Positions 1 to 48,500 of a stretch of DNA of 48,500 nt are shown here, one piece after another. The stretch's first letter is position 1. Every line of letters starts with the position of its first letter. The DNA lies in the IMG/VR virus record IMGVR_UViG_3300042485_000830, positions 1 to 48,500 of that record; one strand, given 5' to 3'. The position numbers and the translations under genes are program-made. This stretch comes from a virus. The notes below the pieces were generated by a model that saw nothing but the letters and a program-made list of their open reading frames with translations, had not been told where the DNA came from and did no database searches.

Positions 1-84
1 GACTTCGGGCAAACAGGACTCGAAATCTCCGACGCGCTCCAAGACCTCATCCTCTACCAAAAAGGAAAGCATGTCTCCCTTTAG
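1..84 (+). CDS. C-terminal fragment of an unidentified protein
   Basis: An open frame enters from the left edge and stops at a TAG at 82-84, giving 27 residues that end in KGKHVSL. The start lies outside the window. Its end overlaps the next gene, whose ATG is at 71, so the two are probably translationally coupled. Too little is visible to assign a family. Confidence 0.6.
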   Translation, partial: DFGQTGLEISDALQDLILYQKGKHVSL

Positions 85-292
85 GATCACAGGCTACACG
101 CACTCCACCCCGGAGTTCGAGCGCCTTGAGCGACTTAATAAAGAGCTTGTCGAAGTGGTCGAGCTCTATTTAAAATGGGTCAATGCAGTCGAAGATCCTA
201 GCGACACCACTTTGAAAGAACGACACGATTTGTGTATTGAACTACGGAACAAGGCCCACGGAACATTAGCAAAAATAAAGGAGAAAGCATGA
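71..292 (+). CDS. small hypothetical phage protein (73 aa)
   Basis: Charged, helix-rich 73-residue protein with heptad-like leucines (residues about 18-35) that could form a short coiled coil. It has no signal peptide or membrane segment and no family I recognise. An AAAGGAAAG ribosome-binding site precedes the ATG. The gene overlaps both its upstream neighbour and the following gene (ATGA at 289-292), so it belongs to a coupled accessory operon. Confidence 0.65.
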   Translation: MSPFRITGYTHSTPEFERLERLNKELVEVVELYLKWVNAVEDPSDTTLKERHDLCIELRNKAHGTLAKIKEKA

Positions 293-615
293 AAAAATTA
301 ATCGCAAGTTTATTGTTTGTCCCATGCATGGCGAGTGCTGAGTTTATGAGCGGCAACAGCCTTCATAGCAAAATGACCGGTGACTTTGGCGACAAGATGC
401 AAGCCTTGGGTTTTATTCAAGGAGTGTTTGACGTGTACGTCAGCGTCACGTTCTGTTCGCCTGATAATGTAACTGCCGGTCAAGTGTCCGACATGGTCAA
501 GAGGTACTTGGATAACAATCCCTCGACTCGCCATAAAACCGCAGAGTCCTTGATCAACCTGGCTTTGAAGCAGGCATGGCCTTGCGCTAATAATCGTGGG
601 AATAATCGGTTATGA
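289..615 (+). CDS. secreted Rap1a/Tai-like protein
   Basis: 108 residues beginning with a clear Sec signal peptide (MKKLIASLLF, cleavage probably after CMASA), so the product should be periplasmic. The mature part matches my memory of the Rap1a/Tai fold: GFIQGV at 41-46, a Cys in FCSPDNVTAGQ (Cys56), YLDNNPSTRH at 73-82 and a terminal WPC (Cys99), with the two cysteines able to form a disulfide. Rap1a/Tai proteins are known as periplasmic immunity proteins against type VI secretion amidase effectors. In a phage the role is unknown: protection from a rival's amidase, or control of the phage's own lysis, are inferences. Coupled by ATGA to neighbours on both sides. Confidence 0.7.
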   Translation: MKKLIASLLFVPCMASAEFMSGNSLHSKMTGDFGDKMQALGFIQGVFDVYVSVTFCSPDNVTAGQVSDMVKRYLDNNPSTRHKTAESLINLALKQAWPCANNRGNNRL

Positions 616-809
616 AATTGTTTGCCCTTTTCGCCTTGATAGTATTTTTTCTATGGGTTGGGTGGAACATAGGATATAAGAACGGGCTAGAAGACGGGTG
701 TAGGAACGCCTTGAACATAAACCCACCAAGCGAGTCCATGGAATTAGCGTGTGCCGCACTATGGGTTGGCGAACAAAGCAAAAAGTGGCAGGATAAGACT
801 AAAAAGTGA
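612..809 (+). CDS. small single-span membrane protein
   Basis: 65 residues with an N-terminal hydrophobic segment (about residues 3-20) followed by GYKNGLEDGC and a polar tail with two cysteines. This is the layout of an N-terminally anchored inner-membrane protein or an uncleaved signal anchor. The start codon overlaps the stop of the Rap1a/Tai-like gene (ATGA), so the two envelope proteins are probably made together. No family recognised; an accessory lysis or exclusion role is possible but unsupported. Confidence 0.6.
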   Translation: MKLFALFALIVFFLWVGWNIGYKNGLEDGCRNALNINPPSESMELACAALWVGEQSKKWQDKTKK

Positions 810-821
810 AGGGAACAACAC

Positions 822-1106
822 ATGACTTATGATCAAGCCAAAAAGCTTGCCGAAGCATGGACCAAGGGCCACGACATCAACCAAGAAGGTTGGCGTAGTG
901 TTATTCGCGTTCTCATGGATCATATCCAACACATGGAGACTGACTTGAGCAGTGCTTACAAGAACTGCCAGCGTCTGCGCAGTCAAAACGAAGCACTGTC
1001 CTTGGACCTCGGGATTAAGAATGATGACTTTAAACTGCCCCCTCAACCACAGTTAAAGACTGTGGCGGACATCATCAAAGAATGCAGCGACAAGGCGAGC
1101 TGGTGA
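822..1106 (+). CDS. hypothetical phage protein (94 aa)
   Basis: 94-residue soluble protein, largely helical. Residues about 30-65 (MDHIQHMETDLSSAYKNCQR and following) look like a coiled coil. A GGGAACAACAC leader precedes the ATG. The end overlaps the next gene by 4 bp if that gene starts at GTG 1103. No family recognised. Confidence 0.6.
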   Translation: MTYDQAKKLAEAWTKGHDINQEGWRSVIRVLMDHIQHMETDLSSAYKNCQRLRSQNEALSLDLGIKNDDFKLPPQPQLKTVADIIKECSDKASW

Positions 1107-1336
1107 CTTTCGGCGAAGGCTTACAGGCGCTCTTGGGCCGCAAACCTGATGAGAAGATTCAGCTTGTCTACATTACGCTTGAGAACGGCAAAGTGCTTGT
1201 GTTTCTCGGCGCCCCGGTGACACCTGAGGATGCGGACCAAATTGATACGATTACGTTCGGAGAACAAGTCTCTCCGTTTTTATTAAGCCTCGCGGTCTCC
1301 GCGATTGGCACAGTAGATGGGTTCACAACACAATGA
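1103..1336 (+). CDS. hypothetical phage protein (77 aa, GTG start)
   Basis: The frame is open from an ATG at 1082, but I prefer the GTG at 1103. It overlaps the upstream stop as GTGA and has AAGGCGAG at a good distance, while the ATG lacks a clear ribosome-binding site. The product (VTFGEGLQALLG...) contains a β-rich stretch (IQLVYITLENGKVLVFLGAP) and a C-terminal hydrophobic patch. No family recognised. It ends in an ATGA overlap with the next small gene. Confidence 0.55.
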   Translation: MTFGEGLQALLGRKPDEKIQLVYITLENGKVLVFLGAPVTPEDADQIDTITFGEQVSPFLLSLAVSAIGTVDGFTTQ

Positions 1337-1491
1337 CAGTTCCTGCGTGGTTAATTGCCTTTATCGGTGTGCAGTATGCGGTGGTGATGCTTTTGTTTTA
1401 CCGCGATGGACAGCCATGGATGGCGGTCACGTATTTCGGTTACATGCTGGGCAACGTAGGCTTGGCGATGATTGCTTTGGGCCACAAATAG
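1333..1491 (+). CDS. 52-aa two-span membrane protein
   Basis: Short gene starting at an ATG that overlaps the previous stop (ATGA). The 52-residue product has two hydrophobic stretches, about residues 5-23 (AWLIAFIGVQYAVVMLLFY) and 31-49, separated by the polar loop RDGQPW: a small membrane hairpin. The tight coupling supports it being real. Function unknown; a holin or exclusion-type membrane peptide is one possibility. It is the last gene before the GGYNN array. Confidence 0.55.
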   Translation: MTVPAWLIAFIGVQYAVVMLLFYRDGQPWMAVTYFGYMLGNVGLAMIALGHK

Positions 1492-1496
1492 TTTGA

Positions 1497-1819
1497 GGTA
1501 TGGCATGCCAAGACAAGGTATGGTCAGGCGAGGCGGGGTTCGGTAAGGCGCGGTTCGGCGTGGTTAGGTGCGGTTAGGCTAGGCGCGATACGGTTCGGCA
1601 AGGTTGGGTTCGGTAGGTGCTAGGCTGGGTATGGTGAGACGTGGTTTGGTATGGTGAGGGTTTTTTAATGGGGCTTGGCCGCGTTTGGCATGGCGTGGCG
1701 AGGTTAGGTTCGGTTAGGCTTCATTAAGAAACCCTTATGGGTTTTATGCGGTAAGGCACGGCGCGGTCCGGACTGGTGGGGCAGGGTTAGGTCCGGTCGG
1801 GTCGGGTGTGGTACGGTTC
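1497..1819 (+). repeat. degenerate pentanucleotide (GGYNN)n array in three blocks
   Basis: The 362 bp between 1491 and 1854 carry no plausible gene but a striking 5-bp periodicity. Reading in register gives 24 units at 1497-1616, 7 at 1623-1657, 10 at 1672-1721 and 14 at 1750-1819. Of these 55 units about 49 fit GGYNN (for example GGTAT, GGCGA, GGTTC, GGTTA). Positions 1-2 are nearly fixed, position 3 is T or C, and 4-5 vary. Each block ends in an oligo-T run (1661-1666; after the hairpin at 1729-1744; 1831-1835), so the + strand may be transcribed into several short G-rich RNAs. It is not a CRISPR (no spacers) and not coding (a 5-bp period brings stops into all frames). It sits 34 bp upstream of the RAMP-like gene. 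Confidence 0.9.
1729..1748 (+). terminator. hairpin with T-run closing pentamer block 2
   Basis: AAACCC (1729-1734), loop TTAT, GGGTTT (1739-1744), then TATG. The stem is a perfect 6 bp and the run of T is short, so this is a modest intrinsic terminator for + strand transcription. It separates the second and third GGYNN blocks. Confidence 0.5.
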
Positions 1820-1835
1820 CCCGTAAGGGGTTTTT
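1819..1835 (+). terminator. hairpin with T-run closing pentamer block 3
   Basis: CCCC (1819-1822), loop GTAA, GGGG (1827-1830), then TTTTT. It immediately follows the last GGYNN unit and lies 19 bp before the ATG of the RAMP-like gene, so it could end an array transcript or act as an attenuator for the gene. Confidence 0.55.
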
Positions 1836-1853
1836 AATATAGGAGAAAGTAGA

Positions 1854-2471
1854 ATGGCTAAGTCCAATTTGAAAGTCGTTAGTGATGTAACCAATGGTGG
1901 TAAGAGCGCCATTGAACAGGGTTTCCCTTATGCTGTAGCAGTGCGGGCTCAAGGCGCGGCGGATCTGTTGTTCCACCGCTGGAACTGCGAGTCAGTCGAT
2001 GCGAAGTCCAAGGCCGCCAAGAACTCGGCTGCCAAGAAGACCGATGACATCGAGTCCTATGTGTGGAGGAATGAGAAAAATGAGCTCTGTATCCCGGGAG
2101 AGTATTTTAGGCAATCCATTATCCATGCTGCGAAGTTTAAACAAGACCCCCGCTCCCCTCGTAAATCCGCGATGGATCTGTTCAAAGCCGGGGTCGTATC
2201 GCTTACTCAGTTGGCGTCACTTGGTAGCGATGAGTGGGACTACCTTGACACTCGTCGGGTCACAGTACAGCGAGCCGGAGTCAATAGAACCCGACCTGCC
2301 ATGCGCATCGGATGGGAAGTGGATCTACAGTTTCAAATACTCACCCCTGAGTATATCGACCCCCACCTTTTTCAAGACGTACTGAATACGGCAGGCCGCC
2401 TCGTGGGCGTTGGAGACTTCCGCCCAACGTACGGACGTTTTAACGTTACGAACTTTGAGGTGCTGTCATGA
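1854..2471 (+). CDS. putative Cas7/RAMP-fold RNA-binding protein
   Basis: 205 residues with no name I can give with certainty, but the sequence pattern is that of a RAMP (RRM-derived Cas7-like) protein. It has an N-terminal β-strand PYAVAVRAQG (25-34), an IPG turn leading into a helix with basic residues (IPGEYFRQSIIHAAKFKQ, 80-97), long strands around 135-163, and a C-terminal glycine-rich loop GRLVGVGDFRPTYGRFNV (181-198) like the G-rich loop that contacts RNA in Cas7, Csm3 and Cmr4. Family knowledge: such proteins form filaments on guide RNA. No Cas1, Cas2, Cas10 or Cas6 is nearby. The start has AGGAG upstream and follows the pentamer array. It overlaps the next gene by ATGA. Alternative: a conserved phage single-strand-binding or structural protein with a similar fold. 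Confidence 0.55.
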   Translation: MAKSNLKVVSDVTNGGKSAIEQGFPYAVAVRAQGAADLLFHRWNCESVDAKSKAAKNSAAKKTDDIESYVWRNEKNELCIPGEYFRQSIIHAAKFKQDPRSPRKSAMDLFKAGVVSLTQLASLGSDEWDYLDTRRVTVQRAGVNRTRPAMRIGWEVDLQFQILTPEYIDPHLFQDVLNTAGRLVGVGDFRPTYGRFNVTNFEVLS

Positions 2472-2908
2472 TTAAAAAGCCTGCAAAGAAGACGATCAAG
2501 AAGGCGAAAGGTAAGCCCCTTTCCCGTACGGTAAAGAGTACTCAAAAGAGTGCGGTTAAGAAGGCGAAAGGTAAGCCCCTATCCCGTACGGTAAAGAGTA
2601 CGCAAAAAAGTGCGGTCAAGAAGGAGAAACTTACGCAGCTGGCCCAGCTCGTCGCAAAGTGGGACAAGGACCAAGGACCACTGCCCAGCCTTTTCGAAAC
2701 GGCCACCGAGCTTGATGAAGTGGTCAACACTCTCACCAATATCCAGCACCTGATGGATTGTGCTTTGGATGACTGCGTAGACCTTACCGATAACGCCCGC
2801 GCCATTTCCTTACTGTACCTTGCCCATGGGATGGTCAAAGGAGTGATCGATAAGACCGATGCAGTGACCTCGGACCTTTACCGCATCAACCGGAAAAATT
2901 TAGGCTAG
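2468..2908 (+). CDS. lysine-rich protein with internal tandem repeat
   Basis: 146 residues. The first 55 are extremely basic (Lys/Arg-rich, proline and serine present, like an H1-type tail) and contain two copies of a 20-residue unit that begins KAKGKPLSRTVK, from a 60-bp tandem duplication. Residues 56-146 are an ordinary helical domain (LTQLAQLVAKWDK; TELDEVVNTLTNIQHLMD). The tail should bind nucleic acid non-specifically. Coupled by ATGA to the RAMP-like gene, so it probably works with it or with the array. The end overlaps tail-to-tail with the Ntn-hydrolase gene by 9 bp. Confidence 0.7.
   Translation: MIKKPAKKTIKKAKGKPLSRTVKSTQKSAVKKAKGKPLSRTVKSTQKSAVKKEKLTQLAQLVAKWDKDQGPLPSLFETATELDEVVNTLTNIQHLMDCALDDCVDLTDNARAISLLYLAHGMVKGVIDKTDAVTSDLYRINRKNLG
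2498..2617 (+). repeat. 60-bp tandem duplication
   Basis: Two adjacent 60-bp copies (2498-2557 and 2558-2617), in frame inside the lysine-rich gene, differing at a few positions that are mostly silent; a third degenerate start (AAGAAGGAGAAA) follows at about 2618. The bias toward silent differences suggests the peptide repeat is kept by selection. Confidence 0.85.
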
Positions 2909-3361
2909 CTTTTTCTTGCGCCTTGGGGCCGGGTGTAAAGGCTCCAAGGACATACAGTCGATAGGACCGCCCGTAAGGGGGTCGTAGAGGGACGCAATCT
3001 CTATGGCCTCCTTGGGGCTCTTGCCCAAGTGTAAGGCCGCTATGGCGTACCCTGACCCCGTCCCGATCGCATAAAAGTCGTTTTTGATCCTCGCAGGGAT
3101 CAAAGTGTTCTCGTAGACCCAAATCCCGTCCCGCCGAAGCTCCAACATCTCGATGTCGCAGTCGTCATCCAACTCGTCGCCGTCTTTGGGGTTCTCCAGC
3201 ATGCTAAACGCCCCCAAGATATCTTTCCAATCGCCAGCCGCCCCGTAGATCGATTCCCGGCCCCTACGGAGCTTCTCCACAAAGTACTTGATGTCATCCC
3301 CACTGACTTGGGAGTCGGCGGCAATCTCGAGCGTTGAGAACCTGGCGGCGATCGTTGTCAT
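2900..3361 (-). CDS. HslV/proteasome-like Ntn hydrolase
   Basis: 153 residues that match the proteasome β/HslV fold from the first residue. Removing Met leaves TTIAARF with the nucleophile Thr at residue 2; AADS supplies the Asp (residue 16); and EKLRR supplies the Lys (residue 30) in the place of HslV Lys33. GTGSGYAIAAL (101-111) corresponds to the conserved glycine-rich strand and helix, and residues 113-130 (LGKSPKEAIEIASLYDP) to the following helix. The core is slightly short for HslV and the basic tail (RRKKK) is extra. The expected role is threonine-protease activity, perhaps in capsid or host protein turnover; no unfoldase partner (HslU) is in the window. Transcribed leftward, overlapping the HNH gene upstream by 4 bp. 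Confidence 0.75.
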   Translation of the reverse strand: MTTIAARFSTLEIAADSQVSGDDIKYFVEKLRRGRESIYGAAGDWKDILGAFSMLENPKDGDELDDDCDIEMLELRRDGIWVYENTLIPARIKNDFYAIGTGSGYAIAALHLGKSPKEAIEIASLYDPLTGGPIDCMSLEPLHPAPRRKKKLA

Positions 3362-3780
3362 GGCTTTAGGTATTCCTGGCGTTGCTCCAGGTCGTCCTCG
3401 GGGTCTTCTTTGCGCATGCTACGGTTGTACGCCCGGATGGCCTGATGCTCGTTAAAATGCTCTATCCGGTGACAGTTGGCACACAAGACCTCACAACGCT
3501 TTACCTCCTCGTACGCCTGCGCAAAACAATTGTCCATCACCAGCCGATTGACATCTTTCTTGCTCCCATCCCGCGTGGGGTGGTGAAAGTCAATGATCGC
3601 CGGGTGCGATGCACCACACCGGGAGCAAACAAGCGTGCTCTTGTACTCTAACCACTTGGCGCGGTTCTTTCTGCGCAAGGCATTGACCGCGTCCTGAATC
3701 ACACGCTTATTGTTCTCATAGTACTTCTTACCGTACTCGCGGTTCTTGATCTTTCGGGTCTCAGGATCCTTGTACGGCAT
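3358..3780 (-). CDS. HNH endonuclease
   Basis: 140 residues starting at MPYKDPETRK. The frame continues upstream to 3894, but this Met has GAGG six bases before it and begins the conserved part. The N-terminal third is a basic helix (KKYYENNKR), then CSRC (Cys52/55), DFHH (64-67) and CANCHRIEH (Cys100/103, His104, His108). That is the zinc-bound ββα-metal HNH layout seen in phage and homing nucleases. It may act in packaging, in DNA turnover or as a selfish endonuclease. Its stop overlaps the start of the Ntn-hydrolase gene, and both are expressed from the divergent region at 3781-4395. Confidence 0.8.
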   Translation of the reverse strand: MPYKDPETRKIKNREYGKKYYENNKRVIQDAVNALRRKNRAKWLEYKSTLVCSRCGASHPAIIDFHHPTRDGSKKDVNRLVMDNCFAQAYEEVKRCEVLCANCHRIEHFNEHQAIRAYNRSMRKEDPEDDLEQRQEYLKP

Positions 3781-3863
3781 GGCATTCCTCGTTAGATGGG
3801 TGTGGGGGACTTGGATAACCCCAATCGTCGAAAAAGGGCGCCCCCACAAGGCAATCGTACCTC

Positions 3864-4039
3864 GGACCATGGACCAAGGAAAGTTAATCATCATGCGTAT
3901 GACGGTTAAGTTGGACCAAAAGGTACCAAAAAGGTCCGAAAGGGACCGTGGACCACGGAAAGTTACTCATCATCGGTATGACAAGTAACTCGGTGGGGGA
4001 TCAAGTGTCGCGGACCACGGACCACGAAAGCTACTATAG
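3864..4039. repeat. imperfect 40-bp direct repeats plus partial third copy
   Basis: Copies at 3864-3903 and 3943-3982 agree at about 35 of 40 positions (GGACCRTGGACCAMGGAAAG then a TCATCAT...TATGAC tail). A truncated third copy (GGACCACGGACCACGAAAG) begins at 4012. They lie just upstream of the leftward HNH gene. Candidate binding sites for a regulator of the divergent promoter or for the replication initiator. Confidence 0.7.
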
Positions 4040-4069
4040 TGTTCTGCCATAGAAATTTTTTCACTACAC
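4033..4069 (-). promoter_or_regulatory. leftward promoter element (mirror copy)
   Basis: Read on the minus strand, GTGTAGTGAAAAAATTTCT (4069-4051) is followed by ATGGCAGAACAC and TATAGT (-10 like, 4038-4033). The same 19-bp block followed by an almost identical spacer and TATATA occurs on the + strand at 4261-4298, so the two are mirror copies driving divergent transcription. The -35 match is weak. Confidence 0.5.
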
Positions 4070-4279
4070 ACTTTTTTTAAAGCCATTTTAGACGTAATTG
4101 ACGTAATCTTAGCTCTAAGTAATTGATTTATATAGATAATTAGCATTACACTAAGGATTACGTTAAAGTAATACTTTAACTCTAGACGTAATCTTACCCT
4201 ATATACTGTTGTACAGAAACAACTCTACGAGCCCTACGTCCGGTTTTTTGTTTAAATCTTGTGTAGTGAAAAAATTTCT
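4051..4279. other. candidate replication origin / AT-rich control region
   Basis: An AT-rich segment bracketed by a perfect 19-bp inverted repeat (AGAAATTTTTTCACTACAC at 4051-4069; its complement at 4261-4279). Inside are four iteron-like ACGTAAT motifs: 4092-4098 and 4101-4107, then an inverted one (ATTACGT near 4157-4163) facing a fourth near 4186-4192 around the small hairpin TTAAAGTA-A-TACTTTAA. Iterons in an AT-rich tract between diverging genes are typical of phage and plasmid origins, but a control region with several operators would look similar. No initiator gene is visible in the window. Confidence 0.45.
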
Positions 4280-4298
4280 GTGGAGAAAACTATATAGG
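4261..4298 (+). promoter_or_regulatory. rightward promoter element (mirror copy)
   Basis: GTGTAGTGAAAAAATTTCT then GTGGAGAAAAC and TATATAGG. It is the + strand twin of the element at 4033-4069. It would start transcripts about 90 bp upstream of the Cro-like gene, in addition to the stronger consensus promoter at 4347. Confidence 0.45.
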
Positions 4299-4346
4299 GG
4301 TTTCTGTGTTTTTTAGGCTTTTTGACCTGTTTTGGGGCATTTCCTG

Positions 4347-4380
4347 TTGACAAATTACACAAAGGGTGTATAAAATACAC
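4347..4380 (+). promoter_or_regulatory. sigma70 promoter with overlapping operator
   Basis: TTGACA (4347-4352), 16-bp spacer, TATAAA (4369-4374). The palindrome GTGTATAAAATACAC (4366-4380) covers the -10 and is a natural operator. A ribosome-binding site (GGAAAGGAG) and the regulator gene follow at once, suggesting auto-repression by that product. Confidence 0.7.
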
Positions 4381-4395
4381 GGAAAGGAGAAAATT

Positions 4396-4662
4396 ATGGT
4401 TATGAAAGTCGTACCAGAGGTCTATGACCAACTGCCAGACAACCCCGTGGAGATGCTTTTGATCGCTTTTGGGTCGCAAGACGCGATCGCAACGTTCTGT
4501 GCGGTGTCGCCCCAAGCAGTTTGGAATTGGAAGGACCGAGGCGTGGTCCCGTATGTCCATGTGGAGAGCCTGAGCAAGTACTCCGGGGTCCCGACATGGA
4601 TGCTTTGCCCCAAACATTTTGATAAACCGGAAAACGAAGGGAGTATGGATGCTGGTGTTTAG
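4396..4662 (+). CDS. Cro/YdaS-like transcription regulator
   Basis: 88 residues from the ATG at 4396, chosen over the in-frame ATG at 4366 because GGAAAGGAG sits 6-7 bases upstream and 4366 lies inside the promoter and operator. Residues about 28-75 form a short helix-turn-helix domain of the Cro/YdaS type: a helix GSQDAIATFC, the recognition helix VSPQAVWNWKDRG, then VPYVHVESLSKYSGVPTWML, the usual ending of this family. It should bind the GTGTA-N5-TACAC palindromes at 4366 and 5845. It heads the rightward operon that contains the terminase small subunit. Confidence 0.75.
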   Translation: MVMKVVPEVYDQLPDNPVEMLLIAFGSQDAIATFCAVSPQAVWNWKDRGVVPYVHVESLSKYSGVPTWMLCPKHFDKPENEGSMDAGV

Positions 4663-4873
4663 TCTGTTGGCCAAGGTGGTGGAGAAGGTAGAAAGATCGA
4701 AAGACGAGATGTTGGAAAACAGGTTTGCTCAGCGGGGTTGTTCTAAGACCAACATGGCAGAGCGTTTGGAAATAATGAAGCGCAGAGGCGAAGAAATAGG
4801 AAGGAAGTCAGATGAGCAACAAAAAAGGGCAGAAGAAGTCTACAAAGCCGCTTGCAATCAGCGATGTGCCTAA
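4649..4873 (+). CDS. small hypothetical coiled-coil protein
   Basis: 74 residues from the ATG at 4649 (AAGGGAG upstream; the earlier ATG at 4619 lies in the regulator gene). A hydrophobic N-terminus (MLVFSLLAKVV) is followed by a long charged helix, probably an amphipathic membrane-associated coiled coil. The end overlaps the terminase small subunit by about 60 bp. No family recognised. Confidence 0.5.
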   Translation: MLVFSLLAKVVEKVERSKDEMLENRFAQRGCSKTNMAERLEIMKRRGEEIGRKSDEQQKRAEEVYKAACNQRCA

Positions 4874-5522
4874 GATTAGGAATCCGAAAGCAATCGCTCG
4901 AATAGTTACTTACGGAGGAGCCCCATTTACCGGAAAGCGTAAGCCGCTCAAACCCCGGGAGGCCAAGTTTGTTGAGATCTATGCCGGAGCCAATGGGACG
5001 ATAACTTTGACTGAGGCGGCCCGGGAAGCGGGATATCCGGAATCAATGTGCCGAAAAGCAGGATCAGAATTAACCAACCCGGAGAAAAACCCTCATGTCG
5101 TCCAAGCCATCCAAAAGCGGCAGGCTGAATTAAATGCGAAGTACGGCACGACATTCGAGAGGCACATGAAGGATTTGCAGTACATCCGGGATAAGGCTAT
5201 TGAGTCCGGGGCATGGGCGGCGGCAGTACAAGCGGAATATAGACGAGGCCAAGCTTTGGGCACAATTTATATTGACCGCAAAGAGATCCGGCATGGCTCA
5301 ATTGATTCTATGAGCAAAGAAGAAGTGCAGAAGAAATTGGAAGCACTAAGAAAGCTTTATCAGGGCAGTCCGGAAGTCGTGGACGTGCAGATCACAGAAT
5401 CGATTGAGATGGAAAAGAAAGCAGACCATACAGAGGAGTTTTTAAATGACGAAGAAGCCGGAAGCGAGCTTTTATCAGAAGATGAAGAAGGGGATGACGG
5501 GGTCGAAGATAACCCGCGTTGA
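4812..5522 (+). CDS. terS: terminase small subunit
   Basis: 236 residues with the layout of a phage small terminase. A basic N-terminus is followed by the helix-turn-helix region LKPREAKFVEIYAGANGTIT (46-65) and LTEAAREAGYPES, where the protein would contact the packaging site. Next come a helical oligomerisation part (HVVQAIQKRQAELNAKYGTT...YIRDKAIESG) and a very acidic tail (SEDEEGDDGVED) that may contact the large subunit. It lies in the early regulatory cluster about 5 kb upstream of the large subunit, an unusual separation. It overlaps the next gene by 77 bp. Confidence 0.8.
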   Translation: MSNKKGQKKSTKPLAISDVPKIRNPKAIARIVTYGGAPFTGKRKPLKPREAKFVEIYAGANGTITLTEAAREAGYPESMCRKAGSELTNPEKNPHVVQAIQKRQAELNAKYGTTFERHMKDLQYIRDKAIESGAWAAAVQAEYRRGQALGTIYIDRKEIRHGSIDSMSKEEVQKKLEALRKLYQGSPEVVDVQITESIEMEKKADHTEEFLNDEEAGSELLSEDEEGDDGVEDNPR

Positions 5523-5850
5523 ATCTTGGGTGAATCTTGGCATCCCGGATTGTATTATCGCTTTAAATGATGCGTTTCATTTGGTCGAGCTGAAGGTCGC
5601 CGATGCGAAGGGGAAAGTGAAGGTCAGCCCTCATCAGGTGGCTTTTCACTCCCGGCATAAAGGCTGTCCTGTTTGGCTGTTTGTGCAGTACGACAAGGGG
5701 CGTAAGGCTAAGCTATTAATTTATCCGGCGTGGCAATCTTACGAGGTGGCGAAGATGGGCATCTTTGTCCCGCCAGTCTTAGAACAATCTTATCCATGGG
5801 ATTGGGAAGGGGTCGAAACTTTCTTGAAGAAAGCACTTGACAAGGTGTAG
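5446..5850 (+). CDS. PD-(D/E)XK (VRR-NUC-like) nuclease
   Basis: 134 residues with the core of a PD-(D/E)XK nuclease: GIPD with Asp35, a strand to VELK (Glu48, Lys50) and SPHQ with Gln64, as in VRR-NUC and small Holliday-junction-resolvase-like phage proteins. GAGGAG precedes the start inside the terminase gene. Likely acts on branched or free DNA ends during recombination or packaging. The stop is followed by a promoter at 5837-5865. Confidence 0.75.
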   Translation: MTKKPEASFYQKMKKGMTGSKITRVESWVNLGIPDCIIALNDAFHLVELKVADAKGKVKVSPHQVAFHSRHKGCPVWLFVQYDKGRKAKLLIYPAWQSYEVAKMGIFVPPVLEQSYPWDWEGVETFLKKALDKV

Positions 5851-5865
5851 AAAATACACAATACT
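5837..5865 (+). promoter_or_regulatory. promoter with GTGTA-N5-TACAC operator
   Basis: TTGACA (5837-5842), 17-bp spacer, AATACT (5860-5865). The spacer holds GTGTAGAAAATACAC (5845-5859), a near copy of the operator at 4366-4380. It starts inside the end of the nuclease gene and serves the cluster from 5897. A CATACAG leader follows at 5873. Confidence 0.6.
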
Positions 5866-5896
5866 TGTGGCTCATACAGAAGAAAGGAAGTGAAAA

Positions 5897-5998
5897 ATGA
5901 TTGAGGTATTCCGATTATTGGGCGATTCCCTTGCGCTGTTGTCTTTGGCAGGCGCGATATATCTACTTGCATCAATCTTTTTGGGGAGCAGAAAATGA
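5897..5998 (+). CDS. 33-aa membrane microprotein
   Basis: MIEVFRLLGDSLALLSLAGA then a hydrophobic continuation ending LGSRK: one transmembrane span with a positive tail. GAAAGGAAG precedes the ATG and the stop overlaps the next start (ATGA at 5995-5998), which supports translation. Function unknown. Confidence 0.55.
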   Translation: MIEVFRLLGDSLALLSLAGAIYLLASIFLGSRK

Positions 5999-6207
5999 AA
6001 AAATATTGTGTGGTGCAGTATTACCGGGTTGAGTTAGAGGTGGAGGCAGAGAATCAGTACGATGCGTTATGCATGATTACCGATGATGACCGCAATTTCT
6101 ACACCATAACTGCCAACATGGATAACCCCGACAATCAGGTGAAAAATCTTGGTGTGTGGGCGGCAGACATAGATACCGAGGTATACAAGATAGGGGATGA
6201 AAAATGA
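5995..6207 (+). CDS. small hypothetical protein (70 aa)
   Basis: 70 residues, β-strand-rich N-terminus (MKKYCVVQYYRVELEVEAEN) followed by QYDALCMI. This resembles small phage and mobile-element proteins of the DpnD/PcfM kind, but the match is weak. Acidic. Coupled by ATGA overlaps to the genes on both sides. Confidence 0.5.
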   Translation: MKKYCVVQYYRVELEVEAENQYDALCMITDDDRNFYTITANMDNPDNQVKNLGVWAADIDTEVYKIGDEK

Positions 6208-6386
6208 CACGCAATGACTTTAAATCGCAGTTAGAAATGGTATGGGGGATGCTAGAGGGTTGGCGGGATCATCACCCCGAAGGCACACAGCACAATGACG
6301 AGTTTTGGAACGAGGTCTGTACCGCGATGGCATGGATCGAAGAGGATTTAGAGGCCGCCTATAACGGCGCAGAAAGGATGGACTAA
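6204..6386 (+). CDS. small acidic hypothetical protein (60 aa)
   Basis: 60 residues, strongly acidic and helical, with many tryptophans (WGMLEGWRDHHPEG). ATGA overlap with the previous gene and a one-base overlap (TAATG) with the next. No family recognised; early phage genes of this size often bind and inhibit host proteins, which is only a possibility here. Confidence 0.5.
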   Translation: MTRNDFKSQLEMVWGMLEGWRDHHPEGTQHNDEFWNEVCTAMAWIEEDLEAAYNGAERMD

Positions 6387-6691
6387 TGAGCGCGTTTTTT
6401 GAGTGGGACACCGAGCCCGTAGTTAAAGCCATTCTTGCCGAACTGGCGAAACAGGGACGCAGTATAAATCCGGAGGATCACCCGATGGGCCAAGATTCTT
6501 GGGATGAAATTACAAGGATAGACTTGCCCGATTATTTGGGGCTTAAGTATTTTACGGACGAATGGGACGTGAACATTTGGGACGATGATGGGGAATTAAC
6601 TGTGACGGCTTACCCGGTCTATGGCGGAGTGACTGAGTGTAGTGCTTGGCTGACTTGTTCAACCCAACCTGTGGAGGAATGGAAATCATGA
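6386..6691 (+). CDS. acidic hypothetical protein (101 aa)
   Basis: 101 residues, acidic and rich in Trp and Asp, with β-rich C-terminal half (EWDVNIWDDDGELTVTAYP). Starts at TAATG overlapping the previous stop and ends in an ATGA overlap with the next gene. No family recognised. Confidence 0.55.
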   Translation: MSAFFEWDTEPVVKAILAELAKQGRSINPEDHPMGQDSWDEITRIDLPDYLGLKYFTDEWDVNIWDDDGELTVTAYPVYGGVTECSAWLTCSTQPVEEWKS

Positions 6692-6888
6692 CTATCTACA
6701 CCTTAGGCCCGGACGATATGCCGACCTGCCCAACCCATGGCACGCGAGTAGTGACCGACTTTTTTGTGGCTGAGGATGGTTTAACTTACGAGCGCGGCAA
6801 GTGCCCATTATGCAAAAAAACTTATTCTTTTTGGGTGGAAGATTCGGAAGTTGTTGGTGGTCAATTTTTGACCAGTCCAATTAATTGA
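6688..6888 (+). CDS. small zinc-ribbon-like protein
   Basis: 66 residues from the ATG at 6688, which overlaps the previous stop and has GGAGG upstream; earlier in-frame ATGs lie inside the preceding gene without good spacing. CPTHG near the N-terminus and CPLC later could bind one zinc. The last codons contain the palindrome TGGTCAATTTTTGACCA (6858-6874), a candidate operator. Confidence 0.5.
   Translation: MTIYTLGPDDMPTCPTHGTRVVTDFFVAEDGLTYERGKCPLCKKTYSFWVEDSEVVGGQFLTSPIN
6858..6874. promoter_or_regulatory. TGGTCAA-N3-TTGACCA operator, copy 1
   Basis: Perfect 17-bp dyad lying in the last codons of the zinc-ribbon gene. The same dyad recurs at 7071-7087 and as a half-site at 7096-7102, upstream of the gp88-like gene. 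A 213-bp spacing between dyads would allow looping by a dimeric regulator. Confidence 0.6.
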
Positions 6889-6941
6889 TTTACTCAAGAT
6901 TAGCAGGGGTTTTAAGACGATTTGGCGGTTAAATAAAACGA

Positions 6942-7068
6942 CATACAGGAGGCAAAGAAACTAGGCAAGTGGTCTTTTTGCCTTGAAAAGGGGAAAAGTT
7001 TTGGCTCTTTTTGGCTCGTGGGCCATGGTGCGTGGTTCTAAAATGGCGTGCCCGCGCCCGCGCGGGCA
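6942..7068 (+). other. intergenic region: orphan leader and hairpins
   Basis: Between 6889 and 7169 no gene is supported. It holds a CATACAGGAGG leader (6942-6951) with no ATG after it, a small hairpin AGGCAA/TTGCCT (6963-6983), and a GC-rich hairpin TGCCCGC-gcccgc-GCGGGCA (7049-7068). The leader may be what is left of a lost gene cassette. Confidence 0.45.
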
Positions 7069-7070
7069 GC

Positions 7071-7102
7071 TGGTCAATTATTGACCACTAGTTTTTGGTC
7101 AA
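7071..7102. promoter_or_regulatory. TGGTCAA-N3-TTGACCA operator, copy 2 plus half-site
   Basis: TGGTCAATTATTGACCA (7071-7087) followed by half-site TGGTCAA (7096-7102), just upstream of the promoter of the gp88-like gene. Confidence 0.65.
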
Positions 7103-7109
7103 GTATTAA

Positions 7110-7138
7110 GTGTATTTTCTAAACAAGTGTGCTATAGT
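7110..7138 (+). promoter_or_regulatory. promoter region of the gp88-like gene
   Basis: GTGTATTTTCTAAAC (7110-7124), an imperfect copy of the operator GTGTA-N5-TACAC, then TATAGT (7133-7138) as -10. The -35 is weak. An ATACAG leader (7155-7160) and AGGGG precede the ATG at 7170. Confidence 0.5.
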
Positions 7139-7169
7139 GGCGGTTCATACTTAAATACAGGGGTTCACC

Positions 7170-7865
7170 ATGTTAAAAACCGTTGCTGTGTCCAGTAATA
7201 AAAAGACGGGGCCGATTGCTGTAACTTATCGGGCCGGGGTCCACGAAACTTATGGCACGTGCCCGAAGACTTGCGGATTAAATCCGGCTCCGGATACGGG
7301 CGCCGATAAAATCGACCATGACTATTTGAACGCGCTATTAAATGCTGTTCCGCGTAATGGCGTGGCGTGGACTTATTCGCATTTCCCGGCAGATCAATTG
7401 CCGATGCCCGAAGCTAACCGCACAATAATTAATGCAAGCTGCGACGATATGGACGCGGCAGTAGAAGCGCACAATAAAGGGCGGCCCGCTGTGGTGGCAG
7501 CTCCGCTTGGAACCGACTGGTCCGGTGGCCATGAATATCGTGGCGTTAAATTTATTCAATGTCCGGCAGAGCTAGCCGATAATTTCACGTGCATGCAATG
7601 CGGAAACGGTAAACCATTATGTGCGCGTGGCGACCGGGACTATATTGTTGTATTCGTGGCCCATGGTACGGGGGCCAAGAAAGTTGGCACGTGCGATAAA
7701 GGCGGATGCTACGCGGCTCAAGGACCTACGGCCATTCAATGGCATGGCACGCGCAAAAGCGGCGCGGCGAATGATGCGGAAGCCCTGGTGCAATTTGCAA
7801 AAAGCTTGCCGCCGGGATCCATGCTCCGGCACCATGTGGCGGGCGATATTGGGCGGGCGGCATGA
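7170..7865 (+). CDS. cysteine-rich phage protein, gp88-like
   Basis: 231 residues. Conserved-looking parts are KKTGPIAVTYRAG (about 11-23), TYGTCPKTCGLNP (27-39), a central cluster CMQCGNGKPLC (about 140-151) and CDKGGC, and near the C-terminus LPPGSMLRHHVAGDIG, which recalls the RxHVSGDF motif of the phage Gp88 family. The paired cysteines suggest zinc or iron-sulfur binding. Function of the family is not known to me. It stands alone behind its own operators, and its stop overlaps a 19-residue microprotein. Confidence 0.55.
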   Translation: MLKTVAVSSNKKTGPIAVTYRAGVHETYGTCPKTCGLNPAPDTGADKIDHDYLNALLNAVPRNGVAWTYSHFPADQLPMPEANRTIINASCDDMDAAVEAHNKGRPAVVAAPLGTDWSGGHEYRGVKFIQCPAELADNFTCMQCGNGKPLCARGDRDYIVVFVAHGTGAKKVGTCDKGGCYAAQGPTAIQWHGTRKSGAANDAEALVQFAKSLPPGSMLRHHVAGDIGRAA

Positions 7866-7921
7866 TTGCCGTATTTATTGCGGCCGGAATAATTTATTTG
7901 CTTGACAGGATGCTGGAATAA
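7862..7921 (+). CDS. 19-aa membrane microprotein (tentative)
   Basis: MIAVFIAAGIIYLLDRMLE, starting in an ATGA overlap with the previous stop and ending at a TAA in the palindrome upstream of the DUF932 gene. One short hydrophobic helix. The coupling is suggestive, but the size makes this tentative; the region also carries the next promoter. Confidence 0.3.
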   Translation: MIAVFIAAGIIYLLDRMLE

Positions 7922-7938
7922 TGTTCTAATTATTCCAG
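7902..7938 (+). promoter_or_regulatory. sigma70 promoter with dyad over the -10
   Basis: TTGACA (7902-7907), 17-bp spacer, TCTAAT (7925-7930). The dyad CTGGAATAA (7913-7921) / TTATTCCAG (7930-7938) overlaps the -10, so it is either an operator or a 5' hairpin. It drives the DUF932 gene after a CATACAGGAG leader (7961-7970). Confidence 0.7.
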
Positions 7939-7978
7939 CGTCACTAATCGGTGGCGCATTCATACAGGAGAATTAAAA

Positions 7979-8779
7979 ATGGCAAGATACACTCAAGCCC
8001 GTAGTGAAAGCGGTTTTTCCCTTGATCAACTGCGCAATATCGCGCCTTCGATTTTCGCGGAAGAGCCCGCTAGTAAAGTGTCTTCGCGTTATGGCTTTGT
8101 CCCCACGGTTAATGTTGTGGAGGAATTACAAGGCCGCGGCCTTGTGCCAGTATTCGCGGGTCAGACCTTATCGCGCGATATCGAGAACCGCGCATTCGCC
8201 AAGCACCTGATCCGGTTCCGCCCTCAGTACGCGCCAACGATCGCCAAGCAGTCATTGCCCGAAGTGGTCTTAATGAATTCTCACGACGGCTCAAGCGGGT
8301 TTAAATTGTGGGCCGGAATTTTCCGCATGGTGTGCTGTAACGGTATGATCATCAGCGACAATGTCATGGGCCAAGTGTCCGTTGCGCACCGCTCGAATGC
8401 CGCCCAAATTGTGGGCGATCGCTCGATCGGGTTCATGGGCAACATTGATCACATCGAGGAAAGAATTCAGCGATTCATGGATCGGATCTTATCGCCGCTC
8501 GAGCAGGGCCAACTAGCCGAGACCGCAGTGCAATTGCGTTGGGGCAAGGATCGGCCCACAGGCCTTGACCATAATTCGCTTTTACTCACTCGCCGTTTTG
8601 AGGACGCAGGGGATAGCCTGTGGAATACCTTGAACCGCATTCAAGAGAATGTAATTAAAGGCGGAGTTAACCTGAACCGCTCGCGCCGCCAATCAAGCAC
8701 CCGCGTGTTGCGATCGGTTGGCGATGATGCGCGGATTAATGCGCAATTATGGGAAGCGGCTGATGCATTAGTGGTATAA
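7979..8779 (+). CDS. DUF932 family protein
   Basis: 266 residues matching the phage/plasmid DUF932 pattern: RYGFVPTVNVVEELQGRGLV (37-56), PVFAGQTLSRD, AFAKHLIRFRP, the central LMNSHDGSSGFKLWAGIFRM and VCCNGMI, and a helical C-terminus. DUF932 proteins are common on plasmids and phages next to anti-restriction and recombination genes; their activity is not settled. It has its own strong promoter, so high early expression is likely. Its stop codon overlaps the TATAAT box at 8775. Confidence 0.75.
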   Translation: MARYTQARSESGFSLDQLRNIAPSIFAEEPASKVSSRYGFVPTVNVVEELQGRGLVPVFAGQTLSRDIENRAFAKHLIRFRPQYAPTIAKQSLPEVVLMNSHDGSSGFKLWAGIFRMVCCNGMIISDNVMGQVSVAHRSNAAQIVGDRSIGFMGNIDHIEERIQRFMDRILSPLEQGQLAETAVQLRWGKDRPTGLDHNSLLLTRRFEDAGDSLWNTLNRIQENVIKGGVNLNRSRRQSSTRVLRSVGDDARINAQLWEAADALVV

Positions 8780-8814
8780 TTCAAGAACAGGGCGGCACCC
8801 GCCGCCCTGCTTTT
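8775..8814 (+). promoter_or_regulatory. TATAAT box plus 5'-end hairpin, unit 1
   Basis: TGGTATAAT (an extended -10) at 8772-8780, then 7 nt, then the 9-bp stem CAGGGCGGC-ACCC-GCCGCCCTG (8788-8809) followed by CTTTT. It may act as a terminator for the DUF932 gene, or as the first structure of a new transcript. The leader AATACTGGAG follows before the ATG at 8833. Confidence 0.6.
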
Positions 8815-8832
8815 AATACTGGAGAAAGAAGC

Positions 8833-8958
8833 ATGACAATCGATGAATTATTTGCAAAGCTTTACCGAGAACTATTGAGCCAAAACAGCCCAGCGGCTGA
8901 AGAATGCTTAGGGCTTGTTGCTGAAGCTCAGGCTATTTGGTTGGGAGAGAATTTATGA
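8833..8958 (+). CDS. 41-aa hypothetical protein
   Basis: MTIDELFAKLYRELLSQN and a helical continuation ending IWLGENL. GGAG lies 9 bases before the ATG and the stop overlaps the next start (ATGA at 8955-8958). All helix, acidic, no family recognised. Confidence 0.55.
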   Translation: MTIDELFAKLYRELLSQNSPAAEECLGLVAEAQAIWLGENL

Positions 8959-9194
8959 AAGAATTTCACTTTTTTGCATCAAGTGTGGCCACTTGGGTAA
9001 CCGCTACCGATAACCGCACACTGCCCGATGTAATCGAGATCATGGAAGACGAGGGCTACATTTATTCCCTGTTCCTGGTCCCAGGTGCCTGGGACAGTAA
9101 TTATGAGATCCGGCACTATGCTCCACAGGTAGAAGGCGCGATATTATTGGGCACCTTTACACCTAAAAAACATATTGCACGCAAGTCTGCTTAG
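8955..9194 (+). CDS. small hypothetical protein (79 aa)
   Basis: 79 residues from the ATG at 8955 (GGGAGAG upstream), preferred to an in-frame ATG at 8937 inside the previous gene. Mixed α/β: KEFHFFASSVATWVTATDNR, then DVIEIMEDEGYIYSLFLVPG. Conserved-looking early phage protein without a known role. Confidence 0.55.
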   Translation: MKEFHFFASSVATWVTATDNRTLPDVIEIMEDEGYIYSLFLVPGAWDSNYEIRHYAPQVEGAILLGTFTPKKHIARKSA

Positions 9195-9196
9195 GG

Positions 9197-9230
9197 TATA
9201 ATTAGGGGACCGGCGGCACTCCGCCGCCGG
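9197..9230 (+). promoter_or_regulatory. TATAAT box plus 5'-end hairpin, unit 2
   Basis: TATAAT (9197-9202) with a possible -35 TTGCAC (9175-9180, 16-bp spacer), then 7 nt, then CCGGCGGC-ACTCC-GCCGCCGG (9210-9230). There is no T-run after it, so it is not a terminator. The CATACAGGAG leader (9232-9241) follows at once. Confidence 0.6.
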
Positions 9231-9247
9231 ACATACAGGAGAATGAA

Positions 9248-9586
9248 ATGAAAGCATACCTAATCGATCCGTTTACCAAGACCATATCCATGGTGGAGTA
9301 TTCAGGGGACTATAACGAGATCTACAAACTTATCGAGTGCGACACATTTACTTGCGCCGATTTCAACGAATTTGGCGACACAGTATTTGTTGATGATGAA
9401 GGCCTGATTAATGGCAAGGATCAAGAATTTTTCTTGATCGGTGATTATCCTACGCCACTGGCCGGGAAGGCCTTAGTGCTTGGCACTAATCAGGAGGGTG
9501 AATCAGTCGAGCCCAGTATGACGATAGAACAAGTCGCTGTCCGCGTTGATTGGATCCCGAATATCTACACATATCATTTTGCTTGA
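9248..9586 (+). CDS. conserved phage protein, DUF3846-like
   Basis: 112 residues starting MKAYLIDPFTKTISMVEYSG; FGDTVFVDDEGLING in the middle and YPTPLAGKALVLGTNQEGES later are the recognisable blocks of a small family met in many phages, probably DUF3846. It has a compact, acidic β-rich fold and no known activity. It is the sole gene of hairpin unit 2. Confidence 0.55.
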   Translation: MKAYLIDPFTKTISMVEYSGDYNEIYKLIECDTFTCADFNEFGDTVFVDDEGLINGKDQEFFLIGDYPTPLAGKALVLGTNQEGESVEPSMTIEQVAVRVDWIPNIYTYHFA

Positions 9587-9588
9587 TG

Positions 9589-9623
9589 TATAATTAATGC
9601 ACTGGGCGGCACCCGCCGCCCAG
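9589..9623 (+). promoter_or_regulatory. TATAAT box plus 5'-end hairpin, unit 3
   Basis: TATAAT (9589-9594), 7 nt, then CTGGGCGGC-ACCC-GCCGCCCAG (9602-9623) and the AATACAGGAG leader (9626-9635). No convincing -35 and no T-run. Confidence 0.6.
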
Positions 9624-9641
9624 TCAATACAGGAGAATGAA

Positions 9642-9821
9642 ATGCAATATCACAATATCGAGTTTGACGGAATAGATCACTCAGACTATCCCGATTTTTG
9701 CGATGCCTTTATCTGCTATGCAGAACACGACAACGGCGAGCCACTGACCGATGACGAATTAGATCTGCTCAATGATGACGGATGCTTTGTCCACGAAGCA
9801 CTCTGGAATCACCTTTTTTAA
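9642..9821 (+). CDS. 59-aa acidic hypothetical protein
   Basis: 59 residues from the ATG at 9642 with AGGAG upstream. Extremely acidic (DGIDHSDYPDFCDAF; LTDDELDLLNDDG). Such DNA-mimic-like composition is common in early phage inhibitors, but no function can be assigned. Confidence 0.55.
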   Translation: MQYHNIEFDGIDHSDYPDFCDAFICYAEHDNGEPLTDDELDLLNDDGCFVHEALWNHLF

Positions 9822-9833
9822 TCGGAGATTAAC

Positions 9834-10109
9834 ATGGCACTTTATCGCACAACATCAAACCCCAATGTCACCTGTCCTGAGGATCTGTACTCGCTCGATG
9901 AGCTCGAGCGCATGGATCAGGCCGCCGATCTCGAAATGCAGATCGACGCTATCGATCGCCAACTTCAGGAGATCGATGATCATATGCGCGGCGCAGATAT
10001 GGCCGGAGATATGCGGACACTATCGGCCCTCGAGTCTAGACTCGAGGAATTAGTAGATCTGCAGATAGATCTGCAATTGCAACTTAACAAACTAAACTTT
10101 ATCGATTAA
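9834..10109 (+). CDS. coiled-coil protein (91 aa)
   Basis: 91 residues. Residues about 20-88 are one long acidic coiled coil (LDELERMDQAADLEMQIDAI and on). GGAG lies before the ATG. The DNA is odd: nine GATC sites in 276 bp and many TCGA palindromes. Last gene of the early cluster, followed by a strong terminator. Confidence 0.6.
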   Translation: MALYRTTSNPNVTCPEDLYSLDELERMDQAADLEMQIDAIDRQLQEIDDHMRGADMAGDMRTLSALESRLEELVDLQIDLQLQLNKLNFID

Positions 10110-10131
10110 CTCCTGAGGCCTCGCGGCCTGG

Positions 10132-10161
10132 GCCCTGATGCGTGAGCATCAGGGCTTTTTT
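10132..10161 (+). terminator. strong intrinsic terminator of the early cluster
   Basis: Perfect 10-bp stem GCCCTGATGC-GTGA-GCATCAGGGC (10132-10155) followed by TTTTTT (10156-10161). It ends transcription from the 4396-10109 genes. Confidence 0.9.
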
Positions 10162-10506
10162 GTTTGTAATCAGATAACAAACACTGGCACGCAGTGCCAT
10201 ACCTCAGCCCACTATCCACTGTCCAATTCTTTGTATATAAGTAAAAGTGAAAAGTTATAGGCATAGCCTATTTGTAAAATCTATTCCCTTGGAGGATGGC
10301 GGGGGTGGGCGGGCCCGCTTATACCTTCGGAGTCCCTGACAGTTATCACTCCTCTCCTCGTCTTCCGCTTCGCTCCATTCCTCTTTCCACCCCATCAACC
10401 AGACTTCGCCCTTTAGGCCCAGTTTCTGGCAGCCAGCCAAGTGATCAAAACTTAACCACTTAAAACCCACCCCCTTGTTCTAGAAACCGATTTCCTAAAA
10501 AATTTT
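10162..10506. other. non-coding spacer before the packaging operon
   Basis: About 345 bp without a convincing gene. It contains dyads TGGCAC-GCA-GTGCCA (10185-10199) and ATAGGC-ATA-GCCTAT (10257-10271), a G-rich tract with several G-runs (10291-10313) ending in the palindrome GCGGGCCCGC (10309-10318), and a pyrimidine-rich + strand (about 10350-10400). The minus-strand frame at 10255-10470 has no start signals I trust. Confidence 0.5.
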
Positions 10507-10534
10507 TTGCAAATTTCAAAACTTAGCGTATGCT
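10507..10534 (+). promoter_or_regulatory. possible promoter of the packaging/head operon
   Basis: TTGCAA (10507-10512), 16-bp spacer, TATGCT (10529-10534), about 45 bp upstream of the large terminase start. Both boxes are imperfect. Confidence 0.4.
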
Positions 10535-10578
10535 TGCGGCCATTACGTGCCACCACACACGCAGAAAGGGAAAGTACA

Positions 10579-10596
10579 TTGTTTCACGTGAAACAA
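10579..10596. promoter_or_regulatory. parS-like ParB-binding palindrome
   Basis: TGTTTCACGTGAAACA at 10580-10595 is an exact match to the conserved bacterial parS consensus TGTTNCACGTGAAACA; with flanks the palindrome is 18 bp. It coincides with the first codons of the large terminase gene (ttg ttt cac gtg aaa caa). No parA or parB gene is in the window, so host ParB would be the binder. Confidence 0.8.
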
Positions 10597-12045
10597 GAGG
10601 CTCCGGACGAAGAGATCCTAAAGCTGGAGTTGCGGCTTGCACAGATAGAAGCGCGAGAAGGTGCTAGGAATGACTTTCTGGCGTTCGTCAGGTACGTGTG
10701 GCCCAGCTTCATTTGCGGCGAACACCATAAGATCATGGCCAAGAAGTTCCAGGACTTGGTCCATGGCGACCTAAAACGTGTAGTTATTAATATTGCACCG
10801 CGTCATGGTAAGTCAGAGCTCACTTCTTATCTGTTTCTCGCCTGGTTAATGGGCCAAAAACCGGACTCCAAGATCATTCAGGCTACGCACACGGGCGAGT
10901 TAGCCCAGAGGTTTGGCCGTAAGGTGCGAAATCTGATGGATTCGGAAGAGTACAAGCAGATTTTCCCTGAAGTTTTGCTTGCGGCGGACTCAAAAGCAGC
11001 CGGTCGGTGGGAGACGAACAAGGGTGGGGAATATTTTGCCGCTGGTGTAGGGGGTGCAATGACCGGTCGGGGTGCGGATTTCTTGGTCATTGACGATCCG
11101 CACTCGGAACAAGACGCATTGTCGGAGACGGCGATGGAAAATTGCTACGATTGGTACACGGCAGGCCCTCGTCAGCGTCTCCAGCCGGGTGGTCGCATCC
11201 TAATTGTGATGACCCGGTGGTCCAAGGTTGACTTAACTGGTCGGGTATTAGTGGACCAGGCCAAAAACCCCATGTCTGACAAGTGGGAGGTCATTGAATT
11301 CCCGGCAATCATGCCGTCTGGCAAGCCTTGTTGGCCAGAATTTTGGAAAGTGGACGATTTACTGCGTGTCAAGGCCGCTTTGCCGGTCTCAAACTGGAAT
11401 GCGCAGTGGATGCAGAACCCTACTGCCGAGGAAGGGGCGATTTTTAAGCGGGAGTGGTGGAAAGTTTGGCCCCACGACAATATTCCGAAGCTCAAGTACG
11501 TGATCCAGAGCTATGACACGGCGTATTCCAAGAAAGAATCGGCGGATTTTTCTGCAATTACGACTTGGGGTGTGTTTGAGCCCATTGAGGGTGAGGAAGA
11601 CAACCTGATTTTGCTGGATGCGAAGAAAGGTCGGTGGGATTTTCCAGAGTTAAAGCGTGAGGCGATGAATTTGTACAAATTCTGGGACCCGGACTGCGTG
11701 TTGATTGAAGCGAAAGCGTCTGGTATGCCATTGACACAGGAATTGAGACGAACGGGCATTCCTGTTGTAAACTACTCGCCTGGTGGGCGAAGATCTGGTA
11801 CGGATAAAATCAGCAGAGCGAACTCTGTGTCGCCGGTTTTTGAGGCGGGATTCGTGTGGGCGCCTGACGAACCGTGGGCCGAGGACCTTGTTGAGGAAAT
11901 GGCGGAATTTCCTTATGGAGCAAATGACGACTTGACAGATTCAACGGTTCAGGCGGTAATACGGTTTAGACAGGGGAACTTTCTGCAGTTGCCCAGTGAC
12001 TTCATTGAGGAATCGGTGGGCCCCCAATCCTATGAGTACTATTAA
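10579..12045 (+). CDS. terL: terminase large subunit
   Basis: 488 residues if translation starts at TTG 10579, which has AAAGGGAA at good spacing; the longer frame from 10507 overlaps the promoter. N-terminal ATPase: Walker A APRHGKSE (about residues 73-80), Walker B FLVIDD (about 168-173) and the coupling region PRQRLQPGGRILIVMTRW. C-terminal RNase-H-like nuclease: SYDTAYSKK with the first Asp, VLIEAKASG, and the last acidic group near NDDLTDST. It pumps DNA into the prohead with TerS and cuts the concatemer. The first codons form a parS palindrome. Confidence 0.9.
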   Translation: MFHVKQEAPDEEILKLELRLAQIEAREGARNDFLAFVRYVWPSFICGEHHKIMAKKFQDLVHGDLKRVVINIAPRHGKSELTSYLFLAWLMGQKPDSKIIQATHTGELAQRFGRKVRNLMDSEEYKQIFPEVLLAADSKAAGRWETNKGGEYFAAGVGGAMTGRGADFLVIDDPHSEQDALSETAMENCYDWYTAGPRQRLQPGGRILIVMTRWSKVDLTGRVLVDQAKNPMSDKWEVIEFPAIMPSGKPCWPEFWKVDDLLRVKAALPVSNWNAQWMQNPTAEEGAIFKREWWKVWPHDNIPKLKYVIQSYDTAYSKKESADFSAITTWGVFEPIEGEEDNLILLDAKKGRWDFPELKREAMNLYKFWDPDCVLIEAKASGMPLTQELRRTGIPVVNYSPGGRRSGTDKISRANSVSPVFEAGFVWAPDEPWAEDLVEEMAEFPYGANDDLTDSTVQAVIRFRQGNFLQLPSDFIEESVGPQSYEYY

Positions 12046-12047
12046 GT

Positions 12048-14690
12048 ATGGCACAACAGAGTAGCCCTGACATTAATCAGATTCTATCTACCATTAGGCA
12101 GGTAGAGTCTAGCAATGACTATGGCGCACAGGCCAAGGGGTCATCTGCTTCTGGTGCGTATCAGTTTATTGACAGTACGTGGCAGGCTTCGACAAAGAAA
12201 TCTGGTTTGGGCACGGAGTACGCGAGGGCCAAGGACGCTCCTCCTGAGGTCCAAGACGCGGTGGCCGCGTTTGCTGTTCGCGACATCTTGAATCGCGCTG
12301 GTGGTGATGTGGCAAAGGTTCCGCTGGTGTGGTATACGGGCAACCCCGAGGGTCGGATGACTGAGGATGCCATAAGAGCCAATCAGGGCTTGACTGCGGA
12401 CAAGTATCAGCAGAAGTGGTTGTCGGTACTGGGTGGTGGTGCGACTACTAGACAAGCTTCAACACAGAAACAGGCTCCACGGACCACGGCCCAAGGACCA
12501 AAGCAGATAGGTGCGCGGGTGGCGTCGGCGTTTAATCCTGGCGACTTGCCGAGCAGTTACACGTCTGCGTTGGCGTTGAATTATCTGGCTGACACGGACC
12601 CTGAGGGTGTGACCATGAGCAAGGTCAACGAGATGTTGACCGAGATGATGGAAGATGGTGGCGGTGCGGCAAAGCCTGCGGGCGGGAAGATATTGCAACA
12701 GTTCGCACAGGCAAAAAGTGCCGATCCGTTCCAGTTTGTGTTGCAGCAAGAAGAGCCTGCCCAGCCCAAACAGCGTGCTGTGCCGAGAATGCCTAAGATG
12801 TTTGCTGACGGTGGCGAAGTAGACTATAACCAGATGGCAGAGCAGATGACGGTTGGAACACTGCCCACGGACCAAAAGCCAGCGGGTCAGGTGTTTCAGA
12901 ATATTGGGCGGGATATCGTTCGCGGGGCGCAGTATCTGCCGTATGACTTAGCGGGTGCTCCGGTGGACATTGCCACGATGGCGATGAGGCCGTTTGGGTA
13001 CAACGTCGAGAAACCTGTGGGTGGCAGTGAGTACCTGATTGAGAAAGCTCGGCAGGCTGGGATTGCCCAGGCGCCCACGGGCTCAGCTGCAGAAACTGCC
13101 ACTCGTATTGGCATGGGCTTCGTGAACCCTGCTGCGGTGGCAAGGCAGATTCCAAAAGGTATCGCGGCGATTGAAAAGGGCGCAGAGACATTGGGTACGG
13201 GCGCGGTGCGTGCGATTACCGGCAAACCCGAGATCACGACAGAGCAGATATATCAGGCCATGGCGGAGCCTCAGGGCATTATGAAGTTGGGCACACCTGC
13301 TATTTCTCGTATGCCAGGTGGCACATTCGTGGAAAACCCACAGTCTCGACTGACGCAAATGCTTAGTCGTACTGCGGAAAAGGCAGAGCGGTACGCTGAA
13401 GGGGATCCTGAAAAAGCTGTGGCAGCCATGGAAATGTTTACTAAAAAAGCCGCTGACTTTTATAAAAAGCGTGCTGGTAGCGTTGATGATGAATTGAAGC
13501 AAGAATTGTTGTCTGGCCGTATTAAATTGCCAGAAGACATGGATAAAGTGTTTCCAAAATATTTATTGGAAAACGCACGTAAAGGTGACATTAGCGCATT
13601 ACGAGATTTTGAACAACGGTATGACGAAATGTTAGGCCTAGAACAAAAACTCTTATTACCTAAAGAGCGTACAGGGACTGCCTATGACATAAACCAAGAA
13701 CTTCGTCAGAACATTGAGCAGGGCATGCTGTATCAATTTAAATCCTCTCCAGAGTTAATTCCAGACGATCTTCTCCGTAAGCTAACTAACAAAGAACCGA
13801 AAGACGTAAGAGATCGGATAAAAGAAAATCCAGAGTATTTTTCTGTAGTGCTAGAACCAAAAATTAAAAAAATAATAAATATAAATGCGGAAACAGTAAC
13901 TCCAGAAGAGCTAGCTACGTATCCTTCTACTTATGCGGCTTATCAATCCCAGAGGTTATCTCCTAATGAGTTAGAGGCCGTTAAACGCAATCAACCTCTT
14001 ATGGATTTGAACACTAACTACCCAGAGTTATTTGGTTACGACATAGATCTATTAGCAAAACAAGCAGGCAAAATGAGTACCCAAGAACTTAAGGATATTA
14101 ATTTTGCTACGTTTGTTACGAGAGCAACCAGACTTGCTGTTAAAGAAAAAACTTTGGAGGCTCAAGCAGAACAACTTACAGAAGCAGTAAAAAAGAACAA
14201 ACCAATAGATTCAAAATTAACTTTGTTTGGTACGGAAAATTTTTTAGCTCTTCCAGAGGGTTTTTCTTGGAGAAAAGTTACTGATCCAGATGCGACAATT
14301 TTGCAATCTGCTATGATGGATAATTCTATTAAAGGCTATGCAAAACAGGGTACCTATGGGCCCTTTGGTAATGGCCGAAAGTCATTAGAAAGTGGAGATG
14401 TAGAACTTTACGTGTTGTATAACAAACAAAACCTACCCGTAACTAATGTAGAAATGGTAAAAGGACTAAAATCCGGTACCTTCTCAATGCGTCAAGCACA
14501 GGGAAATGGCCCATTATCTGGAAACGTTGTGCCAAATGATTATCTTCCGCAGTTGAAGGCACTCATTAACAGGACTCAACCCGCAGATTTACCGTTTGAA
14601 GTTTCTAGAGAATTACGTTATATCGATGCCCCAGAAGGCTTTGCCAAGGGTGGCATGGTAGATAAACCTTTATATGATCGGGCACAGTAA
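12048..14690 (+). CDS. ejection-type polyprotein with lytic transglycosylase domain
   Basis: 880 residues. Residues 8-75 are a lysozyme-like transglycosylase domain: catalytic Glu20 in IRQVESSNDYGAQ and SGAYQFIDSTWQ. A proline/glutamine linker leads to MFADGGEVDYNQMA (around 250), then helical parts. Residues about 715-850 (FSWRKVTDPDAT; VELYVLYNKQNLPVTNVEMV; FSMRQAQGNGPLSG) recall PcfJ-like domains. The tail is FAKGGMVDKPLYDRAQ. The DNA from about 13430 to 14600 is clearly more AT-rich than either end, suggesting an acquired middle part. It is probably a virion protein that opens peptidoglycan during DNA entry. The stop overlaps the portal start (TAATGG). Confidence 0.7.
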   Translation: MAQQSSPDINQILSTIRQVESSNDYGAQAKGSSASGAYQFIDSTWQASTKKSGLGTEYARAKDAPPEVQDAVAAFAVRDILNRAGGDVAKVPLVWYTGNPEGRMTEDAIRANQGLTADKYQQKWLSVLGGGATTRQASTQKQAPRTTAQGPKQIGARVASAFNPGDLPSSYTSALALNYLADTDPEGVTMSKVNEMLTEMMEDGGGAAKPAGGKILQQFAQAKSADPFQFVLQQEEPAQPKQRAVPRMPKMFADGGEVDYNQMAEQMTVGTLPTDQKPAGQVFQNIGRDIVRGAQYLPYDLAGAPVDIATMAMRPFGYNVEKPVGGSEYLIEKARQAGIAQAPTGSAAETATRIGMGFVNPAAVARQIPKGIAAIEKGAETLGTGAVRAITGKPEITTEQIYQAMAEPQGIMKLGTPAISRMPGGTFVENPQSRLTQMLSRTAEKAERYAEGDPEKAVAAMEMFTKKAADFYKKRAGSVDDELKQELLSGRIKLPEDMDKVFPKYLLENARKGDISALRDFEQRYDEMLGLEQKLLLPKERTGTAYDINQELRQNIEQGMLYQFKSSPELIPDDLLRKLTNKEPKDVRDRIKENPEYFSVVLEPKIKKIININAETVTPEELATYPSTYAAYQSQRLSPNELEAVKRNQPLMDLNTNYPELFGYDIDLLAKQAGKMSTQELKDINFATFVTRATRLAVKEKTLEAQAEQLTEAVKKNKPIDSKLTLFGTENFLALPEGFSWRKVTDPDATILQSAMMDNSIKGYAKQGTYGPFGNGRKSLESGDVELYVLYNKQNLPVTNVEMVKGLKSGTFSMRQAQGNGPLSGNVVPNDYLPQLKALINRTQPADLPFEVSRELRYIDAPEGFAKGGMVDKPLYDRAQ

Positions 14691-17098
14691 TGGCCAAGAA
14701 AAATACATTGAACAACATCGAAAAAGCTCTAACCGCTTCTGACTTGCCCATGGGTGAGGAAGTGGATGTGGAGATTGAAGAAGAGGTGTTGCCAGAAGAA
14801 GAGATGATTAGCGTTGAGATCGACGAAGACGGTGGCGCAACAATAAGCGTTGGCGAAGAGGAAGAGGAAGAAGTCGAGACCAAGCACTATCAGAACTTGG
14901 CTGAAAAGATTGACCAAAGCGATTTGACGGACATTGGCGCCGAGATCCTTGAGCTGTTCGACTCGGACATTGCCTCTAGAGAAGAGTGGGAGAGAACCTA
15001 CTCTGAGGGATTGAAGAACCTGGGGTTCCAGTACGAAGTACGCACCAAGCCCTTCCGTGGGGCCTCTGGCGTTACGGTGCCTTTACTGACAGAAGCCATT
15101 ACGCAGTTCTCAGCGCAGGCCATGAAAGAACTCATGCCCTCGGGCGGGCCCGTGCGCACGCAGGTGATTGGCACGAGCAACCGTAAACGTGAGCAGCAGG
15201 CCGATCGGGTCAAGACGTTTATGAACTACGAGATCACCACGGTCATGAAAGAGTACACGCCAGACTTCGACCAGATGCTCTGGTACGTGGGCTATGGTGG
15301 GTCGGCCTTCAAAAAAGTTTATTTCGACAAGAATAAGAACCGTTGCGTGTCCCCATTTATTTTGCCTGACAACTTTGTCATGCCTTATCATGGGTCGAGC
15401 AATCCTTGGGAAAACGAGCGTTGCATCCAGGTTGTCCCGATGTCCGCCAACGACCTTCGTAAGAACCAGGTCAATGGCACGTACTTAGATATTGATTTGG
15501 GTGAGGCACCAGTCACTCCCCGTGAGACACCAATAACCCAAGCGGAAGACCGAGTATCTGGCCAAACCCCGGGGTACATGGACGAGGAATATACGCTCTT
15601 GGAAGCGCATATCCTCATGGACATCCCAGGGTTCGAGGACAAGAACGGGATCAAAAAGCCTTACATCATCACTCTGGATAAGGACAGCGGCAAGGTTCTG
15701 TCTATCTACCGTAACTGGAACGAGGACGATGAAACGTGCTGCCCGGAGCAGTATTACGTGCATTACATGTTCTTACCGGGCCCGGGATGCATGGGCTATG
15801 GTCTGGTACACCTGATTGGCAACCTGAATAAGGCGGCCACTTCTGCGCTGCGTCAATTGCTGGATGCTGGAACGCTGTCAAACCTCCCAGCGGGATTTAA
15901 GGCTCGTGGTCTGCGGATCGCGGACGATGATCAGCCGTTGCAGCCAGGTGAGTGGCGAGACATTGATGCGGGTGGGGCGGAGCTATCGAGCTCGCTGCTA
16001 CCCCTGCCGTACAAGGAGCCAAGTCAGACGCTCTATACCCTGATGGGGTTCTGTATTGACAGTGGTCGCAGATTAGCCAGCATTGCTGACATGCAGGTTG
16101 GGGACGGTAACCAACAGGCCGCAGTTGGTACAACAATGGCATTGTTAGAAAAGGGTGCCAATGTTATGTCGGGCATCCACAAGCGGCTGCACTATGCGCA
16201 AAAGCTTGAGTTTGAGTTGATGGCAAAGTGCTTTGCCAAGTATCTGCCAGACGAGTATCCATTTGACGTGCCGGGTGGCAATAGGAAGATTTTCCGGGAA
16301 GACTTTGACAGCCGGGTGGATGTGCTGCCCGTGGCTGACCCCAATATCTACTCGAGCGCCCAGCGGATCATGATGGCCCAGACCCAGTTGCAGTTGGCCC
16401 AGTCTGCACCGCAGATGCACAATATGTATGAGGCCTACCGCCGTATGTACGAGGCCCTTGGAGCACGGGACATCGACATGATCTTGAATTATGACGATAG
16501 CCAAGAACCACGGCCGAAAGATCCGGCTACGGAAAACGCAGAAGCCATTGACGGCAAGAAATTAAAGGCATTTGCTGGGCAGCAGCATGACGCTCATATT
16601 GTGAGCCACATGTTGCAGGGCATGAGCCCGATTGTCCAAGGAAACCCGATGGCGGCAACTACGCTGACCAAGCACATTCTTGAGCACGTCCGGATTAAGG
16701 CCGAGGAGCAGGTAGAGGCCCAGATCTTTGCTGAGTACGGCCCAGAGAATAAGGCCGTAGTTTCTGACATGCAGAAGGAAGCCATGGTTGCCATGCTGGT
16801 GGCTCAAGGGATGAGCGAGCTTCGCCAACTGTCTCAGCAACTGTCTGGAGAGGGAGCGCCTGATCCGTTAGTACAGTTGAAGGAGAAGGAACTGGCCCAG
16901 CGGGCTCAGGTTGACCAGGCCCGGGTACAGAATGAACAACAGAAGATTGCGCAAAACGCGCAGGCTCTGCAACAAAAGACTGCTATCGATCAACAACGGA
17001 TTGCGTCAAACGAAGATATTGCCGGTACAAAGGCAGATATTGCTATGATGCGCCTAGAACAAACGGAGAGACAAAATGCCGCTCAAGAAAGGCAGTAG
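14690..17098 (+). CDS. portal protein
   Basis: 802 residues, the size of podovirus portals. Very acidic N-terminal extension (residues 20-65), then the portal core with [66 protein letters not shown] and [21 protein letters not shown] glutamine-rich helical C-terminus ([19 protein letters not shown]) would form the barrel region. Forms the dodecameric channel at the capsid vertex, docking the terminase and later the neck. It follows the large terminase and ejection protein in the order usual for podoviruses. Confidence 0.85.
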
Positions 17099-17324
17099 CC
17101 AAAAGACCATCAGCGGAAACATTTCCGAGATGGTCAGTAAGTACAAAAAGTCTGGGTCCATCGGCACCAGCAAACCCGCCAGTAAGAAAAAGGCGGTCAA
17201 ACAGGCCGTTGCTATTGCCCTGTCTAAGGCTGGAAAGTCCAAGAAAATGAGTAAAGGCGGGGTTCTCGGGCCCGTGCGCGAGGTAATGCGCAAAGACGCC
17301 AAAGTGCCAACCAAAATCTATTAG
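17076..17324 (+). CDS. small basic protein, DUF6496-like
   Basis: 82 residues, strongly basic. [19 protein letters not shown] (about 39-57) is the hallmark of DUF6496 proteins often found beside phage portal genes, and it also carries the SKGGV motif seen in other virion proteins here. GGAGAG precedes the start, which lies inside the end of the portal gene. Possibly a DNA- or capsid-associated minor protein. Confidence 0.65.
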
Positions 17325-17333
17325 GAGCAAAAA

Positions 17334-17636
17334 ATGCCTATGTATCGCAAACCAACACCGAAAGAACGCCAAAAAATAGGAATGGCCCGTAAAAAGACCA
17401 TCCAAGGCATGCAGGGGGAAAAGGACATGCTTTCCCGTATTTCTACAACCTCGGCAAAAACTGCCCGTGATGAATATAAAATGGGTCGAAAGATGATGGA
17501 AGAGGTTCCCGCAGAGGCCCGCGCGTACGAGGCCGAAGAGGGAAATCCTGGCGTGGGGACATACAAAGCTGGCGGGATAGTAAGCGTCCGTGGTCAGGGA
17601 GCCGCCCGCAAAACTAAGGGATGCAAGATCACTTAA
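17334..17636 (+). CDS. small conserved phage protein with AGG motif tail
   Basis: 100 residues; basic N-terminus, helical middle, and a C-terminus YKAGGIVSVRGQGAARKTKG that I recognise as a recurring tail in aquatic podovirus proteins. AGGAG before the ATG. Its stop overlaps the start of the next gene. Role unknown; the tail motif suggests a shared interaction or packaging signal. Confidence 0.6.
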   Translation: MPMYRKPTPKERQKIGMARKKTIQGMQGEKDMLSRISTTSAKTARDEYKMGRKMMEEVPAEARAYEAEEGNPGVGTYKAGGIVSVRGQGAARKTKGCKIT

Positions 17637-17821
17637 TGGAACAGGCCTTTGAGAAGTTATTAAAACTCATCCGATCTCGTAAACACGAGATCGGCGAGCA
17701 AATGATTTACGGCGGCATAAAGGACATGGAGCACTACCGAGAGCAGGTAGGCCATGTCAAGGCCCTGCAACTCGTAGAAGACGAGATGATGAAAATACTG
17801 ACGAAAGTAGAAAGCGACTAA
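17636..17821 (+). CDS. small helical protein (61 aa)
   Basis: 61 residues from the ATG in TAATG at 17636 (an earlier ATG at 17621 has a ribosome-binding site too close). All helix: EQAFEKLLKLIRSRKHEIGE and DMEHYREQVGHVKALQLVED. It is of the type of small conserved proteins between portal and scaffold in podoviruses. No activity known. Confidence 0.6.
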   Translation: MEQAFEKLLKLIRSRKHEIGEQMIYGGIKDMEHYREQVGHVKALQLVEDEMMKILTKVESD

Positions 17822-17837
17822 GTATTAACCCTAACCT

Positions 17838-17853
17838 CGTGGTGGATGCCACG
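17838..17853 (+). other. short hairpin upstream of the GroES-like gene
   Basis: CGTGG-tggatg-CCACG (17838-17853) in the 50-bp gap before the ATG at 17872, with GGAG following. No T-run; may shape translation of the co-chaperonin mRNA. Confidence 0.4.
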
Positions 17854-17871
17854 CAATAATGGAGAAATTAG

Positions 17872-18324
17872 ATGGCAGAAGAAATGACTGCACTGCAGAA
17901 AAAGTGGGCCGAGGAACGTGCTGCACAGCAGGAGGTGGAAGTAAAGGAAGAAGAAAGTCTGCGTCCAGAGAACATGGACCAGAGCGTAATCGACCGGATA
18001 CCCAAGCCTACTGGTTGGCGCATTGTTGTTTTACCTTTCCGTCCACCCAAAAAGACCAAGAGCGGTATCGTTTTGGCCGAACAGGTTGTAGATAGGCAAA
18101 ACCTAGCCACTGTCTGTGGGTACGTTGTCTCTGTGGGCGAACTAGCCTATGGCGATACGGAGAAGTTCCCGAACGGACCGTGGTGCAAGAAAGGTGACTG
18201 GATTGTCTTTGGCCGATATGCCGGTGCTCGCATTGGTATAGATGGCGGAGAGATTCGGATACTCAACGACGACGAGGTTTTGGCAACTATTGCCGACCCC
18301 GAAGACCTAGTACACATGGTTTAA
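17872..18324 (+). CDS. GroES-like co-chaperonin
   Basis: 150 residues. After a charged 40-residue extension comes a Cpn10-type domain: PTGWRIVVLPFRPPKKTKSG (46-65, with the mobile-loop region after it), VCGYVVSVGELAYG, KKGDWIVFGRYAG and the end INDDEVLATI-like LNDDEVLATIADP. In phages such proteins (T4 gp31 is the classic case) replace host GroES so that host GroEL folds the capsid protein. Its place between portal and scaffold fits that role. GGAG before the start. Confidence 0.8.
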   Translation: MAEEMTALQKKWAEERAAQQEVEVKEEESLRPENMDQSVIDRIPKPTGWRIVVLPFRPPKKTKSGIVLAEQVVDRQNLATVCGYVVSVGELAYGDTEKFPNGPWCKKGDWIVFGRYAGARIGIDGGEIRILNDDEVLATIADPEDLVHMV

Positions 18325-18336
18325 GGAGAAACTACC

Positions 18337-19290
18337 ATGCCTGAAAACGAAGAAATAGAACAGGTCCAAGTCCCATCAGGGGATGACCAATTGGAATTCA
18401 ATCTGGGCGAAGGCGAACAGGGCGCCGAGATTGAGATCTCAGAAGACGGAAAAGCGGAAATAAAGGAGCCTGAAGCCGCTGCTGTGGTCGAGGAGAAACC
18501 GGCAAAAAAAGCCGATGACAACCAAGATCACGAGGAATACAGCGCCAAGGTCAAGAAGCGTATTGAGAAAATGACCGCCAAACTGCGTGAAGCAGAGCGT
18601 CGGGAACAAGCCGCTTTAGAGTATGCCAAGCAAATCCAGGCCAATCTTCAAGCTGCCCAAAGTCGGGTTCAGACGCTTGACGACGGCTATTTGCATGAAT
18701 ATAAGGGCCGGGTGGACTCTCAGCTAGCTATTGCTGAGGCAAACCTGCAAGACGCAGTTGAGCGTGGAGACGGAAAAGGTGTGGTAGAGGCCCAAAAGCT
18801 TTTATCCCAGCTTATGATTCAGCAAGAAAAGCTGACTCAGGCCACGGCACAACGGCAAAGAACCCCACAGCAAGCCCCTGTCCAGCAGTATGCTCCGCAA
18901 CCCCAGTACCAGCAGCCCGCTCCAGCCCCCCGCCCAGATGAAAAGGCGGAACGTTGGGCCGAGGATAATGAATGGTTTGGGAGCGACACGGTTATGACCC
19001 ACGCAGCCTTTGGTGTTCATTCACAATTACAAGAAGAAGGATTTGACTTGTCAAGTGATGAATACTATGATGAGTTAAATCGGAGAATCCGTAAGGAGTT
19101 TCCGCACAAGTTTAAAAAGGCTCAGGTAGACACCACCCGCAATATCGCCCCCGGTGTCGCACCTGCAACTCGCGGTACTTCCGTGAGTCCGAACGGGCGC
19201 AGGACCATCAAACTAACACCTAGTGAAGTGGCCATTGCAAGGAAAATAGGTGTCCCCCTGGAAGAGTACGCTAAGTACGTAAGGAGATAA
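18337..19290 (+). CDS. scaffolding protein
   Basis: 317 residues. Very acidic N-terminus (EISEDGKAEIKEPEAAAVVE), a central coiled coil (about 60-170: KRIEKMTAKLREAERREQAA onward), a Gln/Pro-rich linker, then a C-terminal basic domain. This is the composition and place (just upstream of the decoration and capsid genes) of phage scaffolds; the C-terminal domain would contact the capsid protein. AAGGAG before the start. Confidence 0.75.
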   Translation: MPENEEIEQVQVPSGDDQLEFNLGEGEQGAEIEISEDGKAEIKEPEAAAVVEEKPAKKADDNQDHEEYSAKVKKRIEKMTAKLREAERREQAALEYAKQIQANLQAAQSRVQTLDDGYLHEYKGRVDSQLAIAEANLQDAVERGDGKGVVEAQKLLSQLMIQQEKLTQATAQRQRTPQQAPVQQYAPQPQYQQPAPAPRPDEKAERWAEDNEWFGSDTVMTHAAFGVHSQLQEEGFDLSSDEYYDELNRRIRKEFPHKFKKAQVDTTRNIAPGVAPATRGTSVSPNGRRTIKLTPSEVAIARKIGVPLEEYAKYVRR

Positions 19291-19292
19291 AC

Positions 19293-19772
19293 ATGACTGA
19301 GCAAGTGAAAATCGATAGAACTACTCGTGCGGCTGCAACCCGTCAAAAAACGGAGCGTCGCAAGGCATGGATACGTCCTTCTGACTTAGATGCGCCTCCC
19401 GCACCTCCTGGATATGAGCATCGTTGGATTCGTAAAGAAGCTTCTGGTGTAGATGACAGCAAGAACGTTGCAGGCAAACTCCGCGAGGGGTATGAACTGG
19501 TTCGAGCTGAAGAACACCCAGACTTCATCGTTCCCTCGATTACAAACGGCGTACACGCTGGCGTCATTGGCGTTGGCGACATGTTGCTGGCCAGAATCCC
19601 AGAAGAGACTGCGCAGGAGCGTAGAGAGTACTACGAACAGCGGACTAGTGATCAGATTCAGGCTGTTGACAATGACTTGATGAAAAGTAACGCTCACGAC
19701 ACCATGCGTGTAGTCAAGCCAGAACGGCAGTCAAGGATTACCTTTGGTGGCCCTCGTAAGGCCGAAGACTAA
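19293..19772 (+). CDS. conserved head-region protein (159 aa)
   Basis: 159 residues between scaffold and decoration genes. Basic N-terminus, then GYEHRWIRKEASGVDDSKNV, GYELVRAEEHP and a glycine/isoleucine stretch VIGVGDMLLARIPEE. Such proteins are regularly found at this place in podoviruses; likely a head-assembly partner. No catalytic motif is seen. Confidence 0.6.
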   Translation: MTEQVKIDRTTRAAATRQKTERRKAWIRPSDLDAPPAPPGYEHRWIRKEASGVDDSKNVAGKLREGYELVRAEEHPDFIVPSITNGVHAGVIGVGDMLLARIPEETAQERREYYEQRTSDQIQAVDNDLMKSNAHDTMRVVKPERQSRITFGGPRKAED

Positions 19773-19792
19773 ACTTTTTAAGGAAGATTCAA

Positions 19793-20368
19793 ATGGCTAA
19801 CGTTAATAAGCCTTTTGGTTTTCGTCCTGTCGGCAAAGTCGGCAGTAACTACGATAACCAAGGTCTAACGCAGTACAAGATCTCCAACAACTACGGTACC
19901 GCCCTGTATCAAGGCGATTCTGTAAAATTGTCTGGAGGATATTTAGCAATCGCAACCACCGGCGCAGCAATTGTCGGTGTATTCCAGGGCTGCTACTACG
20001 TGGATCCCACGACCGGCAAACCCACCTGGAAAAACTACTATCCCGGCAGCATTGTTCAGGATGGTATTGTAGCCCTTGTCAACGACGATCCTAACGCTCA
20101 GTTTGTAGTACAGTGCTCCGGCATTGCTGCTGCTACTTGCGTTGGCCGTAATGCTGATTTGGATACCGCTGTAGCAGGTAGTTCAACCACTGGCCAGTCC
20201 GGTCAGCAAGTTGGTGTTCCCGCTACTGGTAACGCTACGTATCCGTGGAAAGTTGTTGGCGTGTATGAAGACGCAGAAGACAATGATGTTACTGCTGCTT
20301 ACGCTAATCTCATCGTTATCCCGAATAACCACCTCTACAAAGGTGGCACGGGCACTGCAGGAGTTTAA
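19793..20368 (+). CDS. decoration-type head protein
   Basis: 191 residues: MANVNKPFGFRPVGKVG start, β-rich, glycine/threonine-rich, no charged coils. The N-terminal NKPFGFRPVG is typical of head decoration or cement-like proteins next to capsid genes. AGGAAG before the ATG. Confidence 0.65.
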   Translation: MANVNKPFGFRPVGKVGSNYDNQGLTQYKISNNYGTALYQGDSVKLSGGYLAIATTGAAIVGVFQGCYYVDPTTGKPTWKNYYPGSIVQDGIVALVNDDPNAQFVVQCSGIAAATCVGRNADLDTAVAGSSTTGQSGQQVGVPATGNATYPWKVVGVYEDAEDNDVTAAYANLIVIPNNHLYKGGTGTAGV

Positions 20369-20370
20369 TC

Positions 20371-21273
20371 ATGGCTATTTCACGTTCGCAACTAGTACGA
20401 GAGCTTGAGCCCGGTCTTAACGCTCTGTTTGGCTTGGAGTATTCCAATTACGAGAACGAGCACGCAGAAATCTACGACGTAGAGACTTCTGACCGCGCGT
20501 TTGAAGAAGAGGTAATGCTCTCTGGCTTTGGTAATGCTCCTGTGAAGTCTGAAGGCGCTGGTGTTGCTTATGACAACGCGCAAGAAGTCTATGCAGCTCG
20601 TTACACCCACGAAACCATTGCGCTGGCATTCGCGCTGACGGAAGAAGCCGTTGAGGACAACCTCTACGATCGTCTGTCTGCTCGTTATACCCGCTCTTTG
20701 GCCCGTTCTATGGCTCAAACCAAGCAGATCAAGGCTGCTGCCGTTCTAAACGGTGCGTTTACTACCTCAATCGGTGGTGACGGCAAGCCCCTCTGTGCAA
20801 CGGATCACCCCACCCTAACCGGTGCAGATCTCAAAAACGAATTGACAACACCTGCCGATTTGTCTGAGACCTCACTGGAGCAGGCTTTGATCGACATCGC
20901 AGCGTTCACAGATGAGCGCGGCCTGAAGATCGCGATCCAAGGTTTGAAACTGATTATCCCTAAGGAACTCCAGTTCACGGCTGACCGTATCATGAAGTCC
21001 ACGCTCCGCGTTGGTACTGCTGATAACGACATCAATGCCATCAAGAACATGGGCATGATCCCCCAGGGTTACACAGTTAACCACTTCCTGACCGATCCGG
21101 ACGCCTGGTTTATCAAAACCGACGCCCCTAACGGCATGAAGATGTTCCAGCGTGTAGCGATCAAAACTGGTTTTGAAGGCGACTTCGACACTGGTAACGT
21201 TCGTTACAAGGCCCGTGAGCGTTATTCGTTCGGATTCTCGGATCCGCGCGGTATCTTCGGTTCACCGGGTTGA
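20371..21273 (+). CDS. major capsid protein (Mu gpT-like, HK97 fold)
   Basis: 300 residues. Matches the gpT-like major head proteins: LVRELEPGLNALFGLEY near the start, a region AALTEEAV-like (LAFALTEEAVEDNLYDR), CATDHPTLTG, LIIPKELQFTADRIMKS and the end ARERYSFGFSDPRGIFG. An HK97-type fold forming the icosahedral shell is expected. A strong terminator follows, so this gene ends the first head operon. Confidence 0.85.
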   Translation: MAISRSQLVRELEPGLNALFGLEYSNYENEHAEIYDVETSDRAFEEEVMLSGFGNAPVKSEGAGVAYDNAQEVYAARYTHETIALAFALTEEAVEDNLYDRLSARYTRSLARSMAQTKQIKAAAVLNGAFTTSIGGDGKPLCATDHPTLTGADLKNELTTPADLSETSLEQALIDIAAFTDERGLKIAIQGLKLIIPKELQFTADRIMKSTLRVGTADNDINAIKNMGMIPQGYTVNHFLTDPDAWFIKTDAPNGMKMFQRVAIKTGFEGDFDTGNVRYKARERYSFGFSDPRGIFGSPG

Positions 21274-21288
21274 TGTTGTAATAAAAGA

Positions 21289-21312
21289 GGGGGGTTGCAA
21301 AACCCCCCTTTT
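21289..21312 (+). terminator. strong terminator after the major capsid gene
   Basis: GGGGGGTT-GCAA-AACCCCCC (21289-21308) followed by TTTTG. A perfect 8-bp stem, the only strong terminator in the structural region. Confidence 0.9.
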
Positions 21313-21340
21313 GCTGTATTCTTATAGGACTAGGATTTTG

Positions 21341-21383
21341 CTCGTATCTACTGACCTAGCAGACTTAGTAGAGAAGATACGAG
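21341..21383 (+). promoter_or_regulatory. long 5'-UTR hairpin before gene 21408
   Basis: CTCGTATCT (21341-21349) pairs with AGATACGAG (21375-21383), with further pairing ACT/AGT inside. It sits just after the capsid terminator and before the ribosome-binding site GAGGAC. No convincing promoter is visible between them (only TATAGG near 21323). Confidence 0.5.
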
Positions 21384-21407
21384 AATGTGCTACTACACGA
21401 GGACAAA

Positions 21408-21863
21408 ATGGCAACGACTACCTTTTCCGGCCCAGTTAGGGCTGGCACAATCAAAGACACAACCGGCACGACGGTTGGCACCGATGTAGCAAACGTAGGT
21501 TATGTTCTGATGGCTCAATCCGCTGTGATTGACATCATCGGCGCAACTTCAAATAACCAGGTTGTAGCAACGGTCCCTGCAAATTCACAGATTGTTGACG
21601 TTATCCTGAACGTCACGGTCGTCAACAACGACACCGGTACAGCCGCTGTTGTGGTTGGAACCTCTGCTGATGCTGACGCATTCATCCCCAGCACTAGCGT
21701 TAAGTCACTAGGAACCACTCGTGGAACTTTGGACACAGAAGCCACGAACGTTGGAACAATTGACCTGCAAGTTTTGGTTGACTTTGCTGCCCAAAACGGA
21801 AACGGTACAACTGGTGCGGCGACGGTGACTGTTCTTTATATCCAGAACAACAACCTCTCCTAA
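21408..21863 (+). CDS. β-rich structural protein (151 aa)
   Basis: 151 residues from the ATG at 21408 (ACGAGGAC upstream). Ala/Thr/Val-rich, no charged helices, β-sandwich-like (VVNNDTGTAAVVVGTSADAD). Typical of small virion surface or neck proteins after a capsid gene. A specific role cannot be assigned. Confidence 0.6.
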   Translation: MATTTFSGPVRAGTIKDTTGTTVGTDVANVGYVLMAQSAVIDIIGATSNNQVVATVPANSQIVDVILNVTVVNNDTGTAAVVVGTSADADAFIPSTSVKSLGTTRGTLDTEATNVGTIDLQVLVDFAAQNGNGTTGAATVTVLYIQNNNLS

Positions 21864-21876
21864 CTAGGAGGCTCTA

Positions 21877-22179
21877 ATGAGCTATAGCAATCTACTTGCG
21901 GTTACAAAGGCCGCAGATGATGACGCAATTGCTGGGCGCACTCGTGTAGCGGCTATTTACTACACTTGCGGCAGCACAGCATCGTCTTTTCAGCTAAAAA
22001 ATGGGGCTACAACCGCTGCAACGACGCTTGTAGATATTAAAACTCCCGCCGCCGCTGGCGCATACGACATTATTTTCCCTGATATGGGGGTTTTGTTTGA
22101 TGAGGGAGTTTTTATTGAGTTTGCAGATGCAAACGTAACTAGCGTCACGTTGTTCTTCTACGGTGGAGCTGCTGCGTAA
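21877..22179 (+). CDS. β-rich structural protein (100 aa)
   Basis: 100 residues, Ala/Thr-rich and β-rich (RVAAIYYTCGSTASSFQL). It looks like a single small jelly-roll or β-sandwich, as in small head or tail-associated proteins. AGGAGG before the start; TAATGG overlap with the next gene. Confidence 0.55.
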   Translation: MSYSNLLAVTKAADDDAIAGRTRVAAIYYTCGSTASSFQLKNGATTAATTLVDIKTPAAAGAYDIIFPDMGVLFDEGVFIEFADANVTSVTLFFYGGAAA

Positions 22180-22463
22180 TGGCCTCCAAGGGTATGGGCA
22201 TCAAGACTTCTGTAAAGTCGGGCAATTTTCGCCCGACTAAACAGGGCGCGGGCATGACTAAAAAAGGCGTTGCAGCGTATCGCAAGGCCAACCCTGGAAG
22301 CAAACTACAAACGGCTGTAACTGAAGATAACCCCACCGGTAAACGAGCAACACGACGCAAGTCGTATTGTGCTCGTTCTGCTGGCCAAATGAAGAAATTT
22401 CCAGAGGCGGCAAAAGATCCAAACAGCCGTATTCGCCAAGCCAGAAAACGATGGAAGTGCTGA
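22179..22463 (+). CDS. small basic protein, DUF6321-like
   Basis: 94 residues. GAGMTKKGVAAYRKANPGSK (about 23-42) and ATRRKSYCARSAGQMKKF (about 57-74) with the end ARKRWKC match the DUF6321 proteins common in aquatic phages. Basic, two conserved cysteines. Function unknown; a nucleic-acid-binding virion component is a fair guess. Confidence 0.7.
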   Translation: MASKGMGIKTSVKSGNFRPTKQGAGMTKKGVAAYRKANPGSKLQTAVTEDNPTGKRATRRKSYCARSAGQMKKFPEAAKDPNSRIRQARKRWKC

Positions 22464-22464
22464 C

Positions 22465-22695
22465 ATGAGCGTGGAACGGGAACTAGCCACTCATTCTGTT
22501 GAGATTCGTCATATCCAAGACGATATGGATAAGATGATGGCCGATATGAGTGATATCAAAAAATCTTTGGAAGCAATTAATGTAACCTTGTCAGAAGCGA
22601 AAGGCGGCTGGAAAACCCTGATGTGGGTGGCCGGAGCGTCAAGTGCGGTGACAAGTTTTTTTATAGGTTTGTACGCTTTTTTTCAAGGAAGGTAG
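22465..22695 (+). CDS. membrane protein with XhlA/holin-like layout
   Basis: 76 residues. Amphipathic helix with EIRHIQDDMDKMMADMSDIK, then AKGGWKTLMWVAGASSAVTS and a C-terminal hydrophobic span (about 50-72). This is the layout of small XhlA-like phage membrane proteins. A second holin candidate exists at 35676; which one triggers lysis is unknown. Confidence 0.55.
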   Translation: MSVERELATHSVEIRHIQDDMDKMMADMSDIKKSLEAINVTLSEAKGGWKTLMWVAGASSAVTSFFIGLYAFFQGR

Positions 22696-22699
22696 CGCC

Positions 22700-22855
22700 A
22701 TGCCAGCAAAACCCGGTCTTTATGCCAATATCAACGCTAAGAGAAAACGTATCGCTTTGGGTTCTGGTGAAAAGATGCGTAAGCCAGGAACTAAAGGCGC
22801 TCCTACTGCAAAAGCTTTTAGGCAATCTGCCAAAACGGCAAAGAAAGGGAAGTAA
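22700..22855 (+). CDS. 51-aa small basic phage protein
   Basis: Begins MPAKPGLYANINAKRKRIAL and ends with SAKTAKKGK. The Lys/Gly-rich sequence with the block GSGEKMRKPGTKGAPT is of a type recurring in aquatic podoviruses. The ATG at 22700 follows AAGGAAGG at a suitable distance. Unknown role; neighbours on both sides are small basic proteins. Confidence 0.65.
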   Translation: MPAKPGLYANINAKRKRIALGSGEKMRKPGTKGAPTAKAFRQSAKTAKKGK

Positions 22856-22857
22856 CT

Positions 22858-23160
22858 ATGAAAGGCGCAATAAAGAAACTTATGGAGCAGGGTCTTATTA
22901 AAGAGGTAGAAGAGAATAAAAAATCATCTGTTACCTCTCCGGGTCGTAAAGACAACATGTCGGGTATGGCTATTGAAGCTAAGAAAGGCGGAATGATGAG
23001 CAAAATGAAGATGGTCAAAAAAGGCGGCAAAAAGGTTCCTGCATTTGCTGCAGATGGAGTAGGAAAAATGAAAAAGGGCGGAATGTCTGATAAAGCAGGC
23101 CGCGCCATGAAAAAAACTTCGGCTGATGCAAAAGGCCGTGCAATGAAAAAGGGGAAATAA
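22858..23160 (+). CDS. lysine/glycine/methionine-rich protein with KKGGM repeats
   Basis: 100 residues with repeated KKGG(M/K) units (KKGGMMSKMK, KKGGKKVP, KKGGMSDK) and a final KGRAMKKGK. Low-complexity and very basic. It shares the lysine/glycine signature with the next gene and with the A-x-GG motif of larger virion proteins. No enzyme motif. Confidence 0.6.
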   Translation: MKGAIKKLMEQGLIKEVEENKKSSVTSPGRKDNMSGMAIEAKKGGMMSKMKMVKKGGKKVPAFAADGVGKMKKGGMSDKAGRAMKKTSADAKGRAMKKGK

Positions 23161-23162
23161 TC

Positions 23163-23369
23163 ATGGCTGGAAAAGGAATGGGCATTGCAACGAAGGGCGG
23201 CGGATGCGTTGAGTCGGGCCCCAAGAACAAAATGATTTCTTCCCCCAGTAAAAAAAGCGGCCCAGTGCTGATGTCTAAGGGCGGCGCCATAAATCAGCAT
23301 AAGCGCATGGCAATGGGCATGATGGGTGGTGGAATGGCCAAGGGCTACAATAAGGGCGGCTGTGCTTAA
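23163..23369 (+). CDS. glycine/methionine/lysine-rich small protein
   Basis: 68 residues: TKGGGC, SKGGAIN, MMGGGMAKG and a final NKGGCA. Low-complexity, partner of the previous gene, with a TAATGG overlap into the adaptor gene. Possibly a minor virion or DNA-associated component. Confidence 0.55.
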   Translation: MAGKGMGIATKGGGCVESGPKNKMISSPSKKSGPVLMSKGGAINQHKRMAMGMMGGGMAKGYNKGGCA

Positions 23370-24040
23370 TGGCAACTTCTGGTACCACAACATTTGATCT
23401 ACCGATCGATGAACTGATCGAAGAAGCGTACGAGCGCTGTGGGATGGAGATGACCACTGGTCATCACCTGAAGACCGCTCGTCGATCGCTCAATCTTATG
23501 TTTTTGGATTGGGCAAATAGAGGATTAAATTTGTGGACCATCGAAGAAGTAGCAGTTACTTTAACTGGAACTACTTCTATTAACTTGCCAACGGACACGG
23601 TCCAAGTATTGACTGCTGTAATTCGTGACTTTTCTCAAAGTCCAGTTGTCGATATCACAATTGATCCGATAACTCGAGCAGAATACTTAGACATCCCCGA
23701 CAAAAGCACGCAAGCCAGACCTGCTCAATACTATGTGGAACGCACAAATACTCCAAAAGTATTCTTCTACCCAACGCCAGGAGGCGGTGGTGGCCCATAT
23801 CAGTTTAGGTATTACAGAATTCGGCGTATTCAAGATGCTGGCGATTACACCAATACATCGGATGTAAACTTTAGATTTTTGCCCTGCTTAGCAGCGGGCC
23901 TTGCCTATTATCTTTCCCTTAAATTTAAGTCTGAAAGAACAGCAGGATTAAAGCAGATTTACGAAGAAGAGTGGGCTCGCGCGGCTGCAGAGGATCGTGA
24001 AACGGCTAGGATAAGCTTCGTTCCTCAACTGGGGGTATGA
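23369..24040 (+). CDS. head-tail adaptor protein
   Basis: 223 residues. LPIDELIEEAYERCGME (about 11-27) and HHLKTARRSLNLMFLDWANRG, then a β-sandwich domain (VAVTLTGTTSINLP; ARPAQYYVERTNTPKVFFYP) and a helical end. This is the podovirus neck/adaptor type that connects portal and tail (like P22 gp4 or T7 gp11). Coupled to both neighbours. Confidence 0.65.
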   Translation: MATSGTTTFDLPIDELIEEAYERCGMEMTTGHHLKTARRSLNLMFLDWANRGLNLWTIEEVAVTLTGTTSINLPTDTVQVLTAVIRDFSQSPVVDITIDPITRAEYLDIPDKSTQARPAQYYVERTNTPKVFFYPTPGGGGGPYQFRYYRIRRIQDAGDYTNTSDVNFRFLPCLAAGLAYYLSLKFKSERTAGLKQIYEEEWARAAAEDRETARISFVPQLGV

Positions 24041-24041
24041 T

Positions 24042-24515
24042 GTGGCATACGCAACCGGAAAATTCTCGTACGGGCTTTGCGATTACTGCGGGCAGCGTTA
24101 CGAATATAACGTTTTACGCAAAAACTGGCGTGGATACAAAGTCTGCCCAGAAGACTACGAGCCAAAAGAACCCCAGCTTGAGCCCCTTAAGTTTAACGGT
24201 GACGCCGTTGCTCTTTATGAGCCTCGCCCAGATCGGGTTGAACCGGTTACTGTTTACGTTGGTTCTCCTGGTGATTCTGCCTTTCAAAGTATTGGAACGG
24301 CTGATGGCGGAACAAATATGCAGCCCTACCCAGAACAGGGAGACGTTTTGGGAGTTGGAAACATCGGAGACGTTTTGGTCGTCACTTCGTCTTCTACCGC
24401 TCTTTCAGGGGTCGGAGCAACAGGCTACGTCAATGATGCTCAAGCCTCTGGCAACTCGGTGATTGTAAATACTGGTTCCGTTTCTGCCTCAAGCACAATA
24501 GGAAATGTGTCATGA
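24042..24515 (+). CDS. zinc-ribbon structural protein (GTG start)
   Basis: 157 residues starting at GTG 24042 (GGGGG upstream). CDYCGQRYEYNVLRKNWRGY followed by KVCPEDYEPKEPQ shows a zinc-ribbon with a C-x2-C and further Cys/Asp. The second half is a β-rich, Ser/Thr/Gly-rich domain. A familiar companion of adaptor genes in aquatic podoviruses; probably a tail or neck protein. ATGA overlap with the next gene. Confidence 0.6.
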   Translation: MAYATGKFSYGLCDYCGQRYEYNVLRKNWRGYKVCPEDYEPKEPQLEPLKFNGDAVALYEPRPDRVEPVTVYVGSPGDSAFQSIGTADGGTNMQPYPEQGDVLGVGNIGDVLVVTSSSTALSGVGATGYVNDAQASGNSVIVNTGSVSASSTIGNVS

Positions 24516-25171
24516 CCTATGATGAATTAGTAACCAACATACGCAATTACACCGAGGTGGATGCTAACGTATTCACCAATGCCGTGATAAATACGTTTAT
24601 TTTAATGACGGAGAACAGGATTCTTCGGGATATTGATTTGGACGTGTTCAAGTTAGAAGTCACTGGCAACCTGACTGCGAACAATAAATTTCTGACCGCT
24701 CCAAACGATATTTTGACCCATCGTTACATGATGCTGACCTCTGCTGGTGGAGATCAAATTTTCCTAGAGTTCAGGGACACTTCTTTCATGAAAGAATATT
24801 GGTCCGATGGAACAGTGACAGGTGTCCCCAAATATTATTCGGTATGGGATCAAAATACATTCTACGTGGCCCCTACACCGAGCGCTTCTTTTGCTGTAGA
24901 GCTTGGCTATATTTATAAACCGGCTCAGTTATCCTCTACAAACACAACAACCTGGGTAAGTATTAACGCTCCAGAGGCACTACTTTATGGCTGCTTGGTC
25001 CAAGCTTACAGCTACACCAAGGGTCCTCCTGATATGATTGCTTACTTTAATAATTCGTACAAAGAAGCAATTCAAGGTCTTGGAATCGAGCAACAAGGCC
25101 GTCGTCGTCGTGACGAATACCGTGATGGTATGGCTCGCATATATGTGAAATCAGAAAGTCCAGGTCCATGA
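24512..25171 (+). CDS. tail-tube/neck adaptor protein
   Basis: 219 residues: MTYDELVTNIRNYTEVDANV start, then helices (NTFILMTENRILRDIDLDVF) and β-strands (YYSVWDQNTFYVAPTPSASF), ending in a helical, basic part (GRRRRDEYRDGMARI). Pattern of gp4/gp6-like neck adaptors. Second adaptor of the neck pair. Confidence 0.6.
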   Translation: MTYDELVTNIRNYTEVDANVFTNAVINTFILMTENRILRDIDLDVFKLEVTGNLTANNKFLTAPNDILTHRYMMLTSAGGDQIFLEFRDTSFMKEYWSDGTVTGVPKYYSVWDQNTFYVAPTPSASFAVELGYIYKPAQLSSTNTTTWVSINAPEALLYGCLVQAYSYTKGPPDMIAYFNNSYKEAIQGLGIEQQGRRRRDEYRDGMARIYVKSESPGP

Positions 25172-25872
25172 CCAATGTTCCAAGTCTTGAAGGAAAACGT
25201 ATTGCAATAGTGGCGATGGGAAAGAGCCACGGCCAATTTATCTTGGCCAAAACCCATTCAATCCATTTTGACGAAGTCTGGGCAATTAACTCCATGTCTG
25301 GAGTGATATTCCACGACCGAGTTTTTATGATGGATCCGGCAAGTCGCTTTTTAGACAGCGACGATTCGGGGACCCAAACGGGGATTATGGCCAGAGTGCT
25401 CAAAGAGCACAAAGGGCCAATCTATACCTGTGAGCTCGATGAGCGCTGTCCAGGGCTAGTGGAGTTTCCTTTGGAAGAGGTCATGAATGCCTGTCAAACA
25501 GGATACTTCAATAACACGGTAGCGTACGCCATAGGTTTTGCGATCGCAGCAAAAGTGGCAGAAATCCACCTTTACGGCATCGATTTTTCGTATAAAGGAT
25601 ATGTCCATTTTGCCGAGGCAGGGCGGGCGAATTGTGAGTTCTTGCTGTCCATAGCCATTTCTCGTGGCATCAAGGTGGGGATTGCCCAGGATTCTTCGCT
25701 TTTGGATACCAATGAGCCGGTACAAAGCAAGCTTTATGGATACCATCGGCTGGCTGAGCCCCTTGTAGTAGGGCTTGAAGGGGGTCGTTTTGTGGCTAAA
25801 AAGTACTCGGAAGTCAAGGATTCCTTGCCTACCAATGACCCAATGTTGCCACCAGAAGCCCTGAGGACTTGA
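25168..25872 (+). CDS. Rossmann-like (DUF115-type) protein
   Basis: 234 residues: EGKRIAIVAMGKSHG (8-22) is a Rossmann-type phosphate loop, DEVWAIN and FHDRVFMMDP follow, then EIHLYGIDFSYKGY (131-144), the cluster SSLLDT and KLYGYHRL. Similar to DUF115/MptE-like phage proteins. It might modify a glycan or nucleotide, but its place among neck and tail genes is unexplained. ATGA overlap with the previous gene. Confidence 0.55.
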   Translation: MTNVPSLEGKRIAIVAMGKSHGQFILAKTHSIHFDEVWAINSMSGVIFHDRVFMMDPASRFLDSDDSGTQTGIMARVLKEHKGPIYTCELDERCPGLVEFPLEEVMNACQTGYFNNTVAYAIGFAIAAKVAEIHLYGIDFSYKGYVHFAEAGRANCEFLLSIAISRGIKVGIAQDSSLLDTNEPVQSKLYGYHRLAEPLVVGLEGGRFVAKKYSEVKDSLPTNDPMLPPEALRT

Positions 25873-25873
25873 T

Positions 25874-26161
25874 ATGTTTCAATTACATTCGGGAAAGATG
25901 GCCGATCCAATCGTCAAAACCAGTGACTTTGGCGGCCTTTCGTGCGAAGATCTAGCAGAACTCTGCGCAGATAAAATTATTAGTGTGGCTGATAACGCTC
26001 CTCCGGCCATTCGTGAGCAGGCTAAGTTCTTTCGGGAGCGCGTTCAAAGAGCAGTCTTTGAATATCTCAAACAAGCCAAGCGGGCCGAAAGGGCCACTTG
26101 CATCCAAATTTGTGTTCAGGGCGGGGAACAAGACGCCGCCAATTTACTAAGGAGAGTCTAA
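25874..26161 (+). CDS. small helical hypothetical protein (95 aa)
   Basis: 95 residues, helical: FGGLSCEDLAELCADKIISV and AIREQAKFFRERVQRAVFEY. GAGGAC before the start. Between the Rossmann-like gene and tail genes. No family recognised. Confidence 0.55.
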   Translation: MFQLHSGKMADPIVKTSDFGGLSCEDLAELCADKIISVADNAPPAIREQAKFFRERVQRAVFEYLKQAKRAERATCIQICVQGGEQDAANLLRRV

Positions 26162-26599
26162 ATGGCTTTTACCACAACCGTAATGCCCACCTCTTTTAAG
26201 GTCGAAATCCTTAAGGGTGTGCATAACTTTTCAACCGGCTCTGGCCAAACCTTTAAACTGGCCTTGTATGACAACAATGCCTCGTTTACGGCTGCCACAA
26301 CCGCCTATACAACGACCAATGAAGTATCCGCTTCAGGCTCGTACACGGCTGGCGGTGGTACTTTGACCAAGGTAACACCAACGTCAAGCGGCACAACGGC
26401 CTTAACGGACTTTGCTGACTTGTCATTTACAACGGCAACAATTACCGCTTATGGCGCCATGATTTATAACGACACGGCTACGGGTAATCCCGCAGTGGCG
26501 ATTTTAAACTTTGGTGGTGCTAAGACCTCAACTGCGGGCACATTTACGATTGTGTTTCCTGCAGCCACGGCAACTGGCGCGATAATTCGCATTGCCTAA
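26162..26599 (+). CDS. β-rich tail/virion protein (145 aa)
   Basis: 145 residues of Thr/Ala/Gly-rich β-structure starting MAFTTTVMPTSFKVEILKGV, with KLALYDNNASFTAATTAYTT, a pattern I recognise from aquatic-phage tail loci. A small structural protein. AAGGAGAG before the start. Confidence 0.6.
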   Translation: MAFTTTVMPTSFKVEILKGVHNFSTGSGQTFKLALYDNNASFTAATTAYTTTNEVSASGSYTAGGGTLTKVTPTSSGTTALTDFADLSFTTATITAYGAMIYNDTATGNPAVAILNFGGAKTSTAGTFTIVFPAATATGAIIRIA

Positions 26600-26609
26600 G
26601 GATGACTAG

Positions 26610-27764
26610 GTGGCGACCTACTCCGGTTGGGGTGGTGGCCCATGGGGCGAAACTCCTTGGGGTCAAGATGTCACTTATGTCTACCTAGAAGGGTGGGGGT
26701 ATGGTGCCTGGGGTCAAACTCCGTGGGGTGAAGGAAGCGCTGGTGTCGAAGGCACCGGCGCTATTGGCACTGTCACGGTCCAAACCCAGCAAAACGCCCT
26801 TGTCAACGTCACTGGAGTACAGGCAACTGGCCAAATTGGTCAAGCTACCGTCTTCACAAATGTGGATGTCCTGGTTACCGGGGTATCCGCAACAGGATTT
26901 ATTGGGCAAGCCCAAGTTACCGGAACTGCAGTCGTACCCGTTAACGGGGTGGCAGGAACTGGAGCGGTTGGCAACGTCACCGTCTCGGCAGCCGTGGATG
27001 TCCTTGTTACTGGAGTCTCGGCGACAGGATTCATTGGTCAAACTGCCGTCACCGGCAGCGCTGTTGTGCCCGTCACCGGGGTCCAGGGTGTCGGTATCGT
27101 TGGAACAGTCACCGCCACTGGATCGGCCCTTATCACCGTCACGGGAGTCGCAGGTAGCGGTGCTATTGGGACCGTTACCACCAGCGCAGGGGCAAACGTC
27201 GCCGTTACCGGGGTCCAAGCCACAGGATTCATTGGACAAACAGCCCAAACCGGTACCGCAACCGTCCCAGTCACCGGGGTGGCGGCCAGTGGTGCCATCG
27301 GTAATGTTGCCGTTACAACAGCAACCGTTGTTCAACTTACCGGGGTACAAGCCACTGGGTCTATTGGCCAAAGCACGATCACAGGCTCTGCAGTTGTCCC
27401 AATTACTGGCGTTCAAGGCGTTGGCCAAATTGGCAACGTTTCGGTGGTCCAAGATTCTACGGTCAATGTCACAGGCGTTTCAGCAACGGGGTTTATTGGG
27501 CAGGCCTATGCCAGCATCCCGATTACAGTCCCAGTCACCGGGGTTCAAGGCACTGGAGCAGTCGGTACTGTCACTGTTCAATCAGCCGCTATCGTCAACG
27601 TCACGGGAGTTCAGGGCATTGGCGCAGTCGGTCGAGTCACTATTTGGACGACAGTTAATGACAATCAGACTCCAAACTGGCAAAATGTCAACGATTCCCA
27701 AGCTGGTGGTTGGGTGATCGTTAATGATTCACAATCCACAACATGGACTCAAATAGCAGCTTAA
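26610..27764 (+). CDS. fibre-like protein with 22-residue tandem repeats
   Basis: 384 residues from a GTG start. N-terminus WGGGPWGETPWGQD and GWGYGAWGQTPWGEG, then about 13 repeats of 22 residues (VPVTGVQGVGIVGTVT..., consensus V-x-V-T-G-V-x-[AG]-x-G-x-[IV]-G). The C-terminus has three NDSQ-like repeats (TVNDNQTPNWQ; VNDSQAGGW). The DNA shows a 66-bp period. Probably forms a β-solenoid fibre shaft. Fragment frames on both strands here are repeat shadows. Confidence 0.65.
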   Translation: MATYSGWGGGPWGETPWGQDVTYVYLEGWGYGAWGQTPWGEGSAGVEGTGAIGTVTVQTQQNALVNVTGVQATGQIGQATVFTNVDVLVTGVSATGFIGQAQVTGTAVVPVNGVAGTGAVGNVTVSAAVDVLVTGVSATGFIGQTAVTGSAVVPVTGVQGVGIVGTVTATGSALITVTGVAGSGAIGTVTTSAGANVAVTGVQATGFIGQTAQTGTATVPVTGVAASGAIGNVAVTTATVVQLTGVQATGSIGQSTITGSAVVPITGVQGVGQIGNVSVVQDSTVNVTGVSATGFIGQAYASIPITVPVTGVQGTGAVGTVTVQSAAIVNVTGVQGIGAVGRVTIWTTVNDNQTPNWQNVNDSQAGGWVIVNDSQSTTWTQIAA

Positions 27765-27774
27765 AGGAACCAAC

Positions 27775-28431
27775 ATGACGATTAACTACACCTCCCTTCT
27801 TGGCCTTGCCCAGCCAGTTACGGGTACTGAATCAGGCACCTGGGGCACGGTCGTCAATGACGAGATCACGGCCCTTGTAGAACAAGCGGTTGCCGGAGGA
27901 ACGTCTATTGATGTGACTGCTGGTAACGTGACTTTGACGGACACTGACGGAGCATCGAACCAGGCTCGAAACGCTATTTTGCTTATTACAGGGACTCCTG
28001 GAACAAGCCGAAATGTTATAGCGCCATCCAGCAGCAAAGTCTATGTAGTCGTTAACGGATCAGATGCTGCCATCGTATTGAAGGGTTCAGCTACGACAGG
28101 GATTACAATCCCCACAGGAACCAAGACGATTGCATTTTGGGACGGCTCAGACTTTGTGTCTTTGAGCTCCTCAGTCTTTTCTATTTTTGGAACGTCTGCA
28201 GCGGGTGGTGCGGCCAGGTTTTACGAAGACACGGATAACGGAACTAACTACACTGGCTTGCAGGCAGCGGCCTCTATTGCATCAAACGTGACGTTTACTC
28301 TTCCAAATGCAGACGGTACAAGTGGGCAGGTTCTTCAAACTAACGGTTCCGGTGTGTTGTCGTTTACGACTCCGTCTGCTGGTGTAACGACAGGTAAGGC
28401 CGTCGTTATTGCGATGATTTTTGGGTTTTGA
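27775..28431 (+). CDS. tail-fibre protein (218 aa)
   Basis: 218 residues: LGLAQPVTGTESGTWGTVVN (about 9-28) is the recurring start of fibre proteins in aquatic phages. A β-rich body follows, then TLPNADGTSGQVLQTNGSG near the end, and a hydrophobic tail GKAVVIAMIFGF. Probably a host-recognition or fibre-base protein. AAGGAA before the start. Confidence 0.65.
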   Translation: MTINYTSLLGLAQPVTGTESGTWGTVVNDEITALVEQAVAGGTSIDVTAGNVTLTDTDGASNQARNAILLITGTPGTSRNVIAPSSSKVYVVVNGSDAAIVLKGSATTGITIPTGTKTIAFWDGSDFVSLSSSVFSIFGTSAAGGAARFYEDTDNGTNYTGLQAAASIASNVTFTLPNADGTSGQVLQTNGSGVLSFTTPSAGVTTGKAVVIAMIFGF

Positions 28432-28445
28432 TTTTTGGATTCTAA

Positions 28446-28946
28446 ATGAATAATTTGTGGTCAGATGAGCGTAGAAAAAAGTACAGCGATGATGCAAAGG
28501 CTCGCTGGGCTGATCCGTTCTATCGTGCTAACCACGGTAAATCAATCCAGAAACCCCCTAAATGCCCTGCCTGCGGTGAAACAAATATCGCTAATTTTTA
28601 TGTTGATAAAAAAGGTCGGCGCACAAACAAGCATTGCCGTGAATGCTGCAAAAAACAGTGTCTTGTTCGCTGGCACGCAAAGCCTCAACTGGATCGTCAA
28701 GCATCTAAGTCATATAAGTATGGTATTACTGCGGATGAGTTTAAGCAGATGTTTGAGACCCAACAAGGTAAATGTTCTATCTGTAGTGAGGAACCAAAGA
28801 CGAAGCGTGGGTTGCACGTTGACCACGACCATGAAACCGGTAAAGTACGAGGACTGCTGTGCCACGGTTGCAATGTGGCCTTGGGGTCTTTTAAAGACGA
28901 TGTAACCCTGCTTAACAAGGCAATTGAATATTTAAGGAGTAAGTAA
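28446..28946 (+). CDS. recombination endonuclease VII-like nuclease
   Basis: 166 residues. N-terminal zinc ribbon CPACG (40-44) with CRECC (64-68); C-terminal endonuclease VII domain with CSIC (110-113), HVDHDHETGKVRGLLCHGCN (124-143), in which Asp126-His127-Asp128-His129 and Asn143 form the ββα-metal active site. Inserted between fibre genes, with no good ribosome-binding site: the manner of a free-standing homing-type nuclease, although a role in resolving branched DNA before packaging is known for the family. Confidence 0.85.
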   Translation: MNNLWSDERRKKYSDDAKARWADPFYRANHGKSIQKPPKCPACGETNIANFYVDKKGRRTNKHCRECCKKQCLVRWHAKPQLDRQASKSYKYGITADEFKQMFETQQGKCSICSEEPKTKRGLHVDHDHETGKVRGLLCHGCNVALGSFKDDVTLLNKAIEYLRSK

Positions 28947-29323
28947 TGGCAAATCCAAATCTAATTAACGTCTCTGCCGTTTACGGCAATTCGTCTAATA
29001 CGGCATTAAGTTCAACTTCGGTAACTTCGCTGGTGAGCAATGCTGCTTCTAGTGGCAAGGTCTACAAGATCAATTCAATTGTAGCGTCTAACGTAGACGG
29101 AACCTCGGCTGCGGACATCACAATTAACGTATACTCAAACGCAACTGCGGGTAGCGGTACGGCTTATGCTGTGGCCTCTACTATCTCAGTACCGGCTGAT
29201 GCTACGTTGATTATCACGGATAAGACGACCTCGTTCTATCTGTTAGAGAACCAGTCAATTGGTGCAATTGCAGGTACGGCAAACGACTTGGTAATTACCG
29301 CAAGTTGGGAAGAACTGAACTAA
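28946..29323 (+). CDS. β-rich structural protein (125 aa)
   Basis: 125 residues, Ser/Thr/Ala-rich with alternating β-strands (KVYKINSIVASNVDGTSAAD; ITINVYSNATAGSGTAYAVA). The end SIGAIAGTANDLVITASWEE is a familiar pattern in small tail-associated phage proteins. AAGGAG before the start. Resembles the 39885 product in kind. Confidence 0.6.
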   Translation: MANPNLINVSAVYGNSSNTALSSTSVTSLVSNAASSGKVYKINSIVASNVDGTSAADITINVYSNATAGSGTAYAVASTISVPADATLIITDKTTSFYLLENQSIGAIAGTANDLVITASWEELN

Positions 29324-29333
29324 AGGACGTACC

Positions 29334-31835
29334 ATGCCAATCCACGGCTATCCCGGTAATGTAATCACCGCTAATCCAACTGCGCCTACCTCAACGGTAG
29401 CTACTGGTGTTTGGACTACTGAGCAACAGCTACAGGCTACAGCAGCCGGTAATTGGCCTTTTACGATACCTACCCAACAGATTAGTCGCGGTCTGCGGTT
29501 TAACCCAGCGGACACGGCTTACCTAAATCGTACTCTAGGAACATCTAATCGCCGCACCTTTACATTTTCCGCTTGGGTAAAACGTAGTTTACTTGCGTCT
29601 GATCAACACTTACTTGGGGCTATAAATTTTGCTGGCGGTGGTAGTACCAACCAGCAGTTTGGAATTTTGTTTCAAGGTGGCGAGTACTTAAACGTTTTTC
29701 ATTACAACAATGGAACATATCAGTACTACCCAACCGCTGCCTTATATCGAGATCCATCTGCTTGGTATCACGTAGTTGTTGGAATTGATACAACTCAAGC
29801 AACGGGTTCAAACCGTGCAAAAATTTACGTAAATGGTGTTTTGCAAGCAACTAACGGCGCAGTAGATTTTACTCAAAATACAGATTTATTTATCAATTGT
29901 GGTTTTAATACTGGCATTGGTACTCAAGTAGGAACAGGTCTTGGAAATTCCTATTATTTTGGCGGTTACATGGCTGAGGTCTACTTTATTGACGGACAGC
30001 AACTAACGCCCTCATCCTTTGGCAGAACTAGCACCACGACAGGCGTATGGGAGCCATTGGCCTATACAGGCACATACGGAACTAACGGCTTTTACCTCAA
30101 CTTCTCAGACAACTCTGGCACGACCAGCACAACGCTAGGCAAGGACAGCTCAGGCAACGGCAACAACTGGACACCTAACAACTTCTCGGTGACCGCTGGC
30201 GCTGGTAATGACTCGATGGTGGATTCGCCTACGGCATACGGTACAGACACAGGTGTTGGTGGTGAGGTGCGTGGGAATTACTGTACGCTGAATCCGTTAC
30301 AGTCTGGTACTACAAATATAACGTACAGCAATGGTAACTTAACCGCTTCGCAAGGAAACACTACAGCAGAAATTGCGCGTGGAACGATTGCGCTTCCTAC
30401 AACTGGTAAATGGTATTGGGAAGCAACAATCACCTCAACAAGTCCTGCGCTTCCCGGAATTGGCATAATCAACACCGCAAACACTAGTTCTGCTTTGGCT
30501 GCTGGTGTTTATACATATACTGGAGTAGCAGGTTCATCTTACAGTAATGGTTCATTTGTAACCTACGGAGCAACATTTACTAATGGTGATGTAATTGGAG
30601 TTGCATTTGATGCTGACGCTGGAACATTAGTGTTTTATAAAAATAATTCATCGCAAGGTACGTTTGCTTCTAGTCTTACAGCAACGTATGCGCCTGCAAT
30701 GGCTGTCCGTATAAACGGAACATCTGGGTCTTTTGATGTCAACTTCGGTCAACGTGCCTTTGCCTACACAGCCCCCTCTGGCTTTAAGGCATTGTGTACA
30801 ACTAATCTGCCTACGCCGACCATCGGTGCTACTAGCACTACACAGGCCGGGAAGTATTTCAATGCGGTGGTTTATACAGGCACTGGTTCAGCGCAATCTA
30901 TTACTGGCGTAGGATTTCAGCCTGATTTTATTTGGCTTAAAAATAGAACTGATGCCGCAACAAATCATGGATTATGGGACGCTATCAGAGGAAACACATT
31001 ACGTCTTGTTTCTAATTTAACAGATGCAGAAACTTCAACAACTGCGTTTACATTTGCATCAGATGGGTTTGATTTAACTGGTGCTGGTTACAACACATCT
31101 GCAAAAAGTTTTATTTCATGGAACTGGAACGCTGGCGGCTCTAACGCTACCAACACCTCTGGCACTATAACCAGCACAGTCAGGGCGAATACGACTAGCG
31201 GGTTCTCGATTGTTACTTACACCGGCACAGGCTCTAACGCCACGGTTGGGCATGGATTAGGTGTTGCACCTAGCATGGTGATTGTTCGTAATAGGGTTGA
31301 CGCTGGGTCAATATGGCCTGTTTGGCACAATGCTTTGGCTGGAACTGAATACTTACAACTTCAAGGTACTGATGCAAAAATTGCTTTGGCATCTATGTGG
31401 AACAGTACCGTGCCAACATCAACCGTATTTAGTGTCGGAACCGTTGGGCAGGCGGCTAATGCAAACACCAAAACTTACGTTGCCTACTGCTTCGCACCAG
31501 TAGCAGGGTATAGCGCCTTTGGAAGTTACACGGGCAATGGTTCGAGCGACGGGCCTTTTGTGTACACAGGATTCCGTCCTGAGTTTGTGATGATTAAAGG
31601 CTCATCGTTTTCTGGTGGAAACTGGCTTATTTGGGACACGGTAAGAGCAACATACAATGCCGCAAGTCCAGTTCTTTTTGCCAACTTGAGTAACGCTGAA
31701 GATACGGCTCCAGATGTAGATATTTTAAGTAACGGATTCAAACTAAGAACCACCTCAAATAGAAATACTAACGGTGAAACTTATATCTACGCCGCCTTTG
31801 CCGAGTTCCCCTTTAAATTCTCTCTCGCACGCTAG
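29334..31835 (+). CDS. tail adhesin 1: LamG-, SPRY- and DUF7483-like domains
   Basis: 833 residues. The N-terminal part (about 50-245) is a LamG/concanavalin-like domain (SAWVKRSLLASDQHLLGAIN; AKIYVNGVLQATNGA; QLTPSSFG). Next (about 335-475) comes a SPRY/B30.2-like domain with GKWYWEATIT and IGVAFDADAGTLVFYKNNS. The C-terminal half contains two DUF7483-like units (TGVGFQPDFIWLKNRT, then FRPEFVMIKGSSFSGGNWL). A carbohydrate-binding tail adhesin is likely. It is the first of two tandem paralogues. Confidence 0.7.
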   Translation: MPIHGYPGNVITANPTAPTSTVATGVWTTEQQLQATAAGNWPFTIPTQQISRGLRFNPADTAYLNRTLGTSNRRTFTFSAWVKRSLLASDQHLLGAINFAGGGSTNQQFGILFQGGEYLNVFHYNNGTYQYYPTAALYRDPSAWYHVVVGIDTTQATGSNRAKIYVNGVLQATNGAVDFTQNTDLFINCGFNTGIGTQVGTGLGNSYYFGGYMAEVYFIDGQQLTPSSFGRTSTTTGVWEPLAYTGTYGTNGFYLNFSDNSGTTSTTLGKDSSGNGNNWTPNNFSVTAGAGNDSMVDSPTAYGTDTGVGGEVRGNYCTLNPLQSGTTNITYSNGNLTASQGNTTAEIARGTIALPTTGKWYWEATITSTSPALPGIGIINTANTSSALAAGVYTYTGVAGSSYSNGSFVTYGATFTNGDVIGVAFDADAGTLVFYKNNSSQGTFASSLTATYAPAMAVRINGTSGSFDVNFGQRAFAYTAPSGFKALCTTNLPTPTIGATSTTQAGKYFNAVVYTGTGSAQSITGVGFQPDFIWLKNRTDAATNHGLWDAIRGNTLRLVSNLTDAETSTTAFTFASDGFDLTGAGYNTSAKSFISWNWNAGGSNATNTSGTITSTVRANTTSGFSIVTYTGTGSNATVGHGLGVAPSMVIVRNRVDAGSIWPVWHNALAGTEYLQLQGTDAKIALASMWNSTVPTSTVFSVGTVGQAANANTKTYVAYCFAPVAGYSAFGSYTGNGSSDGPFVYTGFRPEFVMIKGSSFSGGNWLIWDTVRATYNAASPVLFANLSNAEDTAPDVDILSNGFKLRTTSNRNTNGETYIYAAFAEFPFKFSLAR

Positions 31836-31842
31836 GTAAAAC

Positions 31843-34320
31843 ATGGACTACCCCGGTAAAGTCATAACCAAGAATCAGGTAACTCCTACCCAGACCTCTG
31901 CTACGGGTGTATGGACGCTGGACGATGCTGCTGCTGCGACAAGGAACAACAACTGGCCCGTGGCCCTTGTTCCAAACCCCATCTCCAAAAGCTTGAGATT
32001 CAATAGCGCCGATAGTGCTTACTTGAACCGTACACCTAGCGTTGCTGGAAACCTTAGAACTTGGACTTGGTCGGGTTGGGTTAAGAGAAGTGCTTTAGGT
32101 GGTGCGGTAGTTCGATTGTTTAATGCAAATGATTCGGGAAGTCCGTTTTTACAAACATCTCTACGATTTGATACAGACCAACTGCGATTTTATAACGATG
32201 CAAATAGTACAGCAGATGTAAAATCATCAGCGGTTTATCGTGACGCATCGGCGTGGTATCATATTGTGTGTGCAATAGATACTACACAAGCAACATCTTC
32301 TAATAGAGTAAAACTTTATGTCAATGGCTCTCAAGTAACTGCGCTTGCAACTGCTACATATCCAAACCAAAACACGGATATGTATGTTAATGCCGCAAGA
32401 GCACATCAAATTGGGTCAAGCGTAACTCCATCTCAGTTTTTTGATGGCTACCTAACCGAAATCAACTTTGTAGATGGGCAAGCCTTAACCCCATCATCAT
32501 TCGGCATGACCAACCCACAGACGGGTCAATGGATTCCTCTTAAGTATTCAGGAACCTACGGGACTAACGGGTTCTACTTGAACTTCAAGGATGCGACCTC
32601 GACCACTACGCTGGGCTACGACTACTCTGGCAACGCTAATAACTGGACTACTAACAACTTTAGCGTGACTGCTGGTGCTGGCAACGACAGCCTTACGGAT
32701 GTACCTACCCCGTGGGTTGCGTATAACACCACAGGCGATGTAGGCGGGGTTGTAAGGGGGAATTACGCTACTTTGAATCCTTTGATTGCTACGGCCACTT
32801 TATCAAACGGAAACTTAGACTTTTCGCAAGGCAACACAAAAACTGCTGCCTCTATGGGTGTTACATCAGGCAAATGGTACTGTGAAGCAACTTGTAACAC
32901 AACCGCTAATAGGTTGTTTGCGGTCGGCGTGGCTAAAGTAGGCGATAACTCTGCCTTCAATTTGTTTGCAAGCGGTGTTGGTTATTACGCTGACGATGGG
33001 TCTAAATATGTTGATGGTACAAACTCAGCATATGGAGCAACTTATACGGCTGGTGACACTATCGGCATTGCTTTAAACATGGATGCAGGAACTGTTACAT
33101 TTTACAAGAATAATACTAGCCAAGGTTCCATTAGCCTTCCAACGTCATCGCAGGGCTATTACCCATTAGCAATTCAGGCGGGAAGCAGCTCTACATCCGC
33201 AACTTGGACAACCAACTTCGGTCAACGCCCATTTGCGTATACGCCCCCAACAGGATTCCGTTCACTATGTACCACTAACCTACCAGCAACGGCTATTGGC
33301 TTTGGGCTGACGAATCAGGCTGGGAAGTATTTCAATCCGGTGTTGTACACGGGTAATGGTGGCACGCAAACGGTAAGTGGTGTTGGATTCCAGCCAGATT
33401 TGACATGGGTTAAAGACAGGTCAGCGGCAAATAGTAATTGGCTTAATGATGCAGTACGTGGTGCTGGCTTATCGCTTTCAAGTAACACAGGCGAAGAAGA
33501 AAAGAGTTACGCAGCATACTTCACCGCTTTTAATAGTGATGGATTTGCATTGGCTGGTGGCACGGGTGGATTTAACGCAAATGGTGATGCTTACGTAGCA
33601 TGGAACTGGAACGCTGGAGGTTCAAACGTCACAAATACATCTGGCTCTATTACCAGTACAGTAAGAGCAAGCACTACTAGTGGGTTCTCGGTTGTTACTT
33701 ATACGGGTAACGGTTCTGCTGGCGCAACATTTGGACATGGTCTTGGCGTTGCGCCAAGCATGGTTATTGTAAAAAATAGAGGTGCAGTTACTGATTGGTT
33801 AATCTACCATACCTCTTTAGGCGCAACTAAAAGTATTGCTTTTGATACAGCAGCCGCAATTACTTCATCAACCAGATGGAACGACACAGCACCGTCTTCT
33901 ACGCTGATTACTTTAGGAACATCTAGCGGTGTAAACGGAAGTACTAATACATACGTAGCCTACTGCTTTGCCGCAGTACCGGGGTACTCTGCCTTTGGTT
34001 CGTATACTGGCAACGGAAGTGCTGATGGCCCGTTTGTGTTCTGCGGGTTTAGGCCGAGATACATAATGCGAAAACGCACAGATTCTACAGGTAGTTGGAT
34101 AGCGCAAGATTCTGCAAGACCGGGATATAACGCTACAACACCCTACACAAGCGTTCTTTATCCAAATGCCTCTGATGCAGAGTTAAGTTATAACGAAATT
34201 GACATTTTGAGTAACGGTTTTAAGATTCGCGCCACTGATACGTTCGGCAATGCGTCTGGTGGAACCTACATCTACGCCGCCTTTGCCGAGTCACCCTTTC
34301 AATTTGCTAACGCACGATAA
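31843..34320 (+). CDS. tail adhesin 2: paralogue of adhesin 1
   Basis: 825 residues with the same domain order as the previous gene: LamG-like (WSGWVKRSALGGAVVRLFNA; VKLYVNGSQVTALATATYPN; QALTPSSFG), SPRY-like (GKWYCEATCNTTANRLFAVG; IGIALNMDAGTVTFYKNNT), and DUF7483-like units (VSGVGFQPDLTWVKDRS; FRPRYIMRKRTDSTGSW). Conserved between the two are the domain joints (YGTNGFYLNF; NNWT.NNFSVTAGAGND); loops differ most. A tandem duplication that diverged in binding surfaces, compatible with two receptors. Confidence 0.7.
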   Translation: MDYPGKVITKNQVTPTQTSATGVWTLDDAAAATRNNNWPVALVPNPISKSLRFNSADSAYLNRTPSVAGNLRTWTWSGWVKRSALGGAVVRLFNANDSGSPFLQTSLRFDTDQLRFYNDANSTADVKSSAVYRDASAWYHIVCAIDTTQATSSNRVKLYVNGSQVTALATATYPNQNTDMYVNAARAHQIGSSVTPSQFFDGYLTEINFVDGQALTPSSFGMTNPQTGQWIPLKYSGTYGTNGFYLNFKDATSTTTLGYDYSGNANNWTTNNFSVTAGAGNDSLTDVPTPWVAYNTTGDVGGVVRGNYATLNPLIATATLSNGNLDFSQGNTKTAASMGVTSGKWYCEATCNTTANRLFAVGVAKVGDNSAFNLFASGVGYYADDGSKYVDGTNSAYGATYTAGDTIGIALNMDAGTVTFYKNNTSQGSISLPTSSQGYYPLAIQAGSSSTSATWTTNFGQRPFAYTPPTGFRSLCTTNLPATAIGFGLTNQAGKYFNPVLYTGNGGTQTVSGVGFQPDLTWVKDRSAANSNWLNDAVRGAGLSLSSNTGEEEKSYAAYFTAFNSDGFALAGGTGGFNANGDAYVAWNWNAGGSNVTNTSGSITSTVRASTTSGFSVVTYTGNGSAGATFGHGLGVAPSMVIVKNRGAVTDWLIYHTSLGATKSIAFDTAAAITSSTRWNDTAPSSTLITLGTSSGVNGSTNTYVAYCFAAVPGYSAFGSYTGNGSADGPFVFCGFRPRYIMRKRTDSTGSWIAQDSARPGYNATTPYTSVLYPNASDAELSYNEIDILSNGFKIRATDTFGNASGGTYIYAAFAESPFQFANAR

Positions 34321-34338
34321 TTTTTTAAGGAGAACATT

Positions 34339-34914
34339 ATGTTCGCAGTAGTTCAAAACGGTAACATCGTTCAACTCATCCAGCCGGATGTAGCCTTTGT
34401 CATTGGCGAGAAGCAATACTCAGCCAGATTTATCCGCAACGCTACCGAGGCAGAGCGCAAGTCTGTTGGTGTCTACGAGGTCATCTACGGTGAGCAACAA
34501 GACCAGCGGTTCTACTGGGTAACTGGCCCGTCCTACCGTGTCAACGAGACAAACCAGACGGTTGAGGCTACCTACACCGCTACTCCCAAGGCCCTTGAGG
34601 ACAGGTTAGAGACCAAGGAAGACGGCACGCCTCTGTTTGTGCAGACCTACAACGCCCAGACCCAACAGATGGAAGATACAACCGAACAGGTTGTTACTAA
34701 GGGTCTCAAGTCACAGTGGATCGCACAAACCAAAGCCGCTGCTAACTCAGCACTAGCCGCAACCGACTGGATGGTGATCCGCAAGGCAGAAAGAAACATC
34801 GACATTCCCGCCGAAGCAGCCGCAGACCGGGCCAAGATCATCGCTGACTGCACGGCTAAAGAAGCGGCAATTGCTGCCTGCACAACGGTTGAGCAGTTAA
34901 TGGCTGTAGTCTAA
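34339..34914 (+). CDS. fibre-assembly-type protein
   Basis: 191 residues: MFAVVQNGNIVQLIQPDVAF, IGEKQYSARFIRNATEAERK and VGVYEVIYGEQQDQRFYWVT match the N-terminal region of phage fibre-assembly (Tfa/DUF4376-like) proteins; the C-terminal helical part (AAANSALAATDWMVIRKAER) is typical of that family. It follows the adhesin genes as expected for a chaperone or attachment protein. AAGGAG before the start. Confidence 0.65.
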   Translation: MFAVVQNGNIVQLIQPDVAFVIGEKQYSARFIRNATEAERKSVGVYEVIYGEQQDQRFYWVTGPSYRVNETNQTVEATYTATPKALEDRLETKEDGTPLFVQTYNAQTQQMEDTTEQVVTKGLKSQWIAQTKAAANSALAATDWMVIRKAERNIDIPAEAAADRAKIIADCTAKEAAIAACTTVEQLMAVV

Positions 34915-34924
34915 GGAGCGGATA

Positions 34925-35137
34925 GTGAAAGCTATAATTGAAGCAGTAAGCATTGATGGCCAAGTATCTCCAAAGCATGAGTTGGAGATATTTTGTCCAA
35001 ACTGCGGTCGTGATGTAGACCAGGCAGAGCTTGCTGCTCAAGTCTGTAGCGACTGCAATTCTAGTCTTTCTGAACCGAAACAAAGCGTGGCAATCCACGT
35101 AACTACACTGCCTTCTGCTGGTGGCGGTGTAATGTAG
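34925..35137 (+). CDS. small zinc-ribbon protein (70 aa, GTG start)
   Basis: Starts at GTG 34925 after AAGGAG. IFCPNCGRDVD and VCSDCNSSL supply four cysteines (zinc ribbon). Function unknown. Just upstream of the lysis genes. Confidence 0.55.
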   Translation: MKAIIEAVSIDGQVSPKHELEIFCPNCGRDVDQAELAAQVCSDCNSSLSEPKQSVAIHVTTLPSAGGGVM

Positions 35138-35139
35138 CT

Positions 35140-35217
35140 ATGGGCTTTTGGGCATTTACTTTTATTGGACTCCTGTTACTGTTAACGTCTTTGTCCTTCT
35201 TCACATGGAGCCTTTAA
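35140..35217 (+). CDS. 25-aa membrane microprotein
   Basis: MGFWAFTFIGLLLLLTSLSF and a short TWSL end: a single hydrophobic helix. The stop is followed at once by the next ATG (TAAATG). Ribosome-binding site weak. Position before the lysis genes fits a small lysis accessory, but this is tentative. Confidence 0.4.
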   Translation: MGFWAFTFIGLLLLLTSLSFFTWSL

Positions 35218-35676
35218 ATGTCTCAGTTGCCAGATCCGGGAAATCCGGCAGAAGTCGCCCGTTCGGCGTTAGGTGGCATAAAAGAAGCCCTCAAGGTTGG
35301 TCGAGAGATCAAGGACACGGGCAGGGAAGTCAGCAACTTCTTGGACGAGGAAGCCAAGGCTAGGGTTGCGTGGAAAAAGAAGCAGTTACAGTTACAAAGG
35401 CGGGGCGATTTAGTATTTGTTGATGCAGCCAACGAGTACCGTGAGGTCCGTAAGATCCGTGCAGCCGAAGAGGGTATGTACCAGGACATGGAGCGGGAGT
35501 TTGGCAGGCAGGCGGTCACGGAGGTTAAGGCTTTAGTTAGCCAGATGCGTAAGGAACGCAAGATGCTTGACCACGAGTTCCAACGAGTACGGCATGAAGA
35601 GCGGTTGATTTGGATTTTGATATTTACGGTTGCGGCAATTTTTTACGGGATTCTTAAAGCGACGGGAGCGTGGTGA
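35218..35676 (+). CDS. coiled-coil membrane-anchored protein, lysis region
   Basis: 152 residues. Long charged coiled coil (about 25-125: EIKDTGREVSNFLDEEAKAR onwards) and a C-terminal hydrophobic anchor ERLIWILIFTVAAIFYGILK. Overall like an inverted spanin or a holin partner; the identity is not certain. TGATG overlap with the following holin gene. Confidence 0.55.
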   Translation: MSQLPDPGNPAEVARSALGGIKEALKVGREIKDTGREVSNFLDEEAKARVAWKKKQLQLQRRGDLVFVDAANEYREVRKIRAAEEGMYQDMEREFGRQAVTEVKALVSQMRKERKMLDHEFQRVRHEERLIWILIFTVAAIFYGILKATGAW

Positions 35677-36116
35677 TGTTACCAATAGCGGCATTGCTAT
35701 CAATAGGCGAAAAAGTTTTAGACAAGGTTCTTCCTGACCCCGCCGCAAAGGCAGAGGCTCAGGCCAAGCTCATGGAGATGGCTCAAAAGGGTCAGCTCGC
35801 CGAGCTTGAGGCAATGACAAAAGAGATGGACTCGGCTCGCAGGCGCGAGATCGAGATTGCCACCAGCCAGTTTGCTCCTACTATAAATAAGATTATTACC
35901 CCGGTCTTGGCGCTTGGAACGGTCAGCCTAACCTTTATATTGTTCCTGGTCATCATTTTTGCCGAGGTCAATGCCAACTCCAAAGACATTTTGATCTACG
36001 TTCTTGGCGCCTTGACCTCTGCCATGACCATGGTTTTAGGCTATTACTTCGGCTCCAGTCAGGGCAGTAAGGAAAAATCCTTACAACTTGACGAAATTAT
36101 GGACAAGAAGAAATGA
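35676..36116 (+). CDS. holin (GTA-type, 3 TM)
   Basis: 146 residues from the ATG at 35676, which overlaps the previous stop. Residues 60-120 have two clear membrane spans (IITPVLALGTVSLTFILFLV; ILIYVLGALTSAMTMVLGYY) plus a hydrophobic N-terminus (MLPIAALLSIG), with an amphipathic helix between and a charged tail (KSLQLDEIMDKKK). This matches the three-span holin type of phages and gene transfer agents. ATGA overlap with the endolysin gene. Confidence 0.75.
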   Translation: MLPIAALLSIGEKVLDKVLPDPAAKAEAQAKLMEMAQKGQLAELEAMTKEMDSARRREIEIATSQFAPTINKIITPVLALGTVSLTFILFLVIIFAEVNANSKDILIYVLGALTSAMTMVLGYYFGSSQGSKEKSLQLDEIMDKKK

Positions 36117-36577
36117 ACTTGACCGCTAACTTTACTCTTGCCGAGATGGTAAAGTCTGATACTGCATTGCGGCATGACATGGATAACACCCCTGGGGAGA
36201 TCGAGATTGAAAACCTTAAAAGATTGGCTGAGAAGGTTCTTCAGCCTGTTAGAGAACATTACCAAAGAGGCGTCAAAGTCAACTCGGGCTTCCGCCATCC
36301 GGACGTCAATGCCAAGGTCGGAGGCTCGAAAACGAGCGATCACTGCAAAGGCCAAGCAGCGGACATCGAAATCCCAGGCATCCCGAACGCGGACCTCGCC
36401 AAGTGGATCACAGAAAACCTCGACTTCACGCAAGTCATCCTCGAGTTCTACACGCAAGGGGTCCCGGACAGCGGCTGGGTCCACGTCAGCTACGACCCGC
36501 AGAACCTCAAAAAGCAAAGCTTAACAGCCGTCAAAAAAGATGGTAAAACGGTGTATCTACCAGGACTTGTTGCTTAA
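36113..36577 (+). CDS. endolysin, peptidase M15 family
   Basis: 154 residues. The M15 zinc motif is visible: GGSKTSDHCKGQAADIE gives His77 and Asp84, SGWVHVSYD gives His124, and Glu111 in LEFYTQG is the likely catalytic base. Cuts the peptide stem of peptidoglycan (D-Ala or L-Ala-D-Glu type). No signal peptide, so it needs the holin. Coupled to the holin and directly followed by the tail-hub gene. Confidence 0.85.
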   Translation: MNLTANFTLAEMVKSDTALRHDMDNTPGEIEIENLKRLAEKVLQPVREHYQRGVKVNSGFRHPDVNAKVGGSKTSDHCKGQAADIEIPGIPNADLAKWITENLDFTQVILEFYTQGVPDSGWVHVSYDPQNLKKQSLTAVKKDGKTVYLPGLVA

Positions 36578-38452
36578 ATGGCCTATTTTCGTCTAGCCCT
36601 AAAACCCGGCATCGATAAACAGAACACCGAATACGGCGCTGAGGGCGGCTGGATCGATGGGGACTACATTCGGTTCCGTTACGGCTTGCCAGAAAAGCTT
36701 GGCGGCTGGACCCCGTTTAGTGGCTCAGAGGTATATCTCGTTGGCATGGCCAGCGAAGTGTTTACTTGGAACGACCTAAACGGCACGCCATATACCATGG
36801 TTGGGACGGACAGAAAGCTGTACGTCACCAGCGGCGGCGCGTGGGCAGACATTACACCTATCCGGGCAACGACCGCTCCGGGAGGCGTGACCTTTGCTGC
36901 CACAAACGGAAGCAACATCATTACGGTTAGTGACCCTGCTCACGGAGCGATTACCGGGGACTTTGTAACGTTCTCCGGCGCCGTGAGCCTTGGTGGGAAC
37001 ATAACGGCCAGTGTATTAAATCAGCAGTTCCAAATCCAGCAGGTTACTGGATCAGGCACCTACACTATTTTAGCAGGGGCCACGGCCAACGGATCAGACT
37101 CTGGTAACGGAGGCGCATCCGTGGTAGGTACTTACCAGATCAACGTTGGAGCAGCCGTAAGCTATTTCGACTTTGGCTGGGGCACAGGAACCTGGGGCTT
37201 ATCTACCTGGGGCACCCCTCGTCCGGCCTCTGCGGCAACGGCCCTGTATTCAAGGGTTTGGCAGTTTGACAACTACGGCGAAGATGTTATTTGCCAGTTA
37301 GTAAATGGTGGAATTTATATTTTTGATACAAGTGTCGGGGCGCTTGTGGGTAATCCTGCCACGGCTATTGCGGGGGCTCCAACAAAAAGCAAATATGCTC
37401 TTGTATCCACGCCCGATAGACACCTGGTGTGCTTTGGAACGGAAGAAACGATTGGAAGTCCAGGTACTCAAGATCCGATGTTCGTTCGGTTTTCAAACCA
37501 AGAGGATATCAATACCTTTACGGAGTCCGCGACCAATACCGCTGGTGGCCAGCGTCTAACTGACGGAAGCCAGATTGTTACGGCTGTACGGTCTCGTGGA
37601 CAGATACTGATATTTACCGACACTTCCGTACACGGCCAGCAATTTGTTGGGCCACCCTACACCTTCGGCTTTACTCAGCTAGGTGCTAACTGCGGCTGTA
37701 TTGGCCCGCATGCGGCGGTGGACGTAAACGGCTTGGCCTTCTGGATGGGCACGGAAGCATTTTACATGTTTGACGGTACGGTCAAAAAGATGCCCTGCAC
37801 GGTCCAAGACTATGTGTTTAAGGACATTAATCTTGTACAAGGGACCAAGACCCATGCTGGGGTCAACTCACAATTTAACGAAGTAACTTGGTGGTATTGT
37901 TCTTACACCAGCGACTACATCGACCGTTTTGTGACCTATAACTACCTTGAAAATGTGTGGTCAATTGGAACAATGCCCAGAAGCGCTTGGGTAGACATCG
38001 GCACATACGACAAGCCGCTTGCTTCCGATTATTTACAAAATAGCACTGCCACGCCGACGGGAGCGACCATCTATGGGTTGACTGCTGGCCGGTCACTGGT
38101 CTTCAACCAAGAGGATGGCGTCAATGGAAATGGTTCGCCAATTACTGCATCTATTAGGTCTGGCTACTTTGATATTGGTGACGGTGACAATATGCTCTAT
38201 ATGCGCCGCTTTATCCCAGATTTCAAAAATCAGGTGGGCAATCTCACGGTACGTCTGTTGCTGCGACCATATCCTCAAGCCACGGCAAGCCCCTCCTCGC
38301 TCGACCCGTATATCATTACGCCGACTACGCAAAAGGTGGATACCAGAGCAAGAGGACGCCAAATAAGTTTAGGGATTGAGAGCTCTGATCTCAACACAAA
38401 CTGGCGCTATGGCACGTTGCGGGTTGATATCCAACCGGATGGCTTGAGATGA
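36578..38452 (+). CDS. tail hub/nozzle-type protein
   Basis: 624 residues, β-rich: FRLALKPGIDKQNTEYGAEG start, KLGGWTPFSGS, a WGTGTWGLSTWGTP insert (around 207-220), and many β-propeller-like segments (YSRVWQFDNYGEDVICQLVN; TDTSVHGQQFVGPPYTFGFT; GLAFWMGTEAFYMFDGTVKK). It fits the podovirus tail hub proteins of the P22 gp10/T7 gp12 kind. ATGA overlap with the next gene. Confidence 0.65.
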   Translation: MAYFRLALKPGIDKQNTEYGAEGGWIDGDYIRFRYGLPEKLGGWTPFSGSEVYLVGMASEVFTWNDLNGTPYTMVGTDRKLYVTSGGAWADITPIRATTAPGGVTFAATNGSNIITVSDPAHGAITGDFVTFSGAVSLGGNITASVLNQQFQIQQVTGSGTYTILAGATANGSDSGNGGASVVGTYQINVGAAVSYFDFGWGTGTWGLSTWGTPRPASAATALYSRVWQFDNYGEDVICQLVNGGIYIFDTSVGALVGNPATAIAGAPTKSKYALVSTPDRHLVCFGTEETIGSPGTQDPMFVRFSNQEDINTFTESATNTAGGQRLTDGSQIVTAVRSRGQILIFTDTSVHGQQFVGPPYTFGFTQLGANCGCIGPHAAVDVNGLAFWMGTEAFYMFDGTVKKMPCTVQDYVFKDINLVQGTKTHAGVNSQFNEVTWWYCSYTSDYIDRFVTYNYLENVWSIGTMPRSAWVDIGTYDKPLASDYLQNSTATPTGATIYGLTAGRSLVFNQEDGVNGNGSPITASIRSGYFDIGDGDNMLYMRRFIPDFKNQVGNLTVRLLLRPYPQATASPSSLDPYIITPTTQKVDTRARGRQISLGIESSDLNTNWRYGTLRVDIQPDGLR

Positions 38453-39876
38453 GCAAGATATTTAACGTTCGTCTACCCGATGCTTTTTCTCCTGAATATG
38501 ATCCGCAAAAGTTTAACCAGCTTGTGCGGTCTTTGGAACAAATTGTTCTTCAACTTAATAGCGCATACTCACCTACTGTCACAGAAGACAAGGACACAGC
38601 ATATGCATGGCACGGGGATGGCGGAGGATCTATGGATATTAGCGGTTTAACTATTCCTGTTTCTATAGGCGGGACCAACACTGATGCGTTTGGAAGACTG
38701 CGCGTTTCCCAGCCCTACACCCTTTTTGACAGCCAGAACCGCTACGCGGCTGATAATCAATTTGACGTTGCAACCACTGGAACAGGCACTACGACATTCC
38801 TGTCTAATGAAGCCGCTATCAAGATGGAAGTTACCAGTGGCGGCGTAGGTTCTGTTACACGCCAGTCATTCCGTTCTTTTCCATACCAACCGGGTAAAGG
38901 CTTGTTGGTACTTGCTACCTTTGTGATGGACAGCAGCACTAGCGCTAATCTGACTCAGAGCGTTGGTTACTTTAACGACAGCAATGGTGTGTTTTTTAAG
39001 CGAACTGGATCAACCAATTCGTTTGTGTTGCGTTCAAATTCAGCACCCACTCCAGGAACTCCAAGCGATGTCCGCACGGTTAACCAGTCTAGTTGGAACG
39101 GCGACAAGTTAGACGGATCTGGTCCATCGGGGCTAACTCTTGACACAACAAAGGCTCAGATTCTATGGATGGACTTTGAGTGGCTTGGGGTAGGTTCGGT
39201 GCGTTGTGGGTTCATTATTGACGGGCAATACATTGTCTGTCATACCTTTGAAAATGCCAATGAAGTTACTGGCGTCTACATGACCACGGCCATTTTGCCG
39301 GTACGTTATTCGATTACTACAACCACTGCTGCGGTTGCTGCTTCAATGAAGGCTATTTGTTGCACGGTTATATCTGAAGGTGGTTTCGAGCAGACTTCGA
39401 TTGACCATGTAGCAAGGCGAACCACAGTCTTTACTAACATAGATACTGCTTCTACTTTTTACCCAATTGTGTCTATTCGTTTAGCATCTGGGCGCACAGG
39501 GGCGGTTGTTTTGCCTAACCGGACACAGTTTTTACCTATTACTAACCAAAACTACGAAGTTGTTCTACTTAAGAATCCAACACTTACCGGAGCAACTTGG
39601 GCGGCTACCGTGGATTCAGACACAAACGTGCAGTATGACGTAGCGGCTACCGCCATTTCAGCCATAGGAACAATCGTCCAGACGGATTACATTACATCCT
39701 CGGGCAGTGGTGGGGTCTCCCAAACAAGCCTTCCGAACGCCTACAACTTTGATTTACAGTTGGGGGCAAGCATTGCCGGGGTAAGTGATATTTATACCCT
39801 TGGTGTCCGGACTGTGGACGGAGCCACCAAAGGAAGCGGGGTTGGGTCTATATCATTCTTTGACTTGACTCAGTAA
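38449..39876 (+). CDS. structural tail protein (475 aa)
   Basis: 475 residues: a short N-terminal helix (PDAFSPEYDPQKFNQLVRSL), then a long β-rich body (GGTNTDAFGRLRVSQPYTLF; FRSFPYQPGKGLLVLATFVM; LWMDFEWLGVGSVRCGFIID). Pattern of tail-associated structural proteins in aquatic podoviruses. Lies between the tail hub and a small β-rich protein. No enzyme motif. Confidence 0.6.
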   Translation: MSKIFNVRLPDAFSPEYDPQKFNQLVRSLEQIVLQLNSAYSPTVTEDKDTAYAWHGDGGGSMDISGLTIPVSIGGTNTDAFGRLRVSQPYTLFDSQNRYAADNQFDVATTGTGTTTFLSNEAAIKMEVTSGGVGSVTRQSFRSFPYQPGKGLLVLATFVMDSSTSANLTQSVGYFNDSNGVFFKRTGSTNSFVLRSNSAPTPGTPSDVRTVNQSSWNGDKLDGSGPSGLTLDTTKAQILWMDFEWLGVGSVRCGFIIDGQYIVCHTFENANEVTGVYMTTAILPVRYSITTTTAAVAASMKAICCTVISEGGFEQTSIDHVARRTTVFTNIDTASTFYPIVSIRLASGRTGAVVLPNRTQFLPITNQNYEVVLLKNPTLTGATWAATVDSDTNVQYDVAATAISAIGTIVQTDYITSSGSGGVSQTSLPNAYNFDLQLGASIAGVSDIYTLGVRTVDGATKGSGVGSISFFDLTQ

Positions 39877-39884
39877 GGCTTGAC

Positions 39885-40217
39885 ATGGCAAATAAATATT
39901 TTAGGAAATACTCCATACCCAGCGCAGCCACTGAGACTACGTTATATACGGTCCCGGCTGCCAATGCCACGGTCGTCAGATCTCTTCGGGTTACAAACGC
40001 TGGATCCGGCTCGGCTACCATTACTGTAAGCCAATACGCCCAGGGAGATGCGACTCCCCATTATTTGCAAAGGGTTAGGCCTTTAGCGGTTAACGCCACA
40101 TTTGATGTATTTAACGGGATTCCCTGTGTTTTAGAGGCGGGGGACGTTTTAAAAGTTGAGTCGTCCGTGGCCAGCACCCACTTTTATTTGTCTTATTTAG
40201 AGATGGACAGAAACTAA
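39885..40217 (+). CDS. β-rich structural protein (110 aa)
   Basis: 110 residues, β-sandwich-like (TLYTVPAANATVVRSLRVTN; SGSATITVSQYAQGDATPHY). TAATG overlap with the following small frame. Likely a small tail-attached protein like the product of 28946-29323. Confidence 0.6.
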   Translation: MANKYFRKYSIPSAATETTLYTVPAANATVVRSLRVTNAGSGSATITVSQYAQGDATPHYLQRVRPLAVNATFDVFNGIPCVLEAGDVLKVESSVASTHFYLSYLEMDRN

Positions 40218-40303
40218 TGAAATGCGTGATAATAACCGCCATATCCGCGTCCTTTCCCGACGCGCGGCCCTATGAGGCTATTGGCACAAACTGGAAAGGA
40301 TAA
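40217..40303 (+). CDS. 28-aa small open frame (tentative)
   Basis: MKCVIITAISASFPDARPYE and eight more residues, starting in a TAATG overlap and ending just before the next ribosome-binding site. Coupling is the only support. Confidence 0.3.
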   Translation: MKCVIITAISASFPDARPYEAIGTNWKG

Positions 40304-40305
40304 AA

Positions 40306-42636
40306 ATGGAAGACCAAGGAATCATGGCGCTCCCCGCAGGAGGCATGCAAGCACCAACCGCACAACCCCCAGCACCGGGTTTTGATCCAGCCACAGCGGC
40401 TGCCTTTGAGCAGGTTCGTCAGCAAATCGATCCTCGTGAGTTCGGCCAGGAGTTACTTTCAGCCGCTGAACAAACTGACCCTGCTGCAGTGCAACAATTT
40501 AAACAAGCCATTGAGCGCATGCAGCTTCCGCCAGAAGTTATTGATGCTCTGGGGCAGATGGTAGATGCGATTCTTGCTGAACCTCAAAATTATGCACAAA
40601 TTCGCCAGGAATTTATAAACGAGGGCGTCCCAGAGGATCTGCTTCCACCTGAGTTCGATGCAGTTTACTTTGGTGCCATGAACCTTGCTTTAGACCAGAT
40701 GTCCGGGTCAATGCAGTCCATGAACGTTCAAAAGTTTGCTGAGGGCGGGATTGCCACCCTAACCCCGATTGCCAAAATGCTTTCTAGCTACGGCAGAAAC
40801 GGCGATACCATGCTGGCCCACATCACACCAGCAGAGGCACGGATGCTTCGCCGTCGAGGGGGCTCAGGCACTATTAATCCGATAACTGGTCTTCCAGAGT
40901 TTTTTTTAAAGAAAGTAGCTAAGGCTGTTGGTAATACCCTTAAATCAGTGGGCAAAGCAGTTAGCGGCGCCGTCAAGGGCATAGTCAATGGGGTCAAGGA
41001 CTTCGCTAAGTCTTCTGTAGGCAAGATTGTTACTTCTGTTGCCTTGGGCTTTTTCTTAGGACCCGCTGCGGCAGGTCTTCTGGGCGTTAGTTCAGTAGCG
41101 GGTGTTGCCGCAGTAAGTGGCTTTGTTGGCGGCTTTGGCTCAAGTATTTTGGCTGGAAACAGTTTTAAGGATTCTTTAAAGAATGGCGCGATCGGTGGCG
41201 TAACTGCTGGCGCTACGGCAGGGATAACTGGCGGAATGGGTGCATTTGAATCAGGCTCCTACGCTGGGCCCACCACAGTAGCTGGCCAGTGGGATAAGGC
41301 AATAAATAGTGGTAAGTCTCTCCTTGGTATTTCAACGCCCTCAACTGCTGGTACCTCCATTTCTGCCGAACAATTAGGAACAGCAGTAGATTCTATTGAT
41401 GCTGCTGCAGGAGTTCCTACGGTAGAACAACTCGCTAACGTTCCTCAGCCAGATTTAACTGTTGGCCAACAGGCTATTCAAGCTCCTGCTAGCGGTATTA
41501 GTGGTCCAGGGATTGATGTGGCTGCAGTACAAAGCCCTGTTGTAAGTGATGCATCAGGCTCCCTTATTTCGCAAAATGTTCCGGTTGAACCAGTTTATCA
41601 ACAAACTGCAGGCGAATTTGTGCTTTCAAACGAACCGCGTCCTTTTATTACTGGGCCTGAGTTAGGCGCAGACAGACTTGCAGGTGCTCCGTCTGGTATG
41701 AATTTTCAAAACTTTGAACCAAGTTATGGTTCTTTAACAAGGCCGGGAATTAACATGGGGGATGCAGCAATTAATCAAGCAACCCTTGGTGCTAACAACT
41801 TAACCCCAGAACAGATTATTCCTCCTAACGCTTCCTTTGCTCGAGGACCAGTATCTTTGGGACCGGAGCCTAAATCTTTTTTTGGAAAAACAGTAGACTT
41901 TTTTAACCCCGCTGCACGCGAAGCCTCTGGAATAGAAAACGCAGCAGATGTGTTTAATAAAACGTATACAAGAGTCTATGATTCGACTATTGCTTTGCCG
42001 GGGCAAACAGCAGCAACTGCCGGGGAAGCTGCTTTAAAAGCGGCTCAAGCAGCACAAACTTCGGCTTCTCCGGGGATATTTAATAACTATGGCCCAATAG
42101 CGGGTGCCGGTCTTGGTGCCGCGTACCTTGGCGGGGCATTCACGCCAGAAGAGCCGGGTAGCCCGAACCTTGCTCCAAAAGAAACTGGAACAGATCTCTT
42201 ACGTGCCCAGCCTGGAGTCTATGGTACTACCCCAGGTGGCGCAAACGTTACATACGCTTCTTTGCCTACCGGGTATAATTACAGCCCAATGCAAATGTTG
42301 TACCGCCCACAGGTAACTATGGGCAATCCATACGGCAACATATATGGACAACGACGGATGTTTGCCCAAGGCGGTATTGCAGCAGTGGCTCCGGCTAAAT
42401 TTAATCTGGGAGGATATGCCTCCGGTGGTATTGGTTCGATGGCTAAGAAATATCCTCGCCGCACCGGTCAAATTTCTGGGCCGGGGACAGGTACTTCGGA
42501 TGATATTCCCGCCATGTTATCGGACGGGGAGTTTGTGATGACTGCAAAAGCAGTGCGCGGAGCAGGCAAAGGATCTCGCCGAGAGGGTGCAAAGCGCATG
42601 TATGCGATGATGCGCAAGTTTGAAGGAAAAGCATAA
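40306..42636 (+). CDS. large ejection-type virion protein with membrane-active region
   Basis: 776 residues. Helical N-terminus rich in Gln and Pro, FAEGGIATLTPIAKM (about 144), then a basic-amphipathic helix (FLKKVAKAVGNTLKSVGKAV) and a long Gly/Ala hydrophobic stretch (GFFLGPAAAGLLGVSSVAGV and on, about 247-315) that could insert into membrane. C-terminal copies of FAQGGIAAVAP and YASGGIGSMA, then GPGTGTSDDIPAMLSDGEFV, a motif shared with many phage injection and tape-type proteins. Probably one of the proteins ejected with DNA. Confidence 0.65.
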   Translation: MEDQGIMALPAGGMQAPTAQPPAPGFDPATAAAFEQVRQQIDPREFGQELLSAAEQTDPAAVQQFKQAIERMQLPPEVIDALGQMVDAILAEPQNYAQIRQEFINEGVPEDLLPPEFDAVYFGAMNLALDQMSGSMQSMNVQKFAEGGIATLTPIAKMLSSYGRNGDTMLAHITPAEARMLRRRGGSGTINPITGLPEFFLKKVAKAVGNTLKSVGKAVSGAVKGIVNGVKDFAKSSVGKIVTSVALGFFLGPAAAGLLGVSSVAGVAAVSGFVGGFGSSILAGNSFKDSLKNGAIGGVTAGATAGITGGMGAFESGSYAGPTTVAGQWDKAINSGKSLLGISTPSTAGTSISAEQLGTAVDSIDAAAGVPTVEQLANVPQPDLTVGQQAIQAPASGISGPGIDVAAVQSPVVSDASGSLISQNVPVEPVYQQTAGEFVLSNEPRPFITGPELGADRLAGAPSGMNFQNFEPSYGSLTRPGINMGDAAINQATLGANNLTPEQIIPPNASFARGPVSLGPEPKSFFGKTVDFFNPAAREASGIENAADVFNKTYTRVYDSTIALPGQTAATAGEAALKAAQAAQTSASPGIFNNYGPIAGAGLGAAYLGGAFTPEEPGSPNLAPKETGTDLLRAQPGVYGTTPGGANVTYASLPTGYNYSPMQMLYRPQVTMGNPYGNIYGQRRMFAQGGIAAVAPAKFNLGGYASGGIGSMAKKYPRRTGQISGPGTGTSDDIPAMLSDGEFVMTAKAVRGAGKGSRREGAKRMYAMMRKFEGKA

Positions 42637-43520
42637 TGGCTGAAATCACCGAACAGATAGTCCGCGAAGCGCCACAGATTGAGGCCTATAAACTAGGCCT
42701 CTTGGAGTCTGCTAAAAAGCTTTCAGAGCAGCCGTTGACGATGCCCGCCTATCAAGTGGCGGGATTGACTGAGGCACAAAAGCAAGCTGGCGCTCTAGCC
42801 ACACAGGGCATTGGCGCCTACCAGCCGTTCTTACAGGCGGGCCAGACGGCATTAGAAACGGGCATTGGAACGTTGGGCCAGTCTCTTGGAGCACCGACCA
42901 CGGCCCAATTACAGCAATACCAAAACCCTTACCAAGATCTTGTAACTCAGCAGGCGCTTGCTCAAATGCAACGACAGGCAGACATTGCCCGTCAAGGCAC
43001 TGCTGCGCAAGCCGTACGTGCTGGAGCATTTGGTGGAACCAGAGAGGGTGTGCAAAGAGCAGAACTTGAGCGTGGCTTACAAGATGTAATGAGCCAACGC
43101 ATTGCACAAGACTTGGCTCAAAACTATGCTCAGGCCCAAAATTTATTTGGTCAACAACAAGGACGTGCTTTGCAAGCGGCTCAACAGTACGGGCAGTTTG
43201 GGGTTCAACAGGCCGCTTTGGGCCAGGGCGCTCAACAAATGGGCCAGCAAGATATTTCTACGTTACTTGGTATCGGTCAGCAACAGCAACAGACCGAGCA
43301 AGCAATCCTGGATGCACAACGTGCCACGACATTACAGGCAGCGCTTACTCCATATCAGCAAACGTCCTTCTTGTCAGACATTTATAAGGGAGCACCAGGA
43401 ACTCAGGTTGCACTGACGGCGCAAACTGCCCCACAAACGAGCCCCCTACTTCAGGCTGCAGGCCTGGGGATTGCTGGGTTGTCTGCTGCATCGGGAGCTA
43501 AAAAAGCTGGGTTGTTCTGA
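42636..43520 (+). CDS. glutamine-rich virion protein (294 aa)
   Basis: 294 residues, Gln/Ala-rich helices (LAQMQRQADIARQGTAAQAV; RALQAAQQYGQFGVQQAALG) with a glycine motif GAFGGTREGVQ. Similar to helical internal-virion proteins of podoviruses. TAATGG overlap with the previous gene. Confidence 0.6.
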   Translation: MAEITEQIVREAPQIEAYKLGLLESAKKLSEQPLTMPAYQVAGLTEAQKQAGALATQGIGAYQPFLQAGQTALETGIGTLGQSLGAPTTAQLQQYQNPYQDLVTQQALAQMQRQADIARQGTAAQAVRAGAFGGTREGVQRAELERGLQDVMSQRIAQDLAQNYAQAQNLFGQQQGRALQAAQQYGQFGVQQAALGQGAQQMGQQDISTLLGIGQQQQQTEQAILDAQRATTLQAALTPYQQTSFLSDIYKGAPGTQVALTAQTAPQTSPLLQAAGLGIAGLSAASGAKKAGLF

Positions 43521-43529
43521 GGAAAACTT

Positions 43530-45848
43530 ATGAAAAAGCCTGTAACACAACGCAAGATGTTTATGGCTGCCGGTGGCATGTCCGAAACCAACTCCGAAGG
43601 AATTATTTCGGGGTTCAACGATGAGGAACTAGAAGATGAATACGAAAACAGGACTCCTGACAACATTGAAATCATTGCTAACAACCTTCGTGGAGACATT
43701 CGTTCAATGGACGAAAGGTATCTGGAGCTCGCTCAAATGGTCGGCGAGTCAGCTTTCGAAACTCCGGAAGAAGTAATTGCTTTAATGCAAGCGCAGTTTG
43801 CGCAACCCCAGGCACCACAACAACCCCCTCCCGCTGCAGGCAGCGGCCAAGGCATTGCTGGGATCATGCAACCACCCCCTGCTGAGCCGCAAGGAATCAT
43901 GCAAGGAGTTGCAGAACCCGGCATGGAACAACCAATGCCACAACCAGGCATGGAACAACCCGTACAAATGGCCCACGGTGGAATAGTCCATCGCCAATTG
44001 GGTAGTCCTCCTACCGGAGAAGTTGCACCGGGAAGACGTCCGCTTGGATTTATGCGCTTTATGGAACCGGGCTCGATTCCCGATCCACGGTCCATGGGTC
44101 CTCGTTCAACCCCTATTCCACGGGTACAACTTGCACCTACCACTCCAATGACTGGTTTGTTAACGGGAGAAGGTGCGCAGTTCTTACAAAGTGGGGCCGC
44201 GCGTCCCGGAACATTGCCCCAACAGATTCCTTTGGCTACTCGTTTGAGCACTAACGTTTATGAAGCAATGCGTAATGCTCCTGGGTTTGCAAGAGAAGTT
44301 GGCCGTACGATGATGAGCACTCCTCAAGGAAGAGCCGCTGCCGTTATCGGCACGGGCGTAACTGCTGCACTTCCTTTCTTGGGTGGCAGAGAGCAAGCTC
44401 CTTCTAACCAACCCGCTGTTTCAGAGGTTCCTGGAGTAGACGCTCAAGGCCGCTATACACCAGTTCCGCTTACTACACCTGTTCGCGGAAAAACCGGAGA
44501 TGTTGCAACAGATATTGGCGAGCTTCCGATGCGAGGCAAGACTGGAATACCTGGCGTGGATATTGGTGAAGAAGAGCCTGCTGCTCCCGCTGTACCGGTC
44601 CCAACAACAGCCGTTCCAGCTCCAGCAAAGGTAGCGGAGAAAGCTGAAGTTCCCGCTCCCAAAGCAAGAGGATTTAAAGAACGAGTTCAAGACAAGATTG
44701 CTATTTACAAAGATGTTCTTGGCGACGACGAGAATATGCGTCAAGCGCAAGCTTTATTCTTATTGGCTGAGGCCGCATTAAATGTAGCCGGAGCCCCAGG
44801 CAGATCCACCGCAGAGCGTTTGGCCAAAGGTCTTAAGGGCTTACCGGCAGGTATGGGCGCATTGGGGGCCGAGAAAGCTAAACAAGATTTGGCAATCCGT
44901 TCTGCCGCCGTTAGTTCGGTTGAGCAAGAGATGGCCGCTGAATCTAAGCAGGCTACTCAGCTTATGCTCAAGATGGCAGACCTTAACGCTAAGAATGCCG
45001 ACATCAATACGATGGCGCAGTATCTTGTCGATACTGTAAACTTTAGCCCGGATAAAGCAGTTCAAGTTGCTAAACTATCCAAGGCAGGGGCAATTAAGAC
45101 AAACGAAGCCGGAGAGATGGTTGACTTCACTGGCCGTGTAATTAATAGTCCTTATCGTTTAACAGACGGGGATGTCGGCTTCTTGCCCGCTGATGGATCA
45201 ATGCCTTTTGTTTCGGTTGGCAAACGCAGTCTTGTCCCGGCAACGGCAAAAGATCGTCCAGCACTGGCCACAGAGCTCGGCAATAACCAGTCTATGGTTG
45301 GAGCGATTGAGCGTGTAATGCAATTGCCAGGGTTTGAATCTATGTTTGGCCCGTTAGCAAAAGTCCAAAGCGGTTTGACTAGCGTTATTACTCCATTCTT
45401 TGGCGCAGACGCTCCGTTTACAAACCTGCCCAAAGACGTCCAAAAGAACATCGCCATGGAACTTAGAAACGAGTTAATTCAGTTAAATGCTCGTAACACC
45501 TCTCGTCCTTCTGTTTGGGAACAAAAGCAGGTAGAGAAGTTTGTTGGCGATCCCAACGCTATCTTGACTTCACCAGAAGAATTCTTTGGCGTCTTAAATA
45601 ACTTCCGAGTCAAAGCAATTAATCGGGCCAACGAAATCGAACACCAGTTGACTGGAGCTCCTCTCAAACAACTTGAGTCTATTCCTCTTGGAACGGCTAA
45701 AGATCCATTGCAGGCCAAAGATTCTGGATACCTTGGCGAATTCTTCCGCTTACGGCCAAGTGCTTCTATTTACATTCAGTTGCCTAACGAGAAAAATCCG
45801 CGCAAACTTACGGCTCAAGAATACTTTAAACAAACAGGACAGCAATAA
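43530..45848 (+). CDS. large ejection-type virion protein
   Basis: 772 residues. MFMAAGGMSETNSEGIISGF (about 10-29), then an acidic stretch and ELAQMVGESAFETPEEVIAL, a Pro/Gln-rich linker with repeated GMEQP units, MAHGGIVHRQLG (about 148), and a long helical C-terminus. The first block is one I know from aquatic podovirus internal proteins. Stop overlaps the next start (TAATG). Confidence 0.65.
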   Translation: MKKPVTQRKMFMAAGGMSETNSEGIISGFNDEELEDEYENRTPDNIEIIANNLRGDIRSMDERYLELAQMVGESAFETPEEVIALMQAQFAQPQAPQQPPPAAGSGQGIAGIMQPPPAEPQGIMQGVAEPGMEQPMPQPGMEQPVQMAHGGIVHRQLGSPPTGEVAPGRRPLGFMRFMEPGSIPDPRSMGPRSTPIPRVQLAPTTPMTGLLTGEGAQFLQSGAARPGTLPQQIPLATRLSTNVYEAMRNAPGFAREVGRTMMSTPQGRAAAVIGTGVTAALPFLGGREQAPSNQPAVSEVPGVDAQGRYTPVPLTTPVRGKTGDVATDIGELPMRGKTGIPGVDIGEEEPAAPAVPVPTTAVPAPAKVAEKAEVPAPKARGFKERVQDKIAIYKDVLGDDENMRQAQALFLLAEAALNVAGAPGRSTAERLAKGLKGLPAGMGALGAEKAKQDLAIRSAAVSSVEQEMAAESKQATQLMLKMADLNAKNADINTMAQYLVDTVNFSPDKAVQVAKLSKAGAIKTNEAGEMVDFTGRVINSPYRLTDGDVGFLPADGSMPFVSVGKRSLVPATAKDRPALATELGNNQSMVGAIERVMQLPGFESMFGPLAKVQSGLTSVITPFFGADAPFTNLPKDVQKNIAMELRNELIQLNARNTSRPSVWEQKQVEKFVGDPNAILTSPEEFFGVLNNFRVKAINRANEIEHQLTGAPLKQLESIPLGTAKDPLQAKDSGYLGEFFRLRPSASIYIQLPNEKNPRKLTAQEYFKQTGQQ

Positions 45849-48500
45849 TGCCGATTATTACCTTTGCAGATGGCGTTCAACTAGACACATCTACAGGGCA
45901 AGTCGTTGGCCAAGGCGAGCCACAACGTCTTACTCCCACCGAGGCCCAAAAGCCTACGGTGGATATCCCATCTGAACCGGGCGCTCGTGGTGCATTAGAC
46001 GCGCTCAAGCAACTGTCTACTGGGTTTAATACAGCACTTTTTGCTTTACCGGACGCTACTATTCAAGCCGTTGGCCGTGCTCTAAATGTACGTGAGGATC
46101 AAATCCCCACGTTTACTGCATTCTTTAACCGTGATGCAAAAGCACCGAAGAACACCGTAGAACGATTCGCTAACGCCATTGGCCAAGGTGCCGGTGGTAC
46201 GTTACCGTTCACAGGGTTATTAGCCAGTGTTGCACGGACCAAGGCTCTAACACAGCCCCTGCTTGCCAATGCTTCTGTGTCTCAACGCGTGGCAAAAGAT
46301 ATGCTTGACTTCATCCGTCAAAACCCAAAGGCTGCGGTTTTGGCTGACATAGGTTTTGGTGGTGCTTATGGCGCTGCAGAACAAGCCGTTGAAGAAGTAG
46401 TAGAACCAGGCCAAGAATTAAAGGGCTTATTAAAAGCAACGGTTCCGATCGGAGCTACCGTTGCGTTGCCTGCCGCTGGCGCAAAGTTTTTGTCCCTTGC
46501 TGGTCGTTTGGCTGAAATCAGCCCAACTGTTCGAGCAGTTCGTGCCGCTCCAGAAATGTTTGGGGCGCAGACAGCAGAAGGTGTTGCTCAGGACGTCGTG
46601 ACTCGCTCCATGCCCAAAGTGCCTATCATCGGTGGCCCGTTAAACTGGGTTGGAAGTAAGTACGCTGCTAATGCAGAAAAGAAAATTACTAATGTGTTGG
46701 CTCCTCTTTTCACGGACCCAGCAAAAGCTCCTCCGGGTGTTGCCGATGCATTGGCAGTTACTAAGCGCATTGAAAGCGACCCAGAACTTAACAATCTATT
46801 CTTGTTTACAGCAGGTGAGCAGACGCTTTACGCACCACTGATCACGGCCCAGAACAACACCGTTCGCAATCTCTCCGGCGAATTGTTGTCGAACGAACAG
46901 GCTCGTGTGGCACAAAACGTAGCCAACATGGGGAATGCTTTTGATCTGTTTGCACCAAAGGCTGCATTGCCTATTGATACTGCCTTGCGTACTACTTATG
47001 CGCAGGCCGTAGACACGATGACCCGTGCTGCACAGCGCGTAGCCACAACTACCGAAGACGAGGCTTTGCGCATTGCCGATACTTTTGCCATGCAAAACCT
47101 AGACGAGATTGGTGATAACTTGCGTCGCGGAATCTTCGGTCAAATGGATGCGCAATTTAAACGCATGACAAAGGCTCGGCAAGAAGCTATGGGATTAACA
47201 GGTATGGATGTCGAGGGCGTACGAACCGCCGTCCGAGCATCCGGTGAGCCTCTTCCTTATTTCCAAACAGCCAATCTAAAAGATTTTGCTAATAAGTTTA
47301 CCCAGCGCTTTAAATTGACCCCGGACGAGCGGATGTTCCCAGAAGGAGCACCAGAGCCTATTCGTTTGGTACAGCGCGAAATGATGCGTTACAACGAAAA
47401 AGTTGGCGAAAAGACTGCAGAACTTCTTCCAGATATTATTGCCAGAGAAATGAGCAAGGATCCTTTCTTCTCTAAAGTAACTTTGGCTGACCGGGAAAGC
47501 GCTGCAAGAACTTACGCAGATTCAATTTTAAAGGGCACAGACAGAGTTAAGCTGCCAGAAGGTATTACTGGCCCAGACACCGCTACCCTTAAACGTGTTT
47601 TAGAAGAAGCCAAGGCACAGGCTGCCAAAGAAGTGGACTTCTCGATCACGATGCCCGAAGCATTGGATCTGTTGAACTCCGCCATGAACTTCCGCAACAT
47701 GTCCATCTTGCGTGCAAACAAAGAAATGGACCTGGGCAATCCTCGCCAAGCAGCTATTGGCATTGTCAATCGTGGCGACGCCGTACTCAAAGACGTAGAG
47801 GACTTTGTGTTCTCTTCGTTCAAGAACAGCCCGCAGATGAAAGACTTCCAAGGCGAGTACAAAGATACTTTTGCTAAAGGCTACGATAAATTATTCCCGT
47901 TACTCATCACTAAGAAATCTCCCACCGGTGACTTCTATGTTTCCAATGAGCGCGTGGTTAACGAAGCATTAAAGAGCGCAGAAAACGTCCGTAACTTGAG
48001 GGCAATCTTCCAGGATGACCCTGAGTTTGTGTCAACTATGAACAAGGTCATGCTTGACCGTGCTGCACGAGCCGGGGTATTGGATAAAGACGGAACGCTA
48101 AGCCGCGCCAAGTACGATCGTTGGCTGCAATCAAACAAGAACATCATTGACATGATGCCTCAGTCGGTTCAAAGAAATCTTACTGACGAGGCTAAGTTTG
48201 CGGATGATTACGTTGCACGGCTCAAGGACATGAAAGACCGGCAAGATCTGGTCAAAGATGACGAGCTCATGTCTCTTTTGCAGAAGTCTGTTCGCCCAGA
48301 CGCCGATCCAAAGAAGCTGGTCGAGCAAGCAATTAATGACCCTGCCATCATGCGCAAGCTTGTCAACACGGTGGGCAAGGACCAAGATCGACTAGACGCT
48401 CTTCGCCGCCAGGTTTGGTTCTCGGTCAAAGAATCTTTGTTTGACCCCAAGACTCCAAACTATTTGGCTGAATTTTTAAAGAGAAATAGCAAATCAATTG
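45848..48500 (+). CDS. very large internal virion protein, truncated by the window edge
   Basis: Open frame of at least 884 codons from the ATG at 45848 (MPIITFADGVQLDTSTGQVV) with no stop before the window ends. Helix-rich with hydrophobic Gly/Ala stretches (LKATVPIGATVALPAAGAKF) near residues 195-215, the sort seen in T7 gp15/gp16-like ejection proteins. Follows three other ejection-type genes. The end is not visible. Confidence 0.7.
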   Translation, partial: MPIITFADGVQLDTSTGQVVGQGEPQRLTPTEAQKPTVDIPSEPGARGALDALKQLSTGFNTALFALPDATIQAVGRALNVREDQIPTFTAFFNRDAKAPKNTVERFANAIGQGAGGTLPFTGLLASVARTKALTQPLLANASVSQRVAKDMLDFIRQNPKAAVLADIGFGGAYGAAEQAVEEVVEPGQELKGLLKATVPIGATVALPAAGAKFLSLAGRLAEISPTVRAVRAAPEMFGAQTAEGVAQDVVTRSMPKVPIIGGPLNWVGSKYAANAEKKITNVLAPLFTDPAKAPPGVADALAVTKRIESDPELNNLFLFTAGEQTLYAPLITAQNNTVRNLSGELLSNEQARVAQNVANMGNAFDLFAPKAALPIDTALRTTYAQAVDTMTRAAQRVATTTEDEALRIADTFAMQNLDEIGDNLRRGIFGQMDAQFKRMTKARQEAMGLTGMDVEGVRTAVRASGEPLPYFQTANLKDFANKFTQRFKLTPDERMFPEGAPEPIRLVQREMMRYNEKVGEKTAELLPDIIAREMSKDPFFSKVTLADRESAARTYADSILKGTDRVKLPEGITGPDTATLKRVLEEAKAQAAKEVDFSITMPEALDLLNSAMNFRNMSILRANKEMDLGNPRQAAIGIVNRGDAVLKDVEDFVFSSFKNSPQMKDFQGEYKDTFAKGYDKLFPLLITKKSPTGDFYVSNERVVNEALKSAENVRNLRAIFQDDPEFVSTMNKVMLDRAARAGVLDKDGTLSRAKYDRWLQSNKNIIDMMPQSVQRNLTDEAKFADDYVARLKDMKDRQDLVKDDELMSLLQKSVRPDADPKKLVEQAINDPAIMRKLVNTVGKDQDRLDALRRQVWFSVKESLFDPKTPNYLAEFLKRNSKSI

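Follow-up and report, generated by a model that had tools for sequence, protein, structure and literature searches.

The virus-derived stretch of DNA analysed here (IMG/VR record IMGVR_UViG_3300042485_000830, 48,500 nucleotides, hereafter the window) carries a VIPR system, a new member of a kind that is already known. VIPR (Viral Interference Programmable Repeat) was described in a 2026 preprint from the Doudna laboratory as an ancestor-like relative of CRISPR (PMC13142463; doi 10.64898/2026.04.26.720920), and our literature search found no further papers on it. The published system, of which seven types are distinguished, combines an ancestral RAMP protein encoded by the phage (Vipr) with vrRNAs of 9–16 YNNGG repeats that carry a structured tail; as a rule there is also one accessory gene (vap). 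The NN dinucleotides base-pair with DNA, leaving out one target base in every unit. Transcription is repressed by the complex, whose natural targets are satellites and prophages. In SUSP1, altering NN while GGY stays unchanged redirects the system to a new reporter target (PMC13142463). The original prediction had proposed an RNA-guided system, outside the known CRISPR types, in which a GGYNN RNA works together with a Cas7/RAMP-like protein. A Cas7-like fold, sense-strand arrays accompanying homologous genes and the match to the published VIPR bear this out and, as VIPR has already been described, the window locus is an added member of a known system.

A pattern search of the region located runs of GG[CT]NN at 1497–1819, on the + strand only, with a longest run of 14 units and a total of 35 units in runs that are five or more units long. 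Shuffling the array region 2000 times with dinucleotides preserved never produced a GGYNN run of more than five units, which establishes the array as real, and in the rest of the window the longest run on either strand was three units. The last repeat unit is separated by 34 bp from the start of the 205-aa open reading frame, and the window thereby shows the published arrangement of a tandem GGY/NN array that is intergenic, beside vipr and on the sense strand. No tRNA, tmRNA or Rfam family was matched, and the tandem-repeat output for the window contained no CRISPR-like array.

The array is divided into tracts and hairpins, all on the + strand. Tract A (1497–1657), recognised by direct reading, the shuffle test and comparison with sister phages, comprises about 32 units of five bases, most of them GGYNN; the register breaks once, near 1616–1622, and several units have a mutated GG. 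The NN pairs of its first 24 units read, 5' to 3', AT AT AA AA AT CA GA GG TC AA GC TC GT TA GC TA TA GC AC TC AA TG TC AG, and homologous tracts were found in the sister phages L001, L003, L011 and L081 (L numbers denote loci of other phages and genomes). A possible 5' leader hairpin, CATGCC-AAGACAA-GGTATG (1504–1522), was noticed by eye within the first units and is conserved in sister phages. Tract A is followed by an 18-bp hairpin at 1658–1734 (arms 1658–1675 and 1717–1734), the probable 3' tail of vrRNA A. Across five phages 100% of the cells in this stem are paired and three pairs have changes on both sides; in a control, support for pairing dropped once the arms were slid, and the RNA fold of 1640–1850 gave z = -4.6 relative to shuffles. 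Inside the hairpin lie the GGYNN-like units of tract B (1672–1721; NN: TT CG TT AT GT GA TA TC TA TT), which, being enclosed in this way, may belong to the tail instead of serving as guide.

Tract C (1750–1819) has 14 units, with NN pairs AA AC GC CC CT GG AG TA CC CG CG GT AC TC, and direct reading places at its end a terminator-like hairpin, CCCC-GTAA-GGGG followed by TTTTT (1819–1835), which stands just ahead of the vipr ribosome-binding site. A hairpin scan reported an overlapping five-pair stem at 1812–1825, and a similar hairpin occurs in sister phages. Of the terminators that had been attributed to the array, this one stands, whereas the seeming second one is the right arm of the covarying 18-bp hairpin enclosing tract B. 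The covarying hairpin after tract A and the terminator-like hairpin after tract C together supply the conserved structured 3' tail that is a hallmark of VIPR.

The vipr gene itself (1854–2471, + strand) encodes the 205-aa RAMP with a Cas7-like fold and a C-terminal glycine-rich loop, GRLVGVGDFRPTYGRF. No model in Pfam, NCBIfam or PADLOC matched the protein, and PHROGs places it in phrog_4652, a family listed as function unknown. In an alignment of 39 representative relatives (A1), FHRWNCE is invariant and the glycine-rich loop takes the form G-x-GDFRPTYGRF. AlphaFold2 run on this alignment returned a model with a mean pLDDT of 86.5. Its comparison with Cas7 and Csm3 types, a check put forward with the original prediction, came out in favour of the proposed fold: the best 50 Foldseek matches in the PDB were all Cas7/Csm3-type subunits of CRISPR RAMP complexes (type VII Cas7, Csm3, Cmr, Cas7-11; best E 5e-7), at sequence identities of 9–16% to Cas7-family chains. 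Three viral structure matches were significant, one of them named "Cas system-associated RAMP superfamily protein". Searched against the PDB, the A1 profile hit exactly one chain, 36pp_D, "SUSP1 Vipr protein" (E 3.3e-10), and hhalign to SUSP1 Vipr, read from KT454805, gave E 1.5e-11 with the G-loop aligned. The predicted fold and these profile matches confirm the protein as RAMP-like and reveal the RAMP homolog with RRM core and G-loop that characterises VIPR. The vipr gene of the isolated phage DSL-LC04 (L081, OR003939.1:22429-23046) is 98% identical to that of the window and has arrays as well, which makes the system testable in the laboratory; its annotation as a "helix-turn-helix transcriptional regulator" is not supported by the fold.

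The vipr stop is overlapped by four bases by a second + strand open reading frame (2468–2908), which is translationally coupled and encodes a lysine-rich protein of 146 aa. The coupling that had been predicted for this partner holds, and the partnership itself stays a candidate: homologs occupy the same position only in the eight closest phages, other relatives carrying unrelated genes or arrays there. The protein matched no family in the protein family databases and showed no convincing similarity to SUSP1 Vap1. It is at best a candidate vipr-accessory protein (vap), and as such could bind DNA through its basic N-terminus. Its gene contains a 60-bp tandem duplication at 2496–2629 (about 2.2 copies, 91% matches) that repeats KKAKGKPLSRTVKSTQKSAV. 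Upstream of the array, 289–615 encodes a Rap1a/Tai4-type immunity protein (Pfam PF18602, E 1e-17), and an open reading frame similar to this gene lies by vipr in L008 (5854–6168). Behind the VIPR locus, the - strand carries genes for an HslV-like peptidase (phrog_1040; 2900–3361) and an HNH endonuclease (3358–3894). No cas family was matched among the neighbouring proteins scanned, which represent part of the window's genes.

Relatives of the 205-aa protein comprised 80 from IMG/VR and one from the isolated phage DSL-LC04; bacterial genomes yielded 33 further loci, including Thermomonas flagellata, Stenomitos rutilans and many Phycisphaerales MAGs. GGNNN runs of at least seven units were present in 60 of the 81 loci fetched by protein, upstream or downstream of the gene and on its strand for all but two runs. 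When a nine-unit GGYNN pattern alone was used for retrieval, 91 of the 120 contigs among the matches listed encoded a Vipr-profile protein; in the pattern-fetched contigs, again among the matches listed, 214 runs lay on the vipr strand versus 2 on the opposite strand, with a median gap of 182 bp. The array and the gene, whose co-occurrence in related phages had been proposed as a check, are therefore linked in both directions.

The other 29 of these 120 listed contigs (L158, L166, L171, L175 and others) had at least nine GGYNN units and no Vipr-profile protein; they may be truncated loci, may encode more distant Vipr types, or may hold arrays that work without a Vipr of their own. The sole case of GGNNN runs opposite the vipr strand among the 81 loci was L074 (2972–3031 and 4581–4625). 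Some GGYNN arrays were very long, reaching about 1.5 kb (L066:5681-7229, L063:2189-2979, L075:5602-6307 and L032:2995-4909). In L063 a repeated element of ~85–90 nt splits the tracts, and in L032 arrays flank both sides of a gene that by eye resembles a RecT-type annealing protein. Stenomitos rutilans carries two vipr copies ~100 kb apart on one 344-kb contig (L105 and L107).

Comparison of the repeat units corrects one element of the original prediction, in which the array had been taken as a uniform periodic ligand: the NN positions carry information and GGY is the scaffold. Across 2047 units of relatives, taken from loci fetched by protein, position 3 was C or T in 94%, and positions 4 and 5 were nearly even. 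When tract C of the window was compared with those of L001, L011 and L081, identity was 80% at GG and 81% for the Y class, versus 29% at NN, which is near chance; the Vipr proteins of the same four phages are about 98–99% identical. Near-random NN on a retained GG, next to nearly identical proteins, is the mark of guides that are exchanged while the scaffold stays constant, and it reproduces in the tract C of four sister phages the VIPR hallmark of conserved GGY and hypervariable NN.

To examine the published code, every tract with nine or more units in the loci retrieved was decoded, and 2.4 Mb were searched for best matches on both strands, with arrays masked, at skips of 0–3 bases. With a skip of 1 and 11-unit windows, three guides reached 22/22, 21/22 and 21/22; with skips of 0, 2 or 3, or with shuffled guides, none rose above 20/22, a value attained in one skip-3 case. 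The guide of L078 (4235–4304) matched L036:4318 at 26 of 28 positions over its full length and in wobble phase (AGKYLAVIVDSKTK), and that of L055 (7136–7210) matched a small protein gene at L108:6936 at 26 of 30. A guide of L065 (951–1035) matched the 3' end of the L036 vipr gene (5553–5588) at 22 of the first 24 positions and then diverged (25/34 overall); it sits just behind its own vipr, yet matches this less well than the vipr of L036. On this alignment, the L065 guide is a case of VIPR aimed at VIPR. The skipped base was the codon third position in all three of the L078, L055 and L065 matches. For the guides L040:3447 and L098:6103 the matches were less complete and fell on the bottom strand of a helicase-like gene next to VIPR loci L037 and L094.

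Judged by these matches, the published 1-nt-skip rule holds in the Vipr clade of the window for guides of relatives, and, as decoded, the genes that these guides address belong to other phages and genomes with VIPR. Because the matches are few and the loci partly related, they support the rule and do not measure its rate. The decoded natural targets cluster in genes adjoining other VIPR loci, namely a small AGKYLA-type protein, which may be DUF669-like, and the helicase-like open reading frame. Two further lines were set aside. A match of L081 to L090 (20/22, skip 1) was discarded as selection-biased, L090 having been fetched with a pattern shared by the L081 guide, and reading decoded guides by eye as peptides was dropped as evidence, since codons of the form NNx almost never dictate a stop and a protein-like reading therefore proves nothing.

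The hallmark of NN specifying DNA targets with a 1-nt skip was thus found in guides of relatives and not in the window's own. Exact skip-1 patterns of 8–10 units from the window's guides matched IMG/VR sequences only over the pattern itself, with no extension beyond it, and GTDB genomes gave no match. In IMG/VR, tract C gave 0 matches for units 4–12, 7 for units 7–14 and 3 for units 1–8; tract A gave 2 for units 12–19 and 20 for units 5–12; and tract B gave 5 for units 1–8. Outside the searched units, agreement fell to about chance. Allowing up to three mismatches revealed no target in either 34 clade records or 399 genomes belonging to one order, and the window matched its own guides no better than at other skip lengths, which gives no sign of self-targeting. 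The best of these matches, L273, agreed with tract C at 23 of 28 positions and is not claimed as a target: 16 positions were preselected by the search, the overlap with the open reading frame is out of wobble phase, and its product resembles a phage structural protein. The guides of the window are probably aimed at rival viruses, and their targets likely reside in unsampled freshwater phages or satellites.

The locus is almost certainly best explained as a phage-borne VIPR system in which guides and Vipr repress target genes. Following the published system (PMC13142463), the array would be transcribed into vrRNAs, tract A with its hairpin tail and tract C with its terminator-hairpin tail, and Vipr monomers would coat each vrRNA with one GGY/NN unit per subunit, as Cas7 does on crRNA. 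The GGY triplets would be held by the protein and the NN pairs displayed. The resulting RNP would pair with DNA non-contiguously, each NN being followed by one skipped base, usually at the codon wobble position, and the bound RNP would repress the target gene (PMC13142463). The most likely targets would be genes for replication or regulation, or vipr itself, in rival phages or prophages. This explanation is backed by the array, the Cas7-like RAMP fold, the relationship to the solved Vipr, co-occurrence, NN hypervariability, the tail hairpin and the relatives' skip-1 matches, all seen in this analysis; against it count the failure of the searches to reveal a target for the window's own guides, a tract A longer than the published 9–16 units, and a partner unlike Vap1.

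A rival reading is a degenerate or decaying VIPR, homologous to the active systems and now inactive, with guides that no longer have targets. Tracts A–C have no target found, and tract A shows the register break at 1616–1622 and several GG-mutated units. Vipr, however, has remained intact and differs very little between sister phages, the NN of tract C has turned over while GGY was kept, and the targets may sit in unsampled freshwater phages; we consider decay improbable. Far less probable still is autoregulation in the manner of TRAP (trp RNA-binding attenuation protein), which binds a conserved triplet (GAG/UAG) with a 2-nt spacer every 5 nt. Here the protein would read triplets in its own leader and control the terminator before its gene, the NN being mere spacers. 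The 5-nt period, the conserved triplet with a free dinucleotide, and the position of tract C and its terminator directly upstream of vipr all fit such a scheme. The arrays of relatives, however, lie downstream as often as upstream and extend up to 1.5 kb, and their NN match real genes at a 1-nt skip far beyond shuffles, which is unexpected for spacers. The fold is moreover that of a RAMP, unrelated to TRAP, whose spacers carry no information. Autoregulation might possibly be added on top of a VIPR guide function.

We attach next to no probability to the array being a DNA or RNA G-quadruplex or another structural element, such as an origin, packaging or partition site, with the RAMP gene as a mere neighbour. 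GGN3 repeats would fit a two-tetrad G4 pattern, but the strict 5-nt register, the Y at position 3 in 94% of units, the fixation on the sense strand, the tight co-occurrence with Vipr and the relatives' target matches all argue against it.

With the VIPR reading preferred, the window locus and its relatives provide an independent, database-only confirmation of a recently reported, CRISPR-related gapped RNA code for reading DNA, in a Vipr clade distant from the experimentally tested SUSP1. The concrete natural targets, namely a rival vipr, a helicase-like gene and a small protein, found in other phages that carry VIPR, lend support to the idea of RNA-guided warfare between phages. That the window's clade represents a VIPR variant beyond the published description, defined by a guide tract of ~32 units, a large hairpin tail within which GGYNN-like units lie, and a lysine-rich protein as a new accessory, seems to us rather unlikely. 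If it did, a single vrRNA could read a target of close to 90 bp, or several targets that overlap.

Among known systems, the Cas7-family subunits (Csm3, Cmr4, type VII Cas7, Cas7-11) share with Vipr the RRM-based fold and the glycine-rich loop (Foldseek E down to 5e-7), and the stepwise coating of RNA proposed for Vipr would be a further parallel. Unlike Cas7 CRISPR systems, the window locus has a 5-nt rather than a 6-nt unit and a non-contiguous guide, and no repeat–spacer array was seen and no cas gene noticed. The closest likeness is to the type II VIPR of SUSP1 and P. fulva (PMC13142463, PDB 36pp). Its differences from these are the only distant relationship of its Vipr to that of SUSP1, the ~32 units of tract A as against 9–16, the large hairpin tail enclosing a GGYNN-like tract, and the lysine-rich partner in place of a Vap1-like protein. 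In SUSP1 (KT454805), GGYNN tracts flank vipr and vap1 on both sides, and the window shares with this type the Vipr RAMP, gene-flanking GGY/NN arrays, a 3' tail hairpin, the location in a phage, a minimal two-gene locus and, here in its relatives, the 1-nt-skip code.
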